Shown: positions 1 to 64,000 of the stretch, one piece after another | How the letters are laid out: each line of letters begins with the position of its first letter | Numbering within the stretch: the first letter of the stretch is position 1 | Translations under genes and position numbers: made by a program | The notes under the pieces: generated by a model | Told to the model about the DNA's origin: nothing | What the model saw: the letters and a program-made list of their open reading frames with translations, nothing else | The model's database searches: none | Source: Botrimarina mediterranea | Lineage (GTDB): Bacteria; Planctomycetota; Planctomycetia; Pirellulales; Lacipirellulaceae | Length of the DNA: 64,000 nucleotides | Assembly: GCF_007753265.1 (NCBI RefSeq) | Contig: NZ_CP036349.1 | Span: 2,017,363 to 2,081,362 of the forward strand | Direction of reading: 5' to 3'

Positions 1-531
1 GCTGATCCCCAGCGCCTGTGCGATCTCTTTGTTGCTGAGGCCGAAGGCGAGCTGCTTGAGCACCTCATCCTCGCGGGCCGTGAGCGGAGAGGCCACGCCG
101 TTGAGCGACTGCGACGTCGCCGCCGGGCCGCTGAGCCGGCGCGCCAGGTCGCTGGGCCAACTCGTGCCGCCTGAGGCGATCGTCGTAATGGCGGCCGTTA
201 GCTCCTCGCGGCTTGTCGACTTCGGCAAGAACCCGGCGGCGCCGAGGGCGGAGGCCCTGGCCGCGTACGTTGGATTCGTGTGGGCGGTGTAATACAGGAC
301 CGGGGTCTCGATCCCCGCGTCACGCAACCTGGCGAGGCACTGCAACCCATCGACACCGGGCAGCAGCACCTCGAGGAGCAGCACTTGAGGACGCAGCTCT
401 TCAACGAGCTGTTGCGCTTGCGCGCCATTCTCGGCCTCGCCGACGATTTCGATCGGCGAGTCGGCGAACCAGGCGCGCAACCCGGCGCGCAGCGCCGGGT
501 GGTCGTCCGCCAGCAGGACGGTAGTAGGCAT
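1..531 (-). CDS. LuxR/NarL-type response regulator, 3' end cut by window edge, degenerate phospho-acceptor
   Basis: The reading frame starts with ATG at 531 and runs off the left edge after 177 codons. Residues 1-120 form a receiver domain: the acidic pair D9-D10, a TAH switch region after the fourth strand and the conserved PKS lysine are present. At codon 54, where the phosphorylated Asp is expected (motif LLLEVLLPGVDG), the sequence reads GAG, Glu. The part from about residue 145 begins a LuxR helix-turn-helix (LTAREDEVLKQLAFGLSNKE). It is therefore a DNA-binding transcription regulator, perhaps locked in an active-like state or controlled without phosphorylation (inference). No partner kinase is visible. 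It is divergent from the isomerase gene that starts at 823. Confidence 0.85.
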   Translation of the reverse strand, partial: MPTTVLLADDHPALRAGLRAWFADSPIEIVGEAENGAQAQQLVEELRPQVLLLEVLLPGVDGLQCLARLRDAGIETPVLYYTAHTNPTYAARASALGAAGFLPKSTSREELTAAITTIASGGTSWPSDLARRLSGPAATSQSLNGVASPLTAREDEVLKQLAFGLSNKEIAQALGIS

Positions 532-822
532 AGGTTTTGGGGCGGGGCGGGGCGGGACGCGCTCGGCAAGCCGTTCCAGGCGCCCCCCGCGAGGGGCTTC
601 TCGTTCCAATCGCGATTATGCCCACCTTCGGCCCGGGGTAAAGCAACATACTGGGAAGGAACTTCCACTCGGGCCGCCGCGTCCGCTCTGGACCCCGGTC
701 GCAAGTCGCCAAAAACCTTGACGCTAGCAAGGTTTACTTAAATCGCCGACTTCGGCCATACTCCCTCCCCTCACGACTCGCCGCACGGCGACGGCATCGA
801 CACCCACGGCTACGGAGCGGCT

Positions 823-1710
823 ATGGCGAGGTTGTCCATGAACCAGTTGACCACCTACCGGTGGTCGTTCGAGGAAGACCTTCACCACTGCCGCCATGCC
901 GGCTACGACGGGATTGCGGTCTGGGTCCGCAAGCTCCGCGACTTCGGCGAGGAGCGGGCCGCCGAGCTCATCTCTGACAGCGGGCTGGCCGTCTCGAACG
1001 TTTCTTGGGAGGGCGGTTTCACGGGCGCCGACGCCGTGACCTCCCGCGAGAATCTCGCCGCCGCCCGGGACACCTTGGCCCTCTGCGGGGCGCTCGGGGC
1101 CGGTTGCCTGACCATCTACAGCGGCGGCCGCAACGGCCACACGAGCCGCCACGCCAACCGCCTGTTGCGGGCCGCCCTCGACCGGCTGCTGCCGTTCGCC
1201 GAAGAGGCGGGCGTCCCGCTGGCGATCGAGCCGATGCACCCCGCTTGTGCCGACGACTGGACGATTGTCACGAGCCTGCCGGACGCCCTCGAACTGGTAC
1301 GCGAGTACGACACGCCCGCGCTACGGCTCGCACTGGACACCTACCACTTCCCGCTCGCGGAAGAGGCTTGGCCGATTCTGCGCGAACTTGCCGGCTACTT
1401 GGCGGTCGTGCATCTCGGCGATGTCCAGACGCCGCACAGCGTCGATCACAGCCGTGCGGCCCTCGGCGAGGGCGCCGCTCCGCTGGCGGGGATCGTCCAG
1501 ACGCTCGCCGAGGCCGGTTACGCGGGCTTCTTCGATGTGAAGCTTTTGGGCCCCGCGTTCGACGAAGCCGACTATGATCGGCTGTTGCGGCAGTCGCGCG
1601 AGGCGTTCGTCGCGTTCGGCGCGGACGAGATCGCCGCCGTCGAGGTCGCCCCTCGAGACGCCGCCGCCCCCACACCGTCCCCCATCGATTCGTGCAAACT
1701 GATCTGGTGA
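823..1710 (+). CDS. Sugar phosphate isomerase/epimerase-like TIM-barrel protein
   Basis: 295 residues of the xylose-isomerase-like TIM-barrel (AP endonuclease family 2) type. Candidate metal ligands are the Glu in LAIEPMHP, the Asp in LALDTYH and the His in VVHLGD; the last strand reads FFDVKLLG. Such enzymes isomerise or epimerise sugars in the cytoplasm; the substrate cannot be read from sequence. ATG 823 follows GGAG by five bases, so it is preferred over the ATG at 838. The end overlaps the next gene by 19 bases, which suggests translational coupling with the ribosome-rescue factor, although no functional link is obvious. Confidence 0.8.
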   Translation: MARLSMNQLTTYRWSFEEDLHHCRHAGYDGIAVWVRKLRDFGEERAAELISDSGLAVSNVSWEGGFTGADAVTSRENLAAARDTLALCGALGAGCLTIYSGGRNGHTSRHANRLLRAALDRLLPFAEEAGVPLAIEPMHPACADDWTIVTSLPDALELVREYDTPALRLALDTYHFPLAEEAWPILRELAGYLAVVHLGDVQTPHSVDHSRAALGEGAAPLAGIVQTLAEAGYAGFFDVKLLGPAFDEADYDRLLRQSREAFVAFGADEIAAVEVAPRDAAAPTPSPIDSCKLIW

Positions 1711-2126
1711 TCAACGACCGGCTCGCGATCCCGCGGAGCGAGCTCCAATTCTCGTTCGCCCGCAGCGCCGGCCCCGGCGGGCAGAACGTCAACAAGCTCA
1801 ACACCAAGGCCGTGCTGCGTTGGAAGCCCGCTGAGTCGGCCGCCCTTTCGCCGGCCGTGTTGGAACGCTTCTTGGCTCGCAATGGCGGGCGGCTGACCCG
1901 TGAGGGCGAGCTGGTGATCGCCTCCGACACGCACCGCGAACAGGGCCGCAATGTCGGCGACTGTCTGCAGCGGCTGCGGGCCCTGGTAGCCGCCGCCGCG
2001 GCCCGCCCCAAGGTCCGCCGCCCCACGAAGCCCACGAAGGCGTCGCAGCAACGCCGCCTCAACGCCAAGCGAAACCAAGCGGCTAAGAAGGCGTCGCGGC
2101 AATCGCCGGCGGATGGCGAAGCTTGA
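1692..2126 (+). CDS. arfB: ArfB/YaeJ-like peptidyl-tRNA hydrolase (class I release factor domain)
   Basis: 144 residues. The GGQ loop (SAGPGGQNVNKLNTKA) that enters the peptidyl-transferase centre lies near residue 30, and the C-terminal third is rich in Lys and Arg, as in ArfB, whose basic tail occupies the empty mRNA channel. There is no codon-recognition domain, so a rescue factor rather than RF1/RF2 is expected. It probably hydrolyses peptidyl-tRNA on stalled ribosomes. The GTG at 1692 lies inside the preceding gene; a slightly later start is possible because the conserved part begins at VINDRLAIP. Confidence 0.85.
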   Translation: MQTDLVINDRLAIPRSELQFSFARSAGPGGQNVNKLNTKAVLRWKPAESAALSPAVLERFLARNGGRLTREGELVIASDTHREQGRNVGDCLQRLRALVAAAAARPKVRRPTKPTKASQQRRLNAKRNQAAKKASRQSPADGEA

Positions 2127-2797
2127 GCCCCTGGCGATCAACCCAACCGCGCCGCGACTCTGGGACCTGACGGGTCGATGCCCTGAACGCCTGTCTAGAG
2201 CCCCCAGGAGGGCCCTTACGACGCGTTCTGATGCCCGTTCGACTCCTTTGTCGGCCGCGCCTCCAAGCGCCTGCTAGGGGCCTTCTTGGGCCTCACAGAG
2301 GGCGCCTTCAAGACCCTCGGCAATAAGGCCGGCCGCGGGACATCGTGCCTTCTTTCACGAAGTGTCCCGCGGGTCGCTCTAGATTACGCTGTTTGACTTG
2401 TTCAGAATGTTTTTGATTTCCGGATCGTGACGGCTACACTGCAGGCGCTCGAAAACATTGGCACGCTTGATGCTTCCGGCCGTCATCGGTTTTTTGCATC
2501 CTCTCTTCTTCGCCGGAGCGTCACGTCATTGCCGGAGCGTCACGTTTAAGTCGAGCCGCGTCACGGGGGCGATCGCCTTGTAGAAGGCCTTCGCCAGAGA
2601 AGCGGCCGGAGTAGTGGTAAGTAACAGATTGATCGTCGGTGCGTGACATTCGGGCCCGAAGAGGCCTTGAAGTTTGGAGGCGGAACAGCGGCAGGCGCCC
2701 GGGTGGACCATGAATCCGCCGGACAGCAGAACCGTCGGGATAGCGAAAAAGCTATCTTTGTTATTGGGAAGACCTCACGTCTTGAAGGGAGGAAACC
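2127..2797. other. Intergenic region with one copy of a dispersed repeat
   Basis: I see no convincing gene here. Bases 2191-2226, read on the minus strand, contain a core (CGCGTC...AGGGCCCTC...GGCTCTAGAC) that recurs at 38894-38925 and 52593-52625. The surrounding 2230-2345 segment is also related to the flank at 38818-38860 (GAGGCCC and TTGAAGG blocks). The last 400 bases show nothing I can assign except the ribosome binding site of the next gene. Confidence 0.45.
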
Positions 2798-3256
2798 ATG
2801 CTCGCCGATCAAGTCGCGCCGCAGGCGCTATCGTCAGAACAGCAGATCTTCTCACACATCAAACAGGCGCTCCGTGTCATGGTCGAGTGGCACGCGCCGA
2901 CCGTCAGCCAAGGCCGCAAACGCTCAAGCGTCCGCTTCGCCTTACGCTCGTTCTGTCGCCACCTTGAGCGACTGATGAACTTCGAGGAAGAGGGCGGCTA
3001 CCTGCCGACGGTCACCACCGCCCGGCCGAACTGGGAGCACCGCGTCGATCTGCTCCGCGCCGAGCACCAGAAGCTCCGCGAACACATCCACCGGCTCTCG
3101 CCCCAGATCGATGATGAGGGCGTGTGGCAATCGGAACGGTTCGAGTCGGCCTGTCGGGCGATCCGCGAGTTGCTCGCCGAGGTTGATCGCCACGACCGTG
3201 ACGAGATCACGCTGCTGCAAGAGACGCACACCCTGGACGAAGGTGGGGAGGGCTGA
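2798..3256 (+). CDS. Hemerythrin-like (HHE) domain protein
   Basis: 152 residues, predicted all-helical, soluble, without signal peptide. Metal-ligand-like patterns fit an HHE fold: H55 with the following EEE cluster (HLERLMNFEEE), the block EHQKLREHIHRL in the third helix, and HDRDE near the end. Such proteins bind a di-iron or single iron centre and sense or carry oxygen or NO; several ligands are uncertain here, so function is inference. A strong ribosome binding site (GGGAGGAAACC) precedes ATG 2798. The gene stands alone. Confidence 0.6.
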   Translation: MLADQVAPQALSSEQQIFSHIKQALRVMVEWHAPTVSQGRKRSSVRFALRSFCRHLERLMNFEEEGGYLPTVTTARPNWEHRVDLLRAEHQKLREHIHRLSPQIDDEGVWQSERFESACRAIRELLAEVDRHDRDEITLLQETHTLDEGGEG

Positions 3257-3585
3257 GGCGACGCCTGGACCGTCCTTGGCGATTGCCCAACCAAACTGTC
3301 CAAGTTGCATCCAACCACGTCTTATTTAGCCGCCCCATACGCCGGCGCCGCCATTCGGTTTCTACCTACCGACACGGCGGTCGGTGCGTAAGCTGCCTCT
3401 GGCAGCAACTTTTTCGGGTGTGTATGCGGGTTGGCGCGACGTAAAGGTGGTCGTCTCCGCTTGCGACCGCCACCACCGGACTTCCGCGATTTCTCAACGG
3501 AGGGGAGCAGACGTCTCGCCATACAGGCGGGCTGCGTAGTAGAATGCCCGTAGAGCAAACGCAGCTTCTCATTGTCGGCTGGCAT

Positions 3586-4350
3586 ATGAAACCGTCTCCA
3601 CCGGATTTCGATTCTCTGCTCAAGAGTTGGTCCTACGTGCCGGGTGAGGTCTCTGCCCGCCGCGGTCATGGAGCCGACGGGCGGCTTGTGCTCCAACTGC
3701 GGATCGACCTGGGCGTCTTGCAGATGGAAGCCGACGGACGGCCCGACGGTGTCAGGCCATTGGGTCATGACACCTACCTCGATGCCCTTCGCGCGGAGGA
3801 AGCCATCGCCGGCGAGGATTTCGAACTCGACGACGATCAATGCGTTGAGATCGATCGTGAATTCGTCCAGTACTACCACCGCCGCGTGGCGTGGCTGGCG
3901 CTACGGGAGTTCGACCATGTCGTGTCCGACGCCGACCACACACTGGCCCTAATGGATTTCAGTTCGGCCCACGCTCCAAACGACGACTGGGTCGAGGAGC
4001 ACGAGCAGTACCGCCCATTCGTGCTGTTCCACCGCACGCAAGCAGCCGCGCTGGCGGAATTGCAGCGGACCGATCCCGAGGCGGCGGTATTGGTGATCGA
4101 CGAAGGCTTCAGGCAGCTGCGGGAATCGCTGGCGGACCTAGCAGCGATCGTCGGCGAGGACCTCGAAGACGACGAGGCCTACGACTTCAGCACCAAGCTG
4201 GAAGAGCTGCGGCGTTCGATCTTGGTCGAGTACGACCTTGAGGCGCCACTCGATGAGCAGCTCGCCAACGCGATCGCCCACGAAGAGTACGAACTCGCCG
4301 CCGAGATCCGCGACCGGATGGCTCGCCGCACGCGCAGCCGGCAGAGTTGA
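3586..4350 (+). CDS. UVR-motif (UvrB/UvrC motif) protein, conserved acidic
   Basis: 254 residues from ATG 3586; an in-frame ATG at 3544 would add 14 residues, but the conserved-looking part starts at MKPSPPDFDSLL. The protein is strongly acidic. Its end (DEQLANAIAHEEYELAAEIRD) matches the UVR helical hairpin that mediates UvrB-UvrC contact and also occurs in McsA and ClpC-type proteins. The N-terminal part has no recognisable catalytic motif. A protein-protein adaptor role is the most that can be inferred. Confidence 0.65.
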   Translation: MKPSPPDFDSLLKSWSYVPGEVSARRGHGADGRLVLQLRIDLGVLQMEADGRPDGVRPLGHDTYLDALRAEEAIAGEDFELDDDQCVEIDREFVQYYHRRVAWLALREFDHVVSDADHTLALMDFSSAHAPNDDWVEEHEQYRPFVLFHRTQAAALAELQRTDPEAAVLVIDEGFRQLRESLADLAAIVGEDLEDDEAYDFSTKLEELRRSILVEYDLEAPLDEQLANAIAHEEYELAAEIRDRMARRTRSRQS

Positions 4351-4674
4351 GGGCTGCCCCGTTGGACGCCGCTAAGCCGCTAGCGGCTGGAGGGTGATTC
4401 CTTGGGTGGGAGCGGGTTTGTAATTTTTGGCGCCCGGCTGCTAGCGGTGGTTTCTTGAGCCGTTCTTGCAAGTGGCGTGGCGCGTAGCACTTAGCGCTCC
4501 GCCGAGCTCGGTTGCGCGAACTCTGGCACGGCCCGTGCGTAATACGGCTGGCGAGGCGAACGGACGACCCGATTCGCCTCCCACCGCGACGGCGACCGGC
4601 GAATGGCCGTACACGTGTCGCGGGGGCGAGGGGACTCTCGCCTAGCTCATCACCATCAATTAAGGGAGTGACAG
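4351..4674. other. csrA upstream region
   Basis: This 324-base gap holds no gene I can support. It contains a sigma-54-like element (listed separately) and, just before the csrA ATG, the ribosome binding site AAGGGAGTGACAG. Confidence 0.5.
4524..4538 (+). promoter_or_regulatory. Candidate sigma-54 (-24/-12) promoter of csrA
   Basis: TGGCACG-GCCC-GTGC matches the RpoN consensus TGGCACG-N4-TTGC except for one base, with GG and GC in the right spacing. It would give a leader of about 125 bases before csrA. A matching GGCACG-N4-GTGC element precedes the second csrA at 24242-24256. Confidence 0.45.
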
Positions 4675-5019
4675 ATGTTGGTTCTCACACGGAAGCCTCA
4701 GGAAAAGATCCGGATCGGAGATGGGATCACGATCACGGTCATCAAGACCAAGGGCTCGGGCGTCCGCCTCGGCATTGAGGCGCCCGCCGACGTGCCGGTG
4801 CTGCGTGGCGAGTTGCTCGCCGCCCGTGATAGCTTCGTTAAGACGGAAACCGACGAGGCCTCCGTTCCCGATGCGGCTACGAATCAAGCGAAGAGTGATA
4901 GCGAGGTGCAGTTCACCCGCGTCAAGCGTTCGCGAGTCCCGTCGGTCCTGCCGAACTTGCTCGGCGAACCCGGCCCGCTGCGGGCGATGATGGCCGGTCG
5001 TGCGACGACCGGCGCTTAG
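4675..5019 (+). CDS. csrA: CsrA carbon storage regulator with C-terminal extension
   Basis: 114 residues. The first ~60 match CsrA closely (MLVLTRKPQEKIRIGDGITI, then VRLGIEAP and the VLRGEL block), an RNA-binding dimer that recognises GGA motifs in mRNA leaders and alters translation. Usual CsrA length is 60-75 residues; here about 45 further residues follow, basic at the end (RVKRSRVPSVLP...). That tail is unusual and could modulate RNA or partner binding (inference). Good ribosome binding site (AAGGGAG). A shorter paralog lies at 23936-24169. Confidence 0.93.
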   Translation: MLVLTRKPQEKIRIGDGITITVIKTKGSGVRLGIEAPADVPVLRGELLAARDSFVKTETDEASVPDAATNQAKSDSEVQFTRVKRSRVPSVLPNLLGEPGPLRAMMAGRATTGA

Positions 5020-5147
5020 CCACCCTTTAAGGACTGAACCTTATGCGGCAAGGATTGACGCGTACAAGGATCAGCCGGCGGCAACCGAAGGCCGGCTCAA
5101 GGATCGAGGTGCGATCCCCCGTGGAACGGCTGGTGAGAGGCGGCCAG

Positions 5148-6647
5148 TTATTCGCCTCTCACCAGCACCACGGCGTCGCGCGGCGGGATCGTGCAGCTCA
5201 ACTCGTCGCCGCTTAACTCGTGCCCTTCGTGCGACTCCAGCGGCCACACCTGCTTGAACGGGCCCTCCAAGTGCCGGGGCTTCAGGTTCACGGGGACACG
5301 CTCGTGCGACGTGTTGAACGCGACCACCGCCTGACTGCCATTGAGGTTACGGCTGAACGCGTAGACCGGTCCCTCGGCGTGGAGCGTCGTCAACTCGCCG
5401 ACACGCAGACATTCGTGCGTCCGGCGTAACGCCACCGCGCGGCGATAGAACCGCAGCAGGTCGTAATCCCATAGCGACTCGTCGTGCCACGGAAACGCCT
5501 GCCGGCAATCGGGGTCGGGGCCGCCGGTCATGCCAACCTCGTCTCCGTAGTAAATGCACGGCGCGCCGGGCATTGTCATCTGGAACAGGACGCACAGCCT
5601 GAGGGCAGAGTCGTCTTGCGTGATCCACTTCGCCCGCGCCATGTCGTGGCTGTCGAGCATGTTCATCTGGGCGAAGTTGATCTCCCAGTCGTAGTAGCCG
5701 TACATCCGGTCGATCAGCGACGCGAACTTGTCGGCTTCGATCGGCTCGAAGGGAAGGTGCGGGTGGATGTAGTCGTTGCGGTATGTCTCGGCGGCGAAGA
5801 AACTGATCGCCGGGCCGGTGAAGAGATAGTTCATCACCGCGTCGAACTGATCCCCCTGGAGCCAGCGGCGCGCCTCGCTCCAGATTTCGCCGCAGATATA
5901 GGCGGCGGGGTTCTCCGACTTCACGACCTGGCGGAAGGTGCGCCAGAAGTCGTCGTCGTCGATCTCGTGCGGCACGTCGAGCCGCCAGCCGTCGATGCCA
6001 AACTTGATCCAGTGCCGCGCGACTTCATAAAGGTACTCACGGACGGCGGGGTTATTGGTGTTGAGCTTCGGCAGCGCGGGCAAGTTCCACCAACAGGAGT
6101 AGTTCGGCGGAATGTCCTTCTCGGTGGGATAGGGCTGGAGCGGCCAGTCGTGGACCGTGAACCAGTCGATGTAGGGCGAGTTGCCGCCGTTCTCGAGGAT
6201 GTGGTGGAAGGGCCAAAACCCGCGCCCTGTGTGGTTGAAGACGCCGTCGAGCACGATGCGCATGTCGCGCTCGTGGGCCTTGTCGATCAGTTCACGCAGC
6301 GCGTCGTCGCCGCCCAGCAGCGGATCGACCTCCAGGTAGTCGTAGGTGTGATAGCGGTGCGTCGAGGCCGACGTGAAGATCGGCGTCAGGTAGATCGCGT
6401 TGACGCCCAGCTCTTCTAAGTACCCGAGCTTATCGACGACGCCCAGCAGGTCGCCCCCCTGAAAGCCGTCGTGGATCGACTCGCTCCCCCACGGCTTGAA
6501 CTTGAGCCCCGGCAGGTGCTTGATGCGCGAGCTCCGCGCGAAGCGATCGGGAAAGACCTGGTAGAAGACCGCGTGCTTTACCCAGTCAGGCGTCTGGATC
6601 GGCGTTTCACCGGGCGGCGAGGCGAGAGGCTTGGGTTGATCGGTCAC
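5148..6647 (-). CDS. GH13 alpha-amylase / cyclomaltodextrinase-like glycosidase
   Basis: 499 residues from a GTG start. The GH13 signature regions are present in order: DGVFNHTG (region I), GWRLDVPHEI with the nucleophile Asp (II), CGEIW with the acid/base Glu (III) and LDSHDMAR (IV). It hydrolyses alpha-1,4-glucans or maltodextrins. The N-terminal CBM34 domain typical of cyclomaltodextrinase/neopullulanase is missing, and no signal peptide is seen, so cytoplasmic action on glycogen or imported dextrins is likely. The C-terminal ~80 residues form the usual all-beta domain. Confidence 0.9.
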   Translation of the reverse strand: MTDQPKPLASPPGETPIQTPDWVKHAVFYQVFPDRFARSSRIKHLPGLKFKPWGSESIHDGFQGGDLLGVVDKLGYLEELGVNAIYLTPIFTSASTHRYHTYDYLEVDPLLGGDDALRELIDKAHERDMRIVLDGVFNHTGRGFWPFHHILENGGNSPYIDWFTVHDWPLQPYPTEKDIPPNYSCWWNLPALPKLNTNNPAVREYLYEVARHWIKFGIDGWRLDVPHEIDDDDFWRTFRQVVKSENPAAYICGEIWSEARRWLQGDQFDAVMNYLFTGPAISFFAAETYRNDYIHPHLPFEPIEADKFASLIDRMYGYYDWEINFAQMNMLDSHDMARAKWITQDDSALRLCVLFQMTMPGAPCIYYGDEVGMTGGPDPDCRQAFPWHDESLWDYDLLRFYRRAVALRRTHECLRVGELTTLHAEGPVYAFSRNLNGSQAVVAFNTSHERVPVNLKPRHLEGPFKQVWPLESHEGHELSGDELSCTIPPRDAVVLVRGE

Positions 6648-6722
6648 GATGAAATATCGGTATCTGGGAATGGAACAAGAAAGCGGGGTGAGCGTTCACC
6701 GCGGTTAGCAGCGACTTTTCAA

Positions 6723-6788
6723 CCCATGAGTGGTGACTGGTCATCCCATGAGAAGTGACTGGTTATCCCACGAGAAGTGATTGGCCGC
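6723..6788. repeat. Three tandem 22-base units at the 3' end of the SDR gene
   Basis: Units 6723-6744, 6745-6766 and 6767-6788 share the pattern CCCAYGAGNRGTGAYTGG. The third unit encodes the last residues of the SDR protein and the second holds its stop codon, so the end of the gene appears locally duplicated. Confidence 0.7.
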
Positions 6789-7551
6789 CGTCGATCCAGA
6801 CGGGCGTGCCGGTGATGTGAGCGGCGGCGTCGCTGGCGAGGAATGCGGCCAGGTTGGCGACCTGCACGGGCTCGCCCATGTCGCCGTGCGTTAGTGGAAC
6901 CTCGCCCTCGGGATACTCGACGCGCGCCTTGATCTCGTCGAGGTGATGCCGCTCGGTCTTCTCGTGGATGTGGGTGTCGAACGCGCCGGGGCAGAGGATG
7001 TTGACACGAATCTTCGCCGGCGCGAGCTCCAGGGCAAGCATCTGCCCCATCGCCAGCTGCGCCGCTTTGGTCGTCGCGTACGCCGTGGCGCCCGTGTTGC
7101 TAAAGACGCGCGTGCCGTTGATCGACGAGACGATGGTAATTGAGCCCCCACGGGCCTTGAGGTGCGGCACGGCGTGATGGATGGTCGAGTAAGCGCCGGT
7201 GAGATTCACCGCAACGGTCTGCGACCATTCGTCATAGCCGAGCTCATCGATGGGCGCCCACGTCCCATTCGTACCGGCGTTGACGACCACCATATCGAGT
7301 TGTCCCCACCGGTCAACGATCTGCCTCACAGCAGCGCCGACCTCGTCATGCTTGGTCACATCGGCGACCACACTGATCGCCTCACCACCAGCTTGGCGTA
7401 TCTCATCCGCCACGCTGTCGAGTTCGTCCTTGTCACGCGCCGTCAAAGCCACCCGCGCACCGCACTCGGCAAACTTGAGCGCGATCGCCCGGCCGATGCC
7501 TTCACCGCCGCCGGTGATCCAGGCGGACTTGTTTGAGAGCGAGATCTTCAT
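6763..7551 (-). CDS. SDR family oxidoreductase
   Basis: 262 residues, classical short-chain dehydrogenase length. The Rossmann glycine motif GGGEGIGRA is near residue 14, NAGTNG follows near 90, the catalytic Ser is in VSSINGTR and the Tyr/Lys pair in YATTKAA. Dinucleotide-dependent oxidation or reduction of an alcohol/ketone; the substrate is unknown. It ends WIDGGQSLLVG, the usual C-terminal pattern. ATG 7551 has GAGCGGA upstream. It is divergent from the APC transporter and separated from it by 253 bases that should hold both promoters. Confidence 0.9.
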   Translation of the reverse strand: MKISLSNKSAWITGGGEGIGRAIALKFAECGARVALTARDKDELDSVADEIRQAGGEAISVVADVTKHDEVGAAVRQIVDRWGQLDMVVVNAGTNGTWAPIDELGYDEWSQTVAVNLTGAYSTIHHAVPHLKARGGSITIVSSINGTRVFSNTGATAYATTKAAQLAMGQMLALELAPAKIRVNILCPGAFDTHIHEKTERHHLDEIKARVEYPEGEVPLTHGDMGEPVQVANLAAFLASDAAAHITGTPVWIDGGQSLLVG

Positions 7552-7804
7552 ATCGTCCGCTCATGAAAGCATGGAGTGAAGCGAGGATGGGGTTCTCAAA
7601 GTATCGAGGGAGCGCCGTTAGCCCTCGGGCGATTGCACTTTGTGTGCCATGCGATCGCGACTTCGACGACGGCGCCAGTCGCTAGAATCCGCCCGCCAGC
7701 CGCGACAGAATGCGGCGACACGATTGATCCCGGGGCACTTGCTCTCAGCAGTGTTGCCGGAACCGCACTCAGCAGCCCTCTTCAAGACTAAGCCTTCGCC
7801 GCTG

Positions 7805-9118
7805 ATGAGCGACCCACCGAGCCCCGATTCCGCGCTCCGCCGCCAGGTTGGCGTCGCCGGGGCGACGTTAATGGGACTCGGGTCGATCCTCGGGACGGGC
7901 GTTTTCGTGAGCATCGCCCTCGGGGCGGCCGCGACCGGGCCGTCGGTGGTGTTGGCAATCGGCGTCGCCGCCGTGGTCGCGGCGTGCAACGGGTTGAGCA
8001 GCGCGCAGCTCGCCGCCAATCATCCCGTCAGCGGGGGGACCTACGAGTACGGCTACCGCTGGCTCAGCCCCACATTGGGGTTTGTCGCCGGCTGGCTGTT
8101 CCTCTGCGCGAAGAGCGCCTCAGCGGCCACGGCGGCGCTCGGTTTTGCCGGCTACGCGCTGGGTCTGACAGCGATGCCAACCAACGTCCCCGTCAGTGTC
8201 GTCGCGGTCGCGGTCGTCGTGCTTCTGACCTCGCTGGTGCTGTCGGGCCTCCGGCGTGCGAATTGGGCTAATGTGGTTTTGGTGTCGCTCACGATCGGCG
8301 CGCTGGCGGTCTTCTGCATCGCAGGCCAGCCAAACGCTCTTCGGAGTGGTGGAGAGCATCTGACGCCGTTGTTTCAGCCGGCGGAGGCCGACGTGGCGCC
8401 TTTCGCCGGGTTTCTCGAGGCCTGCGCGCTGATGTTCGTGGCGTTCACCGGCTACGGTCGGATCGCGACGCTTGGCGAAGAGGTCGTCGAACCGCGACGA
8501 AACATCCCGCGGGCGATTGTTACGACGCTCGTCGTCTCGGCGCTGCTTTACGCCGCGGTCGGCTTCGTAGCGATCGCGGCGGTTGGCGCCGAGGCGCTCG
8601 CTGCAGGGGTGAACGAGAAGCCGGCGCCGTTAGAGACCGCCGCCCGCGCCTTCGCCGGGCCTGCTGTTGCGAACGTCGTGGCGGTCGGCGCCGTCGCCGC
8701 GATGGGGGGCGTGCTGCTGAACTTGATCCTCGGCCTGTCGCGTGTCGTGCTGGCGATGGCGCGCCGCGGCGATCTGCCCCGCGTCCTGGCGAGAGTCAAT
8801 GGCGAAGCCGCGTCGCCGACAGCGGCCGTGATGACGACTGGCGTCGTGATCGCAGGGCTGGCGGCGCTGGGCAGCGTCAAAGCGGCTTGGAGCTTCAGCG
8901 CGTTCACGGTGCTCGGTTACTATGCGTTAACGAATCTCGCCGCCCTCCGCTTGCGGCCCGATGAGCGGCTCTATCCTGTCTGGACGGCGTGGGCGGGGCT
9001 GGCGAGTTGTTTGTTCTTGGCGTTCTGGGTCGAGCCGCGTGTCTGGCTGGCGGGCGTCGGGCTGATTGCCTTGGGGCTCGTGGGACGCTGGATAGCGTCG
9101 CGGCGTCCCCCTCGATGA
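7805..9118 (+). CDS. APC family amino acid permease
   Basis: 437 residues with about 12 hydrophobic segments. The N-terminal TM1 pattern (GATLMGLGSILGTGVF) is the unwound substrate-binding helix of APC transporters. It probably imports an amino acid or amine by proton symport; specificity is not readable. The frame stays open 55 codons upstream, but ATG 7805 (MSDPPSPDSALRRQVG) lies just before the conserved part; the longer N-terminus is cysteine/arginine-rich and not credible. No strong ribosome binding site is seen. Confidence 0.85.
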   Translation: MSDPPSPDSALRRQVGVAGATLMGLGSILGTGVFVSIALGAAATGPSVVLAIGVAAVVAACNGLSSAQLAANHPVSGGTYEYGYRWLSPTLGFVAGWLFLCAKSASAATAALGFAGYALGLTAMPTNVPVSVVAVAVVVLLTSLVLSGLRRANWANVVLVSLTIGALAVFCIAGQPNALRSGGEHLTPLFQPAEADVAPFAGFLEACALMFVAFTGYGRIATLGEEVVEPRRNIPRAIVTTLVVSALLYAAVGFVAIAAVGAEALAAGVNEKPAPLETAARAFAGPAVANVVAVGAVAAMGGVLLNLILGLSRVVLAMARRGDLPRVLARVNGEAASPTAAVMTTGVVIAGLAALGSVKAAWSFSAFTVLGYYALTNLAALRLRPDERLYPVWTAWAGLASCLFLAFWVEPRVWLAGVGLIALGLVGRWIASRRPPR

Positions 9119-9160
9119 CGGTATAAAGGCCCCTCGAAATCCGTGAGAAGGAGTGATCCT

Positions 9161-9619
9161 ATGTGGTTACAACCCTGGCTCCGCACCAGCGCGCCGGCGT
9201 CGGTCTTGCTGATCCGCTTGATGGTCGGCTTTGTGTTCTTTTCGGAGGGCGTGCAGAAGTTTCTCTATCCGGCCTCCCGAGGAGCGGGACGCTTTGAGAA
9301 GATCGGGCTCCCCTCGCCCGAGGCTCTGTCGTACTTCGTCGCGTCCTTTGAAGTCGCCTGCGGCGTGCTGTTGATGCTGGGGCTGCTGACGCGGCTGGCG
9401 TCGCTGCCGACGATCGCGATCATGCTGGTGGCGATCGTGACGACCAAACTGCCGGTGCTTGCCGACGCGGGCTTCTGGCAGATGGCCCACGACGCGCGGA
9501 CCGACTGGTCGATGCTGCTGGGTTCGATCTTCCTCTTCATCGTCGGCGCGGGCCCTCTGTCGATGGACGCGAAACTGACGGCGCCCGACCCGCCGGACGC
9601 AAGGAAGGAGGACGCGTAG
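9161..9619 (+). CDS. DoxX family membrane protein
   Basis: 152 residues with four membrane helices. The N-terminus (LLIRLMVGFVFFSEGVQKFLYP) and the RFEKIGLPSPE block are typical of DoxX/MauE-like quinone-associated membrane proteins. AAGGAG stands eight bases before ATG 9161, which decides the start over the in-frame GTG at 9143. It lies directly upstream of a MarR regulator and pirin, a grouping common in electrophile or thiol-oxidation response loci. Confidence 0.85.
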   Translation: MWLQPWLRTSAPASVLLIRLMVGFVFFSEGVQKFLYPASRGAGRFEKIGLPSPEALSYFVASFEVACGVLLMLGLLTRLASLPTIAIMLVAIVTTKLPVLADAGFWQMAHDARTDWSMLLGSIFLFIVGAGPLSMDAKLTAPDPPDARKEDA

Positions 9620-9654
9620 TCTCCCTTCCGCTCCAAAAACTCACCGCAAGCCTG

Positions 9655-9683
9655 TTGACGAGAAGATAGTTCACATGTAAAGT
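9655..9683 (+). promoter_or_regulatory. Sigma-70-type promoter with MarR-like operator
   Basis: TTGACG, 17 bases, TAAAGT. The -10 region overlaps the near-palindrome TTCACATGTAAA at 9670-9681 (one mismatched pair), the kind of site bound by MarR repressors. Autorepression of the downstream marR is therefore likely. Confidence 0.6.
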
Positions 9684-9723
9684 GTTGGCGTGCCGCACAA
9701 ATGGTCCCCAACTGCTGTGGCTT

Positions 9724-9759
9724 TCACTCACTCACTCACTCACTCACTCACTCACTCAC
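9724..9759 (+). repeat. TCAC tandem repeat, nine copies, in the marR leader
   Basis: An uninterrupted run of nine TCAC units (36 bases) between the promoter and the ATG at 9776. A four-base unit is prone to slipped-strand mispairing. An ATG at 9701 is in frame through the run (encoding Ser-Leu-Thr-His repeats) with the marR start, so copy-number change would shift that longer frame. Confidence 0.9.
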
Positions 9760-9775
9760 CAGCCAACCCTTAGCG

Positions 9776-10258
9776 ATGCCCGCTAGTAGCCTCAAATCCG
9801 ACCTCCGCAAGCGAGACGGCTTCGACTCGCCGGAGCAAGAGGCCATGCTGAGCGTCCTGCGGCTGAGCGACCGGTTCTCGAACCGGTTGGGGCGGCTGTT
9901 CCGGGAGTACGGCCTGACGAGCTCGCAGTACAACGTGCTGCGGATCCTCCGTGGCGAGGGGAAGCCGTTGCCGTCGCTGGAGGTCGCCGACCGGATGATC
10001 CAGGTCGTGCCGGCGATCACCGGGTTGATCGACCGCCTGGAAAAGCAGGGCCTCGTTTCTCGTGAGCGTAGCGCCGAAGACCGCCGCGTCGTGTACGTCG
10101 AGATCACCAAGCGGGGCCTCGCCGTCCTGGCGAAGATCGACGATCCGCTCTATGAGCTGCACCGCAAACTCTTGGGCAAGATGCCGCGTAAGGAACTCGC
10201 CGAGCTGATCCGCCTGCTGTGCCGGGCGAGGGAGTCGTTCGAAGCGGCGGAGGTTTAG
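9776..10258 (+). CDS. MarR family transcriptional regulator
   Basis: 160 residues. The winged helix spans about residues 35-125: LTSSQYNVLRILRG, the recognition helix region VVPAITGLIDRLEKQGLV and the wing SAEDRRVVYVEIT. No conserved redox cysteine is seen near the N-terminus, in contrast to OhrR. It presumably represses itself and the DoxX/pirin/hydrolase cluster by binding palindromes such as that at 9670-9681. ATG 9776 is chosen because the preceding 25 in-frame codons are largely made of the TCAC repeat. Confidence 0.88.
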   Translation: MPASSLKSDLRKRDGFDSPEQEAMLSVLRLSDRFSNRLGRLFREYGLTSSQYNVLRILRGEGKPLPSLEVADRMIQVVPAITGLIDRLEKQGLVSRERSAEDRRVVYVEITKRGLAVLAKIDDPLYELHRKLLGKMPRKELAELIRLLCRARESFEAAEV

Positions 10259-10328
10259 CGGCGGCTTTTTATTTGTCTAAATGGTTTATGTGTCAACAAT
10301 TCACCTAAAATCAAAAAGGGAGCCTTCG

Positions 10329-11027
10329 ATGATCCGTCTCCGCCCCGCCAACGAACGCGGCCACTTCGACCACGGCTGGCTCAACACCTACCACACGTTC
10401 TCGTTCAGCGGCTATCAAGACCCCGCCCACGAGCGATTCCGCTCGCTGCGGGTGATGAACGAAGACTATGTCGCCGGCGGCCAGGGCTTCGGCGCCCACG
10501 GGCACCGCGACATGGAGATCGTCACTTACGTTTTGTCGGGCGCGCTGGCGCACAAGGACTCGATGGGCAACGGCGAGGTGCTCCGCCCCGGCGAGTTCCA
10601 GCGTATGACGGCCGGCACGGGCATCCGCCACAGCGAGTTCAACGACTCGCCAACGGAGCCGGTCCACCTCTACCAGATTTGGTTGCTGCCCGACCGCGAG
10701 GGTCACGAGCCGAGCTACGAGCAGAAGCCTTTCGACGCGGCCGGTCGCCGCAACCGGTTGCAACTGGTCGCCTCGCCCGATGGCGCCGACGGTTCGCTGA
10801 CGATCCACCAAGACGCCCGCATCTATTTGGCGGACCTCGAAGCCGAACGCGCGGTGACGACGAACGTCGCCGCGGGCCGTCATGCTTGGCTGCAAGTGCT
10901 GCGTGGCGCGGCCGAGCTAAACGGCGTCCGCTTAGAGACCAGCGACGGCGCCGCCGTTAGCGACGAGACGCAACTGACGATCGAAGCTGTCGGCCCCGCC
11001 GAAGTGATGCTGTTTGACCTTGCTTGA
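10329..11027 (+). CDS. Pirin family protein (quercetinase-like bicupin)
   Basis: 232 residues. The N-terminal cupin carries the pirin iron-site pattern (FGAHGHRDMEIVTYVLSG, then GIRHSEFN), and a second cupin-like domain follows. YhhW-type pirins of this length can oxidise flavonols such as quercetin or act as redox-sensing iron proteins. AAAGGGAG before ATG 10329 decides the start over the ATG at 10281. It sits 71 bases after the MarR gene, probably in the same regulon. Confidence 0.9.
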   Translation: MIRLRPANERGHFDHGWLNTYHTFSFSGYQDPAHERFRSLRVMNEDYVAGGQGFGAHGHRDMEIVTYVLSGALAHKDSMGNGEVLRPGEFQRMTAGTGIRHSEFNDSPTEPVHLYQIWLLPDREGHEPSYEQKPFDAAGRRNRLQLVASPDGADGSLTIHQDARIYLADLEAERAVTTNVAAGRHAWLQVLRGAAELNGVRLETSDGAAVSDETQLTIEAVGPAEVMLFDLA

Positions 11028-11092
11028 TATTGTTGATTCACTGCTGATTCCACGGCTTACGTCCACCAAACTCTGACGTTAGGACACCGAAA

Positions 11093-11761
11093 ATGCCAAA
11101 CATTCTCCCCAACACCGACAACGGCCTGATCACCGCGGACAACTCGGTCCTGGTCTTCATCGATCACCAGCCGCAAATGCTGTTCGGCGTCGCCAGCGGC
11201 ATCGATCGTCAGCTGCTGGTGAACAACGTGCTGCTACTGGCCCGCGGCGCGAAGGAGTTCGGCGTGCCTACGATTCTGACGACGGTCGAGACCGAGTCCT
11301 TCAGCGGGCCGATGTGGCCGCAACTGCTTGATGTCTTCCCAGAGCAGACGCCGATCGAGCGTACGGGGATGAACTCTTGGGACAGCCCCGAGTTCCGCGA
11401 AGCGATCAAGGCGACCGGCCGGAAGAACATCCTCCTCTCGGGCCTGTGGACCGAAGTCTGCATCACGTGGCCGACGCTGCAGATGCTGGCCGAAGGCTAT
11501 AACATCTACGTCGTCGATGACGCCGTCGGCGGCACTTCCCCTGCGGCGCACGAGGCAGCGTTGTCGCGGATGACGCAGGCCGGCGCCGTACGGATGACGA
11601 GCGTTGCGACGGTGCTCGAGTGGCAGCGTGACTGGGTGAACCGCGACCATTACGACGCGCTGATGGACCTCTTCCGCGAATACGGCGGGGCCTACGGCGC
11701 CGGGATCGAGTACGCGTACACAATGGTGCACGGCGCCCCGCCGGCACGCAAAGTGAAGTGA
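11093..11761 (+). CDS. YcaC-like isochorismatase-family hydrolase
   Basis: 222 residues. The candidate catalytic Asp is in LVFIDHQPQM and the nucleophile Cys in GLWTEVCITWP; the sequence closely follows the E. coli YcaC layout (TGMNSWDSPEFREAIKATG). This subgroup of cysteine hydrolases has no settled substrate. It forms the third gene of the pirin cluster, with a 65-base gap upstream. Confidence 0.88.
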   Translation: MPNILPNTDNGLITADNSVLVFIDHQPQMLFGVASGIDRQLLVNNVLLLARGAKEFGVPTILTTVETESFSGPMWPQLLDVFPEQTPIERTGMNSWDSPEFREAIKATGRKNILLSGLWTEVCITWPTLQMLAEGYNIYVVDDAVGGTSPAAHEAALSRMTQAGAVRMTSVATVLEWQRDWVNRDHYDALMDLFREYGGAYGAGIEYAYTMVHGAPPARKVK

Positions 11762-11786
11762 ACGAGTAGCGACGTAAGTCGTAGAA

Positions 11787-11961
11787 GTCCCCCTCCTTTT
11801 CAGGGAGGGGCTAGGGGAGGGTGAGAGGCGTCGATCGGAGTGCGGCTGTTTGGCTGATCCGCTTCACGCCGTAGGTCGCCAAAGTTGTTTTGCCTAGCGG
11901 ACAGCTCAAACCTTCCCCCCCCATTCTTCGGAATGAGGGCCTCCCAAAAGGGGAGGGGGAC
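11787..11961. repeat. Inverted-repeat element (C/G-run ends)
   Basis: Ends GTCCCCCTCCTTTT (11787-11800) and AAAAGGGGAGGGGGAC (11946-11961) are near-perfect inverted repeats enclosing about 145 bases, with further G- and C-runs just inside. It starts 25 bases after the hydrolase stop. It looks like a small non-coding repeat element; no target duplication is clear. Confidence 0.65.
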
Positions 11962-11991
11962 TGACGGAAGCCGAACTCTAACGAACTACCC

Positions 11992-12519
11992 ATGCCCCAA
12001 GTCCACATCGCCATCACCCGCAAAGCACGCCCCGGTCAAGAGGCAGAGTTCGAAGCGGCGCTGCGGGAGTTCGCCCGTGAGTCGCTTGCCCATCCCGGCG
12101 CCACGGGCATCCATCTGATCGGTCCCGTGTCCGGGGTCGCCGGGGAGTACGGCATTATGCGCTCGTTCGAGAGCGCTGAAGCTTGCGACGCGTTTTACGA
12201 CTCGGAGATGTTCGCCGACTGGCAGCGCCGCGTGGCGCCGCTAGCCGAAGAGGGCTGGGCGCGGCGTGAGTTGACGGGGCTCGAAGCCTTCTTCCGCCGT
12301 GGCGGCTCGGCGCCGCCGCGGTGGAAGATGGCGATCGTGACGTGGATGGGCGTCTTTCCGACGGTGCTCCTCTGGTCGGCCCTGATGGCGGCGCCGCTTT
12401 CGAGTGTGCATCGAGTCGTCGCGACAGGGGTCACGATCGCCCTAACGGTGGTAACGCTCACCTGGGGCGTGATGCCGATCCTGACCAAGCTGCTGAGCCG
12501 CTGGCTGCACAAGCACTGA
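11992..12519 (+). CDS. Antibiotic biosynthesis monooxygenase (ABM) domain protein with membrane anchor
   Basis: 175 residues. The first ~95 form an ABM-type ferredoxin-like domain (VHIAITRKARPGQEAEFE at the start, FESAEACDAF in the middle). After residue 105 two hydrophobic helices follow (MAIVTWMGVFPTVLLWSALM and the stretch from VATGVTIAL) before a basic end. Soluble ABM proteins act as cofactor-free monooxygenases on quinone-like compounds; here the domain would face the cytoplasm next to the membrane (inference). Confidence 0.8.
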   Translation: MPQVHIAITRKARPGQEAEFEAALREFARESLAHPGATGIHLIGPVSGVAGEYGIMRSFESAEACDAFYDSEMFADWQRRVAPLAEEGWARRELTGLEAFFRRGGSAPPRWKMAIVTWMGVFPTVLLWSALMAAPLSSVHRVVATGVTIALTVVTLTWGVMPILTKLLSRWLHKH

Positions 12520-12553
12520 CTTACAAAGCAAATCCATAGACGAGGCAATCCGC

Positions 12554-14335
12554 ATGGAACCGCAGCTCGTTCTCTATCACGGCAAGGTAACGACGCTCGA
12601 TCCCGCTAGTCCGGAGGTGACTGCCGTGGCGGTAACCGACGGGCGCATCACGGCGACCGGCAGTGACGACGATGTGCTCGCCCTGGCGGGAGCGGGCACA
12701 CAAAAGATCGACCTCGGCGGGCGACGTGTCATCCCAGGACTGAATGATTCGCACCTGCACGTCATTCGCGCCGGGCTGTTCTACAACCTCGAGCTGCGTT
12801 GGGATGGCGTGCCGTCCGTCGCCCAAGCCCTTGAACAATTACGCATACAGGCCGAGCGGACGCCGCCGCCCCAATGGGTACGCGTCATCGGCGGCTGGAA
12901 CGAGTTCCAGTTCGCCGAAGGGAGGATGCCGACGCTCGAAGAGATCAATGAGGCAGCGCCCGACACGCCGGTGTTCGTGCTCCACCTCTACGACTCGGCG
13001 CTGTTGAACCGCGCGGCGCTACGGGCCCTGGGATTCGGGCCCGATACGCCAAATCCCCCCGGCGGACTCATTGCCCGCGATGGCCGGGGCAATCCAACAG
13101 GCCTGCTGATCGCCGAGCCCAGCGCGTTGATCCTGTACTCGACAATTGCGAACGCACCGACGCTATCACCGGATGACCAGCTCAACTCGACCCGACATTA
13201 CTTGCGCGAACTCAATCGCTTCGGCGTGACGAGCGTGTCGGACGCCGGTGGGGGTGGTCAGAATTACCCAGACGACTACGCCGTCGTGAAACGTCTGGCC
13301 GACGAGGGGCATCTGACCGTGCGGATCGCGTATAGCCTGTTCGCGCAAAAGTCGGGCGCCGAGCTCGCCGACTATCGCCGTTGGCTCGGCATGACCCACC
13401 CCGGCGACGGCGACGATCTGCTGCGAGTGAATGGCGCCGGAGAGAACCTCGTTTGGAGCGCCGCGGACTTCGAGAATTTCCTGCAACCGCGCCCCGACCT
13501 ACGGCCGGTGATGGAAGCAGAGCTCGAAGCCGTCGTCCGGACGCTGGCTGAAGCGCGCTGGCCATGGCGCATTCATGCGACGTACGACGAATCGATCGGC
13601 CGCTTCCTCGACATCTTCGAGCGCGTGCATCGCGACGCGCCGATCGACAAACTGCGCTGGTTCATCGACCACGCCGAGACCGTCAGCGAGCGCAATCTCG
13701 ACCGTATCCAAGCGCTCGGCGGCGGCGTCGCGATCCAGCACCGCATGGCGTACCAGGGCGAGTACTACATCCGCCGCTACGGGATCGAATCGGCAAAACG
13801 CCGCCCACCGCTGAGGCGGATGCTCGAGATGGGGCTCCCGGTCGGCGCCGGCACCGATGGGACGCGCGTGGCGAGTTATCACCCCTGGACCTGTCTGTGG
13901 TGGATGGTGACGTCCAAAACCGTCGGCGGCACGGTGCTCCACGCCGAGGCCGACCGGCTAACACGCGAAGAGGCCTTGCGGCTTTACACCCACGGCAGCG
14001 CGTGGTTCAGCGGCGAGGACGACCGCAAGGGTCGCCTCACGCCGGGTTCGTACGCCGACATGGCGGTGCTGAGCGGCGATTACTTCACCGTCGCAGAGGA
14101 CGAAATCCGCGCGATTGAGAGTTTACTAACGATCGTCGGCGGCCGTGTGGTATACGGCGCAAGCGAGTATGCGTCGCTTGCCCCCGCAACGCCGCCGGTA
14201 AGTCCCGACTGGTCGCCTGTCGCGAAGTTCGGCGGTTACGACAACACGAAGCCCACGCCACCGGCGCACCAGCACCTGCCGGTGATGGCCGCCGATGGGC
14301 GAGTATGGGAGACGGGCTGTGGGTGCGGCGTCTAA
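12554..14335 (+). CDS. YtcJ-like amidohydrolase
   Basis: 593 residues. The metal-binding motif is seen in PGLNDSHLHV near residue 65; later His and Asp ligands lie in RIHATYDE, WFIDHAETV and VGAGTDGTR. N- and C-terminal beta-sandwich portions enclose the TIM barrel, as in amidohydrolase family 3. It hydrolyses an unknown amide or imide. It starts 34 bases after the ABM gene and probably ends the transcript. Its TAA stop (14333-14335) is the first base triplet of an inverted-repeat element, so the element may have replaced the original end. Confidence 0.88.
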   Translation: MEPQLVLYHGKVTTLDPASPEVTAVAVTDGRITATGSDDDVLALAGAGTQKIDLGGRRVIPGLNDSHLHVIRAGLFYNLELRWDGVPSVAQALEQLRIQAERTPPPQWVRVIGGWNEFQFAEGRMPTLEEINEAAPDTPVFVLHLYDSALLNRAALRALGFGPDTPNPPGGLIARDGRGNPTGLLIAEPSALILYSTIANAPTLSPDDQLNSTRHYLRELNRFGVTSVSDAGGGGQNYPDDYAVVKRLADEGHLTVRIAYSLFAQKSGAELADYRRWLGMTHPGDGDDLLRVNGAGENLVWSAADFENFLQPRPDLRPVMEAELEAVVRTLAEARWPWRIHATYDESIGRFLDIFERVHRDAPIDKLRWFIDHAETVSERNLDRIQALGGGVAIQHRMAYQGEYYIRRYGIESAKRRPPLRRMLEMGLPVGAGTDGTRVASYHPWTCLWWMVTSKTVGGTVLHAEADRLTREEALRLYTHGSAWFSGEDDRKGRLTPGSYADMAVLSGDYFTVAEDEIRAIESLLTIVGGRVVYGASEYASLAPATPPVSPDWSPVAKFGGYDNTKPTPPAHQHLPVMAADGRVWETGCGCGV

Positions 14336-14488
14336 CAGCCTGTTGAAATACGCCATCGTGGCGTATTTCAACCTCGCCAAGCTCGGAGCAAAGCTCGTCG
14401 CGGCTCGCAAAACAGCGGCTTTTTCAAAGCCGCTGTTTTTGATGATCGTATCCTTCGATCAAGCAGCCGGTTGTTCAACAGGCTGCTA
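14333..14488. mobile_element. MITE-like element with 15-base terminal inverted repeats
   Basis: TAACAGCCTGTTGAA (14333-14347) and TTCAACAGGCTGCTA (14474-14488) match at 14 of 15 positions as inverted repeats. A TA may be the target duplication. Inside are two strong hairpins: GAAATACGCC/GGCGTATTTC near 14345-14369 and AACAGCGGCT/AGCCGCTGTT near 14411-14438, the latter followed by T's. No transposase is encoded. It lies between convergent genes and probably also terminates transcription. Confidence 0.75.
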
Positions 14489-14553
14489 AGGGGGGGAAGT
14501 TGTTGCGATAGAACTTTGGTCGCCCAAACGAAGCCGGAGTTCCCTCCCGAGTT

Positions 14554-15441
14554 CTAAGCCGGCTTTACCGCGAAGATGCGGACGCTCGCGGCGAACGCGT
14601 TGACGTTGTAGCGGGTCAAAAGATCGACGAGCTGGCTATGGATCTCGGAAGTCGCGACGGGCGGCGTTGAGCCACAGCAGCCGCCGAGCTCCACCACCGG
14701 GAGGCCATCCTCCGCCGGCGCGGGGACGCAGCAGGCCGCGTTTTCGGCTTTGGCGTAGGCGTTGAGGTCGGCGCCCGTGTCGAGAACCTCGACCGCTTCA
14801 AAGCCCGCGTCGCGGAGCGTCTGGCGGTACTCGTCGATGAGGATCGCGCCCGCTATGCAGCCGACATACGCCGACAGATTGGCGGCGACCTCTTCGGGAA
14901 GCATTTGCTTCAAGGCGATGTCGCTCACCGCGACGCGGCCGCCCGGCTTGAGCACCCGAAAGACCTCCCGCAGCACGGCGCCCTTGTCGGGGGCGAGGTT
15001 GATGACGCAGTTGCTGATGACGCAATCGACCGTTGCCTCTTCGAGCGGCAGCTTGTCGATCGTCGAGAGATGGAACTCGACGTTCTCGACCCGGCTCTTG
15101 GCGGCGTTGCGGCGGGCCAGGTCGATCATTTCCTGACTCATGTCGATGCCGATCGCCTTACCGGTCGGACCAACCTTCGGCGCCGCCAGCAGTACGTCGA
15201 GCCCGCCGCCGCAGCCGAGATCGACGACGACTTCGCCGGCACGCAGCCGAGCGGTCGCGGTGGGGTTGCCGCACGAGAGGCCCATGTTCGCCTCGGCGGG
15301 GATTGAGGCGAGTTCCTCAGCCGAGTAACCGAAGGCTTCCGCGACGGCCTTCACGCCGGCGTGGTCGCTCGAGAGCCCCCGCGTCGCGACGGCAGAATAC
15401 TGTGTGCGGACTTGGTCGATGACTTCGTTCGAGGCGCTCAT
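14554..15441 (-). CDS. arsM: Arsenite S-adenosylmethionine methyltransferase
   Basis: 295 residues. The SAM motif [16 protein letters not shown] is near residue 70. The three cysteines needed for As(III) binding appear in [17 protein letters not shown] and YVGCIAGA. It methylates arsenite to mono- and dimethyl species in the cytoplasm. Further cysteine pairs (AACC, GGCCGS) lie in the C-terminal part. ATG 15441 is chosen over an upstream in-frame start at 15543, which would overlap acr3. It is the last gene of the ars operon. Confidence 0.93.
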
Positions 15442-15512
15442 GCTTGGGCTCCGGAGGTAGTTGTTGGATTGCGTTGCCGTTTGATCTGAGCCGTGGGAAA
15501 TATCGCTCGGTG

Positions 15513-16571
15513 TTAAACGTGTTCGGGCGACGCGGAGAACCATCCCTCAGTACGATTGGCGAAGGCCACTAACGCCAGCATCACCGGGACTTCCACCAAG
15601 ACGCCCACCACCGTCGCCAACACGACGGGCGACGAGGGGCCGAAAAGCGTGATGGCGACCGCGACCGCCAGTTCAAAGAAATTCGAAGCGCCAATCATCC
15701 CCGCCGGCGCCGCGATGTTGTGGGGGCACCGCATCTTCTGGCAGGTCAAGTAAGCGATGAAGAAAATCAGCACCGTCTGAATCACCAGCGGGACCGCGAT
15801 CAGCGCAATGTGCAGCGGGTTGTCGAGGATGACGTGTCCCTGGAAAGAGAAGATCAGTACGAGCGTCAGCAGCAAGCCGACGATGGTCACGTTATTGAAG
15901 CGGGCCAGGAACGTGTGGTTGAAGTAGTCAAGGCCGTGTCGCTTGATGACAGCGGCGCGCGTTGCGATCCCGGCAACGAGCGGAATCACGACGAAGAGCA
16001 GCACCGACAGCAGCAGCGTGCCCCACGGGATTGCCACCCCGCTCACCCCGAGCAGCAGCGCAACGATCGGGGTGAACGCGACCAAGATGATCAAGTCGTT
16101 GGTGGCGACCTGCACTACCGTGTATGCCGCATTGCCGCGTGTGAGATGGCTCCAGACAAAGACCATCGCTGTGCAGGGCGCCGCTCCGAGTAGGATGGCG
16201 CCGGCGAGGTAGTCCTTGGCGAGGTCGTGCGGAATCAATGACTTGAAGACGACAAAGAAGAAAAAAGCGGCGATCGCGAACATCGTGAAAGGTTTGATCA
16301 ACCAATTGACCACCCACGTCACGTAGAGCCCCTTCGGGTTCGCGCCGACATATCGAATGCTGGCGAAATCGACCTTCATCATCATTGGGAAGATCATCAG
16401 CCAGATCAGCACCGCGATCGGGATCGAGACCTTTTCGTACTCGAATCGCCCGAGAAACTCGGGGATTGCCGGGAGGTACTTCCCGATCAGCGTCCCCGCC
16501 GCCATGCAGAGGGCGACCCAGTAGGTCAGATTCTTCTCGAAGAAGCCGATCGTGGCCGTGCTCTGGTCCAT
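15513..16571 (-). CDS. acr3: ACR3-type arsenite efflux transporter
   Basis: 352 residues with about ten membrane helices. Family landmarks include the pore cysteine region [20 protein letters not shown] and the late [18 protein letters not shown] block. It exports As(III) using the proton gradient in the inner membrane. AGGAG six bases upstream supports ATG 16571. It lies 36 bases after arsC in the same operon. Confidence 0.95.
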
Positions 16572-16607
16572 CTGAATCTCCTAAGGCGCGTTGGCGCCTG
16601 TCAGCGA

Positions 16608-17033
16608 TCAACCTTGCAGTGATTGCGGCAGCGTCGCGACGTAGTCACGTAACTCGTCACGGACACGCCGGTAATGCCCAAGAGCCTCCACTTCGCTCGC
16701 CGCTTCGCGCGCCAAGCGCGGCGGGTCGTCGAACGGGCGATGCACCACTTTTGCGGCGCCGCGGAAGATCGGGCACGACTCGGCCGCGTTGTCGCAGACG
16801 GTGACGACGTAGTCGAACTCGACGTCCGCTAGTTCATCGACGTGCTTGCTGTGCTGCGGCGTGATATCGACGCCGGCCTCGGCCATGACGGCGATGGCGT
16901 GCGGATTCATGCCGTGCGTGGCGACGCCGGCCGAGTAGGCCTCCAGGGTGTCTGACTTCAGATGGTGGGCCCAGCCCTCGGCCATCTGGCTACGACACGA
17001 GTTGCCCGTGCAGAGAAAGAGCACCTTTAGCAT
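16608..17033 (-). CDS. arsC: Arsenate reductase, LMW protein tyrosine phosphatase type
   Basis: 141 residues. The P-loop C8-T-G-N-S-C13-R14 is the CX5R motif of thioredoxin-coupled ArsC; further cysteines lie in VTVCDNAAESCP. It reduces arsenate to arsenite, supplying the substrate for Acr3 and ArsM. Its ATG overlaps the end of arsR by seven bases, indicating translational coupling. Confidence 0.94.
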   Translation of the reverse strand: MLKVLFLCTGNSCRSQMAEGWAHHLKSDTLEAYSAGVATHGMNPHAIAVMAEAGVDITPQHSKHVDELADVEFDYVVTVCDNAAESCPIFRGAAKVVHRPFDDPPRLAREAASEVEALGHYRRVRDELRDYVATLPQSLQG

Positions 17034-17398
17034 TTGCAGTTCGCCTGTTGGCGGCAGAGTTCTTCGGGGGGCATTTTGAGGACGACCTTGAGGGTCTGCT
17101 GGTCGGCTTTGGCTTGCTTGTCGCGGGCAAGGCTTGCGAGCACCAATTCCAGCGCCTGCCGGGCTTCAACGGGCGAATCCTCTTCCGCGAGCCGAAAATG
17201 AGCCCAGCGGCCTTCCTTACGCGACTCGACGAGCCGCGCCTGGTGGAGCACCGACATGTGCTTCGACACGGTCGATGACGCCAACGCCAGGACCTCGACT
17301 ATCTGGCAGAGACACAGTTCGCGGTCGCGCAATAGCCCCAGCGCGCGGACGCGGTTCTCGTCCGAGAGGGCTTTGGTGACAGCGAGGAGGTCTCTCAT
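17027..17398 (-). CDS. arsR: ArsR/SmtB family arsenic-responsive repressor
   Basis: 123 residues. Winged helix with the metal-sensing pair C29 and C31 in ELCLCQIVEVL, followed by the recognition helix ASSTVSKHMSVL. As(III) binding at this alpha-3 type site releases DNA. The tail ends NCKC, two more cysteines that could be a second metal site (inference). First gene of the ars operon; a palindrome over the promoter lies 21 bases upstream of the ATG. Confidence 0.94.
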   Translation of the reverse strand: MRDLLAVTKALSDENRVRALGLLRDRELCLCQIVEVLALASSTVSKHMSVLHQARLVESRKEGRWAHFRLAEEDSPVEARQALELVLASLARDKQAKADQQTLKVVLKMPPEELCRQQANCKC

Positions 17399-17418
17399 GA
17401 TCGCCGGTGGATTTTACG

Positions 17419-17464
17419 TTTCGCCAACTAACGAAATATTAGATCGACAGCGGACTCCGGTCAA
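17419..17464 (-). promoter_or_regulatory. ars operon promoter and ArsR operator
   Basis: Read on the minus strand: TTGACC (17464-17459), 17 bases, TAATAT (17441-17436), directly followed by the inverted repeat TTTCG-N8-CGAAA (17436-17419). ArsR bound here would block the -10 region and start site. Confidence 0.75.
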
Positions 17465-17506
17465 CTGTGCTCGGAGACGAAAAGTCCGCAATGTGCCAAA
17501 GGACTG

Positions 17507-17599
17507 AACCACGACGGACACGAAGAACACGACGGCCTAATTGCCGAGACAACGTGACGCCTAGTGGCAGGCCGTCGTGCTCGTCGTGTCCGTCGTGGT
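17507..17599. repeat. Inverted repeat, ACCACGACGGACACGA family
   Basis: Two ~30-base arms, beginning ACCACGACGGACACGA and ending TCGTGTCCGTCGTGGT, enclose about 30 bases. Related copies with variable spacing are at 19619-19710, 35268-35350 and 62930-63002. Confidence 0.8.
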
Positions 17600-17621
17600 G
17601 AGCTCTCTTTACTTCATCCGT

Positions 17622-17903
17622 TTAGAGACGGCTGTCCGTCGGGATGCGGCACGTCGTCCGGTCGCGCAGCCATGCGGCGAGCGCCGCACGGTGCGGCAAG
17701 AGCTGCGGGTCCTCGTCGTGCTCGGGGCCACGGGCGACATGCGTGACGACGAACGGCCCGTCGCGTTCGGGCAGGTCGTAGCCGCCAGGGTCGGTGACGA
17801 GGTACCAATCCCCCGTAGGCTCCATCCGCAGCCACGCCCGCGCGACGCCGGGAGAGTGATGCACGGTGAACTCCGTTTCCAACCAAGCGCTGTACCAACG
17901 CAT
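17622..17903 (-). CDS. Hypothetical protein
   Basis: 93 residues, soluble, no recognised domain. The ATG at 17903 has the strong ribosome binding site AGGAGGGCCCG, and the product is rich in Trp/Tyr/His (MRWYSAWLETEF, then WYLVTDPGGY), which argues for a genuine gene. It is flanked on both sides by inverted repeats and stands alone between the ars operon and the B12-controlled gene. Confidence 0.6.
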   Translation of the reverse strand: MRWYSAWLETEFTVHHSPGVARAWLRMEPTGDWYLVTDPGGYDLPERDGPFVVTHVARGPEHDEDPQLLPHRAALAAWLRDRTTCRIPTDSRL

Positions 17904-17946
17904 CGGGCCCTCCTGGCTTTAATATGAGCGATCGAAAAAAGGAACT

Positions 17947-18031
17947 GTGGGAGGCGTCTCCAGACGCCGATTACGCGCACCATGTCTAATCGGAATGGAT
18001 GCCGTAATCGGCGTCTGGAGACGCCTCCCAC
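17947..18031. repeat. Perfect 28-base inverted repeat
   Basis: Arms 17947-17974 and 18004-18031 (starting GTGGGAGGCGTCTCCAGACG) are exact reverse complements around a 29-base loop. It begins 16 bases downstream of the stop codon of the PEP-CTERM gene and could end its transcript. Confidence 0.85.
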
Positions 18032-18047
18032 AGGAGATGCAAAAGGT

Positions 18048-19043
18048 TTAGCTGCGACGAAGCGCCGCTATTGCGGCGAGGCCGACAAGGGTCAGCAATG
18101 CGCTGGTCGGCTCGGGCACGGAGTTCAGCACGCCCACCGCGCCGGTCGGGAGGCCGAGGTAGTCGAAGCCGGCCGAGTCGTAGGTTAGCCAGTTGTCGAG
18201 GATCGCGTTGCCCAGCGAATCGCGGGCGACGCCCGTTAGCGTGCCGCCGGCGCCATCGGAGAGGTCGCCGCTGCCGACCACGTCGACGAGTCGCACGTAG
18301 TCGATCGCCGTGATATCCACGACGCCGCCGGTCACCAGCGGGTCGCTCGCCAGTTCGGCGAGATCGAACGGCGTGCCCCAGTTCGCGGTGTGCTTTCCGG
18401 CGAGGTTGTAGAGGTTCGTGGCGTCGTAGGCTTGGAAAGCTCCCGAGACCGTGGTCGGCACCGTGTTCAGCGAGACCGATGGGAAGCGGAGAAAGTCAAC
18501 ACCGTTGCTAGAGACTTCGACATAGGCAAGCTCAGCGAGCAGGCTCGTGGCGCCGCCGAATGCAAAGGCGTTTTCGAACACGGCGAAGTCGGGCCCGGCG
18601 CCGTCGGTGATCGGCTTGGCGAACCCGAGCGTGATCGCGCCCGGGGCGTCGATGCCGATGAACCCGTAGGTGTCAGTCGTGCTGTCAATATCGCCGCTGA
18701 ACGGATCGCTAACCGCCGAGCCGGCATGGAAGTTGTTGGGTTCGGCGCCGGTTTGCGGAGCGTAGAGCTTGTTGAAGGGCGCGTTGGCGCCACCCGGCGC
18801 GGCGACGGGGCTGTAGAGTTCACCCAAGGAACTCAATGCGGTAGCGGGTTTGCTGAAGTTGGCGCCAACGCCGGGCGACGGCGCGTAGTTGACGACCGAA
18901 GACTCGAACGTTGTGATGCTCGCACGGGCAATCGGGTTGTCCGGCGCCCCGGCGGTGACGCCAGAGTAGCTCGAGTAGGGACCCGCTTGGGCGACGCCGA
19001 TCGTGGCGCCGAGAGCGATTAAAGGGAGACTGGTGCGGATCAT
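18048..19043 (-). CDS. PEP-CTERM surface protein under B12 riboswitch control
   Basis: 331 residues. A signal peptide ends around AQA (residue 23), and the C-terminus is a PEP-CTERM signal (SVPEPTSALLTLVGLAAIAA, then RRS), so an exosortase should process it at the cell surface. The core has the pattern GPDFAVFENAF, AYVEVSSNGVDFLRFPS, NWGTPFDLAEL and ITAIDYVRLVD, resembling surface proteins found in cobalamin-uptake loci of Bacteroidetes (from memory). With a cobalamin riboswitch 300 bases upstream, a role in capturing corrinoids is plausible (inference). ATG 19043 has GGAG upstream; a TTG at 19052 is less likely. Confidence 0.82.
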   Translation of the reverse strand: MIRTSLPLIALGATIGVAQAGPYSSYSGVTAGAPDNPIARASITTFESSVVNYAPSPGVGANFSKPATALSSLGELYSPVAAPGGANAPFNKLYAPQTGAEPNNFHAGSAVSDPFSGDIDSTTDTYGFIGIDAPGAITLGFAKPITDGAGPDFAVFENAFAFGGATSLLAELAYVEVSSNGVDFLRFPSVSLNTVPTTVSGAFQAYDATNLYNLAGKHTANWGTPFDLAELASDPLVTGGVVDITAIDYVRLVDVVGSGDLSDGAGGTLTGVARDSLGNAILDNWLTYDSAGFDYLGLPTGAVGVLNSVPEPTSALLTLVGLAAIAALRRS

Positions 19044-19340
19044 GAGTTGCAACTCCTGCAGTCAAAAGAAGGAAACGCGGATAGCGACGTCGCCAACCGC
19101 TGTCAAATACGGAAGAGCGAACGCCGGCCCGCCGCTGCGCACCGGTGGCGCAGAGGAGATGGAGACGCATGGGACTCGAGCGAGAATGAAAGCGGCGTTA
19201 GCACTCGCGCACCGTCAGCCGTGGCGCAGGGCAGGAGCCCTTCACCCAACGGCGTACGCCGTCACAGCACGGAGACACGGGAACAACGCAGCGATGAATG
19301 CGACGGCGGCTTTCCCTCGAAGCCGATCCGATGCCACGCG

Positions 19341-19532
19341 TTGGTAGGTCTTCTGACTCCCGGGCTCGCCGTGCCCTGCCTTCTCACTCACCTTCGCTTG
19401 ATGCGAAAGGTGGGTAATGGCTCTGAAGAAGGGGCTCGGCGTGTGTCGCCCGGTTACAGCGGCGGGGCCGTCCCGGAATCACACCGGGTTCCCTGTTACG
19501 TCGGCCTCGCAAGGGGCGAGACCGACCACCAA
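19341..19532 (-). promoter_or_regulatory. Cobalamin (B12) riboswitch
   Basis: On the minus strand the closing stem pairs TTGGTGGTC (19532-19524) with GACCTACCAA (19350-19341). Between them are the conserved blocks AACAGGGAA, GTGATTCCGGGACGG, CCGCCGCTGTAACCGG and GGGAGTCAGAAGACC, the hallmark of the RF00174 family. It lies in the leader of the PEP-CTERM gene (start 19043). Binding of adenosyl- or methylcobalamin should lower its expression. Confidence 0.93.
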
Positions 19533-19618
19533 CACACTGCCCAGCGTTGTAGACCGCCATGCGGCGGTTGTCTAGCGTCGGCTTGCGAAATCCTGCTGGC
19601 GCCTAAAAAAGGGAAGAT

Positions 19619-19710
19619 TGAACCACGAAGGGCACGAAGGACACGACGGCCAACTTGGCGGGGCTACGCCTGTCCCATTGGCAATCTCTTTGTGCCCTTT
19701 GTGGTTCCCT
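19619..19710. repeat. Inverted repeat, ACCACGAAGG family
   Basis: The left arm begins GAACCACGAAGGGCACGAAGG and the right arm ends TTGTGCCCTTTGTGGTTCC. Imperfect palindrome upstream of the metallophosphoesterase gene; related to 17507-17599, 35268-35350 and 62930-63002. Confidence 0.7.
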
Positions 19711-19794
19711 ACCCTTTCTTGGCGCTTGCGATGGGCCTACGCCAGTGGTCAGTATAGGGCAGAAACTCTTGGCCCCTCGACTTGGTTGGATGCG

Positions 19795-20796
19795 ATGACG
19801 AGAACTCTTTTGTTGCTGCTGATCGGCTTCGCGCCGACGTTTGCTCGTGGCGAGGCCGATCCGATTGCCGAGGGGTCTTGGACGCTCGCGGTTCTGCCCG
19901 ATACGCAGATCTACGCCGAGGCGTATCCGCAGCACTACGACGCGCAGACGCGTTGGCTCGTGGAGCACGCCGACTCGCACAACATCCGCTTCGTGCTCCA
20001 CGAGGGGGACGTCACCAATCAGAACACGCCCGAGCAGTGGGACAACGCGCGGAAGTCGATGTCGCTGCTCGACGGCAAGCTGCCTTACGCGATCGCACCG
20101 GGCAACCACGACTACGGCCCGGGCGGGAACGCGGCCGATCGGGTGAGCTTCTTCAACGAATCCAAATACTTCGGCCCCGTGTCGCCGTACGCGATCCAGC
20201 CGAGCCTCGGCGGGCGTTACGAAGAGACGACGACGGATAACACTTGGCATACGTTCGATGCCAACGGGCAGAAGTGGCTCGTTGTTGCTTTAGAGTTTGC
20301 GCCGCGTGATGAAGTCGTCGTCTGGGCTGACAGGATCGTCGCCGAGCACGCCGACCTGCCGGCGATCCTCGTGACACACGCTTACATGTACTCGGACGAC
20401 ACGATCTACGATTGGCGGGCGAAGGGCGCCAAGCAGTCGTGGAACCCCCACGCCTACGGCGTCGCCAAGCAGCCCGGCGAGACCGTCAACGACGGGCAAG
20501 AGCTGTGGGACAAGCTCGTCTCGAAGCACAAGAACTTCCGCTTGGTGTTCAACGGCCACGTCCTCAACGACGGCACGGGCTACCGTAGCACCAAGGGCAT
20601 TGAGGGGAACATCGTCCACCAGATGCTGGCAAACTACCAGTTCAAGAAGGAGGGCGGCCAGGGCGACCTGCGGCTGCTGGAGTTCAGTCAGGATGGCGAC
20701 GTGGCCGTGAGGACCTACTCGCCCGTCCTCGACCGCCACGACCGCGCGGACGACCAAGAGTTTAAGATCCGGCTAGACGAGTTGGGGCGGAAGTAG
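19795..20796 (+). CDS. Secreted metallophosphoesterase
   Basis: 333 residues. A short signal peptide ([19 protein letters not shown]) precedes a calcineurin-like domain with its metal motifs in order: [27 protein letters not shown] and FNGHVLNDG. It likely hydrolyses phosphomonoesters or diesters outside the cytoplasm. ATG 19795 is chosen because it begins the signal peptide; the longer frame upstream reads through a repeat. Confidence 0.88.
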
Positions 20797-20896
20797 AAGG
20801 TCCGGACGGCGGGGAGCTTCCCTGACTAGAGCGTCTCCGCCGCCCAGCTATCGAGCCAATACGCAACCTAGAATCCTTCGACCAGAACAGCGAGCC

Positions 20897-21049
20897 ATGA
20901 CCACAATCTTCTTCTACGCGGCTGCAACGATCATCGGTGGGCTGTTCGCTTTGCTTGGCCTTGTTGTGGGTCTTGGACTGCTCGCCTACTTCTTAGAGGC
21001 GAAAGGGTTTATCAAGAACGAGGGCGTCGCTTGCAAGAACTCTCCGTAG
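20897..21049 (+). CDS. Small single-pass membrane protein
   Basis: 50 residues, MTTIFFYAAATIIGGLFALL at the start, one long hydrophobic helix (residues 4-34), then a short hydrophilic tail with one Cys. It resembles many unannotated bacterial micro-proteins. The start lacks a clear ribosome binding site, so support rests on the helix and the tidy stop. Confidence 0.45.
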   Translation: MTTIFFYAAATIIGGLFALLGLVVGLGLLAYFLEAKGFIKNEGVACKNSP

Positions 21050-21215
21050 CAGATTCCTTCAACAAGATTCAGAAGCCAACGATTTTCGCCTCGCTGGCTC
21101 TTCTGGTATAAGATGCCGCTAGGCTCCTGGCGATCGCCGGAGGCGTGGACTTGTCTCTCTTCTAAGCGAGGCGTTCGATAAACGGCCCTACTCGCTCAGA
21201 CGGCTCTCGGCCGTC

Positions 21216-21653
21216 GTGGTGGTTCTCCTCTTGGCGGCGGGCGCCTACGCCTACTGGTCGGCGGTTGCAGCGGCGCCGATGCGGTTGCCGCAAAACTCGA
21301 TCATGGTCCTCGCTCCGTACCGCTACAACGGGACGTGGGTGTTCGACGACGAGCGTGTCGGCCTCGTGCGCGAGCCCTTCGTCGCGGGGGTGCCTGAGAT
21401 GATCGATGTCCTGGTGGCCGACATTCCCGACGCCGACAAAGGGTTCCGGCTGACATTCTCCGCCAAGCCTTTCCCCGATTATGAGAAGAAGCTGACCCGC
21501 ACGCGCAGCGATGGCGTCGGCAACTACTACCGGCTCGACGACCCGACAATCGAAGGGCCGCCGATGGAAGGTTGGATCTGCCCAGCGCTGTTCAAATACT
21601 ACGACGCGGCGCCGGCAGAGTTGTACGTGAGGGCCGACCCGTCGCGCAGTTAA
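21216..21653 (+). CDS. DUF6717-like protein with N-terminal membrane anchor
   Basis: 145 residues from GTG 21216; the frame is open further upstream to 21123 but has no other usual start codon. One N-terminal membrane helix (VVLLLAAGAYAYWSAVA) is followed by a soluble domain with MVLAPYRYNGTWVFDDERVG, LVREPFV and CPALFKYYD, a pattern I associate with DUF6717. Function unknown. Confidence 0.6.
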   Translation: MVVLLLAAGAYAYWSAVAAAPMRLPQNSIMVLAPYRYNGTWVFDDERVGLVREPFVAGVPEMIDVLVADIPDADKGFRLTFSAKPFPDYEKKLTRTRSDGVGNYYRLDDPTIEGPPMEGWICPALFKYYDAAPAELYVRADPSRS

Positions 21654-21784
21654 TCGATTCCGGTTCGCTCGGACCATCGATCGACGCCTACCGATTCGTC
21701 TGAGCCTTGGGCGCGAACCCTCGGCGGACATCGGGCGCCGCCTTCCTACCGAGGGCGCAGATTCAACGAACGAGTTGGCTCTCG

Positions 21785-23797
21785 TTAACGGACACTTTCT
21801 AAGACGCCGCTCGCGAGACGCACCGGTTGTTGGTCGATCACTGGTGGGAGGGTGCGGATTTCGGCGGCGTGTTGGGCGTAGCCTTGCGGGTCGAGCGTGG
21901 CGACGTGTTCCATGAGCACACGGCGCACTTCAGCGATCGTCTGTGGGTGACGGTGCAGCATGACGTGGTCCTCGGGGACGACCACTTGCGACGCGAGCTG
22001 CGGCAGGTCGTCGAGGCGAGCGCTGTCGAGCGACACAACGCCGTCGCCGCGCGTCGTGAACCAGCTGGTGAACGCGCTGCGTGGCTCGTCGCCGACGACG
22101 TTGTGATACCGCACCCACGGCCCCGACTTGGCGGCCAGCAGCGCCGGCAGCATCGGCGACTCGGGCGACAGCGAGTCGATGCTCGTCATCACGCGCGCCG
22201 CGATTTGCGGACGGAAGAAGCCGGGGTTGCGACGGAACAGTTCTTGTTGCCGCGCCATCGTCTGCATCGGGAAGGCAATCAGCTTGGCGCCCACCCACTG
22301 CGTGAAGCCGTTGGCGAACATGCTGCCGCGGTGCGGCGTGCCGATCGTCACGACGCGTTGCACCGAGGGGTTCGGCTGGAAGAAGAACAGGTTCGACATG
22401 TACTGCCGAACTTCGGGGTCGGCGTCGAGTTCTTTGAATTCGCGGTCGGTAACGATCCGCCAGAAGTCCTGCCCGCTGTCCACCGTCTGCAGCCGCGACA
22501 AGAGCCCCCCCATGCTGTGGCCGACGAGCACTGTCTGATCCAGCGCGTAGGCGGTGTGCGTGGGATCGACCGTCTGCCTCAGCTCGGCAAGGTCCTTACG
22601 CATCTGCGCGGCGCTGACCCAGAAGGGATGGCCGGTCGGATAGAGATAGAACCAGAATTGATAGCGACTGCGGACGCGCGGATCGCTGCGGAGGTCGTTG
22701 AACATCTCCATCCACGTCGCAGGGCTCGACCAGAGGCCGTGCACCATGACGACGGGGATGCGGTTGGGGTCGTACGGCTCGAGGAGGTAGAGCCCCTCCT
22801 GCTGCTTGACGCTGTCGGGCTTCAACAAGCCGATCGTCGAGACGTCGCGGTCTTGGAGGTCGGGCTGATCGAGGTAGTACGCCAGCGGCGTCGTCAGGTC
22901 GGTCTCGAGCGGCGCCCGGCGGCCGGCAAGCTGGAAGGTCTTGTGGTCGGTCGTATCGTGCAGCTCAAGCACCAGCCGCACGCCCCCCTCGGGACGCGCC
23001 GGCGTCGGCTCGTAGCTCTCGGCGCGGGCCACCGCGGTGAGCGGGTAGCAGAGCTTGCGGGGGTAGAACTTGTCCTGGGGCTGATCGCGGTCGGGGTGAT
23101 GACGGATCGCGATTAGCGGCGTGCCGATGCCGGTAGTGTGGTAGTGGTTCCGGAGGGCGAGCACCTGGAAGTCGCTGGCGAACTCGAAGCTCTGGAAGTC
23201 AGCCTCGGTCCAGCGCTGGCTGTGCAGCTCGATAGCGACCGAGCAAGCCCCATGGGTCAGCGGCAGAGGGACGAGCGCGCCGGGCTTGACCTGATCCCGC
23301 TCTCTCAGCAGCCGTAGCAGGGCCTTGAGCGAGTCGTTGTACCGCCGCGTCGTACCGGGGATGCGCTGCCGCTCATCGGCCGCTAGAGCCCGGTAGCCGT
23401 GGACCAGCGATTCGGCGTAGAAGCCGACGGCCGCGTCGGGGTCGTCTTTGACGAGGCTATCCGCCTCGGTCGCCGCAAGCTCGGCGAGGGCGAACTCCAA
23501 GTCGGGCGCCAGCGTGCTGTGCGCCTCTTGCTCAAGCAATTCCAGCAGCTTGGCGCGCTGGTCGGGCTTAGTGGGATCAAGCCCCCTTGGCTGGGCGACC
23601 GCCAGTGTGGCGTCCGACAGTGCGGCGCGCCCATCACGAGACCAGAGCAACCGCGCCGCATAGGCTTGGTCGGCGGGTCGGCGTTCGATCCACTGCTCAC
23701 TAGTTGCACACCCTGTACAGAGGGCGACAACGGTGAGGATCACCGCAGCGAGAGCCGGCGATTGAGTCAATCGGCTGAACGCCACTGCGGCACGCAT
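21785..23797 (-). CDS. Lipoprotein alpha/beta hydrolase (lipase/esterase)
   Basis: 670 residues. The N-terminus carries a hydrophobic helix ending in a lipobox-like LCTGC with Cys at residue 30, so membrane anchoring by lipid is likely. The hydrolase part has VMVHGLWSSPATW (oxyanion region) and VLVGHSMGGLLSR, the nucleophile-elbow Ser. A helical ~170-residue N-terminal part precedes it. ATG 23797 is preferred; an in-frame ATG at 23851 would place 18 extra basic residues before the signal. Substrate unknown. Confidence 0.8.
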   Translation of the reverse strand: MRAAVAFSRLTQSPALAAVILTVVALCTGCATSEQWIERRPADQAYAARLLWSRDGRAALSDATLAVAQPRGLDPTKPDQRAKLLELLEQEAHSTLAPDLEFALAELAATEADSLVKDDPDAAVGFYAESLVHGYRALAADERQRIPGTTRRYNDSLKALLRLLRERDQVKPGALVPLPLTHGACSVAIELHSQRWTEADFQSFEFASDFQVLALRNHYHTTGIGTPLIAIRHHPDRDQPQDKFYPRKLCYPLTAVARAESYEPTPARPEGGVRLVLELHDTTDHKTFQLAGRRAPLETDLTTPLAYYLDQPDLQDRDVSTIGLLKPDSVKQQEGLYLLEPYDPNRIPVVMVHGLWSSPATWMEMFNDLRSDPRVRSRYQFWFYLYPTGHPFWVSAAQMRKDLAELRQTVDPTHTAYALDQTVLVGHSMGGLLSRLQTVDSGQDFWRIVTDREFKELDADPEVRQYMSNLFFFQPNPSVQRVVTIGTPHRGSMFANGFTQWVGAKLIAFPMQTMARQQELFRRNPGFFRPQIAARVMTSIDSLSPESPMLPALLAAKSGPWVRYHNVVGDEPRSAFTSWFTTRGDGVVSLDSARLDDLPQLASQVVVPEDHVMLHRHPQTIAEVRRVLMEHVATLDPQGYAQHAAEIRTLPPVIDQQPVRLASGVLESVR

Positions 23798-23935
23798 CGG
23801 GCGAGATCTTCCCGGCACGCGTCGGCCCGCGATTACGCACGGGCCTCTCAAGTTAGAACACTCTGCCGGACGCGAGGCACGCTACGGAGATCACGCCAAC
23901 GCGTCAATGCGAGTGTCTTCCGCGGTCAAACCGCA

Positions 23936-24169
23936 TCAAGCCGACGCGGCGGCGCGGCAGTCAGCGTTCATCAGCATCAACGAAATCGGGGAGTCTTCGT
24001 CCATCTCGAACTCGGTGACGGACTCCTTCAACTCGCCGCGGAGGATACGCACATCGCGAGGCGCCTGCACTGCCAGCGCGACACGGTTACCCGAGACACG
24101 GCGGACTTCGATCGTGATATCCTGTCCGATCTGGATTTGCTCACCGGTCTTACGGCTAAGAACTAGCAT
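23936..24169 (-). CDS. csrA: CsrA carbon storage regulator (second copy)
   Basis: 77 residues: MLVLSRKTGEQIQIGQDITI, the VRRVSGNRVALAVQAP strand and RILRGEL, all diagnostic. RNA-binding translational regulator. Unlike the first copy at 4675-5019 it has close to normal length, with a tail ending in DCRAAASA. AGGAGAG lies about eight bases upstream. Preceded by a sigma-54-like element. Confidence 0.94.
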   Translation of the reverse strand: MLVLSRKTGEQIQIGQDITIEVRRVSGNRVALAVQAPRDVRILRGELKESVTEFEMDEDSPISLMLMNADCRAAASA

Positions 24170-24241
24170 CGCTGGGCTCTCCTGTGCGCGGTTAAGGGGC
24201 GACTCCGCCGCCGATTGTGAAGTAGACGATCATACGGGTGT

Positions 24242-24256
24242 GCACACGGCGTGCCT
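24242..24256 (-). promoter_or_regulatory. Candidate sigma-54 (-24/-12) promoter of second csrA
   Basis: On the minus strand AGGCACG-CCGT-GTGC. GG and GC have the -24/-12 spacing, and the element is nearly the same as at the first csrA (4524-4538). The rest of the 337-base gap up to the M24 peptidase gene shows nothing further I can assign. Confidence 0.4.
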
Positions 24257-24506
24257 AATTCGAGCTTTAGAGCGATTGAGCAGATTTTTTCGTCGTTTTC
24301 ATTGCCTGCCAAAGAGATTACTTGGAGCCACCCCCACGACGCCTGCCGATGAAGAGTTGTTTGAGCGTCTCTGTATGGGACGAATTTCGTATCGGCAAGT
24401 CTCGCTTTGAGACGATTCCGGAGCCCGCCAGGGCCGGGTTGCACGCCAGGCCTGGGTCGTTTCCTCTGGTAGGCGACCGCCGCTCCACCCCTTTGAGTGA
24501 CCCGAC

Positions 24507-25616
24507 GTGATTGACAAAAACGCCCTGAAAGGCAGGCAGAACCGCCTCGTCGCCGAACTCCAACGACTCAAGTGCGGGATGGCGGTCCTGTTGCGACCCG
24601 AGTCGATCCAGTGGCTCACCGGCGCCTACGTCGGTCCGTTGTTCCAACCCGTCGCCGCCATCGACGACCAGGGGACCGTCACCCTCGTCTTGCCAAGCCG
24701 CAAGGCAGAGTTGCCGGTGCTAGCGGACAACGTGCGGACTTACGAAGAGAAGCGGCTCTCGACGATGCGAGACGCCAGCGATCAGCGCCACGAAGCCATC
24801 TTGGTGCTACTCGATTCATTCGGATCGGCGCCGAGTCGGGCCGGGTGCGAGTTCTCCCTCGCTCCGCAGTCGCTGTACGGCGCGCTGCACGGCGATTGGA
24901 TCGACTTCGACTCGGTAATGTTCCGCCTGCGTCGCAAGAAGGACGCCGACGAGCTAGCAATGATGGCGACCGCCAATCGCGCCAACGAGGCGATGTACGC
25001 TCGGGCGCGTGAGATCATCGAGCCGGGCCTCAACGAGCTTGATCTCTACAGCGAAATGCACCGCGTCGCCGTGCGGACGCTGGGCGAGCCGCTGACGTAC
25101 TTTGGCCAGGACTTCCGCTGCAACGCCCGCGGCGGGGCGCCCCGCGACCGCGCCGCCGAGGCCGGCGAGCTGTGGGTCCTCGACCTGGGCGTCGGCTACC
25201 GCGGCTACTACACGGACAACGCCCGCACGATCGCCGTCAGCGAGCCGACCGACGCCCAGCGATCGGCCTGGGAGCAACTCGCCGCCGTGTTCCCGATGGT
25301 CGAGGGAAAGGTGCGACCGGGCGTGAAGTGCCGTGAGGTCTTCGACGAGTCGGCGGCGATGCTAGCGGTCGCGGCGCCGTGGGTGTTCAACCACCACCTC
25401 GGCCATGGCGTCGGTCTCGCGCCGCATGAGGGGCCGCACCTCAACCCGAACTGGGACGACACGTTTGAGGTCGGCGATTACTTCACCGCCGAACCGGGGC
25501 TCTACCACGACGACCTGCGTCATGGCCTGCGGCTCGAGCAGAATTACGTCGTCACCGAGACGGGCGTCGATTTGCTGACGGATTGGCCGTTGGGCCTTCA
25601 GGACGGGCTCGCCTAG
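24507..25616 (+). CDS. M24 family aminopeptidase (Xaa-Pro peptidase-like)
   Basis: 369 residues from GTG. The creatinase N-terminal domain covers about residues 10-135, and the pita-bread domain follows with its five metal ligands: the Asp residues in LDLGVGYRGYYTDNART, the His in HHLGHGVGL, and Glu in TAEPGLY and RLEQNYVVTE. It probably removes N-terminal residues before proline in the cytoplasm. Start support is weak. Confidence 0.9.
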   Translation: MIDKNALKGRQNRLVAELQRLKCGMAVLLRPESIQWLTGAYVGPLFQPVAAIDDQGTVTLVLPSRKAELPVLADNVRTYEEKRLSTMRDASDQRHEAILVLLDSFGSAPSRAGCEFSLAPQSLYGALHGDWIDFDSVMFRLRRKKDADELAMMATANRANEAMYARAREIIEPGLNELDLYSEMHRVAVRTLGEPLTYFGQDFRCNARGGAPRDRAAEAGELWVLDLGVGYRGYYTDNARTIAVSEPTDAQRSAWEQLAAVFPMVEGKVRPGVKCREVFDESAAMLAVAAPWVFNHHLGHGVGLAPHEGPHLNPNWDDTFEVGDYFTAEPGLYHDDLRHGLRLEQNYVVTETGVDLLTDWPLGLQDGLA

Positions 25617-25639
25617 GCGTAGCGGCTCCCATCCGTGAA

Positions 25640-25720
25640 CGTCTGAGCCGTGGGCGGCAGCCCTCGGAGTGGAGGGCGGGTTGCGCTGCACTCCGAGGGC
25701 TGCCGCCCACGGCTCAGACG
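25640..25720. repeat. Perfect 31-base inverted repeat
   Basis: Arms 25640-25670 (starting CGTCTGAGCCGTGGGCGGCA) and 25690-25720 are exact reverse complements around a 19-base loop. It lies 23 bases after the M24 peptidase stop and may act as a terminator. Confidence 0.85.
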
Positions 25721-25853
25721 CAACGGTTTGGCGAAGCGTGCACTAGTATCGCCCGCACGCATTCGGCTTCCGCGAACGAGAGTCTCTCCCTACACTCCGC
25801 CGCGCGTTGGGCGCCTTGCCGCCTGCGCTGATGACACGACGGAGCACGCCAGG

Positions 25854-26645
25854 ATGAACGGCCTTGTCGATATCCACTGCCACCTGCTGCCGGGCATTGA
25901 CGACGGCGCCGCGGACCTCGAAGCGTCGCTGGCGATGGCGCGGATGTCGGTCGAGCAAGGCGTCGAGACGATCGTCGTCACGCCGCACCAGTTGGGCGCC
26001 TTCGAGTGCAATCGCGGCGACGACATCCGTCGTCGCACGGCCGAGCTGCAAGCCGAACTGACGCGGCACGACATCCCGCTGCGGGTGCTGCCGGGCGCCG
26101 ACGTACGGATCGAAGACCACATGATCGCTGGCCTGCAGTCGGGTGACGTCCTCTCGCTCGGCGATCATCGCCGCCACGTGCTGCTCGAGTTGCCGCACGA
26201 ATTGTACTTCCCGTTGGAGCCGGTGCTCAACGGTCTGAAGCGGATCGGCATGGCGGGCGTCCTCTCGCACCCCGAACGCAACGCAGGCTTGCTGGCGCGC
26301 CAGGACTTGATCGAGTCGCTCGTCGACGACGGCTGCTTGATGCAGGTGACGGCGGGCAGCCTTGTCGGCGGCTTCGGACCCGACAGCCAAGCGATGGCCG
26401 AGCGGATGGCGAGCCGCGGCTTGATCCACTTCCTCTCAACCGACGGGCACAGCCCGAAACGACGCCGCCCACGGCTTGGCGAGGCGTACACGAGGGCGGT
26501 CGAACTCGTCGGTGAAGACGCCGCCCGCCTGTGGTGCAGCGAGAACCCCCGGGCGGTCGCTGAAGGCCGTGAGGTCGTTCCTGGTCCGATTGTGGTCCGT
26601 AAGCCACGGCGGGGCTGGTCGCTGTTTTCTCGAGGTGCGGCCTGA
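25854..26645 (+). CDS. CpsB/CapC-type PHP-domain tyrosine phosphatase
   Basis: 263 residues. Metal motif DIHCHLLPGIDDGA at residues 6-19, then VVTPHQ, SHPERN and STDGHSP, the PHP-fold ligands typical of CpsB/YwqE phosphatases. These dephosphorylate bacterial tyrosine kinases that control exopolysaccharide. No kinase or capsule genes are seen here. ATG 25854 begins the conserved part. Its TGA overlaps the next ATG by one base. Confidence 0.85.
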   Translation: MNGLVDIHCHLLPGIDDGAADLEASLAMARMSVEQGVETIVVTPHQLGAFECNRGDDIRRRTAELQAELTRHDIPLRVLPGADVRIEDHMIAGLQSGDVLSLGDHRRHVLLELPHELYFPLEPVLNGLKRIGMAGVLSHPERNAGLLARQDLIESLVDDGCLMQVTAGSLVGGFGPDSQAMAERMASRGLIHFLSTDGHSPKRRRPRLGEAYTRAVELVGEDAARLWCSENPRAVAEGREVVPGPIVVRKPRRGWSLFSRGAA

Positions 26646-27499
26646 TGGCGGGGCGCGCGGCCGCTACGCCGCTAACGCGCCGCCAGGCGCTCGCCGCGAT
26701 CGTCGCCGGCGCCGCCTGGTCCGTTTCATCGCGCGCCCGCGCTGCGGTCGAGCCGACATGGGTCGATCAACGGCGCGTCGGTCCGTTCGTTTGTCGCTCC
26801 GCGTTTCCTCTGGATGACGCGTTGTTGGCCGACGCCGACCTTGCGAGCCTCGAACGCGAACTGCGACGGGTCCTGGCGCTCGGGCCTTGCAAGAACCAAG
26901 TCGAAGTGGTGCTGCTCAACGACGCCCAGCAGCACCGCCGCTACATCGCCGAACGTCACCCCACGGCGCCCTACCGGCGCGCCCTGTATTACCAAACGAA
27001 GCAGCGGGCCGTGATCTACGCCTACCGGCACTCCGAGCTGGCGATCGACCTGCGACACGAGTGCACGCACGCCCTGCTTCACGCCGACCTGCCGATGGTG
27101 CCGTTGTGGCTCGACGAGGGGTTGGCGGAGTACTTCGAACCCCGTCCGGCCGACCGCGCTCATGGGCCGGATCATCTCGAAGGGGTAGTGTCGGAGGCGG
27201 CGCGGGGTCGGCTGGTAGCGCTAACGACGCTCGAAGCCAAGCACGACCTCGCCGAGATGGCGGACATTGATTACCGCTACGCCTGGGCGTGGACGCACTT
27301 CCTCCTTCACGGCCCGGCTGCCGCCTCGATGCAGTTGTGGGCAACGCTGGCGGCGCTGCGGCGTTACGAGCCGCCAACGCCGATGTCGCAGCGGCTTGCC
27401 GCGACGCTCGGTTCTCCGGAAACAGCGTTTGCGGAGCATTTCCGGGCCTGGCCGCGCGTGTTGCGCGCTTCGCGCCAGCATGCTGGCGCCAGCCGGTGA
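26645..27499 (+). CDS. Tat-exported DUF1570-like gluzincin metallopeptidase
   Basis: 284 residues. The N-terminus has a twin-arginine-like signal (LTRRQALAAIVAGAAW, cleavage near ARA). H138-E-C-T-H142 is the HExxH zinc motif and E162 in WLDEGLAEYFE is the third, gluzincin ligand. It should act as a zinc peptidase outside the cytoplasm. Start and preceding stop overlap (TGATG), so translation is coupled with the CpsB-type phosphatase. Confidence 0.8.
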   Translation: MAGRAAATPLTRRQALAAIVAGAAWSVSSRARAAVEPTWVDQRRVGPFVCRSAFPLDDALLADADLASLERELRRVLALGPCKNQVEVVLLNDAQQHRRYIAERHPTAPYRRALYYQTKQRAVIYAYRHSELAIDLRHECTHALLHADLPMVPLWLDEGLAEYFEPRPADRAHGPDHLEGVVSEAARGRLVALTTLEAKHDLAEMADIDYRYAWAWTHFLLHGPAAASMQLWATLAALRRYEPPTPMSQRLAATLGSPETAFAEHFRAWPRVLRASRQHAGASR

Positions 27500-27679
27500 C
27501 TTTTCCGAACAAGTAGTCCAGGAATAGCTGGAGAATGTCGCTTCCGCTCGCCGATCGCAGCAGTGGTGGATGAAAATGTTCTCTGACGCTGCTGCCCTGC
27601 GCAGGAGCTTTGAACTATTCCTTCGGTCTCGACCGAACGCCTCACGGACGAGTCCCGTCATTACGGAGAGAGGACGAGC

Positions 27680-28234
27680 ATGAAGATTGTTGTCGCCCAA
27701 CGCATCGCCGCGGCGATGGCGTGTTTCGGCATGCTGATTCAGCCCGCGTTGGCGGGCGCCCCGATCGTTGAATCGGCGCCGGCGGTTGCCGATATCGCTC
27801 TGAGCAATGGCGGGGTGTTTGTTGGCAAAGTGGTGACCGCCCAGGGCGCACCGCTCGCCAAGGTTGCTGTCTCGCTGCAACAAGCCGGCAACGAAGTCGC
27901 CAAGACGACGACCGACGCCGAAGGCGTGTTCGCCGTGCAAGGCTTGCGTGGCGGACTGTATCAGGTGGTCTCCGAAGGCGGCGTCGTGTCCTACCGTCTC
28001 TGGGCGGAGAACACCGCTCCCCCGGCCGCCAACCAGTCGGCCCTGATCGTGACCGGCGGCGACGTCGTCAATGGCCAGTACTGCCCTCCGATGGCGCCGT
28101 GCCCGCCCACGCCGAGCAAGGGCGCTGGCGTTCTCGGTTGGATGCGTGAGCACCCGCTGCTGGTCGCCGCTGGCGTCGCGACGGCGATCGCCGTGCCGCT
28201 CGCTCTGGCCGACGACGACGACCCGGCCAGCTGA
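27680..28234 (+). CDS. Secreted carboxypeptidase-regulatory-like domain protein with DDDDPAS tail
   Basis: 184 residues. Signal peptide to about ALA (residue 26), then a beta-sandwich similar to carboxypeptidase regulatory domains (VFVGKVVTAQGAPLAKVAVS, TTDAEGVFAVQGLRGG). The C-terminus has a hydrophobic helix (HPLLVAAGVATAIAVPLALA) directly followed by DDDDPAS and the stop. The paralog at 28383-28946 ends the same way. GAGAGGA precedes the ATG. Function unknown; attached to the cell envelope (inference). Confidence 0.8.
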   Translation: MKIVVAQRIAAAMACFGMLIQPALAGAPIVESAPAVADIALSNGGVFVGKVVTAQGAPLAKVAVSLQQAGNEVAKTTTDAEGVFAVQGLRGGLYQVVSEGGVVSYRLWAENTAPPAANQSALIVTGGDVVNGQYCPPMAPCPPTPSKGAGVLGWMREHPLLVAAGVATAIAVPLALADDDDPAS

Positions 28235-28268
28235 TAGCGTCCACGACTTCGCGATGACTGAACAACAC

Positions 28269-28304
28269 AAACCCCGCCCGCCGGTTCGCCGGAGGGCGGG
28301 GTTT
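28269..28304 (+). terminator. Intrinsic terminator
   Basis: AAACCCCGCCC and GGGCGGGGTTT pair exactly around a 14-base loop that itself can pair (GCCGG/CCGGA). It lies 35 bases after the preceding gene. The symmetric A/T ends allow action in both directions. Confidence 0.85.
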
Positions 28305-28382
28305 GCTATTTGCCGACGTCCGAGAGTTCGCTAGGGTCCCGCTCGCTTGTCACTCCATGACAAATTGATAGCGGAGCCCTCG

Positions 28383-28946
28383 ATGCGTAGCCGTAATTTG
28401 ATGTCCCGTCCGCTGGTCGGCGCCGTGGCTTTGGCGGTTGCCATGGGCCCGACGCTCGCCCGGGCCCAGAACGCCGTCGCCGCCGAACATAAGGCCGCCG
28501 ACGCCCTGGCGGTGGACGTGGCGTTGCACAAGGACGGCCTGTTGATCGGCCAGCTCGTCGGCGCCTCGGGCAAGCCCAGCGCTGACGCGACGGTGCGGCT
28601 GACGCTCGCCGATGGCCGCAAGGCGGAAGCCAAGACCAACGCCGACGGCGGCTTTGCTTTCAAGAACGTGCGGGGAGTCGCCCGCCTCGAAAGCGACAAA
28701 TCCGCACTCTTAGTACGAAGTTGGACCGGCGGAGCGGCCCCTCCCAACGCGACTCCGGCGGTGTTGCTGGTGGAAGGGAGCGAGATCGCCCGAGGTCAGC
28801 ACTACGCCGGCCCCGTCGCCAATAGCACGGTAAGCCACACCAAGCGTCTCTTCGCCAACCCGCTGTTCCTCGCCGGCGTCATCGGCACGGCGGTGGCGAT
28901 CCCCGTTGCGATCCACAACGCCGACGACGACGACCCGGCCAGCTGA
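28383..28946 (+). CDS. Secreted carboxypeptidase-regulatory-like domain protein with DDDDPAS tail (paralog)
   Basis: 187 residues. Signal peptide ending ARA-Q (about residue 30), then a beta-sandwich (GLLIGQLVGASGKPSADATV, KTNADGGFAFKNVRG). The end repeats the architecture of the previous gene: NPLFLAGVIGTAVAIPVAIH then NADDDDPAS. GGAG before ATG 28383 decides the start over an upstream TTG. The two genes are separated by a terminator, so they are tandem paralogs with separate transcripts. Confidence 0.78.
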   Translation: MRSRNLMSRPLVGAVALAVAMGPTLARAQNAVAAEHKAADALAVDVALHKDGLLIGQLVGASGKPSADATVRLTLADGRKAEAKTNADGGFAFKNVRGVARLESDKSALLVRSWTGGAAPPNATPAVLLVEGSEIARGQHYAGPVANSTVSHTKRLFANPLFLAGVIGTAVAIPVAIHNADDDDPAS

Positions 28947-29122
28947 CCGCCGCCCAATCGATCGATCTCGCCATGTCGCTGCAGGCGTCACGTCTTGTCA
29001 GCCGGCGGCACGACGCGGCGCTGACGCCCGCGGTTCTGCTGTTCCGGCGCCACCCGTTGGCCGATCCATGAGGTAGTCGCAAGGACGCGATATTCACGGG
29101 ATCGGCACGCACGGAAGGCGCC

Positions 29123-29686
29123 ATGGCGGTCGGCGATCTGTTCAGGTACGCGGCACGCGCGTTTTTCTCTAAAACGACGCCCACGCCGGAGAAGCAGCTG
29201 CTACGCATCGCGAAGCAGCACGTCATCCGCCGCGTCGTCGAGGTCGGCATCGACTCGGTCGATTCGACGGCACAACTCCTCGACGTCCTCGTCAAACAGG
29301 CGAAGGACGCCCCGGTAAAGTACACGGCGCTCGACCTATTCGACGCCCGGCCGGAGGGGACGCCCGACGCGCCTCTGGTGGGCGTGTACCGGCGGTTCAT
29401 CGCCACCGGCGCCAAGGTTCGGCTGACGCCAGGCGACTTGGCGGCGTCACTCGCCGCGGAGGCAAACAGCCTGTCAGATACCGACCTCCTGCTGCTATCG
29501 GGGGACGCCACCGACGAGGCCCTGGCGCATGCCTGGTTCTATGTGCCGCGAATGTGTCACCCCGGGACTTTGGTCCTCCGCCGCACCGAGGGCGAGACGG
29601 CCGACGCCGCCGGCGAGTGGCAGACGATCCCGCTTACGGAGATCTCCGCCTGGGCTGCAACCCGGCCCGCTCGCCGCGCTGCTTGA
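29123..29686 (+). CDS. Conserved protein with methyltransferase-like Rossmann core
   Basis: 187 residues. VVEVGIDSVDSTAQLLDVL and VKYTALDLFDARPEG resemble the glycine-rich first strand and acidic second strand of class I SAM methyltransferases, but the Gly-rich loop is incomplete (GIDSVDS). Later, LTPGDLAAS and TDLLLLSGDATDEALAHAWFYVPRM form a pattern I associate with planctomycete proteins. Binding of SAM is therefore uncertain. GGAAGG precedes the ATG. Confidence 0.6.
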   Translation: MAVGDLFRYAARAFFSKTTPTPEKQLLRIAKQHVIRRVVEVGIDSVDSTAQLLDVLVKQAKDAPVKYTALDLFDARPEGTPDAPLVGVYRRFIATGAKVRLTPGDLAASLAAEANSLSDTDLLLLSGDATDEALAHAWFYVPRMCHPGTLVLRRTEGETADAAGEWQTIPLTEISAWAATRPARRAA

Positions 29687-29853
29687 TCTCTAAATCGTGT
29701 GACTTATCGCACGGTATCGCGAGCGCGACGCTTTTGGCGGGGGGATCGCTGCCAGTTTGTTGGCGAACCGACTACCATTTGGTTGCGTCCAACGGGAACT
29801 GGCTAGCGTCGGTCTGCCCCCGTATGTGGGGGGGCTCGCTTGCAGGACCCGAA

Positions 29854-31653
29854 ATGCCGAGGACGAACGGACCTCGGCGGGGACCGGCCAGATCGGGAGC
29901 CGCGGTAGTGATCGGAAGCAGTATCGAGAACGCAGAGACCGTCGCCGCCCCCATCAGCATGCTGTCGGCGATCCGGGAGGACTCCGCAACCGCAGGAGCC
30001 GCCACGGGCGCGAAGGAGTCGGGATCGAGAGGTTCTGGCGCCATCAGCGCCGCCGCCCGCGGACTGGTGCGGCTGGTCGAAGGGGGCAGCGTCCACCTCA
30101 GCAGCGAGACCCGTGGCATCTTGCAACGCCGGCTGTTGCTCGCCGCGGCCCTGTTGGCGACTGGGTACGCGGCGTTTCTCATCCGGGGACTGTTCTACTG
30201 GGAGCACACCTACGGCGTTGCCGGCAGCCACATGTTCTGGGTGCACAGCGCGGCGACGGTGCTCACCGGGGCGATCGCCGGCTGGCTGTGGAAGGCGCAG
30301 TCGCTGACGCTCACTCCGCTCCGGATCGCTGAGTGGGCGATCTTCGGCGGCGCCGCGGTCTTCTTCCTGTTCGTGACTCAGAATCGGATCGATCACTCGG
30401 CGAAACTCGAGGAGGGCGCCCACCTGCCGAACGTCGTGGCGCCGTGGCTGCTGCTGCTGTTCACTTACGCCCTGTTCGTCCCGAACAGCTGGCGGCGGGC
30501 GTTAAGATTCCTGGCCCCGGCGGCATTGGCGCCGATCGCGGTCATCCTCTTCCAGAAGGCGCTCTGCCCCGCGTTCCAGGATTGCTACGCCCACGGCGCC
30601 TACAGCGACTACCTCACCGAGCATGCGTTGGAGATGCTCTTCGCGCTGGCGATCGCGGTTGTCGGCGTCCACACGATCAATACGCTGCGGCACGAGGCGT
30701 TCGCCGCCAAGCAGCTCGGGCAGTACCGGCTCAAGCAGAAGCTCGGCTCGGGCGGCATGGGCGAAGTCTATCTGGCCGAGCACCAAATGATGAAGCGCCC
30801 CTGCGCGATCAAGGTGATCCGCCCCGACAAGGCGGGCGACCGCCGTAATCTGGCCCGCTTCGAGCGCGAGGTCCGCTCGACCGCCAAGCTGTCGCATTGG
30901 AACTCGATTGATATCTTCGACTACGGCAGCACGCCCGATGGGACGTTCTATTACGTCATGGAGTATCTGCCGGGGCACAACCTGGGCGAATTGGTGGACC
31001 TTGAAGGAGCGCTGCCCCCGTCGCGGGTCGTTTACCTCATGGACCAGGTTTGTCGCGCGTTGTCGGAGGCCCACGGCATCGGCCTGGTGCACCGCGACAT
31101 CAAGCCGGCGAACATCTTCTGCTCGTACCGCGGCGGCGAATTCGACGTCGCCAAACTACTCGACTTCGGCCTAGCGAAGCCAACGGTCGCCGTCGAAGGG
31201 GACGGCGCCAGCGCGTTCCTCACGCAAGAAGGGGCGCTGACCGGCTCGCCGATGTTTATGTCGCCCGAGCAAGCGACGGCCGAACGGGAGGCCGACGTCC
31301 GCAGCGACATCTACTCGCTGGGCTGCGTGCTCTATTACCTGCTGACGGGCAAGTCGCCGTTCCCGTACGAGCAGGTGGTGAAGGTGATCATCGCCCACGC
31401 CTCGGAGGAAGTCCTCCCGCCCCGGCAGCACAACCCGTTGCTGCCGATCGAGCTAGAGGACATCGTGTTGCGGTGCTTGGAGAAAGACCCCGAACACCGC
31501 TTCCAGACGGTGGACGAACTCCGCCGGGCCTTGATGGACGTGCAGTTTGAGGACAGCTGGTCCCCGGAACGCGCCGCCGAGTGGTGGAACTGCAAAGCGT
31601 GCCCCCAACGCAAGGCGATGGCCGCCGCCGCGATTGAAGCCGCCGCCGTGTGA
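29854..31653 (+). CDS. Membrane Ser/Thr protein kinase, six N-terminal helices and C-terminal kinase
   Basis: 599 residues from ATG 29854 (AGGA upstream); the frame is open 100 codons further but overlaps the preceding gene. About residues 90-285 hold six membrane helices; the kinase starts near 286 (YRLKQKLGSGGMGEVYLAEH), with the Lys in CAIKVIRP, the catalytic loop VHRDIKPANIF near 411 and LLDFGLAKP near 438. It ends in a short tail with WWNCKACP. It phosphorylates Ser/Thr of unknown targets; the helices may sense membrane state. Kinase-first is the usual bacterial order, so this layout is the reverse. Confidence 0.88.
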   Translation: MPRTNGPRRGPARSGAAVVIGSSIENAETVAAPISMLSAIREDSATAGAATGAKESGSRGSGAISAAARGLVRLVEGGSVHLSSETRGILQRRLLLAAALLATGYAAFLIRGLFYWEHTYGVAGSHMFWVHSAATVLTGAIAGWLWKAQSLTLTPLRIAEWAIFGGAAVFFLFVTQNRIDHSAKLEEGAHLPNVVAPWLLLLFTYALFVPNSWRRALRFLAPAALAPIAVILFQKALCPAFQDCYAHGAYSDYLTEHALEMLFALAIAVVGVHTINTLRHEAFAAKQLGQYRLKQKLGSGGMGEVYLAEHQMMKRPCAIKVIRPDKAGDRRNLARFEREVRSTAKLSHWNSIDIFDYGSTPDGTFYYVMEYLPGHNLGELVDLEGALPPSRVVYLMDQVCRALSEAHGIGLVHRDIKPANIFCSYRGGEFDVAKLLDFGLAKPTVAVEGDGASAFLTQEGALTGSPMFMSPEQATAEREADVRSDIYSLGCVLYYLLTGKSPFPYEQVVKVIIAHASEEVLPPRQHNPLLPIELEDIVLRCLEKDPEHRFQTVDELRRALMDVQFEDSWSPERAAEWWNCKACPQRKAMAAAAIEAAAV

Positions 31654-31680
31654 GACCGGCGGCGCTCTGCTCTGAGCATT

Positions 31681-31757
31681 TTGGCGAGCTCCCGATGTTA
31701 ATTGGGGGAGTTGGGCCCGATTCCTCCACCGACTTACGTCGGAGGCTCGTCGCCAAA
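31681..31757. repeat. Inverted repeat, TGGCGAGC...GATGTTAAT family
   Basis: Begins TTGGCGAGCTCCCGATGTTA and ends GGCTCGTCGCCAAA. A homologous element with the same order of blocks lies at 58436-58516. It occupies the gap between the kinase gene and leuC; the rest of that 248-base gap shows nothing else. Confidence 0.65.
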
Positions 31758-31901
31758 TCCGCGGCGCGGCGCTGAACTCTCGCTTTTCCGCAGCTACCGG
31801 TGGGCGAACCGGCGCCTTAAACTAGCTGTCTTGGCCGTTGCTCCCTGCGGCGCCGCCGGCGTCATTGCCCAGCCGCTCTCCCTTTCCGCTTGCGTTCTCC
31901 G

Positions 31902-33308
31902 ATGTCCACGCCCCGTACGCTGTTCGAAAAGATCTGGGACAACCACGTCGTCCACGCCGAAGCCGGCCGATCGACGATTCTCTACATCGACCTCCAGCTC
32001 GTTCACGAGGTCACCAGCGCCCAGGCGTTCGAGGGCCTACGCCTCGCCGGCCGCAAGGTCCGCCAGCCCGCACGAACGGTCGCGACGGCCGACCACAACG
32101 TGCCGACCACCGACCGCAGCCTGCCGATCGTCGACCTGATCAGCAAGCAGCAGATCGACACGCTGACGAAGAACTGCGCCGATTTCGGCATCACCTACTA
32201 CGGCCTCGGGCACCTCAACCAGGGCGTCGTCCACGTGATGGGCCCCGAGCTGGGATACACGCAGCCCGGCATGACAATCGTCTGCGGCGACAGCCACACC
32301 AGCACGCACGGCGCGTTCGGCGCGCTGGCGTTTGGGATCGGCACCAGCGAGGTCGAGCACGTCCTGGCGACCCAGACGCTGTTGCAGCAAAAGCCCAAGA
32401 CCATGGAGCTGCGCGTCGACGGCCAGCTCGGCCCGGGCGTCACGGCCAAGGACATGGTCCTCTACCTAATCGGCGAGCTCACGACCTCCGGCGGCACCGG
32501 TTACTGCCTGGAGTTTACAGGAGACGTCGTCCGGGGCCTGTCGATGGAAGGCCGCATGACGGTCTGCAACATGTCGATCGAAGCGGGCGCCCGTGCGGGC
32601 ATGATCGCCCCGGACGAAACGACCTTCAATTACATCAAGGGCCGCAAGTACGCCCCGCAGGGCGCCGACTGGGACGCCGCGGTCGAGCGCTGGAAGCAAC
32701 TGCCGACCGATCCGGGCGCGAAGTACGACAAGTCGCTTGTCTTTGCCGGCGCTGAAATCGCCCCGCAGGTCAGCTGGGGCACCAACCCCGGCCAGGTGGC
32801 GAGCGTCAACAGCCGCATCCCCAACCCGGCCGACTTCAGCGACCCAACCGACCAGAAGACGACCGCCGCGGCGCTCGACTACATGGGCGTCCAGGCGGGC
32901 CAACCGATCACCGATCTGAAGATCGACCGCGTCTTCATCGGCAGCTGCACCAACGGCCGCATCGAAGACCTCCGTGCGGCGGCCGCCGTCGCGAAGGGGC
33001 ATAAGGTCGCGGGCCACGTCTCGGCGATGGTTGTGCCGGGGTCGGGCGTCGTGAAACAGCAGGCCGAAGAGGAGGGCCTCGACAAGGTCTTCAAGGAAGC
33101 CGGCTTCGAGTGGCGCGAGGCGGGTTGCAGCATGTGTCTGGCGATGAACCCCGACAAGCTCTCCCCCGGCGAGCGCTGCGCGTCCACCAGCAACCGCAAC
33201 TTCGAAGGCCGCCAAGGCCGCGGCGGCCGCACCCACCTGGTGAGCCCCGCGATGGCGGCGGCGGCCGCCTGTGCGGGGCACTTCGTCGATGTTCGGGAGT
33301 GGAGTTGA
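31902..33308 (+). CDS. leuC: 3-isopropylmalate dehydratase, large subunit
   Basis: 468 residues, full length for LeuC. The three Fe-S cysteines are in [12 protein letters not shown] and [10 protein letters not shown]; the aconitase-type blocks [13 protein letters not shown] and ATADHNVPT are present. It isomerises 2- to 3-isopropylmalate with LeuD in leucine synthesis. ATG 31902 begins [13 protein letters not shown]. leuD is not adjacent as usual but 1.3 kb downstream. Confidence 0.97.
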
Positions 33309-33349
33309 GTTAGACTCGTTAGAGAGGGCCTCAGCCATCCAAGGACGCC

Positions 33350-34066
33350 ATGGACCTAGTCAGCAACACCGCCGCAACTGTGTTCGTCCCGGTGACCTGC
33401 TACACGGGTGACACGGAGACCGGCGTGAAAGTCCCGGCGACCGCCCACACGCACGACGGTTTCCGTGCGTGGGCCGTCTCCGATGATTTTCCCCAGGGCG
33501 TCCGAGCGACCTTCATTGCCGGAGAGATCCTCGTTGATATGAGCCCCGAGTACTTCGAGAGCCACAACTTTCTTAAGACCGAGATCAGCGCCGTCATCTA
33601 CGGCATCGTGCGACAAGAAAAGTTGGGACGGTTCTTCAGCGACGGGGCCCTCATTACCAACGAAGCAGCAGCCCTCTCCTGCGAGCCCGACGCTACTTTC
33701 GTCAGTCACGAGTCTTTCCGCTCAGGTCGCTGCCGCTTAACCGAGGGCGTTTCCCGGCCGAACGACAGCAAGGAACTAGTGGGCTCGCCTGACTGGGTGG
33801 TCGAAATCGTTAGCAAGTCGTCCGTTCGGAAAGACAAGCAACTGCTTCGGAAGGCCTACTTCGACGCCGGCGTGCAGGAGTACTGGCTGATCGACGCATT
33901 GAGTGATCAAGTCGACTTCGAACTGCTCACCCGCGACAACGCCGGCTTCGTCGCAATCGAGCCGCAAGACGGTTGGCTTACCTCGACAGTGTTTTCACGC
34001 GCCTTCCGATTAACTCAACGGCGAGATGCAGCCGGTTACGTCGAGTGGTCACTTGAAGTGAAATAA
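33350..34066 (+). CDS. Uma2 family (DUF820) putative restriction-endonuclease-fold protein
   Basis: 238 residues. The Uma2 landmarks are visible: LVDMSPEYFESHNFLKTEIS, the Asp in CEPDATFVS, the PD-(D/E)XK-like WVVEIVSKSS and the tail QEYWLIDALSD. Catalytic activity is inferred from the fold only. Uma2 genes are numerous, mobile-looking orphans in planctomycetes and cyanobacteria; here it interrupts leuC-leuD, 41 bases after leuC. Confidence 0.85.
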   Translation: MDLVSNTAATVFVPVTCYTGDTETGVKVPATAHTHDGFRAWAVSDDFPQGVRATFIAGEILVDMSPEYFESHNFLKTEISAVIYGIVRQEKLGRFFSDGALITNEAAALSCEPDATFVSHESFRSGRCRLTEGVSRPNDSKELVGSPDWVVEIVSKSSVRKDKQLLRKAYFDAGVQEYWLIDALSDQVDFELLTRDNAGFVAIEPQDGWLTSTVFSRAFRLTQRRDAAGYVEWSLEVK

Positions 34067-34076
34067 TCCTTTCCGC

Positions 34077-34111
34077 TTTCCGCCTTCGGATGAATCCCTT
34101 CACCAGCCACA
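34077..34111 (+). repeat. Left copy of a 35-base direct repeat: duplicated leuD start
   Basis: 34 of 35 bases equal 34622-34656, which carries the leuD leader and first codons. The copy here still reads ATG at 34090 followed by codons for NPFTSHN (leuD: NPFTTHT) and then leaves the leuD sequence. It marks the left border of the segment holding the orphan gene. Confidence 0.9.
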
Positions 34112-34129
34112 ACATTGATGGGGAGTGGA

Positions 34130-34585
34130 ATGCAGTTTCTCTCCGATACCGAAATCAACTCGAGTGCTGAATTATCCCACCTTTCACTGACGGAGTTACT
34201 TGAGAAGTCGCAGTCCTCTTGCCGGCTCGCAATACCTGCCGATGCAAATCACCGTACCCAACTTGCGTGTGAGATCGTGCAAGGGCTTCACGCCAATAAT
34301 CGAGACTCACGATTGCTGGTGAGAACGCTCGGCTGGGGGGTGTGGAACGGCGAGTTCCCTCGGGTGGTCGAGCGATTCCGAAAGTCGTGTGGTGAAAGCC
34401 GCCCGTTGATCGAAGCGCCGCACTTACTGTGCACGCCAGGGGACCTGCAAGACTTCGAAGCTTGGTGCATCATGGGAGTTCTTCAGCTCTGGGACCTGCA
34501 CCTACTGAACTTGGGCAACCACGAGAGCGCCTATTTCAGCCACGACGAGTGGTGCGCCACCACTTGGCAACCCGCTGCCAACTAG
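34130..34585 (+). CDS. Hypothetical protein inserted between leuC and leuD
   Basis: 151 residues from ATG 34130 (GGGGAG upstream); in-frame ATG 34118 is an alternative. No domain recognised. It is Leu/Trp-rich, soluble, with [17 protein letters not shown] early and [20 protein letters not shown] late. Codon use seems less GC-biased than that of the flanking leu genes. It lies between two copies of the leuD start region, suggesting later insertion. Confidence 0.6.
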
Positions 34586-34621
34586 CGCGGCCTTCATTCT
34601 ATTCCGCCTTCCGCCTTCCCC

Positions 34622-34656
34622 TTTCCGCCTTCGGATGAATCCCTTCACCACCCACA
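34622..34656 (+). repeat. Right copy of the 35-base direct repeat: genuine leuD start
   Basis: Contains CTTCGG and the ATG of leuD at 34635. Matches 34077-34111 at 34 of 35 bases. Confidence 0.9.
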
Positions 34657-35252
34657 CCGGTCTCGTCGTCGCCATGGACCGGGCCAACGTCGATACCGAC
34701 CAAATCATCCCCAAGCAGTTCCTCAAGCGGATCGAGCGGACGGGCTTCGGGCAGTTCCTCTTCTGGGACTGGCGCGCGGACGAGGACGGCAACGAGAACC
34801 CCGACTTCGAGCTCAACAAGCCCGAGGCCAAGGGCGCCAGCGTGCTGCTCGCGCGGCGTAACTTCGGCAGTGGCTCGAGCCGTGAGCACGCGCCTTGGGC
34901 GCTGGAGGACTACGGGTTCCGCGTCATCGTGGCGCCGAGCTTCGCCGACATCTTTTACAACAACTGCTTCAAGAACGGCATGCTGCCGATCGTCCTCAGC
35001 GAAGAGCAGGTCGAGGAGTTGTTTAAGCGGGCCGCTCAGCATGCGAAGGACGCGGGCGGCTACCGGCTGACGGCCGACCTCAACACGCAGACGCTCACCG
35101 ACGAGCACGGCTTCAGGGCGTCGTTCGACGTTGACGCGTTCCGTCGCCACTGCCTGCTTAACGGGTTGGACGATATCGGCTTGACGCTGGAGCACGAGGA
35201 CAAGATCGCCGCCTTCGAGGCGAAGCACGTCCATTTGGCGCCGAGTGCTTAA
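34635..35252 (+). CDS. leuD: 3-isopropylmalate dehydratase, small subunit
   Basis: 205 residues, normal for Leu[16 protein letters not shown] and the [14 protein letters not shown] swivelling-domain block are diagnostic. It completes the isopropylmalate isomerase with LeuC. The start at 34635 fits the family exactly (MNPFTTHTG). Expression together with leuC now depends on read-through across two foreign genes or a new promoter. Confidence 0.97.
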
Positions 35253-35267
35253 GCAAGAAAGTTTCCT

Positions 35268-35350
35268 ACGACGGACAGACGGCCATTTCTTCGGGGCAGG
35301 GTTGGCCCAAGTACTAGAGCCGTCGTGTACTTCGTGTCCGTCGTGGTTCA
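35268..35350. repeat. Inverted repeat, ACGACGGACA family
   Basis: Left arm ACGACGGACAGACGGCC, right arm ending TCGTGTCCGTCGTGGTT. Shorter left arm than in the related copy at 17507-17599. It lies between leuD and a secreted protein gene. Confidence 0.65.
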
Positions 35351-35365
35351 ATCTCGGTAGCGCCT

Positions 35366-36265
35366 ATGAGAACGAGTCAGCTACTCGGAACTCTTCTCCT
35401 AGCGATTGCTGCGACGAGCCTGTCGGCATCTGCTGCGGAGCCGGTCGTTGTCATCGATGGTCTGTCGCAGCCGACGGGTCTGGCGGTGCGTGAGGGGCCG
35501 CGGGGCGGGGTGGAGCTGGCGATCGCCGAGGCGGGCGTCGGGCGGCTTACCTCCGTGACGTTGCTCGGCGAAGAGCGGCAGAACGCGGTGACGCTCGTCG
35601 AGGGCCTCGGCGCCGAACCGCACGCCGTGGCGTGGGCCGCCGACGGGGTGCTCTTCGCTGCGGGCGAGAAAATCACCGCCTACGCTTGCGAGCGGCCGGA
35701 CCTGCCGGCCAAGGAACTTGCCTCTGCGGCAGAGTCCACGCCCGGACGCGGCGCCTTTACGTCGCTCGTCGCCACGGATCGGCACGTGTACGCGCTGCTT
35801 GACGGCGGCCTCTGGCGGTCGCGCCGGTTGGCGGAGCAACTAACCGAGGCCCGGGTCGCTACTCAGCATGAAGAGGGCCATGACGAAGCGATCGTCGGTT
35901 TGGCACTCAACCCGCGGGGCTATCTGGCATCGCTCGTCAGCACACGCCTCGGCCACGAGCTGCGTTTCCTCGACCCCGAGCGTCCCGAAGCCCCCGGCGA
36001 CGCGACGCCCGTCACGGGGCTCGAGGAGCCGTTCGCCATGTCGTACGGCGCCGTTACGCGGCCGAGCGAGCCGCTGCTGTACGCGTTGCAAGCGGACGGC
36101 GTCTATAGGATCGACGCGGCGGGCCCGTCGCTAGCGACGGCGCGACGCGTCGCGGAGATCGCCGAGGCGAAAGCGATGGCGTTCGGACCCGACGGCGCGT
36201 TATACATCGTCACCGCCGACGAGTCGCGCACCGGTGTGGTGCTGCGTACCGCCGGAGAGTTCTAA
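35366..36265 (+). CDS. Secreted beta-propeller-like protein
   Basis: 299 residues with a signal peptide (MRTSQLLGTLLLAIAATSLS, cleavage near SAA). Repeating segments of the type GLSQPTGLAVREGPRG, EPHAVAWAADGVLFA, LALNPRGYLAS and AKAMAFGPDGALYIV suggest blades of an NHL/SMP-30-like propeller. No catalytic residues can be named. It is followed 20 bases later by a small helical protein gene, probably co-transcribed. Confidence 0.65.
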   Translation: MRTSQLLGTLLLAIAATSLSASAAEPVVVIDGLSQPTGLAVREGPRGGVELAIAEAGVGRLTSVTLLGEERQNAVTLVEGLGAEPHAVAWAADGVLFAAGEKITAYACERPDLPAKELASAAESTPGRGAFTSLVATDRHVYALLDGGLWRSRRLAEQLTEARVATQHEEGHDEAIVGLALNPRGYLASLVSTRLGHELRFLDPERPEAPGDATPVTGLEEPFAMSYGAVTRPSEPLLYALQADGVYRIDAAGPSLATARRVAEIAEAKAMAFGPDGALYIVTADESRTGVVLRTAGEF

Positions 36266-36285
36266 TCTCTCAGGGAGCTAATCGC

Positions 36286-36606
36286 ATGTCGCGACGCGAA
36301 CGAATCGAGGCGATGCTCACCGACGACCCCAGCGACACCTTTCTGCGCTACGGCTTGGCGATGGAGCTCGACAAGGAAGGCTCGCACGAAGCGAGCCTCG
36401 AGCACCTAGCGGGCCTCACGAAAGACGCCACGCCTTACGTCCCCGCGTTCTTCATGGCGGCGCAGCAACTCGCCCGCTTGGAACGCGTCAACGAGGCCCG
36501 TGACTACCTACGCGTCGGCATTGAGGAAGCCCGCCGCCAAGGCGATGCCCACGCCGCGGGCGAGATGAGCGAGTTCCTGGCGTCGCTTGGGCGGGCAGGC
36601 GAGTAG
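36286..36606 (+). CDS. Small TPR-like protein
   Basis: 106 residues, helical. FLRYGLAMELDKEGSHEASL and YVPAFFMAAQQLARLERVNE look like two or three tetratricopeptide-type helix pairs, so protein binding is likely. AGGGAG stands eight bases before the ATG. Its TAG stop is followed at once by a repeat element. Confidence 0.7.
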   Translation: MSRRERIEAMLTDDPSDTFLRYGLAMELDKEGSHEASLEHLAGLTKDATPYVPAFFMAAQQLARLERVNEARDYLRVGIEEARRQGDAHAAGEMSEFLASLGRAGE

Positions 36607-36862
36607 CGTCGCGCAGAGACGCGGAGACGCGGAGAAGACTCACGCAAAGCCGCCAAGGCGCAAGGGACGGGTGGAGCATTTCCGACCGCCGAGCCGCGAC
36701 CGTCAGGGAGCGATCCAGACGCGTTCGATGTCAGAGTTGTTTGGTCGCCCCCTGACAGTCGTGACTCAGCAAAATAAGGCCTTAGGGTTCTTCCTTCGCG
36801 CCTTAGCGACTTTGCGTGAGTCCTTTCGGCTGTCTCCGCGTCTCTGTGCGAGACCCCTTCCC
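36607..36862. repeat. Inverted repeat, GCAGAGACGCGGAGACGCGG family, and intergenic remainder
   Basis: The left part (36607-36672; CGCAGAGACGCGGAGACG, ACTCACGCAAAGCCGCCAAG) is mirrored by 36785-36860 (GACTTTGCGTGAGT, TCTCCGCGTCTCTGTGCGAG). Between them is GAGCCGCGACCGTCAGGGAG, which recurs near 39050 and 39805. The rest to 37079 holds no gene I can support. Confidence 0.7.
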
Positions 36863-37079
36863 GTGCATCGTTATGCAGCGTGATCAGCCGATTGCGCATG
36901 CGCTTCGACCAATCGAGCACGCGGCAAGCGGATCGTCTCGCCATCCGGTCCCACTTGTCTCGCCTCTCCGCAGAGGTGATTGCGGTCACGGGCGCCCCCT
37001 TTTAGCCTCGGTCTGGAAAGAAGGCCGGCCGGGGCGGCGTCGCTCGGGCTCGATTCACGGAACACAACGAGACAGGGAA

Positions 37080-38726
37080 ATGGCTAACGGATCGAAGTGC
37101 GCGCTGGGGTTGGTTGCGGCCTGGGTCGTTCTCTTGGTGGGCGTCGTTTCGCCTACGCCCGCTGCGGTCATCCCGACCAACCTGCTCCCCTACACGCAAG
37201 TCGCCGAGCCCTTCTACGGCATCACGCATTACCAGATCTTTCAGCCGTACAACGCTCCGGCGTCGGCGCCCTTCCCGCGGGAGGTCGCCATCCACTTGGT
37301 GGAGATCGATGCCTCGGCGCCCGGGATCGAGTTCCTCGGGACGCCCGGTAACGGCGCGACGAGTAACGAGTACACACGCACCACGACGAGCACGTTTGTC
37401 GCCAACAACGATTTGGCCGTTGGCATCAACGGCGACTTCTTCACAACCAACACGGGCATCACCGCCAACGTCAATGGCTTGGGCGTCAGCAACGGGGACA
37501 TCGTCTCGGGCCCTGGCGGCAGCGGCAACTCACTCGTGACCTTCGCCGATCAGTCCGCGTCGATCATTACCAGCTCGACCATCCCCGCCGGCGCGTGGAA
37601 CGCCGTCAGCGGCAATCAGCGGCTCGTGAACAACGGTCTCAACGTCACCCCTTCGGGCAGCTACACGACGACGCTCAATCCGCATACGGCTGTCGGTGTC
37701 GATGCGGAAACAGGGAACGTCTTCTTCATGCTGGTTGACGGCCGGCAGGGCGACTTCTCGGGCGGCATGCGGACCGACGAAATGGCCGACCTGTTTATCG
37801 ACTTCGGCGTCGATAACGCGATCAACCTCGACGGCGGCGGCAGCTCGACGCTTGTCTTCGCCGACGGCATTGGCGGCGCGTCGCGCGTCGTCAACAGCCC
37901 CAGCGACAACGCCACGCCCCAACGCCCCGGCGGCGAGCGCTTGGTCGCCAACCACTTCGGCGTGGCGGCGATCCCGAATCCCGCCTATGTCCCGATCCCG
38001 GCGCCCGCGCGTCCGCCGGTGGCCAACACCGATCCGCTGCTGGTTAACCTGACGATCTTCGACGACTTCGAAGCGAACGAAGGCCGTTTCAATCAGGCGC
38101 CCACCTTTAGCGGCTCGACTCTCGGCATCACGGCCGCCAGCACCGCCGAGCGCGTTACGGGCGACGCTCAGATGGGCGACGCTCGCCAAAAGCTAACGCT
38201 CGTCCGCGACAGCCGCACGACCGGCGCCCGGGTCCGCCACGTCTCCGGCGGCGCCAACCCTCTCAACAACCGCGAAATCGAGGACGGCGAGTTGCGGGCG
38301 ATGGGAACCGAGGGCTTCGTTGGCTACTTCCTCAAGACCACCGAGCCCGACCTGATGGTCTCGCTCGGCCTCGACGACGGCTTCGCCCAGGGCGTCACCG
38401 GAACCGAGATCGCTACTTCGCTCCCCGTGATCGCCGACGGCGAGTGGCACCTCTACGAGTGGGACCTCAGCGACGCGGCTATGTGGAACAACTTCGCCGG
38501 CGGCAACGGCACGATCAACGGCCCCGGCGCCTACATCGACTCGATCATGCTCTTCCCGGGCGCGAGCACGGCCAACACCACGTTCGACGTGTTCATCGAC
38601 ACGGTGGCATACAACCCGTACGGCAGCCTCGCCCTGCTGGCGATCCCCGAACCGACGAACGCGACGCTCGTCGCGTCGATGTTGCTCATGTCGCTGACGT
38701 CTCGCGCTGCGACGCGGAGACGCTGA
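37080..38726 (+). CDS. Phosphodiester glycosidase (NAGPA-like) domain protein with PEP-CTERM
   Basis: 548 residues. Signal peptide to about TPA (residue 28). The first half has NAGPA-domain blocks: VGINGDFFTTNTG, LNPHTAVGVDAETG and AINLDGGGSSTLVF, as in proteins that cleave GlcNAc-1-phosphodiesters. The second half (38050 onward) is a carbohydrate-binding-like beta domain. It ends IPEPTNATLVASMLLMSL then SRAATRRR, a PEP-CTERM signal, so it is surface-sorted. The last codons (TRRR and stop) lie in a dispersed repeat. Confidence 0.82.
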   Translation: MANGSKCALGLVAAWVVLLVGVVSPTPAAVIPTNLLPYTQVAEPFYGITHYQIFQPYNAPASAPFPREVAIHLVEIDASAPGIEFLGTPGNGATSNEYTRTTTSTFVANNDLAVGINGDFFTTNTGITANVNGLGVSNGDIVSGPGGSGNSLVTFADQSASIITSSTIPAGAWNAVSGNQRLVNNGLNVTPSGSYTTTLNPHTAVGVDAETGNVFFMLVDGRQGDFSGGMRTDEMADLFIDFGVDNAINLDGGGSSTLVFADGIGGASRVVNSPSDNATPQRPGGERLVANHFGVAAIPNPAYVPIPAPARPPVANTDPLLVNLTIFDDFEANEGRFNQAPTFSGSTLGITAASTAERVTGDAQMGDARQKLTLVRDSRTTGARVRHVSGGANPLNNREIEDGELRAMGTEGFVGYFLKTTEPDLMVSLGLDDGFAQGVTGTEIATSLPVIADGEWHLYEWDLSDAAMWNNFAGGNGTINGPGAYIDSIMLFPGASTANTTFDVFIDTVAYNPYGSLALLAIPEPTNATLVASMLLMSLTSRAATRRR

Positions 38727-39075
38727 GAAGTCTCACGCAAAGACGCCAAGCCGCTAAGGACGACGCGAAGCGAACTAGGAGTCGGCTCGCCTGTGGGCGG
38801 CGCCGGCCCACAGCATCGCGTTGAAGGGCCTCAGGAGGCCCTAGAATCGCTTCTTGCGCGCTCCTAAAGGTTTAGCCGCACCCCAGGTGCGAACGCGTCA
38901 GAGGGCCCTCTATGGGGTCCAGGCGAGGTGGCCGGTTTTCCCGGGTTTCTGCCGGCATTTCGCTGGCTTTTGGCCACACCATTCGTTGAGAAGTCTCACG
39001 CAAAGACGCCAAGGCATGAAGGAATCCGCGAAGCGAATCCGGCAACCGAGCCGCGACCGTTAGGGAGCGACCAAG
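38709..39075. repeat. Repeat-rich intergenic region
   Basis: 38709-38760 and 38985-39020 both carry GAGAAGTCTCACGCAAAGAC; 39045-39075 has GAGCCGCGACCGTTAGGGAG. 38818-38925 is a second copy of the dispersed core seen at 2191-2226 and 52593-52625. No gene is apparent up to 39118. Confidence 0.7.
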
Positions 39076-39118
39076 CGGCGTGTAACTGTTGTCGATGGAT
39101 TACTTCCCACCGTACAAC

Positions 39119-39697
39119 TCACCAGTACCCAGTTCGCTGGTAAACAACGCCGGCATCTTTGTCGAACAAGTACTTAGCTCCGCCGCCATCGTCCTCGTGA
39201 GGGCTGTAGTACGTAATGGCGTTTTTGAGCGGCGGCCAGCCTTGCTCCACGTACTCGTCGAACTCGTCTGGATAAGGAGGTACGTCCTCCCCAGACATTT
39301 TGTGGCGCGGGACTGCTGAATGCTTACCGTACTTTTCCCAGAGCTCATCTAGGTAATTGTGAAAATCAGTTACCGAGATGGAGTACTTGGCAAGATACCC
39401 ATTTGGGTATGTGAACATAGAAATCGCCACGGCAGAGGGCGGCAGGTATCGCTGCGCTCGGAAGTCCGTGATCTCGTTGTAGCTTTGATACTCAAATCTC
39501 CCGAATCGAATCTTATCGAGAGCAAGCATTACGCCCGTACATGACGGCACGAAGGCAAGAATTGCCAGAAGGACGCCAAGAGAAAAAGCAGTCGTCCGCT
39601 TCCTACCAGTCTTAGGCGCCAACACGGTGAAGGCGATCACCGCGACGACAAGGCCGGTGGCAGTAATCTGTAGCGGCAGGATTAGAGGCCAAAGCAT
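39119..39697 (-). CDS. Hypothetical membrane protein
   Basis: 192 residues with two N-terminal membrane helices (LQITATGLVVAVIAFTVLA and AFSLGVLLAILAFVPSCTGV), then a soluble domain rich in Tyr and acidic residues (PPYPDEFDEYVEQGWPP, YYSPHEDDGGGAKYLFD). No family recognised. AT content is higher than in the neighbours, and it is surrounded by repeats, consistent with acquired DNA (inference). Confidence 0.6.
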   Translation of the reverse strand: MLWPLILPLQITATGLVVAVIAFTVLAPKTGRKRTTAFSLGVLLAILAFVPSCTGVMLALDKIRFGRFEYQSYNEITDFRAQRYLPPSAVAISMFTYPNGYLAKYSISVTDFHNYLDELWEKYGKHSAVPRHKMSGEDVPPYPDEFDEYVEQGWPPLKNAITYYSPHEDDGGGAKYLFDKDAGVVYQRTGYW

Positions 39698-39708
39698 GGG
39701 CTGTTATA

Positions 39709-39793
39709 GCAATTAGTGGGTCAGGCTGCGCCTGACGCGGCTGACTTAAGGGAGCTGGTGGGTCGTCAGGCACAGCCTGACCTACCTAATTGC
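39709..39793. repeat. Inverted repeat GCAATTAG...TCAGGCTG
   Basis: Arms 39709-39737 (GCAATTAGTGGGTCAGGCTG start) and 39764-39793 are near-perfect reverse complements around 26 bases. Confidence 0.75.
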
Positions 39794-39803
39794 GAATCGC
39801 TAT

Positions 39804-39917
39804 GGTCGCTCCCTAACGGTCGCGGTTCGGATACGAACAACCCTTAGCGTCCTTCCTTCGCGCCTTGGCGTCTTTGCGTGAGTCTTCTCTGCGCCTCCGC
39901 GTCTCTGCGCGAAACCT
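39804..39917. repeat. Reverse copy of the CACGCAAAGACGCCAAGG family
   Basis: Contains GGTCGCTCCCTAACGGTCGC, CCTTGGCGTCTTTGCGTGAG and GCCTCCGCGTCTCTGCGCGA, the reverse complement of blocks at 36607-36672 and 38985-39075. It ends five bases from the stop codon of the phosphatase gene. Confidence 0.75.
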
Positions 39918-39921
39918 CACG

Positions 39922-41643
39922 CTAATCCGCGTCGCGCCCGAATACGCACAGACACATGTCGTCCGACTGGTCGAAGCCGTTGACGAACTTGCGGACATCG
40001 GTGATCACGTTGTTGCCGAGGTCGGCGATCGTCTTTGCCGGGAGCCTTACCTGCGCGGCGATGCGCTCGAGGCCGTAGAGATCGCGCGTGGCGTTCATCG
40101 CCTCGTTGAAGCCGTCGGTGAAGAGCGTGAGCGACTCGCCCGGCTCGAGCGTGATCTTCGCCAGCTCGTAGTCGTAGTCGTCCATCACGCCGATCGGCAG
40201 GCCGGTGATCTCTTCGTGGACGTCGAGGACCTCGCCGCTCACCCGGCGCAGGTAGGGCGCCATGTGGCCCGCGTTGACGAGCGTGACTTCATTAGTGGCG
40301 GGATCGACGACGGTGTAGATCATCGTCACGAAACGGTCTTCGAGGCCCTGCGCGCAGAACGCCCGGTTGACGTACTTCACGGCGCTGGCGAGGTCAGGCT
40401 CGGTCGCCAGGGCGAACCGCACGTCGCTGGAGAGCTTCGCCATGACGATCGCCGCGGCGACGCCCTTGCCGGCGACGTCGCCGAGCACCACCGCGAAGCG
40501 GCCGCCGGGGAGGTTCACGTAGTCGTAGTAGTCGCCGCCCACCTGGCGGGCCGACTCGTAGAAGTCGAAGAACGCGTAGCCGAGCGCCGTCGGCGGCGCC
40601 GCGGGCAGCAGCGCCCGCTGCATGCGGGTGGCGAGCTCGAGGTCGCGCTGCAGGGCGCGCTGCGCGATCACCTGGTCGTGCATCCGCGCGTTGTCGACGG
40701 CGACCGACGCCAGGCTCGCCACCGCGGCGAGCACCTCGAGGTCGTCTTGCTCGAACCGGCTGCGTTGGTTGAGCGTGTCGATCTGGATGACGCCCATCGG
40801 TTCGTCCTCGCTGTCGATCAGCGGGACGCACATCATCGAGCGGATCTGGAACTGTGCGATCGACTCGGCCATGCCGAACCGCTCGTCGCTGGCGGCGTCG
40901 GCAGAGAGGATCGCCTTCTTGCCGGTCATCGCCTCTTCGACGATGGTGCGGCTGATCCGCGCGCCCTCTTCCATGTCGCCGCGGCGCGTCTTGGCGGCGA
41001 CCGGCACCAGCGGCGCGTCGGGCGCGGGCCGCATGACGACGAAGCCGCGGTCGGCCTGCGTGAAGACTTTGAAGAGGCTGTCGAGCAGTTTGGGGAGGAC
41101 CTCGTCGATCGAGATCGCCCGGCCGAGGCCCTTGGCGATTTCGATCAGCGCGGCGAGCTTCACCTCGGGCCGCGCGGACATCGACCAGCCCGTGGCGCCG
41201 CCCGCGCCGCCGCCGACGCCGATGGTGGCTTGGAAGTCGGTGGCGGGTTCGCTCGATTCGGTCTTGCGGTCGTCGACCATCTGGACGAGCGACGACTTGG
41301 CGTCGCTGAGGTTGCCGACCAGCATGCCGGTCAGCCCGGTCCGCCCGGGGGCGTCGTCGCCCTCGAAGGCGAACTCTTGGTCGCAGATGCCGATCAGGTC
41401 GCCGCTGGCGAGCACGGTGGGCCCGGCGATCCGCTGGCCGTTGACGTAGGTGCCGTTGCGGCTGCCGAGGTCCTCGACGACGAAGTCGGCGCCGCGGCGG
41501 ATGACCTCGGCGTGGCGGCGGCTGACGGCGGCGACGTCGAGCGAGACCTCGCAGTCGCTGCTGCGGCCGATGGTGGAGCGCTCGGCGGTGAGCGGGAACC
41601 GCTTGCCCGGTTCGACGCCTTGAACGAGGCGGAGCGTTGCCAT
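39922..41643 (-). CDS. FHA-GAF-SpoIIE (RsbU-like) Ser/Thr phosphatase
   Basis: 573 residues. FHA domain in 1-100 ([29 protein letters not shown]), GAF domain around 165-320, PP2C/SpoIIE phosphatase from about 345 ([60 protein letters not shown]). It likely dephosphorylates an anti-sigma-factor antagonist when triggered by a GAF ligand, with the FHA binding phospho-Thr from kinases such as the one at 29854. Cytoplasmic. Confidence 0.92.
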
Positions 41644-41803
41644 GGGTGCGGGGCGGGGTGCGGGGAGGCGGCGGCTGGCGATCCTACCTGCCGCAGAGAG
41701 AGTCTACGGCGCCCCGAAAAAGGCCGAAAGCCTTCCGCCCTTGATCGCCGGGCCGTGGGGCCCTAATCTTTGGTTTCGTGGCCCTTCTCGCGGCCCGAGC
41801 TAC

Positions 41804-41875
41804 TGGGGATTGGTGTAATCGGTAGCACGACGGATTCTGATTCCGTTAGTCGGGGTTCAAGTCCCTGATCCCCAG
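41804..41875 (+). tRNA. tRNA-Gln (anticodon CTG)
   Basis: Acceptor TGGGGAT (41804-41810) pairs with ATCCCCA (41868-41874), with G as discriminator. The anticodon stem ACGGA/TCCGT encloses TTCTGAT, anticodon CTG. The T-loop GGTTCAAGTCC is present. U1-A72 and G73 are identity elements of tRNA-Gln. CCA is not encoded. Confidence 0.95.
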
Positions 41876-42037
41876 CTTGCTGCGTTTCTGGGCCGGCTCA
41901 GCTTGGCTACGCCAAGACTTCGCTCGGCGGGTTTCTGCGGTCTCGACGTGGCGAAGCCACGATCTGGCCACGCGCCGGCTGGCTTTCTGCGGTCTCGGCA
42001 CAGTTTGTTAGCCCTGCCCGATTTAGCCCCCAATCCC

Positions 42038-42070
42038 AATTAGCCCCCGGTCAATGACCGGGGGCTAATT
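42038..42070. terminator. Palindromic terminator TTAGCCCCCGGT/ACCGGGGGCTAA
   Basis: AATTAGCCCCCGGT and ACCGGGGGCTAATT pair exactly around CAATG. It lies nine bases past the stop of the large surface protein gene. A nearly identical hairpin is at 49849-49877. Confidence 0.8.
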
Positions 42071-42078
42071 ACCTCGCT

Positions 42079-45000
42079 TCAATCCCGACGGCGGGCGCCG
42101 GCGAGGCCGGCAGCGGCGAGCACCACCAGCGCCGCGGTCGTCGGCTCGGGGACTGCCGACGCCATCGCGAAGGCCATCGACGGGGCAGGGGCCGTGGCGC
42201 CGTAGTTGGCGGCCCAGACGGCGTGGTCGGCTGCGGTGACCGTTCCCGGCGTTGGGTCGCCCGGCAAGGTGACGGCGGCGCCGAAGTTGTCGCGGTAGAC
42301 CGTGTAGTCGGCCGCGTCGACCGAGCCGTCGTTGTTGAAGTCACCCGGCAGCACGAGGTCGAGCACCACCTGCACCGAGTTGGCGTTGTAGATGGCTTCC
42401 CATTGCGTGCCGGCGGGTAGGTTGCCCGAGCCATCGACCACGTCGGCGAACGTGCCGAGGACGCCGCCCGCCGCCGTGATCAGCTGGACGGTTGTGCCGA
42501 GCGTCGGGCCGAAGCCGCCGGTCATCACGCGCAGCTCGCCGCCGACTTGGGCGATACCGCTGGCTACCAAGCGGTCGAACTGCCCGAGCGCGTCGCCGTT
42601 GATGTCCATCTGTAGCACGCCCGACGCGGATTGCAGGTAGTCATCGAGATCGACTCGGCCCGCCGCGCCCGCCGCGATCGCCGCGAAGCCCTGGTTGGTG
42701 ACCTGGGCGCCGACGAGCGCGCCGTCATCGAAGCCCAAGGAGCTGCCGCTGTCGTTGATCAGCTCGCCCGTGCCGGAGAAGACGGCGCCGGATTGAATCC
42801 GCGTCGCGGCGTTGGCGAGCCGCAGGTCACCGGTAAGGGTCGTGTTGCTGCCGGTCTCGAACACGACCGTCCCCGCCACCTCCATCCGTGACGCGCCTCC
42901 CATGACGGTGACCGTGCCGCCGATGTCGGTGGCGTGCGTCGAGCGGTAGACGCCGCTGGAGAACGTGAGTTGCGAGGCGGGATCGAATTCGAGTTCGAAC
43001 CCGTTAGCGAAGACCGTCCCGCCATCGGCGATCACTGTGCCGTTGTAAAGGAAGGCGGCGTTGTCACGCAGTTCGAGGGTCCCCTGTGTGGCGCGGAGCG
43101 TGCCCGTGTTGGCGGCGCCGTCCCAGTCGTTCGTGTTGTTGTCAACGACGAGGGTTCCAGGCGTGGTCGAGATGATCGCGGAGTTATTGATCACCCGCGA
43201 CAGGATCGCGCCGCGGCCGCGGAAGCCGTTACCGTCGTTGGTGACCGTGGAGCCTTGAACGGTTCCTTCTTCGAGCACCACCAGGCCGATGGCGTTGGTG
43301 TTCCAGGGCGTCGTGACGTTTAGCACCGAGCCGGCGCCGTTTGTGCCAACCGTTCCGGCGTCGACGATGCCGCCGTTGACATTGAGCTGGCCGCCCGTGG
43401 CGATCAGTTGCGCGGTCCCGTTGCCGTCCACCGGGGCGTTGATGGCGCCATGCCCCCGCAGCGCGGCGCCGGATTCGATCACAAGATTGCCGGGGCCATT
43501 GACCACGCCACCGGTGATTTCGTTGGTGTCGCCCGCGACTTGTGACCCACCGGCGAGGCGGACGCCTTCGCCAAGCGTGACGTTGTTGAGCGCGCCGCCG
43601 TTGAGCTTCACCCGCGACGCGATCGAGCCGTCGCCGGTGACGTTGAGTTGCGAGCCCGCGTCGAAACGCAGGGCCGAGCCCGTCGTGGATGCGGTGACGA
43701 ACGTGTTGGCCGAAGCGTCGCCCGCATAGTTGAGGCTGCCAGCCTCGAAGACGACATCGCCGCCGCCGGTGAGGTTGACCTCGAATTGGCCGAGATTAGC
43801 GACGTTGACGGCCGCATCGACGCCGTCCCCCGCGCTATCGATCGCCGTGGCGTTGATCGTGAGCTTGGCGTTGTTGAGAACCTCCGTGGCGCCATCGTCG
43901 AGGTCGAGCGTGGCGACGCCCCACGTTGTGTCCGCGGCGATGGTGGCGTTTCCTTTACGGAAGACGCCGCCGCCAGTGAACGAACCGCCGTTATAGCTCG
44001 TGAGATTGTGGTTCAGTTCTCCACCAGCGTCGATGACGACGGCGGAAGACAAGCCGTACTCGCTTACGGCGTTGACGTTCAGGCTAGCGCCGGAAGCGAC
44101 GTTGACATCACCGTTGATGCTGAAGGTCTCGCCGTTAATCGTCGAGGTTGCGCCGCCTCCGACGTTGATCTCGCCGCCGGAAGTGACGCTCCAGGTGTTG
44201 TCGGCCGTGGTGACGTCGAGCTCGCCGCCGTTGAGGTTGATCGTGTGGTCAAAGTCCTCGTCGGCGCCGGCGCCGAGGTCGAGATCGAGGTTGCCGCCGG
44301 CGTTGATCGTCGTGACGTTCGGCGCGAGGCCCTGGCCGTCGAGGTTGAAGTCGGCTGTGTCGATGTTGACGACCGCGTTGATCACCAGCGAGGCGCCGGA
44401 GTCGTTGCCGGCGATCATGTTGAAGTCGACGCCGCTGCCGAACGTGGCGTTCGCGTTGAAGATCATCGTGCCGTTATTGTTGACGACGCCGCCCGTGGCG
44501 GTGATCGACGAGTCCAGCTGCAGCGAATCCCAAGCGTCGTCGATGTTGATCTCGCCGCCGGTCATCGTCCAAGCCGCGCCTGCAAGCCGCGCGGCGGGGC
44601 CGGGATTGGGGTCGCTGCCCGGCAGGGTGAAGCCGAACGCCGCGGTGTTGACGTTGATCACGCCCGCGTCGAGCGTCCAGGTGTGGGCCATGTCGAGCGT
44701 CGAACCGGTTGAGAGGTTCATCACGCCGCCGAAGCCGTCCGTGCCGGTGCTGACGTCAACGTCGAGCGTGGCGTTGCCGTTAATGTTGATCACGCCGTTG
44801 CCGGAGAGGCCGTCCCAGTCGAAGCGGGCGTCGACGCTGGTGGCGGTGAGCTGCAGAGTCCGCGCGGGCGGGCTCAGAAAGACGAGACCGATATTGCCGG
44901 CGGAGATCGTCCCGTCGTTGCGGAGGACGACGTGCGCGCCGCCGGGGCTAGCGTCTTCGAGGTCAACACGGCCGTTCCCCGTCAGCGAAGAGTCGGCGCC

Positions 45001-45555
45001 GATGTCGAAGAGGCCAGAGTCCACCTCCAGAATGGCCGTTCCAATGCCTGCCTGAGAGTTCAGAGTGACGCGGGCGCCGCCGCTGAGGTCGAGCGTGTTG
45101 GTGTCGAAGGCGTCGCCAGCGCGGCCGTAGAGCGTAAGGTTCGTGCCGGCGCCGCTGAGAGTGGTCGCGCCGTTGACGATGAGTTCGCGCGTATTAGGAG
45201 CGGACGCGCCGCTGTCGGAGCTGTTGGTCACGCCGGTGGCGCTGCTAAGGCTGAGCGAGGCGATTTGCTCGTTGATGTCGAAGATCGTCTGGTCGCTTGC
45301 GGCGTTCGCCAGGTCGCCGATGATGATGTCGTCGTTCGTGCTGACCGCGGAGTCCGGGCTCCAATTGCCGTTATCGCTCCAGAGCTTGCTGGCGCTGTTG
45401 CCGGCGTCGTCCCAGCGGAGCGTGACGGCGTGGGCGCTATATGACGCCCCGCCGATCAGAGCGGCGAGGCCGAAGCGGCAAACGAGAGTGGTGAGGGTCT
45501 TTGATTGACGGCGCGGACGGGCCTGACGGCGCTGACGGGGGAGGGGCATTTCCAT
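42079..45555 (-). CDS. Large beta-solenoid surface protein with dockerin-like repeat and PEP-CTERM
   Basis: 1158 residues. Basic N-terminus and signal peptide (LAALIGGASYSAHA, about residue 44). About 1000 residues of short Asn/Gly/Asp-rich repeats (GGEINVGGGATSTINGE type) fit a right-handed beta-helix as in autotransporter passengers. Near the end, LPGDFNNDGSVDAADYTVYR followed by TAADHAVWAANYG is a dockerin-type calcium repeat pair, then VPEPTTAALVVLAAAGLAGA and RRRD, a PEP-CTERM signal. Probably a cell-surface adhesion or matrix protein (inference). Confidence 0.82.
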   Translation of the reverse strand: MEMPLPRQRRQARPRRQSKTLTTLVCRFGLAALIGGASYSAHAVTLRWDDAGNSASKLWSDNGNWSPDSAVSTNDDIIIGDLANAASDQTIFDINEQIASLSLSSATGVTNSSDSGASAPNTRELIVNGATTLSGAGTNLTLYGRAGDAFDTNTLDLSGGARVTLNSQAGIGTAILEVDSGLFDIGADSSLTGNGRVDLEDASPGGAHVVLRNDGTISAGNIGLVFLSPPARTLQLTATSVDARFDWDGLSGNGVININGNATLDVDVSTGTDGFGGVMNLSTGSTLDMAHTWTLDAGVINVNTAAFGFTLPGSDPNPGPAARLAGAAWTMTGGEINIDDAWDSLQLDSSITATGGVVNNNGTMIFNANATFGSGVDFNMIAGNDSGASLVINAVVNIDTADFNLDGQGLAPNVTTINAGGNLDLDLGAGADEDFDHTINLNGGELDVTTADNTWSVTSGGEINVGGGATSTINGETFSINGDVNVASGASLNVNAVSEYGLSSAVVIDAGGELNHNLTSYNGGSFTGGGVFRKGNATIAADTTWGVATLDLDDGATEVLNNAKLTINATAIDSAGDGVDAAVNVANLGQFEVNLTGGGDVVFEAGSLNYAGDASANTFVTASTTGSALRFDAGSQLNVTGDGSIASRVKLNGGALNNVTLGEGVRLAGGSQVAGDTNEITGGVVNGPGNLVIESGAALRGHGAINAPVDGNGTAQLIATGGQLNVNGGIVDAGTVGTNGAGSVLNVTTPWNTNAIGLVVLEEGTVQGSTVTNDGNGFRGRGAILSRVINNSAIISTTPGTLVVDNNTNDWDGAANTGTLRATQGTLELRDNAAFLYNGTVIADGGTVFANGFELEFDPASQLTFSSGVYRSTHATDIGGTVTVMGGASRMEVAGTVVFETGSNTTLTGDLRLANAATRIQSGAVFSGTGELINDSGSSLGFDDGALVGAQVTNQGFAAIAAGAAGRVDLDDYLQSASGVLQMDINGDALGQFDRLVASGIAQVGGELRVMTGGFGPTLGTTVQLITAAGGVLGTFADVVDGSGNLPAGTQWEAIYNANSVQVVLDLVLPGDFNNDGSVDAADYTVYRDNFGAAVTLPGDPTPGTVTAADHAVWAANYGATAPAPSMAFAMASAVPEPTTAALVVLAAAGLAGARRRD

Positions 45556-45677
45556 GGCTCCGGCTCAGAAGGGAGAAGCACCCGCGATGGGCGCTCGTAT
45601 CCGAGCCGATCAGGAGCCGTGGCCGCAGCCCGACAGCGATTCAAGAAGTTTCTTGCGAGACCAACGCCGCGCTCGGC

Positions 45678-46235
45678 TTAGCCAGCGGCGTCGGCGGCGA
45701 TCAGTTCTTTGTGCCGCGCGAGGTCGTCCTCTTCCATCACCGCCAGGTGGGGCAGGTTGCGGTAGTGATCGTCGTAGTCGAGGCCGTAGCCGACGACGAA
45801 CTCATCGGGGATCTCGAACGCCACGAAGTCGGGCTGCGCGGTCACCTCTTGGCGGCCGTGCTTGCGGAGCAGCACCGCCGAACGCACCGACTTGGGACCG
45901 AACTCCTTGATCTTCTCGATCACCTTCACCAGCGTGTGGCCCGTATCGAAGATGTCATCCACGAGCAGCACGTGACGGCCCTTGATATCGAACATCAGCT
46001 CGGCGTTGACGCTTAGCTCGCCGCGTGTGGTGGTCTCGCCCCCGTAGCTCGACGCCTCGATCACGCCGACGCGGAGCGGCATCTCGAGCTCGCGGATCAG
46101 GTCCGCCACCAGCACCACGCTGCCGGTGAGCACCGAGACGATCGACAACGGCTTGTCGCCGTAAGTCGCGGTGATCTCGGCGGCCATCTTGTGGACGCCG
46201 TCTTGGAGCTGCTGCTTGGAGTAGAGAATCCGCAT
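45678..46235 (-). CDS. hpt: Hypoxanthine phosphoribosyltransferase
   Basis: 185 residues. The PRPP-binding motif VLLVDDIFDTGHTLVKV is near residue 105, and the end has PDEFVVGYGLDYDDHYRNLP, diagnostic for HPRT. It salvages hypoxanthine and guanine with PRPP. ATG 46235 starts MRILYSKQQL. Its 5' leader contains runs of C (G on the plus strand). It is followed upstream by nupC and upp, making a salvage group. Confidence 0.95.
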   Translation of the reverse strand: MRILYSKQQLQDGVHKMAAEITATYGDKPLSIVSVLTGSVVLVADLIRELEMPLRVGVIEASSYGGETTTRGELSVNAELMFDIKGRHVLLVDDIFDTGHTLVKVIEKIKEFGPKSVRSAVLLRKHGRQEVTAQPDFVAFEIPDEFVVGYGLDYDDHYRNLPHLAVMEEDDLARHKELIAADAAG

Positions 46236-46266
46236 GGGTCGTTGAGCGTAATAGGGAGAAGGAGAT

Positions 46267-46310
46267 GGGGGGATGTTGGTAATAGGGGGGATGTTGGTAA
46301 TAGGGGGGGG
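46267..46310 (+). repeat. 18-base tandem repeat with G-runs upstream of hpt
   Basis: Two full units GGGGGGATGTTGGTAATA (46267-46284, 46285-46302) followed by eight G. Three G-runs of 6, 6 and 8 plus GG pairs could form a quadruplex on the plus strand, opposite the hpt transcript. The rest of the 305-base gap (46236-46540) shows nothing else I can assign. Confidence 0.85.
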
Positions 46311-46540
46311 ATCGCAAGCGGACGAGTGAGTTTAACGACGATTAAGGCCGTTGAGTCGTCGTGGGCCGTTTGGTAGGTGATTTGGGGAAGGGTGGGCATC
46401 CGCTCTGCGGCTGGCATTTATCTCCAACAACGCCCGGTGAGACTCACTGCGTCATTCGTTGTGCGAGTCATTTAGCAGCCTACCGGCCGCTTGCGATCCC
46501 CCCTGTCACCAATATCTTCCTATCTCCTTAACTGAATAGA

Positions 46541-47797
46541 CTACAGGAGGATCGCCGCGATGCAGGCGGTGAGGAACGAGGCGAGGGTGCCGCCAATCAT
46601 CGCCCGTAGACCGAGTTTCGCCAAGTCGCCGCGGCGCTCCGGGGCGAGGCTGCCGATCCCCCCCAATTGGATGCCAATCGAGCTGAAGTTCGCGAACCCG
46701 CAAAGCGCAAAAGTCATCAGCTGGCGGGTGCGCTCGCTGATGACGGCGTCGGCGCCGGTTGATTGCCACTCGGCGAGCTTGCCGTAGGCGACGAACTCGT
46801 TGGTCGCCATTTTGAGGCCCATCAGCTGGCCCGCCGCCGAGCAGTCGGCCGATTCGATGCCGATGAGCCACGCCACAGGCCAGAACAGCCAGCCCAAGAG
46901 GCCTTCGAGCGACCAGCGGGCCGGGTCCTCGGGGACGCTCTGCCCGGCCAACTCGGCGACGTGCCAAAAGGCGTCGCCGGCGAGGCCGAAGATGGAATTG
47001 ACGACCGCAATCAGCGCGAGGAACACGATCAGCATCGCGCCGACATTCAGCGCCAGCGATAAGCCCCCGGTGGTGCCATTGGAGATCGCCTCCAGCACGT
47101 TGACGCTCTCGTCTTCGACCTCGACGCCGACGTGGCCGCGGGTCTTGGGCTCATCGACCTCAGGCTGCATCACCTTCGCCAGGAGCAGCGCGCCCGGCGC
47201 CGAGATGACCGACGCCGCCAGCAGGTTTCCCGCGTTGATGCCCATCGCCGACAGCGCGCCGAGGACGCCGCCCGCCATGGTCGCGAAGCCGCCCACCATC
47301 ACCGCGTTGAGTTCGGACTTGGTCATTGTCGCGATGTACGGCTTGATCACGAGCGGCGCCTCGGTCTGGCCGACGAAGATATTCGCCGCCGAAGACAGGG
47401 TCTCGGCGCCGGACGTGCCGAGCGTCTTCTGCATGACGATCGCCAGCAGGCCGACGACCTTCTGGATGACGCCGTAGTAGTAGAAGATCGACATGAACGC
47501 CGAAAAGAAAATGATCGTCGGCAGCACACGGAACGCAAAGAAGTGCTCGGCGAAGTCTTCACCGAACACAAACACTGTCCCAGCATCGACGCAGCTCAGC
47601 AGGCCAACGAACACCTTATCGACCGCCACGAAGACGCTCTGACCGAACGATGTCTTGAGGATCACCAGCGCGAAAGCGAACTGTAGCAGCACGCCGCCGA
47701 TGACGACTCGCAGCGGGAACTTCGTCTTGTGCGAACTCATCAGCCAGGCCAGGCCGATGATGACGATGAGTCCAAGCAGGCTTGAAAAGCGATCCAT
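46541..47797 (-). CDS. nupC: NupC/CNT family nucleoside transporter
   Basis: 418 residues, about ten membrane segments. Family blocks: VFVFGEDF, PTIIFFSAFMSIFYYYGV, ETLSSAANIFVGQTEAPLVI, MTKSELNAVMVGGFATMAGG and ALCGFANFSSIGIQLGGIG. It imports nucleosides with sodium or protons across the inner membrane. It sits between upp and hpt, fitting uptake followed by salvage. Confidence 0.94.
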   Translation of the reverse strand: MDRFSSLLGLIVIIGLAWLMSSHKTKFPLRVVIGGVLLQFAFALVILKTSFGQSVFVAVDKVFVGLLSCVDAGTVFVFGEDFAEHFFAFRVLPTIIFFSAFMSIFYYYGVIQKVVGLLAIVMQKTLGTSGAETLSSAANIFVGQTEAPLVIKPYIATMTKSELNAVMVGGFATMAGGVLGALSAMGINAGNLLAASVISAPGALLLAKVMQPEVDEPKTRGHVGVEVEDESVNVLEAISNGTTGGLSLALNVGAMLIVFLALIAVVNSIFGLAGDAFWHVAELAGQSVPEDPARWSLEGLLGWLFWPVAWLIGIESADCSAAGQLMGLKMATNEFVAYGKLAEWQSTGADAVISERTRQLMTFALCGFANFSSIGIQLGGIGSLAPERRGDLAKLGLRAMIGGTLASFLTACIAAILL

Positions 47798-47800
47798 AAA

Positions 47801-47885
47801 GGCTGTCGGCGATTGGCTGTCGGCTATCAGCTAGGTGCTTGTTATCGTCAGCCGATAGCCGATCGCTGACAGCCGATAGACAGCC
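47801..47885. repeat. Inverted repeat between upp and nupC
   Basis: GGCTGTCGGCGATTGGCTGT at the left and GATCGCTGACAGCCGATAGA near the right are largely complementary. It ends five bases from the upp stop and four bases from the nupC start, so it could terminate or attenuate transcription between the two genes. Confidence 0.7.
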
Positions 47886-47890
47886 ACGCG

Positions 47891-48520
47891 TCAGCGCGGG
47901 GTGTTGAAAATCCGGTCGCCGGCGTCGCCTAAGCCGGGGACGATGAACTTCGAGTCGTTCAGGATCGGGTCGATCCGGCAGACGTAGATCTGCGAGTCGG
48001 GGAAGGCCCGGGAAACGTTGTCGATCCCCTCTTGCGCCGCGAGGACCGAGAGCATCTTCACGCGCCTCACGCCCCAGCGCTTGAGGGTCTCGAGGGCCGC
48101 GGTGACCGAGCCGCCGGTCGCCAGCATCGGGTCGAGGATCAGCGCCACGTCCACCGGGCGGCCCGGCGGGAGCTTGCTGTAGTACTCGACGGGCTCGGCG
48201 GTCGCTTCGTCGCGGTAGAGGCCCAGGTGCCAGACCTCGGCCGAGGGGATCAGGTCGAGCACCGGGTCGATCATCCCCAGCCCCGCGCGGAGGATCGGCA
48301 CGAGGCCGATCCGCTCGGCGAGCCGCGAGCCGTCGGTCGTCGTCAGGGGCGTCGTGACCTGGGTCTTCTCGACGACGAGGTCCTGTGTCGCCTCGTACGC
48401 CAAGAGGGTCGCCAGCCGGCGGATCAGATTGCGGAACTCGTCCGACGGCGTCCGCGCGTCGCGCAGCCGCGTCAGGTGGCAGTCGATCAGCGGGTGCTGG
48501 ACTTCAATGACGCCGCTCAC
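47891..48520 (-). CDS. upp: Uracil phosphoribosyltransferase
   Basis: 209 residues from GTG. Motifs: VPILRAGLGMIDPVLDLIP, the PRPP loop LILDPMLATGGSVTAAL and CRIDPILNDSKFIVPGLGD. It converts uracil and PRPP to UMP. First gene of the minus-strand salvage group; divergent from the EEP gene. GAGG ten bases upstream. Confidence 0.95.
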   Translation of the reverse strand: MSGVIEVQHPLIDCHLTRLRDARTPSDEFRNLIRRLATLLAYEATQDLVVEKTQVTTPLTTTDGSRLAERIGLVPILRAGLGMIDPVLDLIPSAEVWHLGLYRDEATAEPVEYYSKLPPGRPVDVALILDPMLATGGSVTAALETLKRWGVRRVKMLSVLAAQEGIDNVSRAFPDSQIYVCRIDPILNDSKFIVPGLGDAGDRIFNTPR

Positions 48521-48622
48521 GCTTTCTTGACCTCGAATTCGCGGGTGAACCGTTGCGTCGCCTGTGGCGGCCGAGTCTAACGGGGGGGCAGGTGAAACGG
48601 AAGAAGATAGGCAATTTCCCGG

Positions 48623-49831
48623 ATGAGGTTCTGCGTGTTCTCAAGAGTTCTCGTTGCGATCCTGGCGATCTTTGGCGGTCAGGCCGGCTTTGCGGCCGAC
48701 CCGGCGGCGCCAAAAGAGGGAACGATGCGGATTGCCTCGTACAACATCGCCATGTACCGCGGCCGCGCGGGGCAACTCGCCGCCGAGCTGCGGTCGGGCA
48801 ATTCGCAGCAGGCGAAGCGGATCGCGGAGGTCCTGCAGCGGGTGCGGCCCGACGTAGTGCTGCTTTGCGAGATCGATTACGACTCCGAGAACGATCCGGC
48901 GAGGATGTTTGCGGAGATGTACGCCGCTAAGCCGCAAGCCGCTGGTCTGGAAGGGTTGTCGTATCCGTATCGCTTTGCGGCGCCAGTGAATACGGGGGAA
49001 CCCTCGGGCCTCGACCTCGACAACGATGGGCGGACCGACGGACCCGCCGACGCCTGGGGCTACGGGCGCTACCCGGGGCAGTACGGGATGGCGGTCTTGT
49101 CGCGCTGGCCAATCGACGAGGGGGCGACGCGGACCTTCCAAAAGCTGCTGTGGAGCAAGCTCCCCGACGCCCGCCAGCCGATCGACCCGGCGACCGGTGA
49201 GCCGTACTACTCGGCCGAGGTTTGGGAGCAACTGCGGCTGCCGTCGAAGACGTTCATGGACGTGGCCGTAAGCGCACCTCAGGGGCCGCTGCGGCTGCTC
49301 TGCTCGCATCCAACGCCGCCGGTGTTCGATGGGCCCGAGGACCGCAACGGCCTGCGTAACGCGGACGAGGTGCGTCTGGTGACCGAATACGCGGCGGGGC
49401 GTATGGGCGATTACTTCGTCGATGACAAGGGCGTCGCCGGGGCGATCCCCGCGGGGCAGCCCTTCGTGGTGCTCGGCGACCTCAACGCCGACCCCAACGA
49501 CGGCGACGGCATCCGCGAAGCGATCCGCGACCTAATCGCCGGCCCGCAGATGGCGCCCGACCCGCAACCCCGCAGCGGAGGCGCCGTCGCGTCGTCAGCA
49601 TCCCACGCCGACCTCAACCAGAACCAAACCGGCGACGCGGCCAACGACACCGGCGACTTCAGCGCCGACGGTCACAACAACCTGCGGATCGACTACGCGT
49701 TGCCGTCGAAGGAGTTGCGTGTGGTGGGTTCGGGCGTTTACTGGCCCAAGCCCGGCGAAGCGGGCGCCGGCGCGGCGGGGGCGTCGGACCACCGGCTCGT
49801 ATGGGTCGATGTGGAATCGGTGGAGCGTTGA
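48623..49831 (+). CDS. Secreted endonuclease/exonuclease/phosphatase family protein
   Basis: 402 residues. Signal peptide (VLVAILAIFGGQAGFAADPA). EEP-fold motifs: MRIASYNIAMYRG, VVLLCEIDYD, FVVLGDLNADPNDGDG and ASDHRLVWVDV, giving the catalytic Asn, Glu, Asp and His. This subgroup also carries LDNDGRTDGPADAWGYGRYPGQYG. It hydrolyses phosphodiesters or phosphate esters outside the cytoplasm; the substrate is unknown. Confidence 0.88.
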   Translation: MRFCVFSRVLVAILAIFGGQAGFAADPAAPKEGTMRIASYNIAMYRGRAGQLAAELRSGNSQQAKRIAEVLQRVRPDVVLLCEIDYDSENDPARMFAEMYAAKPQAAGLEGLSYPYRFAAPVNTGEPSGLDLDNDGRTDGPADAWGYGRYPGQYGMAVLSRWPIDEGATRTFQKLLWSKLPDARQPIDPATGEPYYSAEVWEQLRLPSKTFMDVAVSAPQGPLRLLCSHPTPPVFDGPEDRNGLRNADEVRLVTEYAAGRMGDYFVDDKGVAGAIPAGQPFVVLGDLNADPNDGDGIREAIRDLIAGPQMAPDPQPRSGGAVASSASHADLNQNQTGDAANDTGDFSADGHNNLRIDYALPSKELRVVGSGVYWPKPGEAGAGAAGASDHRLVWVDVESVER

Positions 49832-49848
49832 AGCGCGGCGCACTTCAA

Positions 49849-49877
49849 TTAGTCCCCGGTCAATGACCGGGGGCTAA
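49849..49877. terminator. Palindromic terminator TTAGTCCCCGGT/ACCGGGGGCTAA
   Basis: Same hairpin as at 42038-42070, located 17 bases after the EEP gene and before the convergent haloperoxidase gene. A second copy of the right arm follows at 49881-49894. Confidence 0.78.
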
Positions 49878-49944
49878 ATGGACCGGGGGCTAAATGCTAT
49901 CGAGCCCAAAGCGCCAGCGCCGGGAGTGAATCATCGAGCAACTC

Positions 49945-51330
49945 TTAACGCCGCCGCGCGAACCCGAGCAGCCCCACCGCCACAAGCACGAGCGAGGACG
50001 GCTCGGGGATCATCACCGATGAGGTGAACGGCTGCGTGAAGACATACTCCGCGATCGAGCGGCCCAGCGCCTGCCCTTCGATGTCGTCGAAGTTCCAGTG
50101 GATGCCCAGGTAGACGCGGCTGCGGCCGTTCTCGGCGATCGCCTCGCTGAACGAGTTGAAGCTCCGCTCGACGCCGGGGAGCTCGACCGAAGCCACCGTG
50201 AACGGGATGTTGTCGTCGCCGAAGAAGAGCGCCATCGTGTGCATGGCCGCGGCGCCGAAGGTGGCGTGGCCCGAGACGTAGGCGGGGAAGGGCGGCGTGA
50301 AGTTGTTGATCACGGTCTCGCCATCCGGGTGCATGCCGCCGGGGGCGCCGAGCGGGACCCAGTCGTCGTCGCCCTCGGTCAGCGCGTTGCCGTCGGCGTC
50401 CCCTTCGCGGATCGCGACGACGGGTCGCCAGTAGTCGTATTCAAACTTCGACTCCCACGAGAGCATGCCCGCGTCGGCCATCGCGACCGACGCCTTGGCG
50501 AACATCTGTGCGTTCTGCTTGTCGGTGTTCCCTTGCTGAACGGCGAGGGTGCGGAGGATCTCGTTGTACAACACCGGCGGCGAGCCAGTGCCGACGCGGT
50601 CGTAGGCCCAGAAGTGGCCGATCTCGGTCTGCTCGGCGGTGCGCGTCGTGCTGTCCGCGGCGCCGAGCGACTTCACCTCGTTGTAGGCCGCGGCGTACTC
50701 GGCGCTGTCGATCGCCGGCGGGGGTGGGACCGTGTGCATGCCGTGCGGGGCCATGAAGGTCGGCATCTCGCCCCACGACGGCCCCCAAGCCTCTTGGCTG
50801 GGGTTCATCGGATCGGGCGACCAACCACCCGGCTGCCCGCTGGGGACATACTGCGAACTCTTGTCATGGCCGTCGTAATGCCGGTGATTGGCGATCGACG
50901 AGCCGACCATCTGGCCGACCGAAACGCCCATCGCCTTCTCGGCGTCGTCGGCGATCCCGGCGAGGCTCGTCGCTAGGCGCGCGTCGAGCAGCGCGGACTG
51001 CTCGGGGTAGACCGATGTAAGCACCGCGTGCGCGGCGACCGCCGCGGCCGCCTTGGGCGAACCCACGTAACCCGGCGACGCGTTCCCGCCGCCGTAGTCG
51101 TAGTACATCGTGCCGCCCGGATCGGTCATCGCGAAGGCGTCGTACATGGCGAGGTTGACCATCGCCATCGTGCGCGTCGACATGCCCGGGTTTTGATAAG
51201 CCCAGTTGTTGACGATCGTTTCGGTGGTGACGGCGTTCCAGTCAAGGATGACGTCCGCCGAGGCAGGCGTCATCGGCGCCGCTATCGCCAGCACGGCGGC
51301 GGTCAACAGGTGGCGAAGAGGAGACGGCAT
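49945..51330 (-). CDS. Vanadium-dependent haloperoxidase-type (PAP2) protein with PEP-CTERM
   Basis: 461 residues. Signal peptide MPSPLRHLLTAAVLAIAAPM (cleavage near ASA). The vanadate/phosphate site is complete: K-X6-RP (KFEYDYWRP), SGHA (YVSGHATFG) and SR-X5-H-X3-D (SRVYLGIHWNFDD). The C-terminus MIPEPSSLVLVAVGLLGF then ARRR is a PEP-CTERM signal. It therefore looks like a surface-sorted haloperoxidase or acid phosphatase; the two activities share this site. ATG 51330 begins the signal peptide. Confidence 0.88.
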   Translation of the reverse strand: MPSPLRHLLTAAVLAIAAPMTPASADVILDWNAVTTETIVNNWAYQNPGMSTRTMAMVNLAMYDAFAMTDPGGTMYYDYGGGNASPGYVGSPKAAAAVAAHAVLTSVYPEQSALLDARLATSLAGIADDAEKAMGVSVGQMVGSSIANHRHYDGHDKSSQYVPSGQPGGWSPDPMNPSQEAWGPSWGEMPTFMAPHGMHTVPPPPAIDSAEYAAAYNEVKSLGAADSTTRTAEQTEIGHFWAYDRVGTGSPPVLYNEILRTLAVQQGNTDKQNAQMFAKASVAMADAGMLSWESKFEYDYWRPVVAIREGDADGNALTEGDDDWVPLGAPGGMHPDGETVINNFTPPFPAYVSGHATFGAAAMHTMALFFGDDNIPFTVASVELPGVERSFNSFSEAIAENGRSRVYLGIHWNFDDIEGQALGRSIAEYVFTQPFTSSVMIPEPSSLVLVAVGLLGFARRR

Positions 51331-51573
51331 TTGGAGCGGGACTTCATGGGTGCTTGTTGTGGGTCGGGAACGCTTCCAGCACAGTCCGATCGCACCAATC
51401 CAATCCAAGGCCGAGCCGAATCGATCCTCGCCATCACCGCTTCACTACGCAGGCGCGCAGCAGTGCTCGGTGAAGAAGCTCTTCGGGGAGACAAAAGGTC
51501 AGACCTGCCAAACCGATTCAGCCGCAAACGCGCTTGCGAATGGCGGCGTCGGTTAAGGGGTGCGATCGCTTCG

Positions 51574-52413
51574 TTAGCGTCTCACGCGGCAGTGGTCGAT
51601 CAGGCGGTCGGCGTCGCAGACGTAGCCAACCAGGAAGGGTCCGAATTCGGCGTAGCGGGCGCTCGCCTCGTCAAACCGCATCTCGTAGACGATGTCCTTG
51701 AGATAAGCGGGGTTCGCTCCCCACAGCGTAACCCCCCATTCCCACTCATCCAAGCCAATTGCCACCGTAATTAGCTGACTGACCTTGCCGGCGTAGGCCA
51801 TGCCGCTACGAGCGTGTTGACCCATCATCCTGCTGCGTTCGGACTTGGGTACGGTGAACCAGTTCTCGCCGACCTCCCGCTTCTTATTCATCGGGTAGAA
51901 GCAGACCGACTGGTAAGGGGGGATTTCGGGCGTAAGTCGTTGCCGGTTCATGCCTTCCAGCCGATCGGCGTAGGCCTTGAGCTTGGCGTTGTAGGCGGGC
52001 GAGCCCTCGGCGTCCCCCTCGGCGATCAGGCGCTGGCCGTACTCCTCGGGGCTGGGGACGTACTCGCTGATCTCTGTGACCGAGATGAACGAGTACCCCG
52101 GCCGCAGGACCGGCCCCGCTGGGCCGGCCATGAGCCGCTGGTGGACCGCGTCGATCCGCAGGGGGTTGGGGTCGAGCATCATCACCCCGAAGTCGGCCTT
52201 AAGGCCGCTGGTGATCGATAGCTGCATCCGCACGGTGGCGTGCTCCGCCGCCGGGTCGAGGACCGCCCGCAGGTCCTGGGCGATCGCCTCCCGCTGCGTC
52301 GGAGCCAGGGCGTTGAGCCGCTCTCGATCGAACGAGTACCAGAGATGGCTGCAATGCCAACCGCCGTCGTAAGGGGCGAGCGGGTCGGCAGAGCCAGCGG
52401 CGTGAGGATTCAT
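51574..52413 (-). CDS. hemQ: HemQ-like coproheme decarboxylase (chlorite dismutase family)
   Basis: 279 residues. HemQ landmarks: YQSVCFYPMNKKREVGENWF, the heme-ligand region RSRMMGQHARSGMAYAGKV and GLDEWEWGVTLWGANPAYLK. It decarboxylates coproheme III to heme b with peroxide in the coproporphyrin-dependent pathway. No true chlorite dismutase catalytic Arg is evident. Cytoplasmic. No other heme genes are in the window. Confidence 0.9.
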   Translation of the reverse strand: MNPHAAGSADPLAPYDGGWHCSHLWYSFDRERLNALAPTQREAIAQDLRAVLDPAAEHATVRMQLSITSGLKADFGVMMLDPNPLRIDAVHQRLMAGPAGPVLRPGYSFISVTEISEYVPSPEEYGQRLIAEGDAEGSPAYNAKLKAYADRLEGMNRQRLTPEIPPYQSVCFYPMNKKREVGENWFTVPKSERSRMMGQHARSGMAYAGKVSQLITVAIGLDEWEWGVTLWGANPAYLKDIVYEMRFDEASARYAEFGPFLVGYVCDADRLIDHCRVRR

Positions 52414-52901
52414 CGCAGGGTCAGCGAGTTCGGCGAAAGATTAGGGAGGGCAGCGGGTGGCTCAACGCAATCCGACACACGAGCGAGCCCCCCATTTGGG
52501 TGGATTTCACCTTACCCACTTAGGAGGCCCTAGGAGGCCGTCTAAGGCGGTCGACGCGGGTGGCTTGGCAAACCCTTAGCGAGTTGTAGGGACGCGTCTA
52601 GGGGGCCTCTATGGCTCTCTAGACGTCTGTTCACAGCCTCGCCAGGTTGCCGGTGTAGCAGCCGGATCAAAAAACCCCTCTTTCGGGTGGTTTTCTGCTG
52701 GCGCTGTTCACCCAATCCGGAGAGGCCGGAACAAAGCCTATCACAGTCGTCGGTTGGAAGGCATCGGGCCCAAAGCCTCCTGCCTGGCTGTTCGCCGACC
52801 CTACCACTGGTCGAGCCGCCTTCACCACGCCCGAGGAATGGTTGTAACCCGTCGATTAGGGCGTTTGGCGCCCAAGTTGCCTCTAACTCCGACGTCCTGA
52901 T
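52414..52901. repeat. Intergenic region with third copy of a dispersed repeat
   Basis: 52520-52626 holds the third copy of the core (CGCGTCTAGGGGGCCTCTAT at 52593-52612, ending CTCTCTAGAC) together with GAGGCCCTAGGAGGCC. AAAACCCC and GGTGGTTTT near 52670-52695 can form a weak hairpin. No gene is supported. It lies between divergent hemQ and the YXWGXW gene, so promoters for both should be here. Confidence 0.5.
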
Positions 52902-55343
52902 ATGCACCCCCGCTACTCGAGCCGCTCGAGGTTAACCGTGCGCACACCAGCTCAGCTACTTTACGCCCTATTGGGCTCCTTCGCCCTCGTCGGCCTCCTC
53001 GGCGCCGCGACGGTCGCTCCCGGGCAGCCGCCGTCTCCCGAACTCGCCTCTCCGGAATCGGCGGTCGAATCGACCTCTCCGAGCGGTCAAAGCGATGCCG
53101 CTCTTGAGGACGCGGGCGTGGGAAGTGAGGCGATGCCTCTCGAACAGGGCCCGGTCCACGAGGCCTTTGCCGCTCCGGTTGGCGACTTTGGCGCCGCCTC
53201 GCAGGAGTTGAGCGAGACAGTAATTGAAAAAGAGCCGCCGGCGACGATCGACGAGCTCCCCCCCGCCGAGCAGCCCGAAGGAGAGAACGTTCAGTGGATC
53301 CCCGGCTACTGGATGTGGTCGCCGGATCGCGAAGACTACGTCTGGGTGAGCGGCGTATGGCGCGATGTCCCGCCGGGACGTGAGTGGACGCCGGGCAGCT
53401 GGGTTCAAGTCGAGGGCGGTTACGCTTGGTCAGCGGGTTACTGGGCCTCATCGGCCACGACGGAGGTCGCTTACCTACCCGCGCCGCCCGAGAGCCTCGA
53501 AGAAGGCCCCTCGAGCCCCGCGCCGAGCGACGATCACTTTTGGATCCCCGGCTGCTGGACCTATGCCAACCAAAACTACCAGTGGCGCCCCGGCTACTGG
53601 TATCGCTCGCAGCCCAATTGGGTGTGGGTGCCGTCCTATTACAACTACACGCCCCGTGGCTATATCTTCGTGAACGGCTACTGGGACATGCCTCTCTACC
53701 GCCGCGGCGTGCTCTACGCGCCGGTCTACTGGAACTCGCCCGTCTATGGTCGGCCCGGCTTCGCCTATCGTCCGCGATCGGTTGTTAACACGTCGCTGCT
53801 GGTCTCGAGCCTGTTTGTGAACCCGTACCGGCACCACTACTACTACGGTTCTTACGGCCCCGGCTTCCGCAACCAGGGGCTCTATCCCTGGTTCGGCTTC
53901 TCGAGTGGCGTCTACGGCAACGCGGGCTTCGGCCGCGGCGGCTTCCGCTACTACGATCCGCTCTTCAGCTTCTACCGGTACGGCGGCGGGCGCAACGCCT
54001 TCGGACCGAACTTCAACCAACTACGTCGTGACTACGCCCGCTTCGACAACGACCGATGGGACGGCAATCGCGGACCCGGCGGGCGTGGACCCGGTTGGGA
54101 CGGTCGTGGCCGCGACGGCCGTGGTCCGGATGGACGCGATCGTGACGGACGTGACCGTGGGATCGAGGGTTTGATTGCCTCGAGCATCGGCGACCTCGAC
54201 TCAAGAGGCGGCCGCCCCTCGATGCGGCAGCTCGACGACGCGGCGCGTGAGCGGATCACCAGCAACCGCGATCAGATGCAGCGCTTCCGTGACCGCCGCG
54301 CGGAGATCGAAGGTGGCGGCGACATCGCGGCTCGTGTCCGTGGCGGCGCCGGCCGAGACGGCGCCAACCTCAACGCCGACGCCCGCGCACGTCTGGACCG
54401 CGATGGCCGCGGTCCCAGCGGTGAACGCCGCGAAGTGATGCGGGTGCCGCTCGAGGACTTCGGCGTCAGTCGCGAACGGGTCGAAGCCGCCCGCCAGCGC
54501 GCGGCGAACAACCAAGCCCAATCGCAGAACCGGGCCGAGCAGGTCCGCCAGCAGGCGCTCGATCGCGCCCGCAACCGCGGAGAGAACGCCGGCCGCCCCG
54601 GCGGTAACAACCCGCTGAATAACGATCGGCCTAACCTCAATCGCGACGACCTTCAGCAGCGAATTCGCAACCAGCAAGGTCGCCCCAACAACGGCACCGG
54701 TCGACAAGGCAACCCCAACGCTCAGCCCGGCGCTAATGCGCAGCCCGGCGGCGACGCGGCGGATCGCGCCCGTCAGGACGCGCTCAACCGCCTCCGCAAC
54801 CAGCAGCAGCGTCCCAACAACGGCGCCGGTCGGCAGGGCAATCCCAACGCCCTTCCAGGCAACAACCAACGGGACCAAATCCGTCAGGACGCGATCAATC
54901 GCTTCCGTAACCAGCAAGGCAATCCAAGCTCGCGCGGCCCGGGCGCTGCGGGGCAACCCAATCTCCGCAGCCCTTCGAGTGAAGCGATCCAGAACCGCAT
55001 CCAGCAACGCAGTAACTTCCGCGGCCCCATCCAGCAGGGCAATCCTCAGGGAATAAACTCCTCGCCGCAGCGTCGTCCTTCGCCGACGCCGAACTTGGGC
55101 AACCCCCGTTCGTTCAATCGGCCCAGCGTCAGCCCCCAGCAGCGTAGCACTCCGAGCATCAACCGCTCGGCGATCCCGGGCGGCGGTCGTCCTGGTGGCG
55201 GACCTTCGTTCGGGGGCAACCGCGGTGGTGGTGGGGGCGGCCCGGCCTTCGGTGGTAACCGGGGTGGCGGCGGTGGGGGCTCGTCCTTCCGTGGCGGCGG
55301 CGGTGGCGCCGGAGGCGGCGCCGGTCGTGGCCGTGGCCGTTGA
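52902..55343 (+). CDS. YXWGXW-repeat envelope protein with Arg/Asn-rich linker and Gly-rich end
   Basis: 813 residues. Signal peptide region LLYALLGSFALVGLLGAATV. About 120-310 carry aromatic YXWGXW-type repeats (IPGYWMWSPDREDYVWVSG, AWSAGYW, RPGYWYR). From ~380 there are Asp/Arg/Gly runs (GRGPDGRDRDGRDRG), then several near-identical Gln/Asn-rich segments (QQGRPNNGTGRQGNPN), and a Gly-rich end (GGGGGGPAFGGNRGGGGGG). Low-complexity, probably an outer-surface or nucleic-acid/polysaccharide-binding structural protein. Function unknown. Confidence 0.75.
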   Translation: MHPRYSSRSRLTVRTPAQLLYALLGSFALVGLLGAATVAPGQPPSPELASPESAVESTSPSGQSDAALEDAGVGSEAMPLEQGPVHEAFAAPVGDFGAASQELSETVIEKEPPATIDELPPAEQPEGENVQWIPGYWMWSPDREDYVWVSGVWRDVPPGREWTPGSWVQVEGGYAWSAGYWASSATTEVAYLPAPPESLEEGPSSPAPSDDHFWIPGCWTYANQNYQWRPGYWYRSQPNWVWVPSYYNYTPRGYIFVNGYWDMPLYRRGVLYAPVYWNSPVYGRPGFAYRPRSVVNTSLLVSSLFVNPYRHHYYYGSYGPGFRNQGLYPWFGFSSGVYGNAGFGRGGFRYYDPLFSFYRYGGGRNAFGPNFNQLRRDYARFDNDRWDGNRGPGGRGPGWDGRGRDGRGPDGRDRDGRDRGIEGLIASSIGDLDSRGGRPSMRQLDDAARERITSNRDQMQRFRDRRAEIEGGGDIAARVRGGAGRDGANLNADARARLDRDGRGPSGERREVMRVPLEDFGVSRERVEAARQRAANNQAQSQNRAEQVRQQALDRARNRGENAGRPGGNNPLNNDRPNLNRDDLQQRIRNQQGRPNNGTGRQGNPNAQPGANAQPGGDAADRARQDALNRLRNQQQRPNNGAGRQGNPNALPGNNQRDQIRQDAINRFRNQQGNPSSRGPGAAGQPNLRSPSSEAIQNRIQQRSNFRGPIQQGNPQGINSSPQRRPSPTPNLGNPRSFNRPSVSPQQRSTPSINRSAIPGGGRPGGGPSFGGNRGGGGGGPAFGGNRGGGGGGSSFRGGGGGAGGGAGRGRGR

Positions 55344-55360
55344 GTTTTCTGACGATGAAC

Positions 55361-56800
55361 CTAGGACGCGTCGCTAGCGCGACACGCTTCGGCGAGCAGC
55401 TCCATCGGGTGCGCCACTCGCACGTTGGCTAGCGACGCATCGTCCCGGCAGGCCAGGTTGAGTTGGTGCATACAGCCGGGGTTTGCGGTGGCGAGCACGT
55501 CGGGATTCGCGGCTTTGACGTGACCGAGCTTTCGCTCTAACAGTTTGCCTGCTTGCTCGGGTTGCGTGATCGTGTAGACCCCCGCCGCGCCGCAACACCA
55601 ATCGGACTCGGCGAGCGGAACGAACTGGTAACTGGGCACGCGCTTGAGAAGTTCGATCGGTTGGCTGACGACCTTCTGGCCGTGGCAAAGGTGGCAGGAG
55701 GCGTCGTAGGTGACGCGTTTCGTAGCGCCACCCGCGGCTAGCGCCGACGGCTCACGGGTTAGTACTCGCTCAAGCCGCGACTGCGGCGTCGCTTCACTGC
55801 CGACTGCCTGCTGCCCACCGCCCACTACCTGCCACACGAACTCTTGCACGTCGCGCACCTTCGCATCCCACGCCTTCGCGCGCGTCGCGTAGTTAGGATC
55901 GTCGGCGAGCAGGTCGGCGTAGTGACGCAGATGGCTGCCGCAGCCGCCGGCGTTGCTGATCACCGCGTCAACGCTATCGAACGCCAAAGGCCCGGCACGA
56001 AGGCCTTGCCAGTCGAACATATCGAGCGTTCGGCGTGCCTGTTCTTTCGCCTGATCGAGATCGCCGTTGTGGGCGTGCAAGGATCCGCAGCACGGCTGTG
56101 AACGCGGCGTCACGACTTCGCAACCCGCCGCGAGCAGCACGTCGACCGTCGCCCGGTTCACCCGTGCGAACGAGATGTCTTGCACACAGCCGGTGAGCAC
56201 CGCGACCCGCGCGCGGGGCTTTCCGCTCCACCACTCGGCGGGCGGCGTCTCGACGGTCTTGATCCGTGCGTCGCTGAATGGCGCGTCGATCGGCGGCGCC
56301 GATGGCTCGAGGTCGCGCAGCGTCTTCGGCGCCAGCCGCATCGCGCCGATCATGTAAAGTGTCCGGCGAATCCATGGGATCTGTTGCACGGCGACGCCTC
56401 GCGCCACCAAGCGTAAGAGCCACGGCCGCGTCATCAATAGCCGCAGGCCCAGCCATCGATAGACCCGCCGCATCGGCGTGTCGAGCAGCCCGGCATTCTC
56501 GCTCGCCGCCCGTCCCTTCTCGAGCAGCGAAACGTACTGCACACCCGCCGGACAAGCCGTCTGGCAAGCCAAACAGCCGACGCAGTAGTCCATCTCCTCG
56601 GCAAACTCGCGCGACAACGGCAGCTCGCCATCGGCGATCGACCGCATCAACGCGATCCGCCCGCGCGGGCTCGACCGCTCACGCCCCGTCTCGACAAACG
56701 TCGGGCACGTCGGCAAACACAAGCCACAGTGCATGCACTGCTGGACAACGGAGTAGTCCATTGTCTGGAGCAAGTTCAGGCCGTGTTCTTTATTCGCCAC
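55361..56800 (-). CDS. glcF: Glycolate oxidase iron-sulfur subunit
   Basis: 479 residues. Two 4Fe-4S ferredoxin motifs near the N-terminus (CMHCGLCLPTCP and CVGCLACQTACP), followed by two cysteine-rich CCG domains (CCGSLHAHNGD and CCGAAGVYTI). It passes electrons from GlcD to the quinone pool. It follows glcD, separated by an inverted repeat, and is convergent with the YXWGXW gene (17-base gap). Confidence 0.92.
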   Translation of the reverse strand: MANKEHGLNLLQTMDYSVVQQCMHCGLCLPTCPTFVETGRERSSPRGRIALMRSIADGELPLSREFAEEMDYCVGCLACQTACPAGVQYVSLLEKGRAASENAGLLDTPMRRVYRWLGLRLLMTRPWLLRLVARGVAVQQIPWIRRTLYMIGAMRLAPKTLRDLEPSAPPIDAPFSDARIKTVETPPAEWWSGKPRARVAVLTGCVQDISFARVNRATVDVLLAAGCEVVTPRSQPCCGSLHAHNGDLDQAKEQARRTLDMFDWQGLRAGPLAFDSVDAVISNAGGCGSHLRHYADLLADDPNYATRAKAWDAKVRDVQEFVWQVVGGGQQAVGSEATPQSRLERVLTREPSALAAGGATKRVTYDASCHLCHGQKVVSQPIELLKRVPSYQFVPLAESDWCCGAAGVYTITQPEQAGKLLERKLGHVKAANPDVLATANPGCMHQLNLACRDDASLANVRVAHPMELLAEACRASDAS

Positions 56801-56810
56801 TTCTGCTTTT

Positions 56811-56921
56811 AAGAATGGGACGCGGATTTAAAGGGATTGAAGGGATGAACGCAGATAAAAAGTGAAATGGAAGAAATCCGCGGCAATCCCTTCGATCCGC
56901 GATAATCCGCGTCCCATTCTT
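56811..56921. repeat. Inverted repeat with 18-base arms between glcD and glcF
   Basis: AAGAATGGGACGCGGATT (56811-56828) and its exact reverse complement (56904-56921). The right arm overlaps the TAA stop of glcD by one base. Inner blocks (AAGGGATTGAAGGGATGAAC, CAATCCCTTCGATC) are partly complementary. Confidence 0.85.
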
Positions 56922-58345
56922 TAGTCGAACACCTTGCCCGGGTTGAGCAGCCACTGCGGGTCGAGCGCTTGCTTTACTTTACGCAGCAGCTCGAAGCTGC
57001 CGTCGCCGAGTTGGCGGCGGAGGAAGGGCTTCTTAGCCAGACCAACACCGTGCTCGCCGGTGATGGTGCCGCCGCGGCGGAGCGTTTCGTCGACGATCTC
57101 TTCGAGCGCCGCCTCGAAGCGGTGCATCTCGTCGGCGTTGCGTTCATCCACAAGGAACGTCGGGTGGAGGTTGCCATCGCCCATGTGCCCAAAGACGCCG
57201 ATCCGTACGTTGTGCCGCTCGGCGCAGCCGGCGATAAACTTTACGACTGCCGCCAACTCACTGCGCGGGACGGTCACGTCCTCAAGGATCGTCGTCGGAC
57301 TCACCCGCGCGAGCGCCGAGAACGCCGCGCGTCGCGCCGTAAGCAATCGCTCGGCGTCTTCGACGGTCTGGGCCGTCTCGACGTTGGTGGCGTTGTTGTC
57401 GATGAGCGCTTGGTGCATCGCCGCGGACTCTTCTTCCACCACCGCCGGGTGGCCGTCGGATTCCAGCAGCAGTAGCGCCGCCGCGTCGAGCGGCAGGCCG
57501 AGGTTCGCGTAGTCGTCGACGCAGCGGATCGTCGTCTGGTCGAGGAACTCAACCGTGCACGGGACGATCTTTCGCGCGATGATGTCCGACACGGCCTGGG
57601 CAGCGGACTCCAGCGTCGCGAAGGTCGCCACCATGGTGCGCCGCGCCTGGGGGCGCGGCAGCAGTTTCAGTAACACTTCGGTGACGACGCCGAGCGTCCC
57701 TTCGCTGCCGATGAACAGGTCGCGGAGGTTGTAGCCGGCGACGTCCTTTACGCACTGATTGCCGAGCCACACCTCTTCGCCGTCGGCGAGCACGACGCGG
57801 AGGCCCATCACATAGTCGCGGGTGACGCCGTACTTGAGGCCGCGCAGGCCGCCGGAGTTCTCCGCCACGTTGCCGCCGATCGTGCTGATCTTCTGCGACC
57901 CCGGGTCGGGCGGATAGAAGAGGCCGTGCTTGGCGGCCTCTTGATCGACCTTCATCGTGATCACGCCCGGCTCGACGCGGATCGTCAGGTTGGCCGTATC
58001 GACCTCGATGACCTTGTCGAGCTGCGTCATCACCAGCGTCACGGCGCCGTCGAGCGGCACGCTCCCGCCCGAAAGCCCCGTCCCCGACCCCCGCGTCACC
58101 AGCGGCACGCCTGCCGACGTGACCGCCTTCACGATGGCCGGGACCTGCGAACGCTCGGTCGGAAAGACCACACACGCCGGCCGCTGCTTGAGCATCGCCG
58201 TCCCGTCGAACGCGTACGGCGCGACGTCGATCGCCTCGGTCAGCACGTTGTCGGCGCCGACGACGCCACGCAGCGTATCGATCAGCGCGGCGTCGGCCCG
58301 GTTGTAGTTCGCTGGCGTCGCAGGAGAGGCGGCAATCATTCGCAA
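56921..58345 (-). CDS. glcD: Glycolate oxidase FAD-linked subunit
   Basis: 474 residues. The PCMH-type FAD-binding domain shows VPLVTRGSGTGLSGGSVP and QKISTIGGNVAENSGGLRGL; the C-terminal domain has HMGDGNLHPTFL and the end GTITGEHGVGLAKKPFL. It oxidises glycolate or a related 2-hydroxyacid; D-lactate dehydrogenase is a close alternative. Forms a unit with glcF. No glcE is present, as in two-subunit forms. Confidence 0.9.
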   Translation of the reverse strand: MRMIAASPATPANYNRADAALIDTLRGVVGADNVLTEAIDVAPYAFDGTAMLKQRPACVVFPTERSQVPAIVKAVTSAGVPLVTRGSGTGLSGGSVPLDGAVTLVMTQLDKVIEVDTANLTIRVEPGVITMKVDQEAAKHGLFYPPDPGSQKISTIGGNVAENSGGLRGLKYGVTRDYVMGLRVVLADGEEVWLGNQCVKDVAGYNLRDLFIGSEGTLGVVTEVLLKLLPRPQARRTMVATFATLESAAQAVSDIIARKIVPCTVEFLDQTTIRCVDDYANLGLPLDAAALLLLESDGHPAVVEEESAAMHQALIDNNATNVETAQTVEDAERLLTARRAAFSALARVSPTTILEDVTVPRSELAAVVKFIAGCAERHNVRIGVFGHMGDGNLHPTFLVDERNADEMHRFEAALEEIVDETLRRGGTITGEHGVGLAKKPFLRRQLGDGSFELLRKVKQALDPQWLLNPGKVFD

Positions 58346-58435
58346 GGCTCGGGTAGGGAGAGCCTTTCAGCTTAGTCGAAAACAGCGGGCCCGCGAATGA
58401 CGCGAATGGGCGCGAATTGAGCAATCAGGGGAGGC

Positions 58436-58516
58436 TGGCGAGCCGGCGATGTTAATCGTCGGTGGGAACTTGGTGCCCGCTTTCCACCGACGACTCACGT
58501 CGCCGGCTCGCCAAAA
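58436..58516. repeat. Inverted repeat, TGGCGAGC...GATGTTAAT family
   Basis: Begins TGGCGAGCCGGCGATGTTAA and ends CGCCGGCTCGCCAAAAT. Homologous in block order to 31681-31757. It lies just past the dipeptidase stop (58527). Confidence 0.7.
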
Positions 58517-58526
58517 TCTTGAATGG

Positions 58527-59741
58527 CTACTCCTTCGCCGCTTCCACCTTCCGCATCACGCGCAGCAGGTTCCCGCCCAGTACGCCGCGGATCTCTTCGG
58601 GCGTGTAGCCGCGGTCGAGGAGGCCCTGGGTGATCCGTGGGTAGCAGGCCACGTCCTCGAGGCCCTCGGGGAGGACGCTGACGCCGTCGAAGTCCGAGCC
58701 GATGCCGACGTGCTCGATCCCCGCCACCTCGGCGATGTGGTCGATGTGGTCGAGGAGGTCATGGATCGATCCGCGGGGCATGCGGTTGGCGCGGCGATAC
58801 TCTCTCTGCTTGCGCTCGATCGTCTCCTCGTCGGCGCCCTCCGCTTCCAGGTCGCGGCGGATCTGGAACGTCGCGGCGTAGTTGTCCGCCGCGGCGGGGA
58901 CGACGAACGCGCTAAAGAAATTGACCATCACGACGCCGTCCTTCTCCTTCAGCCGCTCCAGCACGTCGTCGGGGACATTGCGTGGATGGTCGGCGACGGC
59001 GCGAGACGAGCTGTGGCTGAAGATCACCGGCGCCGTGCTGGTGTCGAGCGCCTGGTGCATCACCTCGACCGAGACGTGCGAGATATCGACCATCATCCCC
59101 AGCCGGTTCATCTCACGGATGACCTCCTTGCCGAATTCGGTGAGCCCGCCGTGTTGAGGCTTGTCGGTCCCCGAGTCGGCCCACGAGATCGTGTTGCCGT
59201 GCGTGAGGGTCATGTACCGGGCGCCGAGCTCGTGCAGCCGCCGCAGCGTGCTGAGCGACTCCTCGATGCAATGGCCCCCTTCGACGCCGATCAGCGACGC
59301 GATCTTCCCCTCGCCGGCGATCCGTTCGATGTCGTCGGACGTCAGCGCGAGCTCGAGGTCGCCCGGGTAGCGATCGACCATCAGCTTGACGAGTTCGATC
59401 TGTTCGAGCGTCGTGGCGAGCGCCTTGCCGGTGCCATCGAGTTCGGCAGGGACCCAGACGCTCCAGAACTGGCACTTGAGCCCCCCCTCGCGCGCCCGTG
59501 GCAGGTCGGTCTGCAACCTCGGCTGCGGCTGGGCGATGTCGATCTTCGAGAAATCGCTGGAGCCCTTGGTGCGGATCTCCCACGGCAGGTCGTTGTGACC
59601 ATCGATCATCAGCGCCGAATGATGCAACTCGAGCGCTTCGTCGCTGACGACGATGGGCTCACGGTCTTCGGCGTTCGACATAGCAGCAGCGCAAACTAGA
59701 GCCGTGCCCGTTAGGAAGCGGAGCACACGATAACTGATCAT
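58527..59741 (-). CDS. Secreted membrane dipeptidase (peptidase M19)
   Basis: 404 residues. Signal peptide MISYRVLRFLTGTALVCAAA. The zinc motif HND is in LMIDGHNDLPWE; later ligands are in GVEGGHCIEE, DISHVSVEVM and FSHSSSRAV, and HVGIGSDFDG closes the barrel. M19 enzymes split dipeptides, including those with a D-residue. ATG 59741 overlaps the stop of the preceding gene (ATGA), so the two are coupled; murein peptide degradation is the likely joint task. Confidence 0.92.
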   Translation of the reverse strand: MISYRVLRFLTGTALVCAAAMSNAEDREPIVVSDEALELHHSALMIDGHNDLPWEIRTKGSSDFSKIDIAQPQPRLQTDLPRAREGGLKCQFWSVWVPAELDGTGKALATTLEQIELVKLMVDRYPGDLELALTSDDIERIAGEGKIASLIGVEGGHCIEESLSTLRRLHELGARYMTLTHGNTISWADSGTDKPQHGGLTEFGKEVIREMNRLGMMVDISHVSVEVMHQALDTSTAPVIFSHSSSRAVADHPRNVPDDVLERLKEKDGVVMVNFFSAFVVPAAADNYAATFQIRRDLEAEGADEETIERKQREYRRANRMPRGSIHDLLDHIDHIAEVAGIEHVGIGSDFDGVSVLPEGLEDVACYPRITQGLLDRGYTPEEIRGVLGGNLLRVMRKVEAAKE

Positions 59742-61804
59742 TCGACCCCCAGTTCGTTCCAAGCCCAGCGGTACAGATTCCGGGCGTCGAGATAACGGTT
59801 GGCGCCCGTCGAAGCGCCAAGGATGACAACGTACAGCGGCTTGTCGCCGCGCTTGCCGGCCGAGACGAGGCACGCCCCCGCTGGGCCGGTGGTGCCGGTC
59901 TTGACGCCGTAGAAGCCTTCGGTCCCCAGCAGCGAGTCGGTGTTGTTCCAGACGATGTTCCGCTCGTAGCCGGCCGTCGAGCTGAGCGTCGTGGCGTAAC
60001 GCCGCGTCGCCACGACCTTACGGAACAGCTCGTTCTGCATCGCCGCGTGGGCGAGCTTCACCAAGTCCTGCGCGGTGGTGACGTGCCCCTCGGCGGTGAG
60101 GCCGTGCGTGTTGCGGTAACCGGTGCCGTCCATGCCCAGCTCCTTGGCCGTGGCGTTCATCTTGGCGATGAAGCGGTCGTACGCCGATTCGTCATCTTCG
60201 CCGGGCAAGCGGTCGCCGAAGTGCTCGGCGAAGGCGACCGACGCGTCGTTCCCCGAAGGCAGCATCAGGCCGTAGAGCAGTTCGCGGACGGTGACCTTCT
60301 CGCCGGCTTTGACTGCCGACGTCGAGCCGCCCGTCTTGTCGGCGCGCTCACTGAAAGTAATCACCTCGTCGAGCACCTTCGGGTCTTCTTCGGCGATCTT
60401 GAGAACGACGTAGGCCGTCATCATCTTGGTGGTGCTGGCCGGGTCGCGCGTGCCGGCGTCGTTGTAACCCCAGAGAAGCTTGCCGGTCTCGCCGTCGGCG
60501 ATCGCCCACGCCGCGCAGCTGACGACCGGCGGGCCGGTGACCGGGTCCTGCGGCTTCAGCGGCGGCAGGTCCTTCATTGCCTCTTCCGGCGCCGGCGCGG
60601 GCCTGTCTTCCATCACCAGCGGGCCGAGCGCCTTCCAGAACGCGCCATCGACTTCGCCGGTCGGCTTGAGGCCGTTCTTCTTCTGGAACGCCTTGACCGC
60701 CGAGTCGGTGTTGGGGCCGAAGTCGCCATCGACCGACAGGTCGGGGCTCGGGTCGAGGCGTTCGTTGAGCGTCCGTTGCAAGGGCTCGACCAGCGGGTCC
60801 TCTTGCCCCATCCGCAGCACGCGGGCGACCTGCGGCGCGTCCACGGCGCCGGCGCCCTCGGTGAAGTAGTCGAACGCCGCCTTGCCGACCTGAGCGATCA
60901 GCGTCATCGGCTCCGCCTCGGCGCCCCAGCCGGTGTCCTTGTTGTCCGTCGTCATCACGCAAACGGCGATCGGCCCGGTGGGCGACTCGATGACGCCGCC
61001 ATCGCAGCGCGAGGCGGAGACGCTCCCTCCCTTGTGCGCCACGGTGGTCCCCTTCGGCAACAGCCGCGGCAGCGTGTCCTTCGATTGACAAGCGCGGAGG
61101 TGGTCGAGCATCTCTTTGCGGGCCTCCTCGATTTCGTCCTCGTCGAAGCCCGGCGGCGTCATCTTCACGATCTTCTCGTAGAGGTCGATCGTTTCGGCCG
61201 CGGTCATCACGCCCAGACCGAACTTCTTACTTCGTTCGGGGGCGATTGTCGTGTCGCCGCGGAACACCAGCGAGTTCAGCCGCATGTTGTCGTAGCCGAG
61301 GCCTTCCATCAGCCGATTGACGGAGCGGATCCCCTTGGCGGCGGGCGTATCACCTTCCGCCTCGTCGTCGGAACGACCGATCGCTTCGATGACGAGGTTG
61401 GTGGCCGTGTTGTCGCTCCAGCCCATCATCAGGCGGATCGCGTCACGCAGCGTGAGTTCCGTCCCGGGAGTGAAGTGCTCGGTCAGCAGGCCCGAGCCGG
61501 GTACCTTGTCCGATTCCTTTAGTTCGAGCTTGTCATCCATCGACAAGTCGCCCCTCAGCTCCGCGCGATAGGCGGTGAGCATGATCGGCAGCTTGATCAT
61601 GCTCGCCGAGGGCATCGGCCGGTCGGCGTCGAATGTGAATGTCTCGCCCGTTTCGAGGTGCTTGATCGCGACCGTGACGGCGCCCTGATGGCCTTCGAGC
61701 ATCGGCCGCAGCGCCTTGCCGAGAGCCTGCTGGGCCGTCGGCTTCGCCAGCGATGCGGTCGAAACCAGGGCAACTAGAGCCAGGCAAAGTAGCTGTCGCC
61801 ACAT
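59738..61804 (-). CDS. Fusion: class A beta-lactamase-like domain, PG-binding domain, S11 DD-carboxypeptidase
   Basis: 688 residues with signal peptide (LLCLALVALVSTASLA). Residues 25-315: serine-hydrolase fold with S68-M-I-K71, SDN 130-132 and HKGG 257-260, as in class A beta-lactamases. About 340-400: peptidoglycan-binding domain (SVDGDFGPNTDSAVKAFQ). About 430-688: S11 carboxypeptidase (PBP5 type) with STTK 457-460, SGN 517-519 and KTG 635-637. Both active sites look complete. It should trim D-Ala from murein in the periplasm; the first domain might hydrolyse beta-lactams or be a second peptidase. ATG 61804 has GGAGA upstream. Confidence 0.88.
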   Translation of the reverse strand: MWRQLLCLALVALVSTASLAKPTAQQALGKALRPMLEGHQGAVTVAIKHLETGETFTFDADRPMPSASMIKLPIMLTAYRAELRGDLSMDDKLELKESDKVPGSGLLTEHFTPGTELTLRDAIRLMMGWSDNTATNLVIEAIGRSDDEAEGDTPAAKGIRSVNRLMEGLGYDNMRLNSLVFRGDTTIAPERSKKFGLGVMTAAETIDLYEKIVKMTPPGFDEDEIEEARKEMLDHLRACQSKDTLPRLLPKGTTVAHKGGSVSASRCDGGVIESPTGPIAVCVMTTDNKDTGWGAEAEPMTLIAQVGKAAFDYFTEGAGAVDAPQVARVLRMGQEDPLVEPLQRTLNERLDPSPDLSVDGDFGPNTDSAVKAFQKKNGLKPTGEVDGAFWKALGPLVMEDRPAPAPEEAMKDLPPLKPQDPVTGPPVVSCAAWAIADGETGKLLWGYNDAGTRDPASTTKMMTAYVVLKIAEEDPKVLDEVITFSERADKTGGSTSAVKAGEKVTVRELLYGLMLPSGNDASVAFAEHFGDRLPGEDDESAYDRFIAKMNATAKELGMDGTGYRNTHGLTAEGHVTTAQDLVKLAHAAMQNELFRKVVATRRYATTLSSTAGYERNIVWNNTDSLLGTEGFYGVKTGTTGPAGACLVSAGKRGDKPLYVVILGASTGANRYLDARNLYRWAWNELGVE

Positions 61805-61858
61805 GACGCGATCTCTCCAGGTGTGAAGCACGGGCCGTTCTTCGGTTAACAGTGCAGC

Positions 61859-62914
61859 TTAGTTGACCGCCAACTCACTTGCGCGATCATAGAGCTCGAT
61901 CCCGCTGCCGGGGCGGTCGGGGTACTGTTGGCGGCCGGCGACGACTTTGACGCCGTCCGCCAAGTCGTCCGCCAGCAGCGCGGCGCCGTCCATATCGACG
62001 TAGTCGAGCATCGGCGCTAGTTGACCCAGAGCCGAGATGCCGACGGTTGATTCCGTCATACATCCCGCCATGACCTTGAGGCCATGCTTCCGAGCTTCGG
62101 CGACCATCCGCCGCGCGGGCGCGAGTCCGCCGCACTTCACGAGCTTGATGTTGATGCCGTGGAAGTGATCGACGCAGCGGGCCACGTCCGACTCGGAGAT
62201 ACAGCTTTCGTCGGCGATCACTGGGAGCACGCTGTGCTGGAACACCTTGCGGGCGCCCTCGCGGTCCTCGGCCGGCAGGGCCTGCTCGATGAACTCAACG
62301 CCCAGCTCTTTCAGCTCCGGCGCGTACTCGATCGTCTGGTCGGCGGTCCAGCCGCAGTTGGCGTCGACGCGGAATAGGGCCTTCGTGTGTTGACGCAGTT
62401 CGCGGACGATCTCGAGGTCTTCGCTCGTGCCGAGCTTAATCTTTAGCACCGGCCAGTCGGCGACCTCGGCGGCCTTCTCGACCATCTTCGGGATGGTGTC
62501 GATGCCGATCGTGTAGTTCGAGGTCGGCGCGTTGGCGGTGTTCAGCCCCCACAGCCGCCAGACCGGTTCGCCACGGAGTTTGCCCCACAGGTCATGGATC
62601 GCCATGTCGAGCGCGCACAGCGGGAAGGGGCGGCCTTCGAGCTGGGCGGCGAGCTGCGGGATCAACTCGCTCACCAGCGCGTCGGGCGACGAGTAGTTAA
62701 ACCCCGCGATCAACGGCGTGACCCGCTCGACGTCGGCGACCATCTCGGGGATGGTCGCCTTGTAGTACGAGTTCGAGGTCGCCTCGCCATAGCCGGTGAC
62801 GCCGTCCACCGTGAGCGAGACGATCATCGTGTCCCGCACGGACGACGACCCCCGCGCAATCGTAAAGACGTGCTTGAGCGGCAGGCGGTAGTGCTGCGTC
62901 GAGACTTGGATCAT
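61859..62914 (-). CDS. Dipeptide epimerase (L-Ala-D/L-Glu epimerase type, enolase superfamily)
   Basis: 351 residues. The catalytic lysine pair is in VLKIKLG; metal ligands are the Asp in RVDANCGW, Glu in EFIEQALP and Asp in VIADESC; the second catalytic Lys is in INIKLVKCGG. These enzymes epimerise L-Ala-D-Glu from murein. ATG 62914 is preferred; the 17 codons upstream lie in a repeat. It is placed beside a DUF1611 gene, as in dgcA-dgcN pairs for D-glutamate breakdown, an alternative role. Confidence 0.88.
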   Translation of the reverse strand: MIQVSTQHYRLPLKHVFTIARGSSSVRDTMIVSLTVDGVTGYGEATSNSYYKATIPEMVADVERVTPLIAGFNYSSPDALVSELIPQLAAQLEGRPFPLCALDMAIHDLWGKLRGEPVWRLWGLNTANAPTSNYTIGIDTIPKMVEKAAEVADWPVLKIKLGTSEDLEIVRELRQHTKALFRVDANCGWTADQTIEYAPELKELGVEFIEQALPAEDREGARKVFQHSVLPVIADESCISESDVARCVDHFHGINIKLVKCGGLAPARRMVAEARKHGLKVMAGCMTESTVGISALGQLAPMLDYVDMDGAALLADDLADGVKVVAGRQQYPDRPGSGIELYDRASELAVN

Positions 62915-62929
62915 GTAAAGAAATTTTTG

Positions 62930-63002
62930 AACCACGAAGGAACTAAGGAACGAAGGAAGGACCAAGGCTACGAGCCTTCGTTCCTTCGTTCCTTTGTGGT
63001 TA
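62930..63002. repeat. Inverted repeat, ACCACGAAGG family
   Basis: Left arm begins AACCACGAAGGAACTAAGGA; right arm ends TTCGTTCCTTTGTGGTTA. The right end includes the TAA stop of the DUF1611 gene (63000-63002). Related to 17507-17599 and 19619-19710. Confidence 0.8.
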
Positions 63003-64000
63003 GCTTCTAGCGTTCTTAGCGGCGAGGATCGCGTCGGTTAGTTCGTCGGTGCCGTGGCGGATGGGGTCGGCAATGGGCAGGCCGAACTCGGCCCGCATCC
63101 GCTCGCGCTCGGCTTCGGCCTCGGCGTCCGACAGCTTGCGGCTGTTCATCGCGATCGCGATCACCTTCGCGGGGTTGCCGAACGCGGCCATGTGCTCGTA
63201 GGCGTCGATCACGCTCTTGTGCGACGGCAGCGGCAGGTAGTCCATCCCGCGCATCGTCTCGCGGCCGGCTTCGTAGACGTAGATCATGGCGTGCGGATTC
63301 GTGCCGTGCAGCAAGCCAAGCGACACGGCAGAGAACCGCGGGTGCGTGATCGTGGCCTGGCCCTCGACGATCATCACCTCGCGCGACAGGTTTTGCCGCA
63401 CGAGCTTCTCGCAAGCGCCATTCACGAAGTCGGAGACGACGCAGTCGATCGGCAGGCCGTCCCCTTCGACCATGATGCCCGTCTGCCCGGTGGCGACGAA
63501 CTTCGAATCGACGCCCTTGCGCTCGAGCCCGCGTGAGATCTCCAGGGCAGATAGCATCTTGCCGACGGAGCAGTCCTGGCCGATCGTCAGCACGCGGAAG
63601 CAATCATCGGTCAGGTCGAGCCGTGTGGCGACGTCCTTTTCGTTGTTCTTGCGGACGTCGTGGATCGTGACGCCCGCTTCGGCCGCGGCGGCGACGATCT
63701 CGGCGTCGTCCGACAGAAACTGGTGCATGCCCGAGACGATGCTCATGCCGCGCTTCACCGCGTCGAGGCAGAGGGCTCGCCATTCGGCCGGGATCTTGCC
63801 GCCGGCGGTGGCGACGCCGATGAGCAGCGTGTCGGGCTTCTCTACTTCATCCAAGGAACCAACAATCGGCGTATCGCCGCCGACGCCGAGCAGCTCTTGG
63901 GCCGTCTTCCCTTTCTGCGTCGAGTCGAGCACCGCAACGACGTCCTCGCCGCGGCAGCGGAGCATCACGTTGGCGGTCTTAGCCGTCAGCGGGTCGGTCT
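63000..64000 (-). CDS. DUF1611 (DgcN-like) protein, 5' end beyond window
   Basis: At least 333 residues; the frame remains open to the right edge (reading TDPLTAKTANVMLRCRGED before the in-window GTG at 63968), so the true start is outside. A P-loop-like LTIGQDCSVGKMLSALEI, ATGQTGIMVEGDG and HGTNPHAMIYVYEAGRE are typical of DUF1611. Members named DgcN N-acetylate D-glutamate in marine bacteria, the product then being epimerised by the partner enolase. The same pairing occurs here, so a D-Glu catabolic role is plausible (inference). Confidence 0.85.
   Translation of the reverse strand, partial: TDPLTAKTANVMLRCRGEDVVAVLDSTQKGKTAQELLGVGGDTPIVGSLDEVEKPDTLLIGVATAGGKIPAEWRALCLDAVKRGMSIVSGMHQFLSDDAEIVAAAAEAGVTIHDVRKNNEKDVATRLDLTDDCFRVLTIGQDCSVGKMLSALEISRGLERKGVDSKFVATGQTGIMVEGDGLPIDCVVSDFVNGACEKLVRQNLSREVMIVEGQATITHPRFSAVSLGLLHGTNPHAMIYVYEAGRETMRGMDYLPLPSHKSVIDAYEHMAAFGNPAKVIAIAMNSRKLSDAEAEAERERMRAEFGLPIADPIRHGTDELTDAILAAKNARS

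Follow-up and report, generated by a model that had tools for sequence, protein, structure and literature searches.

Import of vitamin B12 in E. coli is served by BtuB and BtuFCD, which are often under the control of cobalamin riboswitches. In Bacteroides, a further B12-binding protein, BtuH, has been described (PMC8941943, PMC10404256). In BtuH2 of B. thetaiotaomicron, Asn399 makes a polar contact with B12 near the phosphate, while the lower ligand is in van der Waals contact with Phe401 (PMC8941943). DUF4465 proteins also bind B12, including one from the planctomycete Mucisphaera calidilacus (PMC13398666).

Our literature searches, which do not reach most of the subscription literature, found nothing linking a cobalamin riboswitch with planctomycetes, with or without a surface protein, nothing joining vitamin B12, riboswitch, planctomycetes and TonB, and nothing joining PEP-CTERM, vitamin B12 and riboswitch. 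Cobalamin riboswitch and PEP-CTERM were co-mentioned only in a denitrifying-reactor study. Here we examine a stretch of 64,000 nucleotides (hereafter the window) from the genome of the planctomycete Botrimarina mediterranea (contig NZ_CP036349.1). We conclude that one of its genes, preceded by a cobalamin riboswitch, probably codes for a corrinoid-capture protein of the BtuH type that is sorted by exosortase, although there are no binding data.

The riboswitch and the gene behind it

The minus strand of the window carries a full-length cobalamin riboswitch aptamer (RF00174, 19326..19548). The cmscan match at 19548-19326 covers model positions 1-189 of 189 with 96.3 bits (E 9.6e-23), exceeding the gathering score of 31.5. 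An original prediction, made from the letters alone, had placed a complete minus-strand aptamer at 19341-19532; this is the core of the match, and the covariance-model scan is above the gathering threshold across the whole aptamer. A leader of 282 nt (19044..19325, minus strand) runs from the aptamer to the start codon and contains a GGAG at 19056-19053, nine bases 5′ of the ATG at 19043, which is likely the ribosome-binding site. A promoter or terminator separating riboswitch and gene would have refuted the prediction; a simple consensus scan of the minus strand found nothing resembling either between the two. No expression platform was recognised in the leader, i.e. neither a terminator nor a sequestering hairpin, by consensus scan and by folding against shuffled sequences, the folding of 19020-19330 being no stronger than that of the shuffles (z -0.11). 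Control of the gene by the riboswitch is inferred, not measured.

The first gene downstream is a 331-aa ORF (18048..19043, minus strand, with its ATG at 19043), and the claim that it encodes a protein with a signal peptide and a PEP-CTERM signal holds, with the qualification that the signal peptide (residues 1-20, 18984..19043, minus strand; MIRTSLPLIALGATIGVAQA) is an inference made by eye without a predictor. The PEP-CTERM exosortase sorting signal occupies residues 308-330 (18054..18122, minus strand). It passes NCBIfam TIGR02595 (PEP_CTERM) with 17.0 bits against a cut-off of 16 and falls just under the Pfam PF07589 cut-off (20.4 against 20.7 bits). These scores are near the cut-off and are counted against our explanation; sorting of the protein to the surface is likewise inferred. 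Residues 28-305 (18129..18962, minus strand) form a BtuH-like beta-sandwich domain according to an AlphaFold2 model and its comparison by VIA. The domain includes the motif GPDFAVFENAF (residues 150-160, 18564..18596, minus strand), which was defined from alignments, and the motif YVEVSSNGVDF (residues 174-184). Besides PF07589, no Pfam family matches the protein at E <= 1, PF14717/DUF4465 included. The protein has no cysteine, and so none for a lipobox, and neither a PKD domain nor a beta-propeller.

Beyond the gene lies an inverted repeat whose 31-bp arms match perfectly around a loop of 27 nt (17945..18033, minus strand); a T-rich run, TTCCTTTTTT, comes after it on the minus strand. The repeat is likely the end of the riboswitch-gene transcription unit, this function being inferred, and no further copy of its core was found in the window even when 3 mismatches were allowed. 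Past the repeat there is a 93-aa ORF and then an arsenic-resistance operon (14554-17398, minus strand) with genes for an ArsR-type regulator, an arsenate reductase, an ACR3 exporter and an arsenite methyltransferase. That the riboswitch also drives this operon is thought unlikely, since the inverted repeat and the T-rich run intervene. The window also contains a tRNA gene (41804-41875, plus strand; 62.5 bits).

Conservation and origin of the pair

Of 59 genomes searched, 21 (its own among them) have a match to the window protein, confined to the C-terminal part in two cases. When genome contigs were scanned, relatives were found to be encoded in 425 stretches, and the best 80 of these were used as homolog loci. 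RF00174 is present at 60 of these best 80, and at 47 of the 57 among them with at least 5 kb of upstream sequence; all 62 matches lie upstream and on the strand of the gene. The riboswitch is absent from the remaining 20, ten of which have at least 5 kb upstream, and these are counted against the pairing. Within the family of the window's genome (43 genomes searched, its own included), a domain profile gives 27 matches in 25 genomes. All but one of them (26 of 27, in 24 of the 25 genomes) lie at most 5 kb downstream of a riboswitch on the same strand; at the single exception, the match and the riboswitch of that genome sit on separate contigs. In other families of the order, a homolog occurs in 8 of 23 genomes, with a riboswitch upstream at 8 of 8 loci. 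A rough estimate puts chance proximity at 0.0005 per homolog match (1.27 riboswitches in 5 Mb, reach 4 kb). A lack of conservation in relatives would have overturned the original prediction; on both the best-locus and the family counts, the riboswitch-protein pair is kept.

The converse relation is weaker. Half of the family riboswitches (26 of 52) have no BtuH-like or DUF4465 match within 5 kb at the thresholds used, which we also count against the pairing. Six of these 26 sites were read, and a PEP-motif ORF lies downstream in all six and a divergent BtuH-like gene in three.

Several further observations were made at the surveyed loci. A divergent BtuH-like subfamily with FGN or FTN motifs occurs in riboswitch operons (L165-L168, L170, L171, L173, L175, L178, L180, L182 and L184); the gene preceding a member of this subfamily often encodes a PEP-CTERM protein without a DUF4465 match. 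The homolog in Rhodopirellula baltica BR-MGV (L029 5900-6965) is split over two reading frames, by an assembly error or because the gene is broken. An int-alpA RNA lies near one homolog locus (L152 288-353), its score barely above the gathering score.

Two cobalamin riboswitches were detected in the window's genome. The second one precedes a DUF1559/N_methyl gene and then an overlapping DUF4465 gene (Pfam 7.7e-55), whose product has a PEP-CTERM-like tail (17.3 against the Pfam cut-off of 20.7). The whole locus (L003 7384-11907) comprises an ArsP-type permease, the riboswitch, DUF1559, DUF4465 and a methyltransferase-like ORF, the last identified by eye. A frequent order in relatives is permease, riboswitch, DUF1559, DUF4465 or another PEP-CTERM gene, BtuH-like gene and methyltransferase. 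In the window's own genome, the BtuH-like gene is absent from this second locus and stands in the window behind a riboswitch of its own. The window riboswitch is 74% identical to the other copy in the genome, 72-74% identical to those of the three other genomes of the genus, and 57-60% identical to those of Tautonia and two relatives from the order. In a protein tree (47 rows, selected from the loci and without sequences shorter than 140 aa), the window protein groups with genes from other planctomycete families, those of the same Tautonia and order relatives, and with one from a metagenome-assembled genome of Chthoniobacteraceae (Verrucomicrobiota) (support 100/98). The simplest account of these sequence comparisons would be a native riboswitch copy standing before a gene that has passed between lineages, although ancient paralogy remains possible.

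Likeness to BtuH and gene neighbourhood in other phyla

The AlphaFold2 model of the window protein has a pLDDT of 81.8 and a pTM of 0.86. Among 990 chains compared by VIA, the best match is 7biz_A, BtuH2 of B. thetaiotaomicron (Z 12.2, rmsd 3.3, 158 residues aligned), and the second is 8blw_B, BtuG1 (Z 12.1, rmsd 3.2, 167 aligned). The latter is aligned at 393-658, which is its BtuH-homologous C-terminal extension (PMC10404256). A carbohydrate-binding module follows in third place with Z 7.9. A divergent family member has the same two chains on top (Z 12.7 and 12.1, the third match at 10.4), and Foldseek matches it to 8blw_B at E 1.1e-6. For the window model, Foldseek alone also places 8blw_B first, yet with an E-value of 5.2e-3 (TM-score 0.40); this E-value is counted against the likeness, as is the breadth of the fold class (discoidin/CBM32), in which many matches reach Z 6-10. 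Structure prediction ranks two B12-binding chains, BtuH2 and the H-domain of BtuG1, at the top. The original prediction had held that the core blocks of the protein recall surface proteins in cobalamin loci of Bacteroidetes; these fold matches bear it out, and so does the occurrence of the same domain beside TonB-receptor, DUF5074 and BtuF-type genes in Bacteroidota loci (see below).

At the level of sequence, the likeness is hard to detect. A plain phmmer search of the PDB with the window protein was set aside, as it returned only two matches, both at chance level (E 1.1 and 1.6). When three profiles were searched against 177,635 PDB sequences, the BtuG1 chain was the best match outside T9SS tails for each (E 3.3e-5, 4.3e-4 and 1.4e-4), the last two profiles matching the H-domain across only part of the domain. 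At E <= 0.001, the first profile also matched T9SS tails; beyond these, the BtuG1 H-domain was the only match. None of the three profiles matched BtuH2 itself at E <= 10, and BtuH2 was reached only via the BtuG1 H-domain (E 1.4e-16). The apparent sequence similarity of the window protein to BtuH is therefore marginal, covers part of the domain and lies near the detection limit. A full BtuH, sought with the BtuG1 piece in the genomes of 15 Bacteroidota loci, was not found; this search had no positive control.

Homologs were aligned from 72 of the 80 loci (alignment A2, leaving out L029, L038, L040, L063, L087, L092, L104 and L105, where ORFs were missing, broken, very short or very long) and from 63 of these 72 (alignment A3, leaving out L061, L068, L074, L082, L083, L094, L100, L101 and L107). 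The invariant positions common to 64 domain sequences lie in the blocks GPDFAVFEN and GTPFDL. Asn158 does not vary in either of two alignments, one with 73 rows and one with 64, and Phe160 is kept in 90% or more of the rows of the former. Through a chain of alignments via 8blw_B, Asn158 falls on Asn399 of BtuH2. Phe160 falls on Phe401 by spacing only, residue 401 of BtuH2 being outside the alignment inspected. The BtuH2 residue numbers assume a shift of 100, itself inferred, between deposited and published numbering. Moreover, in this region the alignment covers only 7biz positions 218-300; the contacts Gln333, His476, Tyr510, Trp511, Trp577 and Leu578 could not be mapped, a limit that is counted against the match. 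Binding of corrinoids by the window protein is an inference without a measurement behind it.

Gene neighbourhoods were tallied by phylum, with phylum labels assigned by hand from the titles of the records, gene clusters named from one Pfam-scanned member each, L137 left out as it shares a contig with L047, and loci from L138 on counted as riboswitch-bearing from the family and order-level scans. The counts are lower bounds because contig ends cut many loci. A TonB receptor stands beside the domain in 24 of 45 Bacteroidota loci, and a DUF5074 protein, which we take to be BtuG-like, in 27 of 45. A BtuF-type gene occurs at 8 of the 97 loci tallied. Two Sumerlaeota loci have the order riboswitch, BtuH-like domain, DUF1559, BtuF-type protein and ABC ATPase. 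Both the BtuH-like domain and DUF4465 are present at 36 of 94 domain loci. With a home-made profile, DUF4465 sequence is found fused in 9 of 97 domain proteins, two of these being a short piece at a contig edge; by Pfam, DUF4465 is found in 4 of 73 domain members. Single proteins joining DUF4465 and the BtuH-like domain, in either order, were seen at L039, L046, L049, L052, L063, L145 and L153.

The sorting tail on the domain varies with lineage. At a Pfam E <= 0.001, Por_Secre_tail is found in 35 of 73 members and PEP-CTERM in 6, while by a looser pattern the ORFs that end in a PEP-like tail number 18 of 25 in planctomycetes, 6 of 16 in Verrucomicrobiota and none of 44 in Bacteroidota. DUF1559 pilin-like genes are present at 17 of 24 loci in planctomycetes, at 11 of 16 in Verrucomicrobiota, at both loci in Sumerlaeota, at both in Lentisphaerota and at none of the 45 in Bacteroidota, whereas TonB receptors were found at none of the 24 planctomycete, 16 Verrucomicrobiota and 2 Sumerlaeota loci, at 1 of 2 Lentisphaerota loci and, as above, at 24 of 45 Bacteroidota loci. 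This contrast between phyla is confounded with phylogeny, because the DUF1559 paralogs are described as forming a large family, one apparently restricted to Planctomycetes (PMC10632474). DUF1559 was seen here in other phyla too.

Corrinoid supply and comparison with known systems

Botrimarina mediterranea seems to need B12. Its genome encodes MetH, and CbiC, a marker of corrin-ring synthesis, was found in none of the 43 family genomes (7 of 14 controls positive), so that the cell probably needs imported corrinoid. Neither a TonB-receptor barrel (PF00593; 3 of 14 controls positive) nor a BtuF-type protein (PF01497; 13 of 14 controls positive) was detected in the window's genome, the only one to which these two results apply. 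FecCD gives one weak match there (37.8 bits, to part of the model), as it does in most family genomes, and matches of at least 141 bits occur in 5 of the 43; BtuC is thus neither found nor excluded in the window's genome. As one marker was searched per function, other forms of synthesis or transport remain possible. Exosortases are represented by four PF09721 matches over the cut-off at three places (best 199.5 bits; 1 of 14 controls positive).

We propose that low cellular cobalamin would leave the riboswitch unbound and the gene expressed, a logic also reported for B. theta (PMC12751083). The signal peptide would export the protein and an exosortase would fix it at the surface, where the beta-sandwich domain is predicted to bind cobamides at a site that includes Asn158 and Phe160. 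Captured cobamides would then be passed to an uptake route that is not yet identified. Since the genome yielded neither a TonB-receptor barrel nor a BtuF-type protein in our searches, this route may involve the DUF1559 pilin-like protein from its other cobalamin-riboswitch operon. DUF1559 is a bold candidate for a partner, put forward because it belongs to the same riboswitch regulon and because, in PVC and Sumerlaeota loci, it is found where Bacteroidota have TonB receptors. The broader idea that the family acquires corrinoids without BtuB/BtuF, using riboswitch-controlled, exosortase-anchored BtuH-type and DUF4465 catchers, with DUF1559 replacing the TonB-dependent receptor, is tentative, and we regard it as a possibility rather than a probability.

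The protein could be regulated by cobalamin and yet bind something else at the surface, e.g. a glycan, with a discoidin-like fold that merely resembles BtuH. The fold matches that come after the two B12 chains are indeed carbohydrate-binding modules and other discoidin-like domains, reaching Z 7.9 for the window model and 10.4 for the divergent relative, and sequence similarity to BtuH is weak. We nevertheless consider this unlikely, as the two B12-binding chains head both fold rankings, the Asn of the BtuH2 site is matched, and the domain adjoins or is fused to DUF4465 and sits in loci with TonB-receptor, DUF5074 and BtuF-type genes. Little credence is given to a protein that binds corrinoids only to store, share or scavenge them outside the cell without feeding the cell's own uptake: MetH without a detected CbiC points to a probable need for imported corrinoid, and transporter genes accompany the gene in other phyla, even if the lack of a detected TonB-receptor barrel or BtuF-type protein in the genome fits storage and the BtuJ proteins of B. 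theta act on vesicles (PMC12751083).

It is also hard to believe that the window riboswitch is a relic that has lost control of the gene. Such a reading could appeal to the second aptamer copy, 74% identical to the first, and to the absence of a recognisable expression platform, but it would have to explain why all 189 model positions are still matched at 96.3 bits and why the gene stands behind an aptamer despite being away from its usual place in relatives.

A riboswitch-controlled, exosortase-sorted corrinoid-capture protein, as the original prediction had suggested, thus remains our preferred reading. On this reading, BtuH-type capture of corrinoids is not confined to the lipoproteins of gut Bacteroidetes and also involves planctomycete proteins that are sorted by exosortase. 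The surveyed loci show one domain with differing sorting tails (T9SS, PEP-CTERM or none recognised) standing behind cobalamin riboswitches in several phyla. A testable question also arises, namely how B12 is supplied to a bacterium that encodes MetH but in which CbiC, a TonB-receptor barrel and a BtuF-type protein all went undetected. The operon of riboswitch, DUF1559, DUF4465 and BtuH-like gene offers concrete genes and proteins for this question, and a possible role for one out of many DUF1559 paralogs.

Among known systems, the LIC_13355 family lipoproteins (NF033170) are matched weakly by 28 of the 73 homologs in the alignment, the best at E 1.9e-8; this identity was rejected for the window protein, which scores 16.5 bits, far under the curated cut-off of 120 bits. 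Neither the TonB-receptor barrel nor the BtuF-type protein of the E. coli BtuB/BtuFCD system is detected in the window's genome. BtuJ/DUF4465 proteins (PF14717, IPR027828) are surface B12-binding proteins that are linked to and fused with the window's domain, and one such gene sits behind the other riboswitch of the genome, although the window protein itself has no DUF4465 match. The C-terminal targeting motif IPR013424 is presumably the PEP-CTERM signal. It is reported on 88 of 824 DUF4465 sequences (PMC12751083).

The closest systems are BtuH2, a surface lipoprotein (7biz), and the H-domain of BtuG1, or BtuGH (8blw). BtuH proper in B. theta has a lipoprotein signal together with N-terminal PKD domains or a beta-propeller, whereas the window protein has none of these and a PEP-CTERM signal instead, and it comes, unlike them, from a planctomycete genome without a detected TonB-receptor barrel. 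Because it lacks a cysteine, PKD domains and a beta-propeller, we regard it as a variant with a BtuH-type domain rather than as BtuH. By prediction, it has the fold of BtuH2 and the BtuG1 H-domain over residues 44-305, and it matches the Asn of the B12 site, the Phe fitting by spacing only; like their riboswitch-controlled B12 locus (PMC10404256), its gene stands behind a cobalamin riboswitch.
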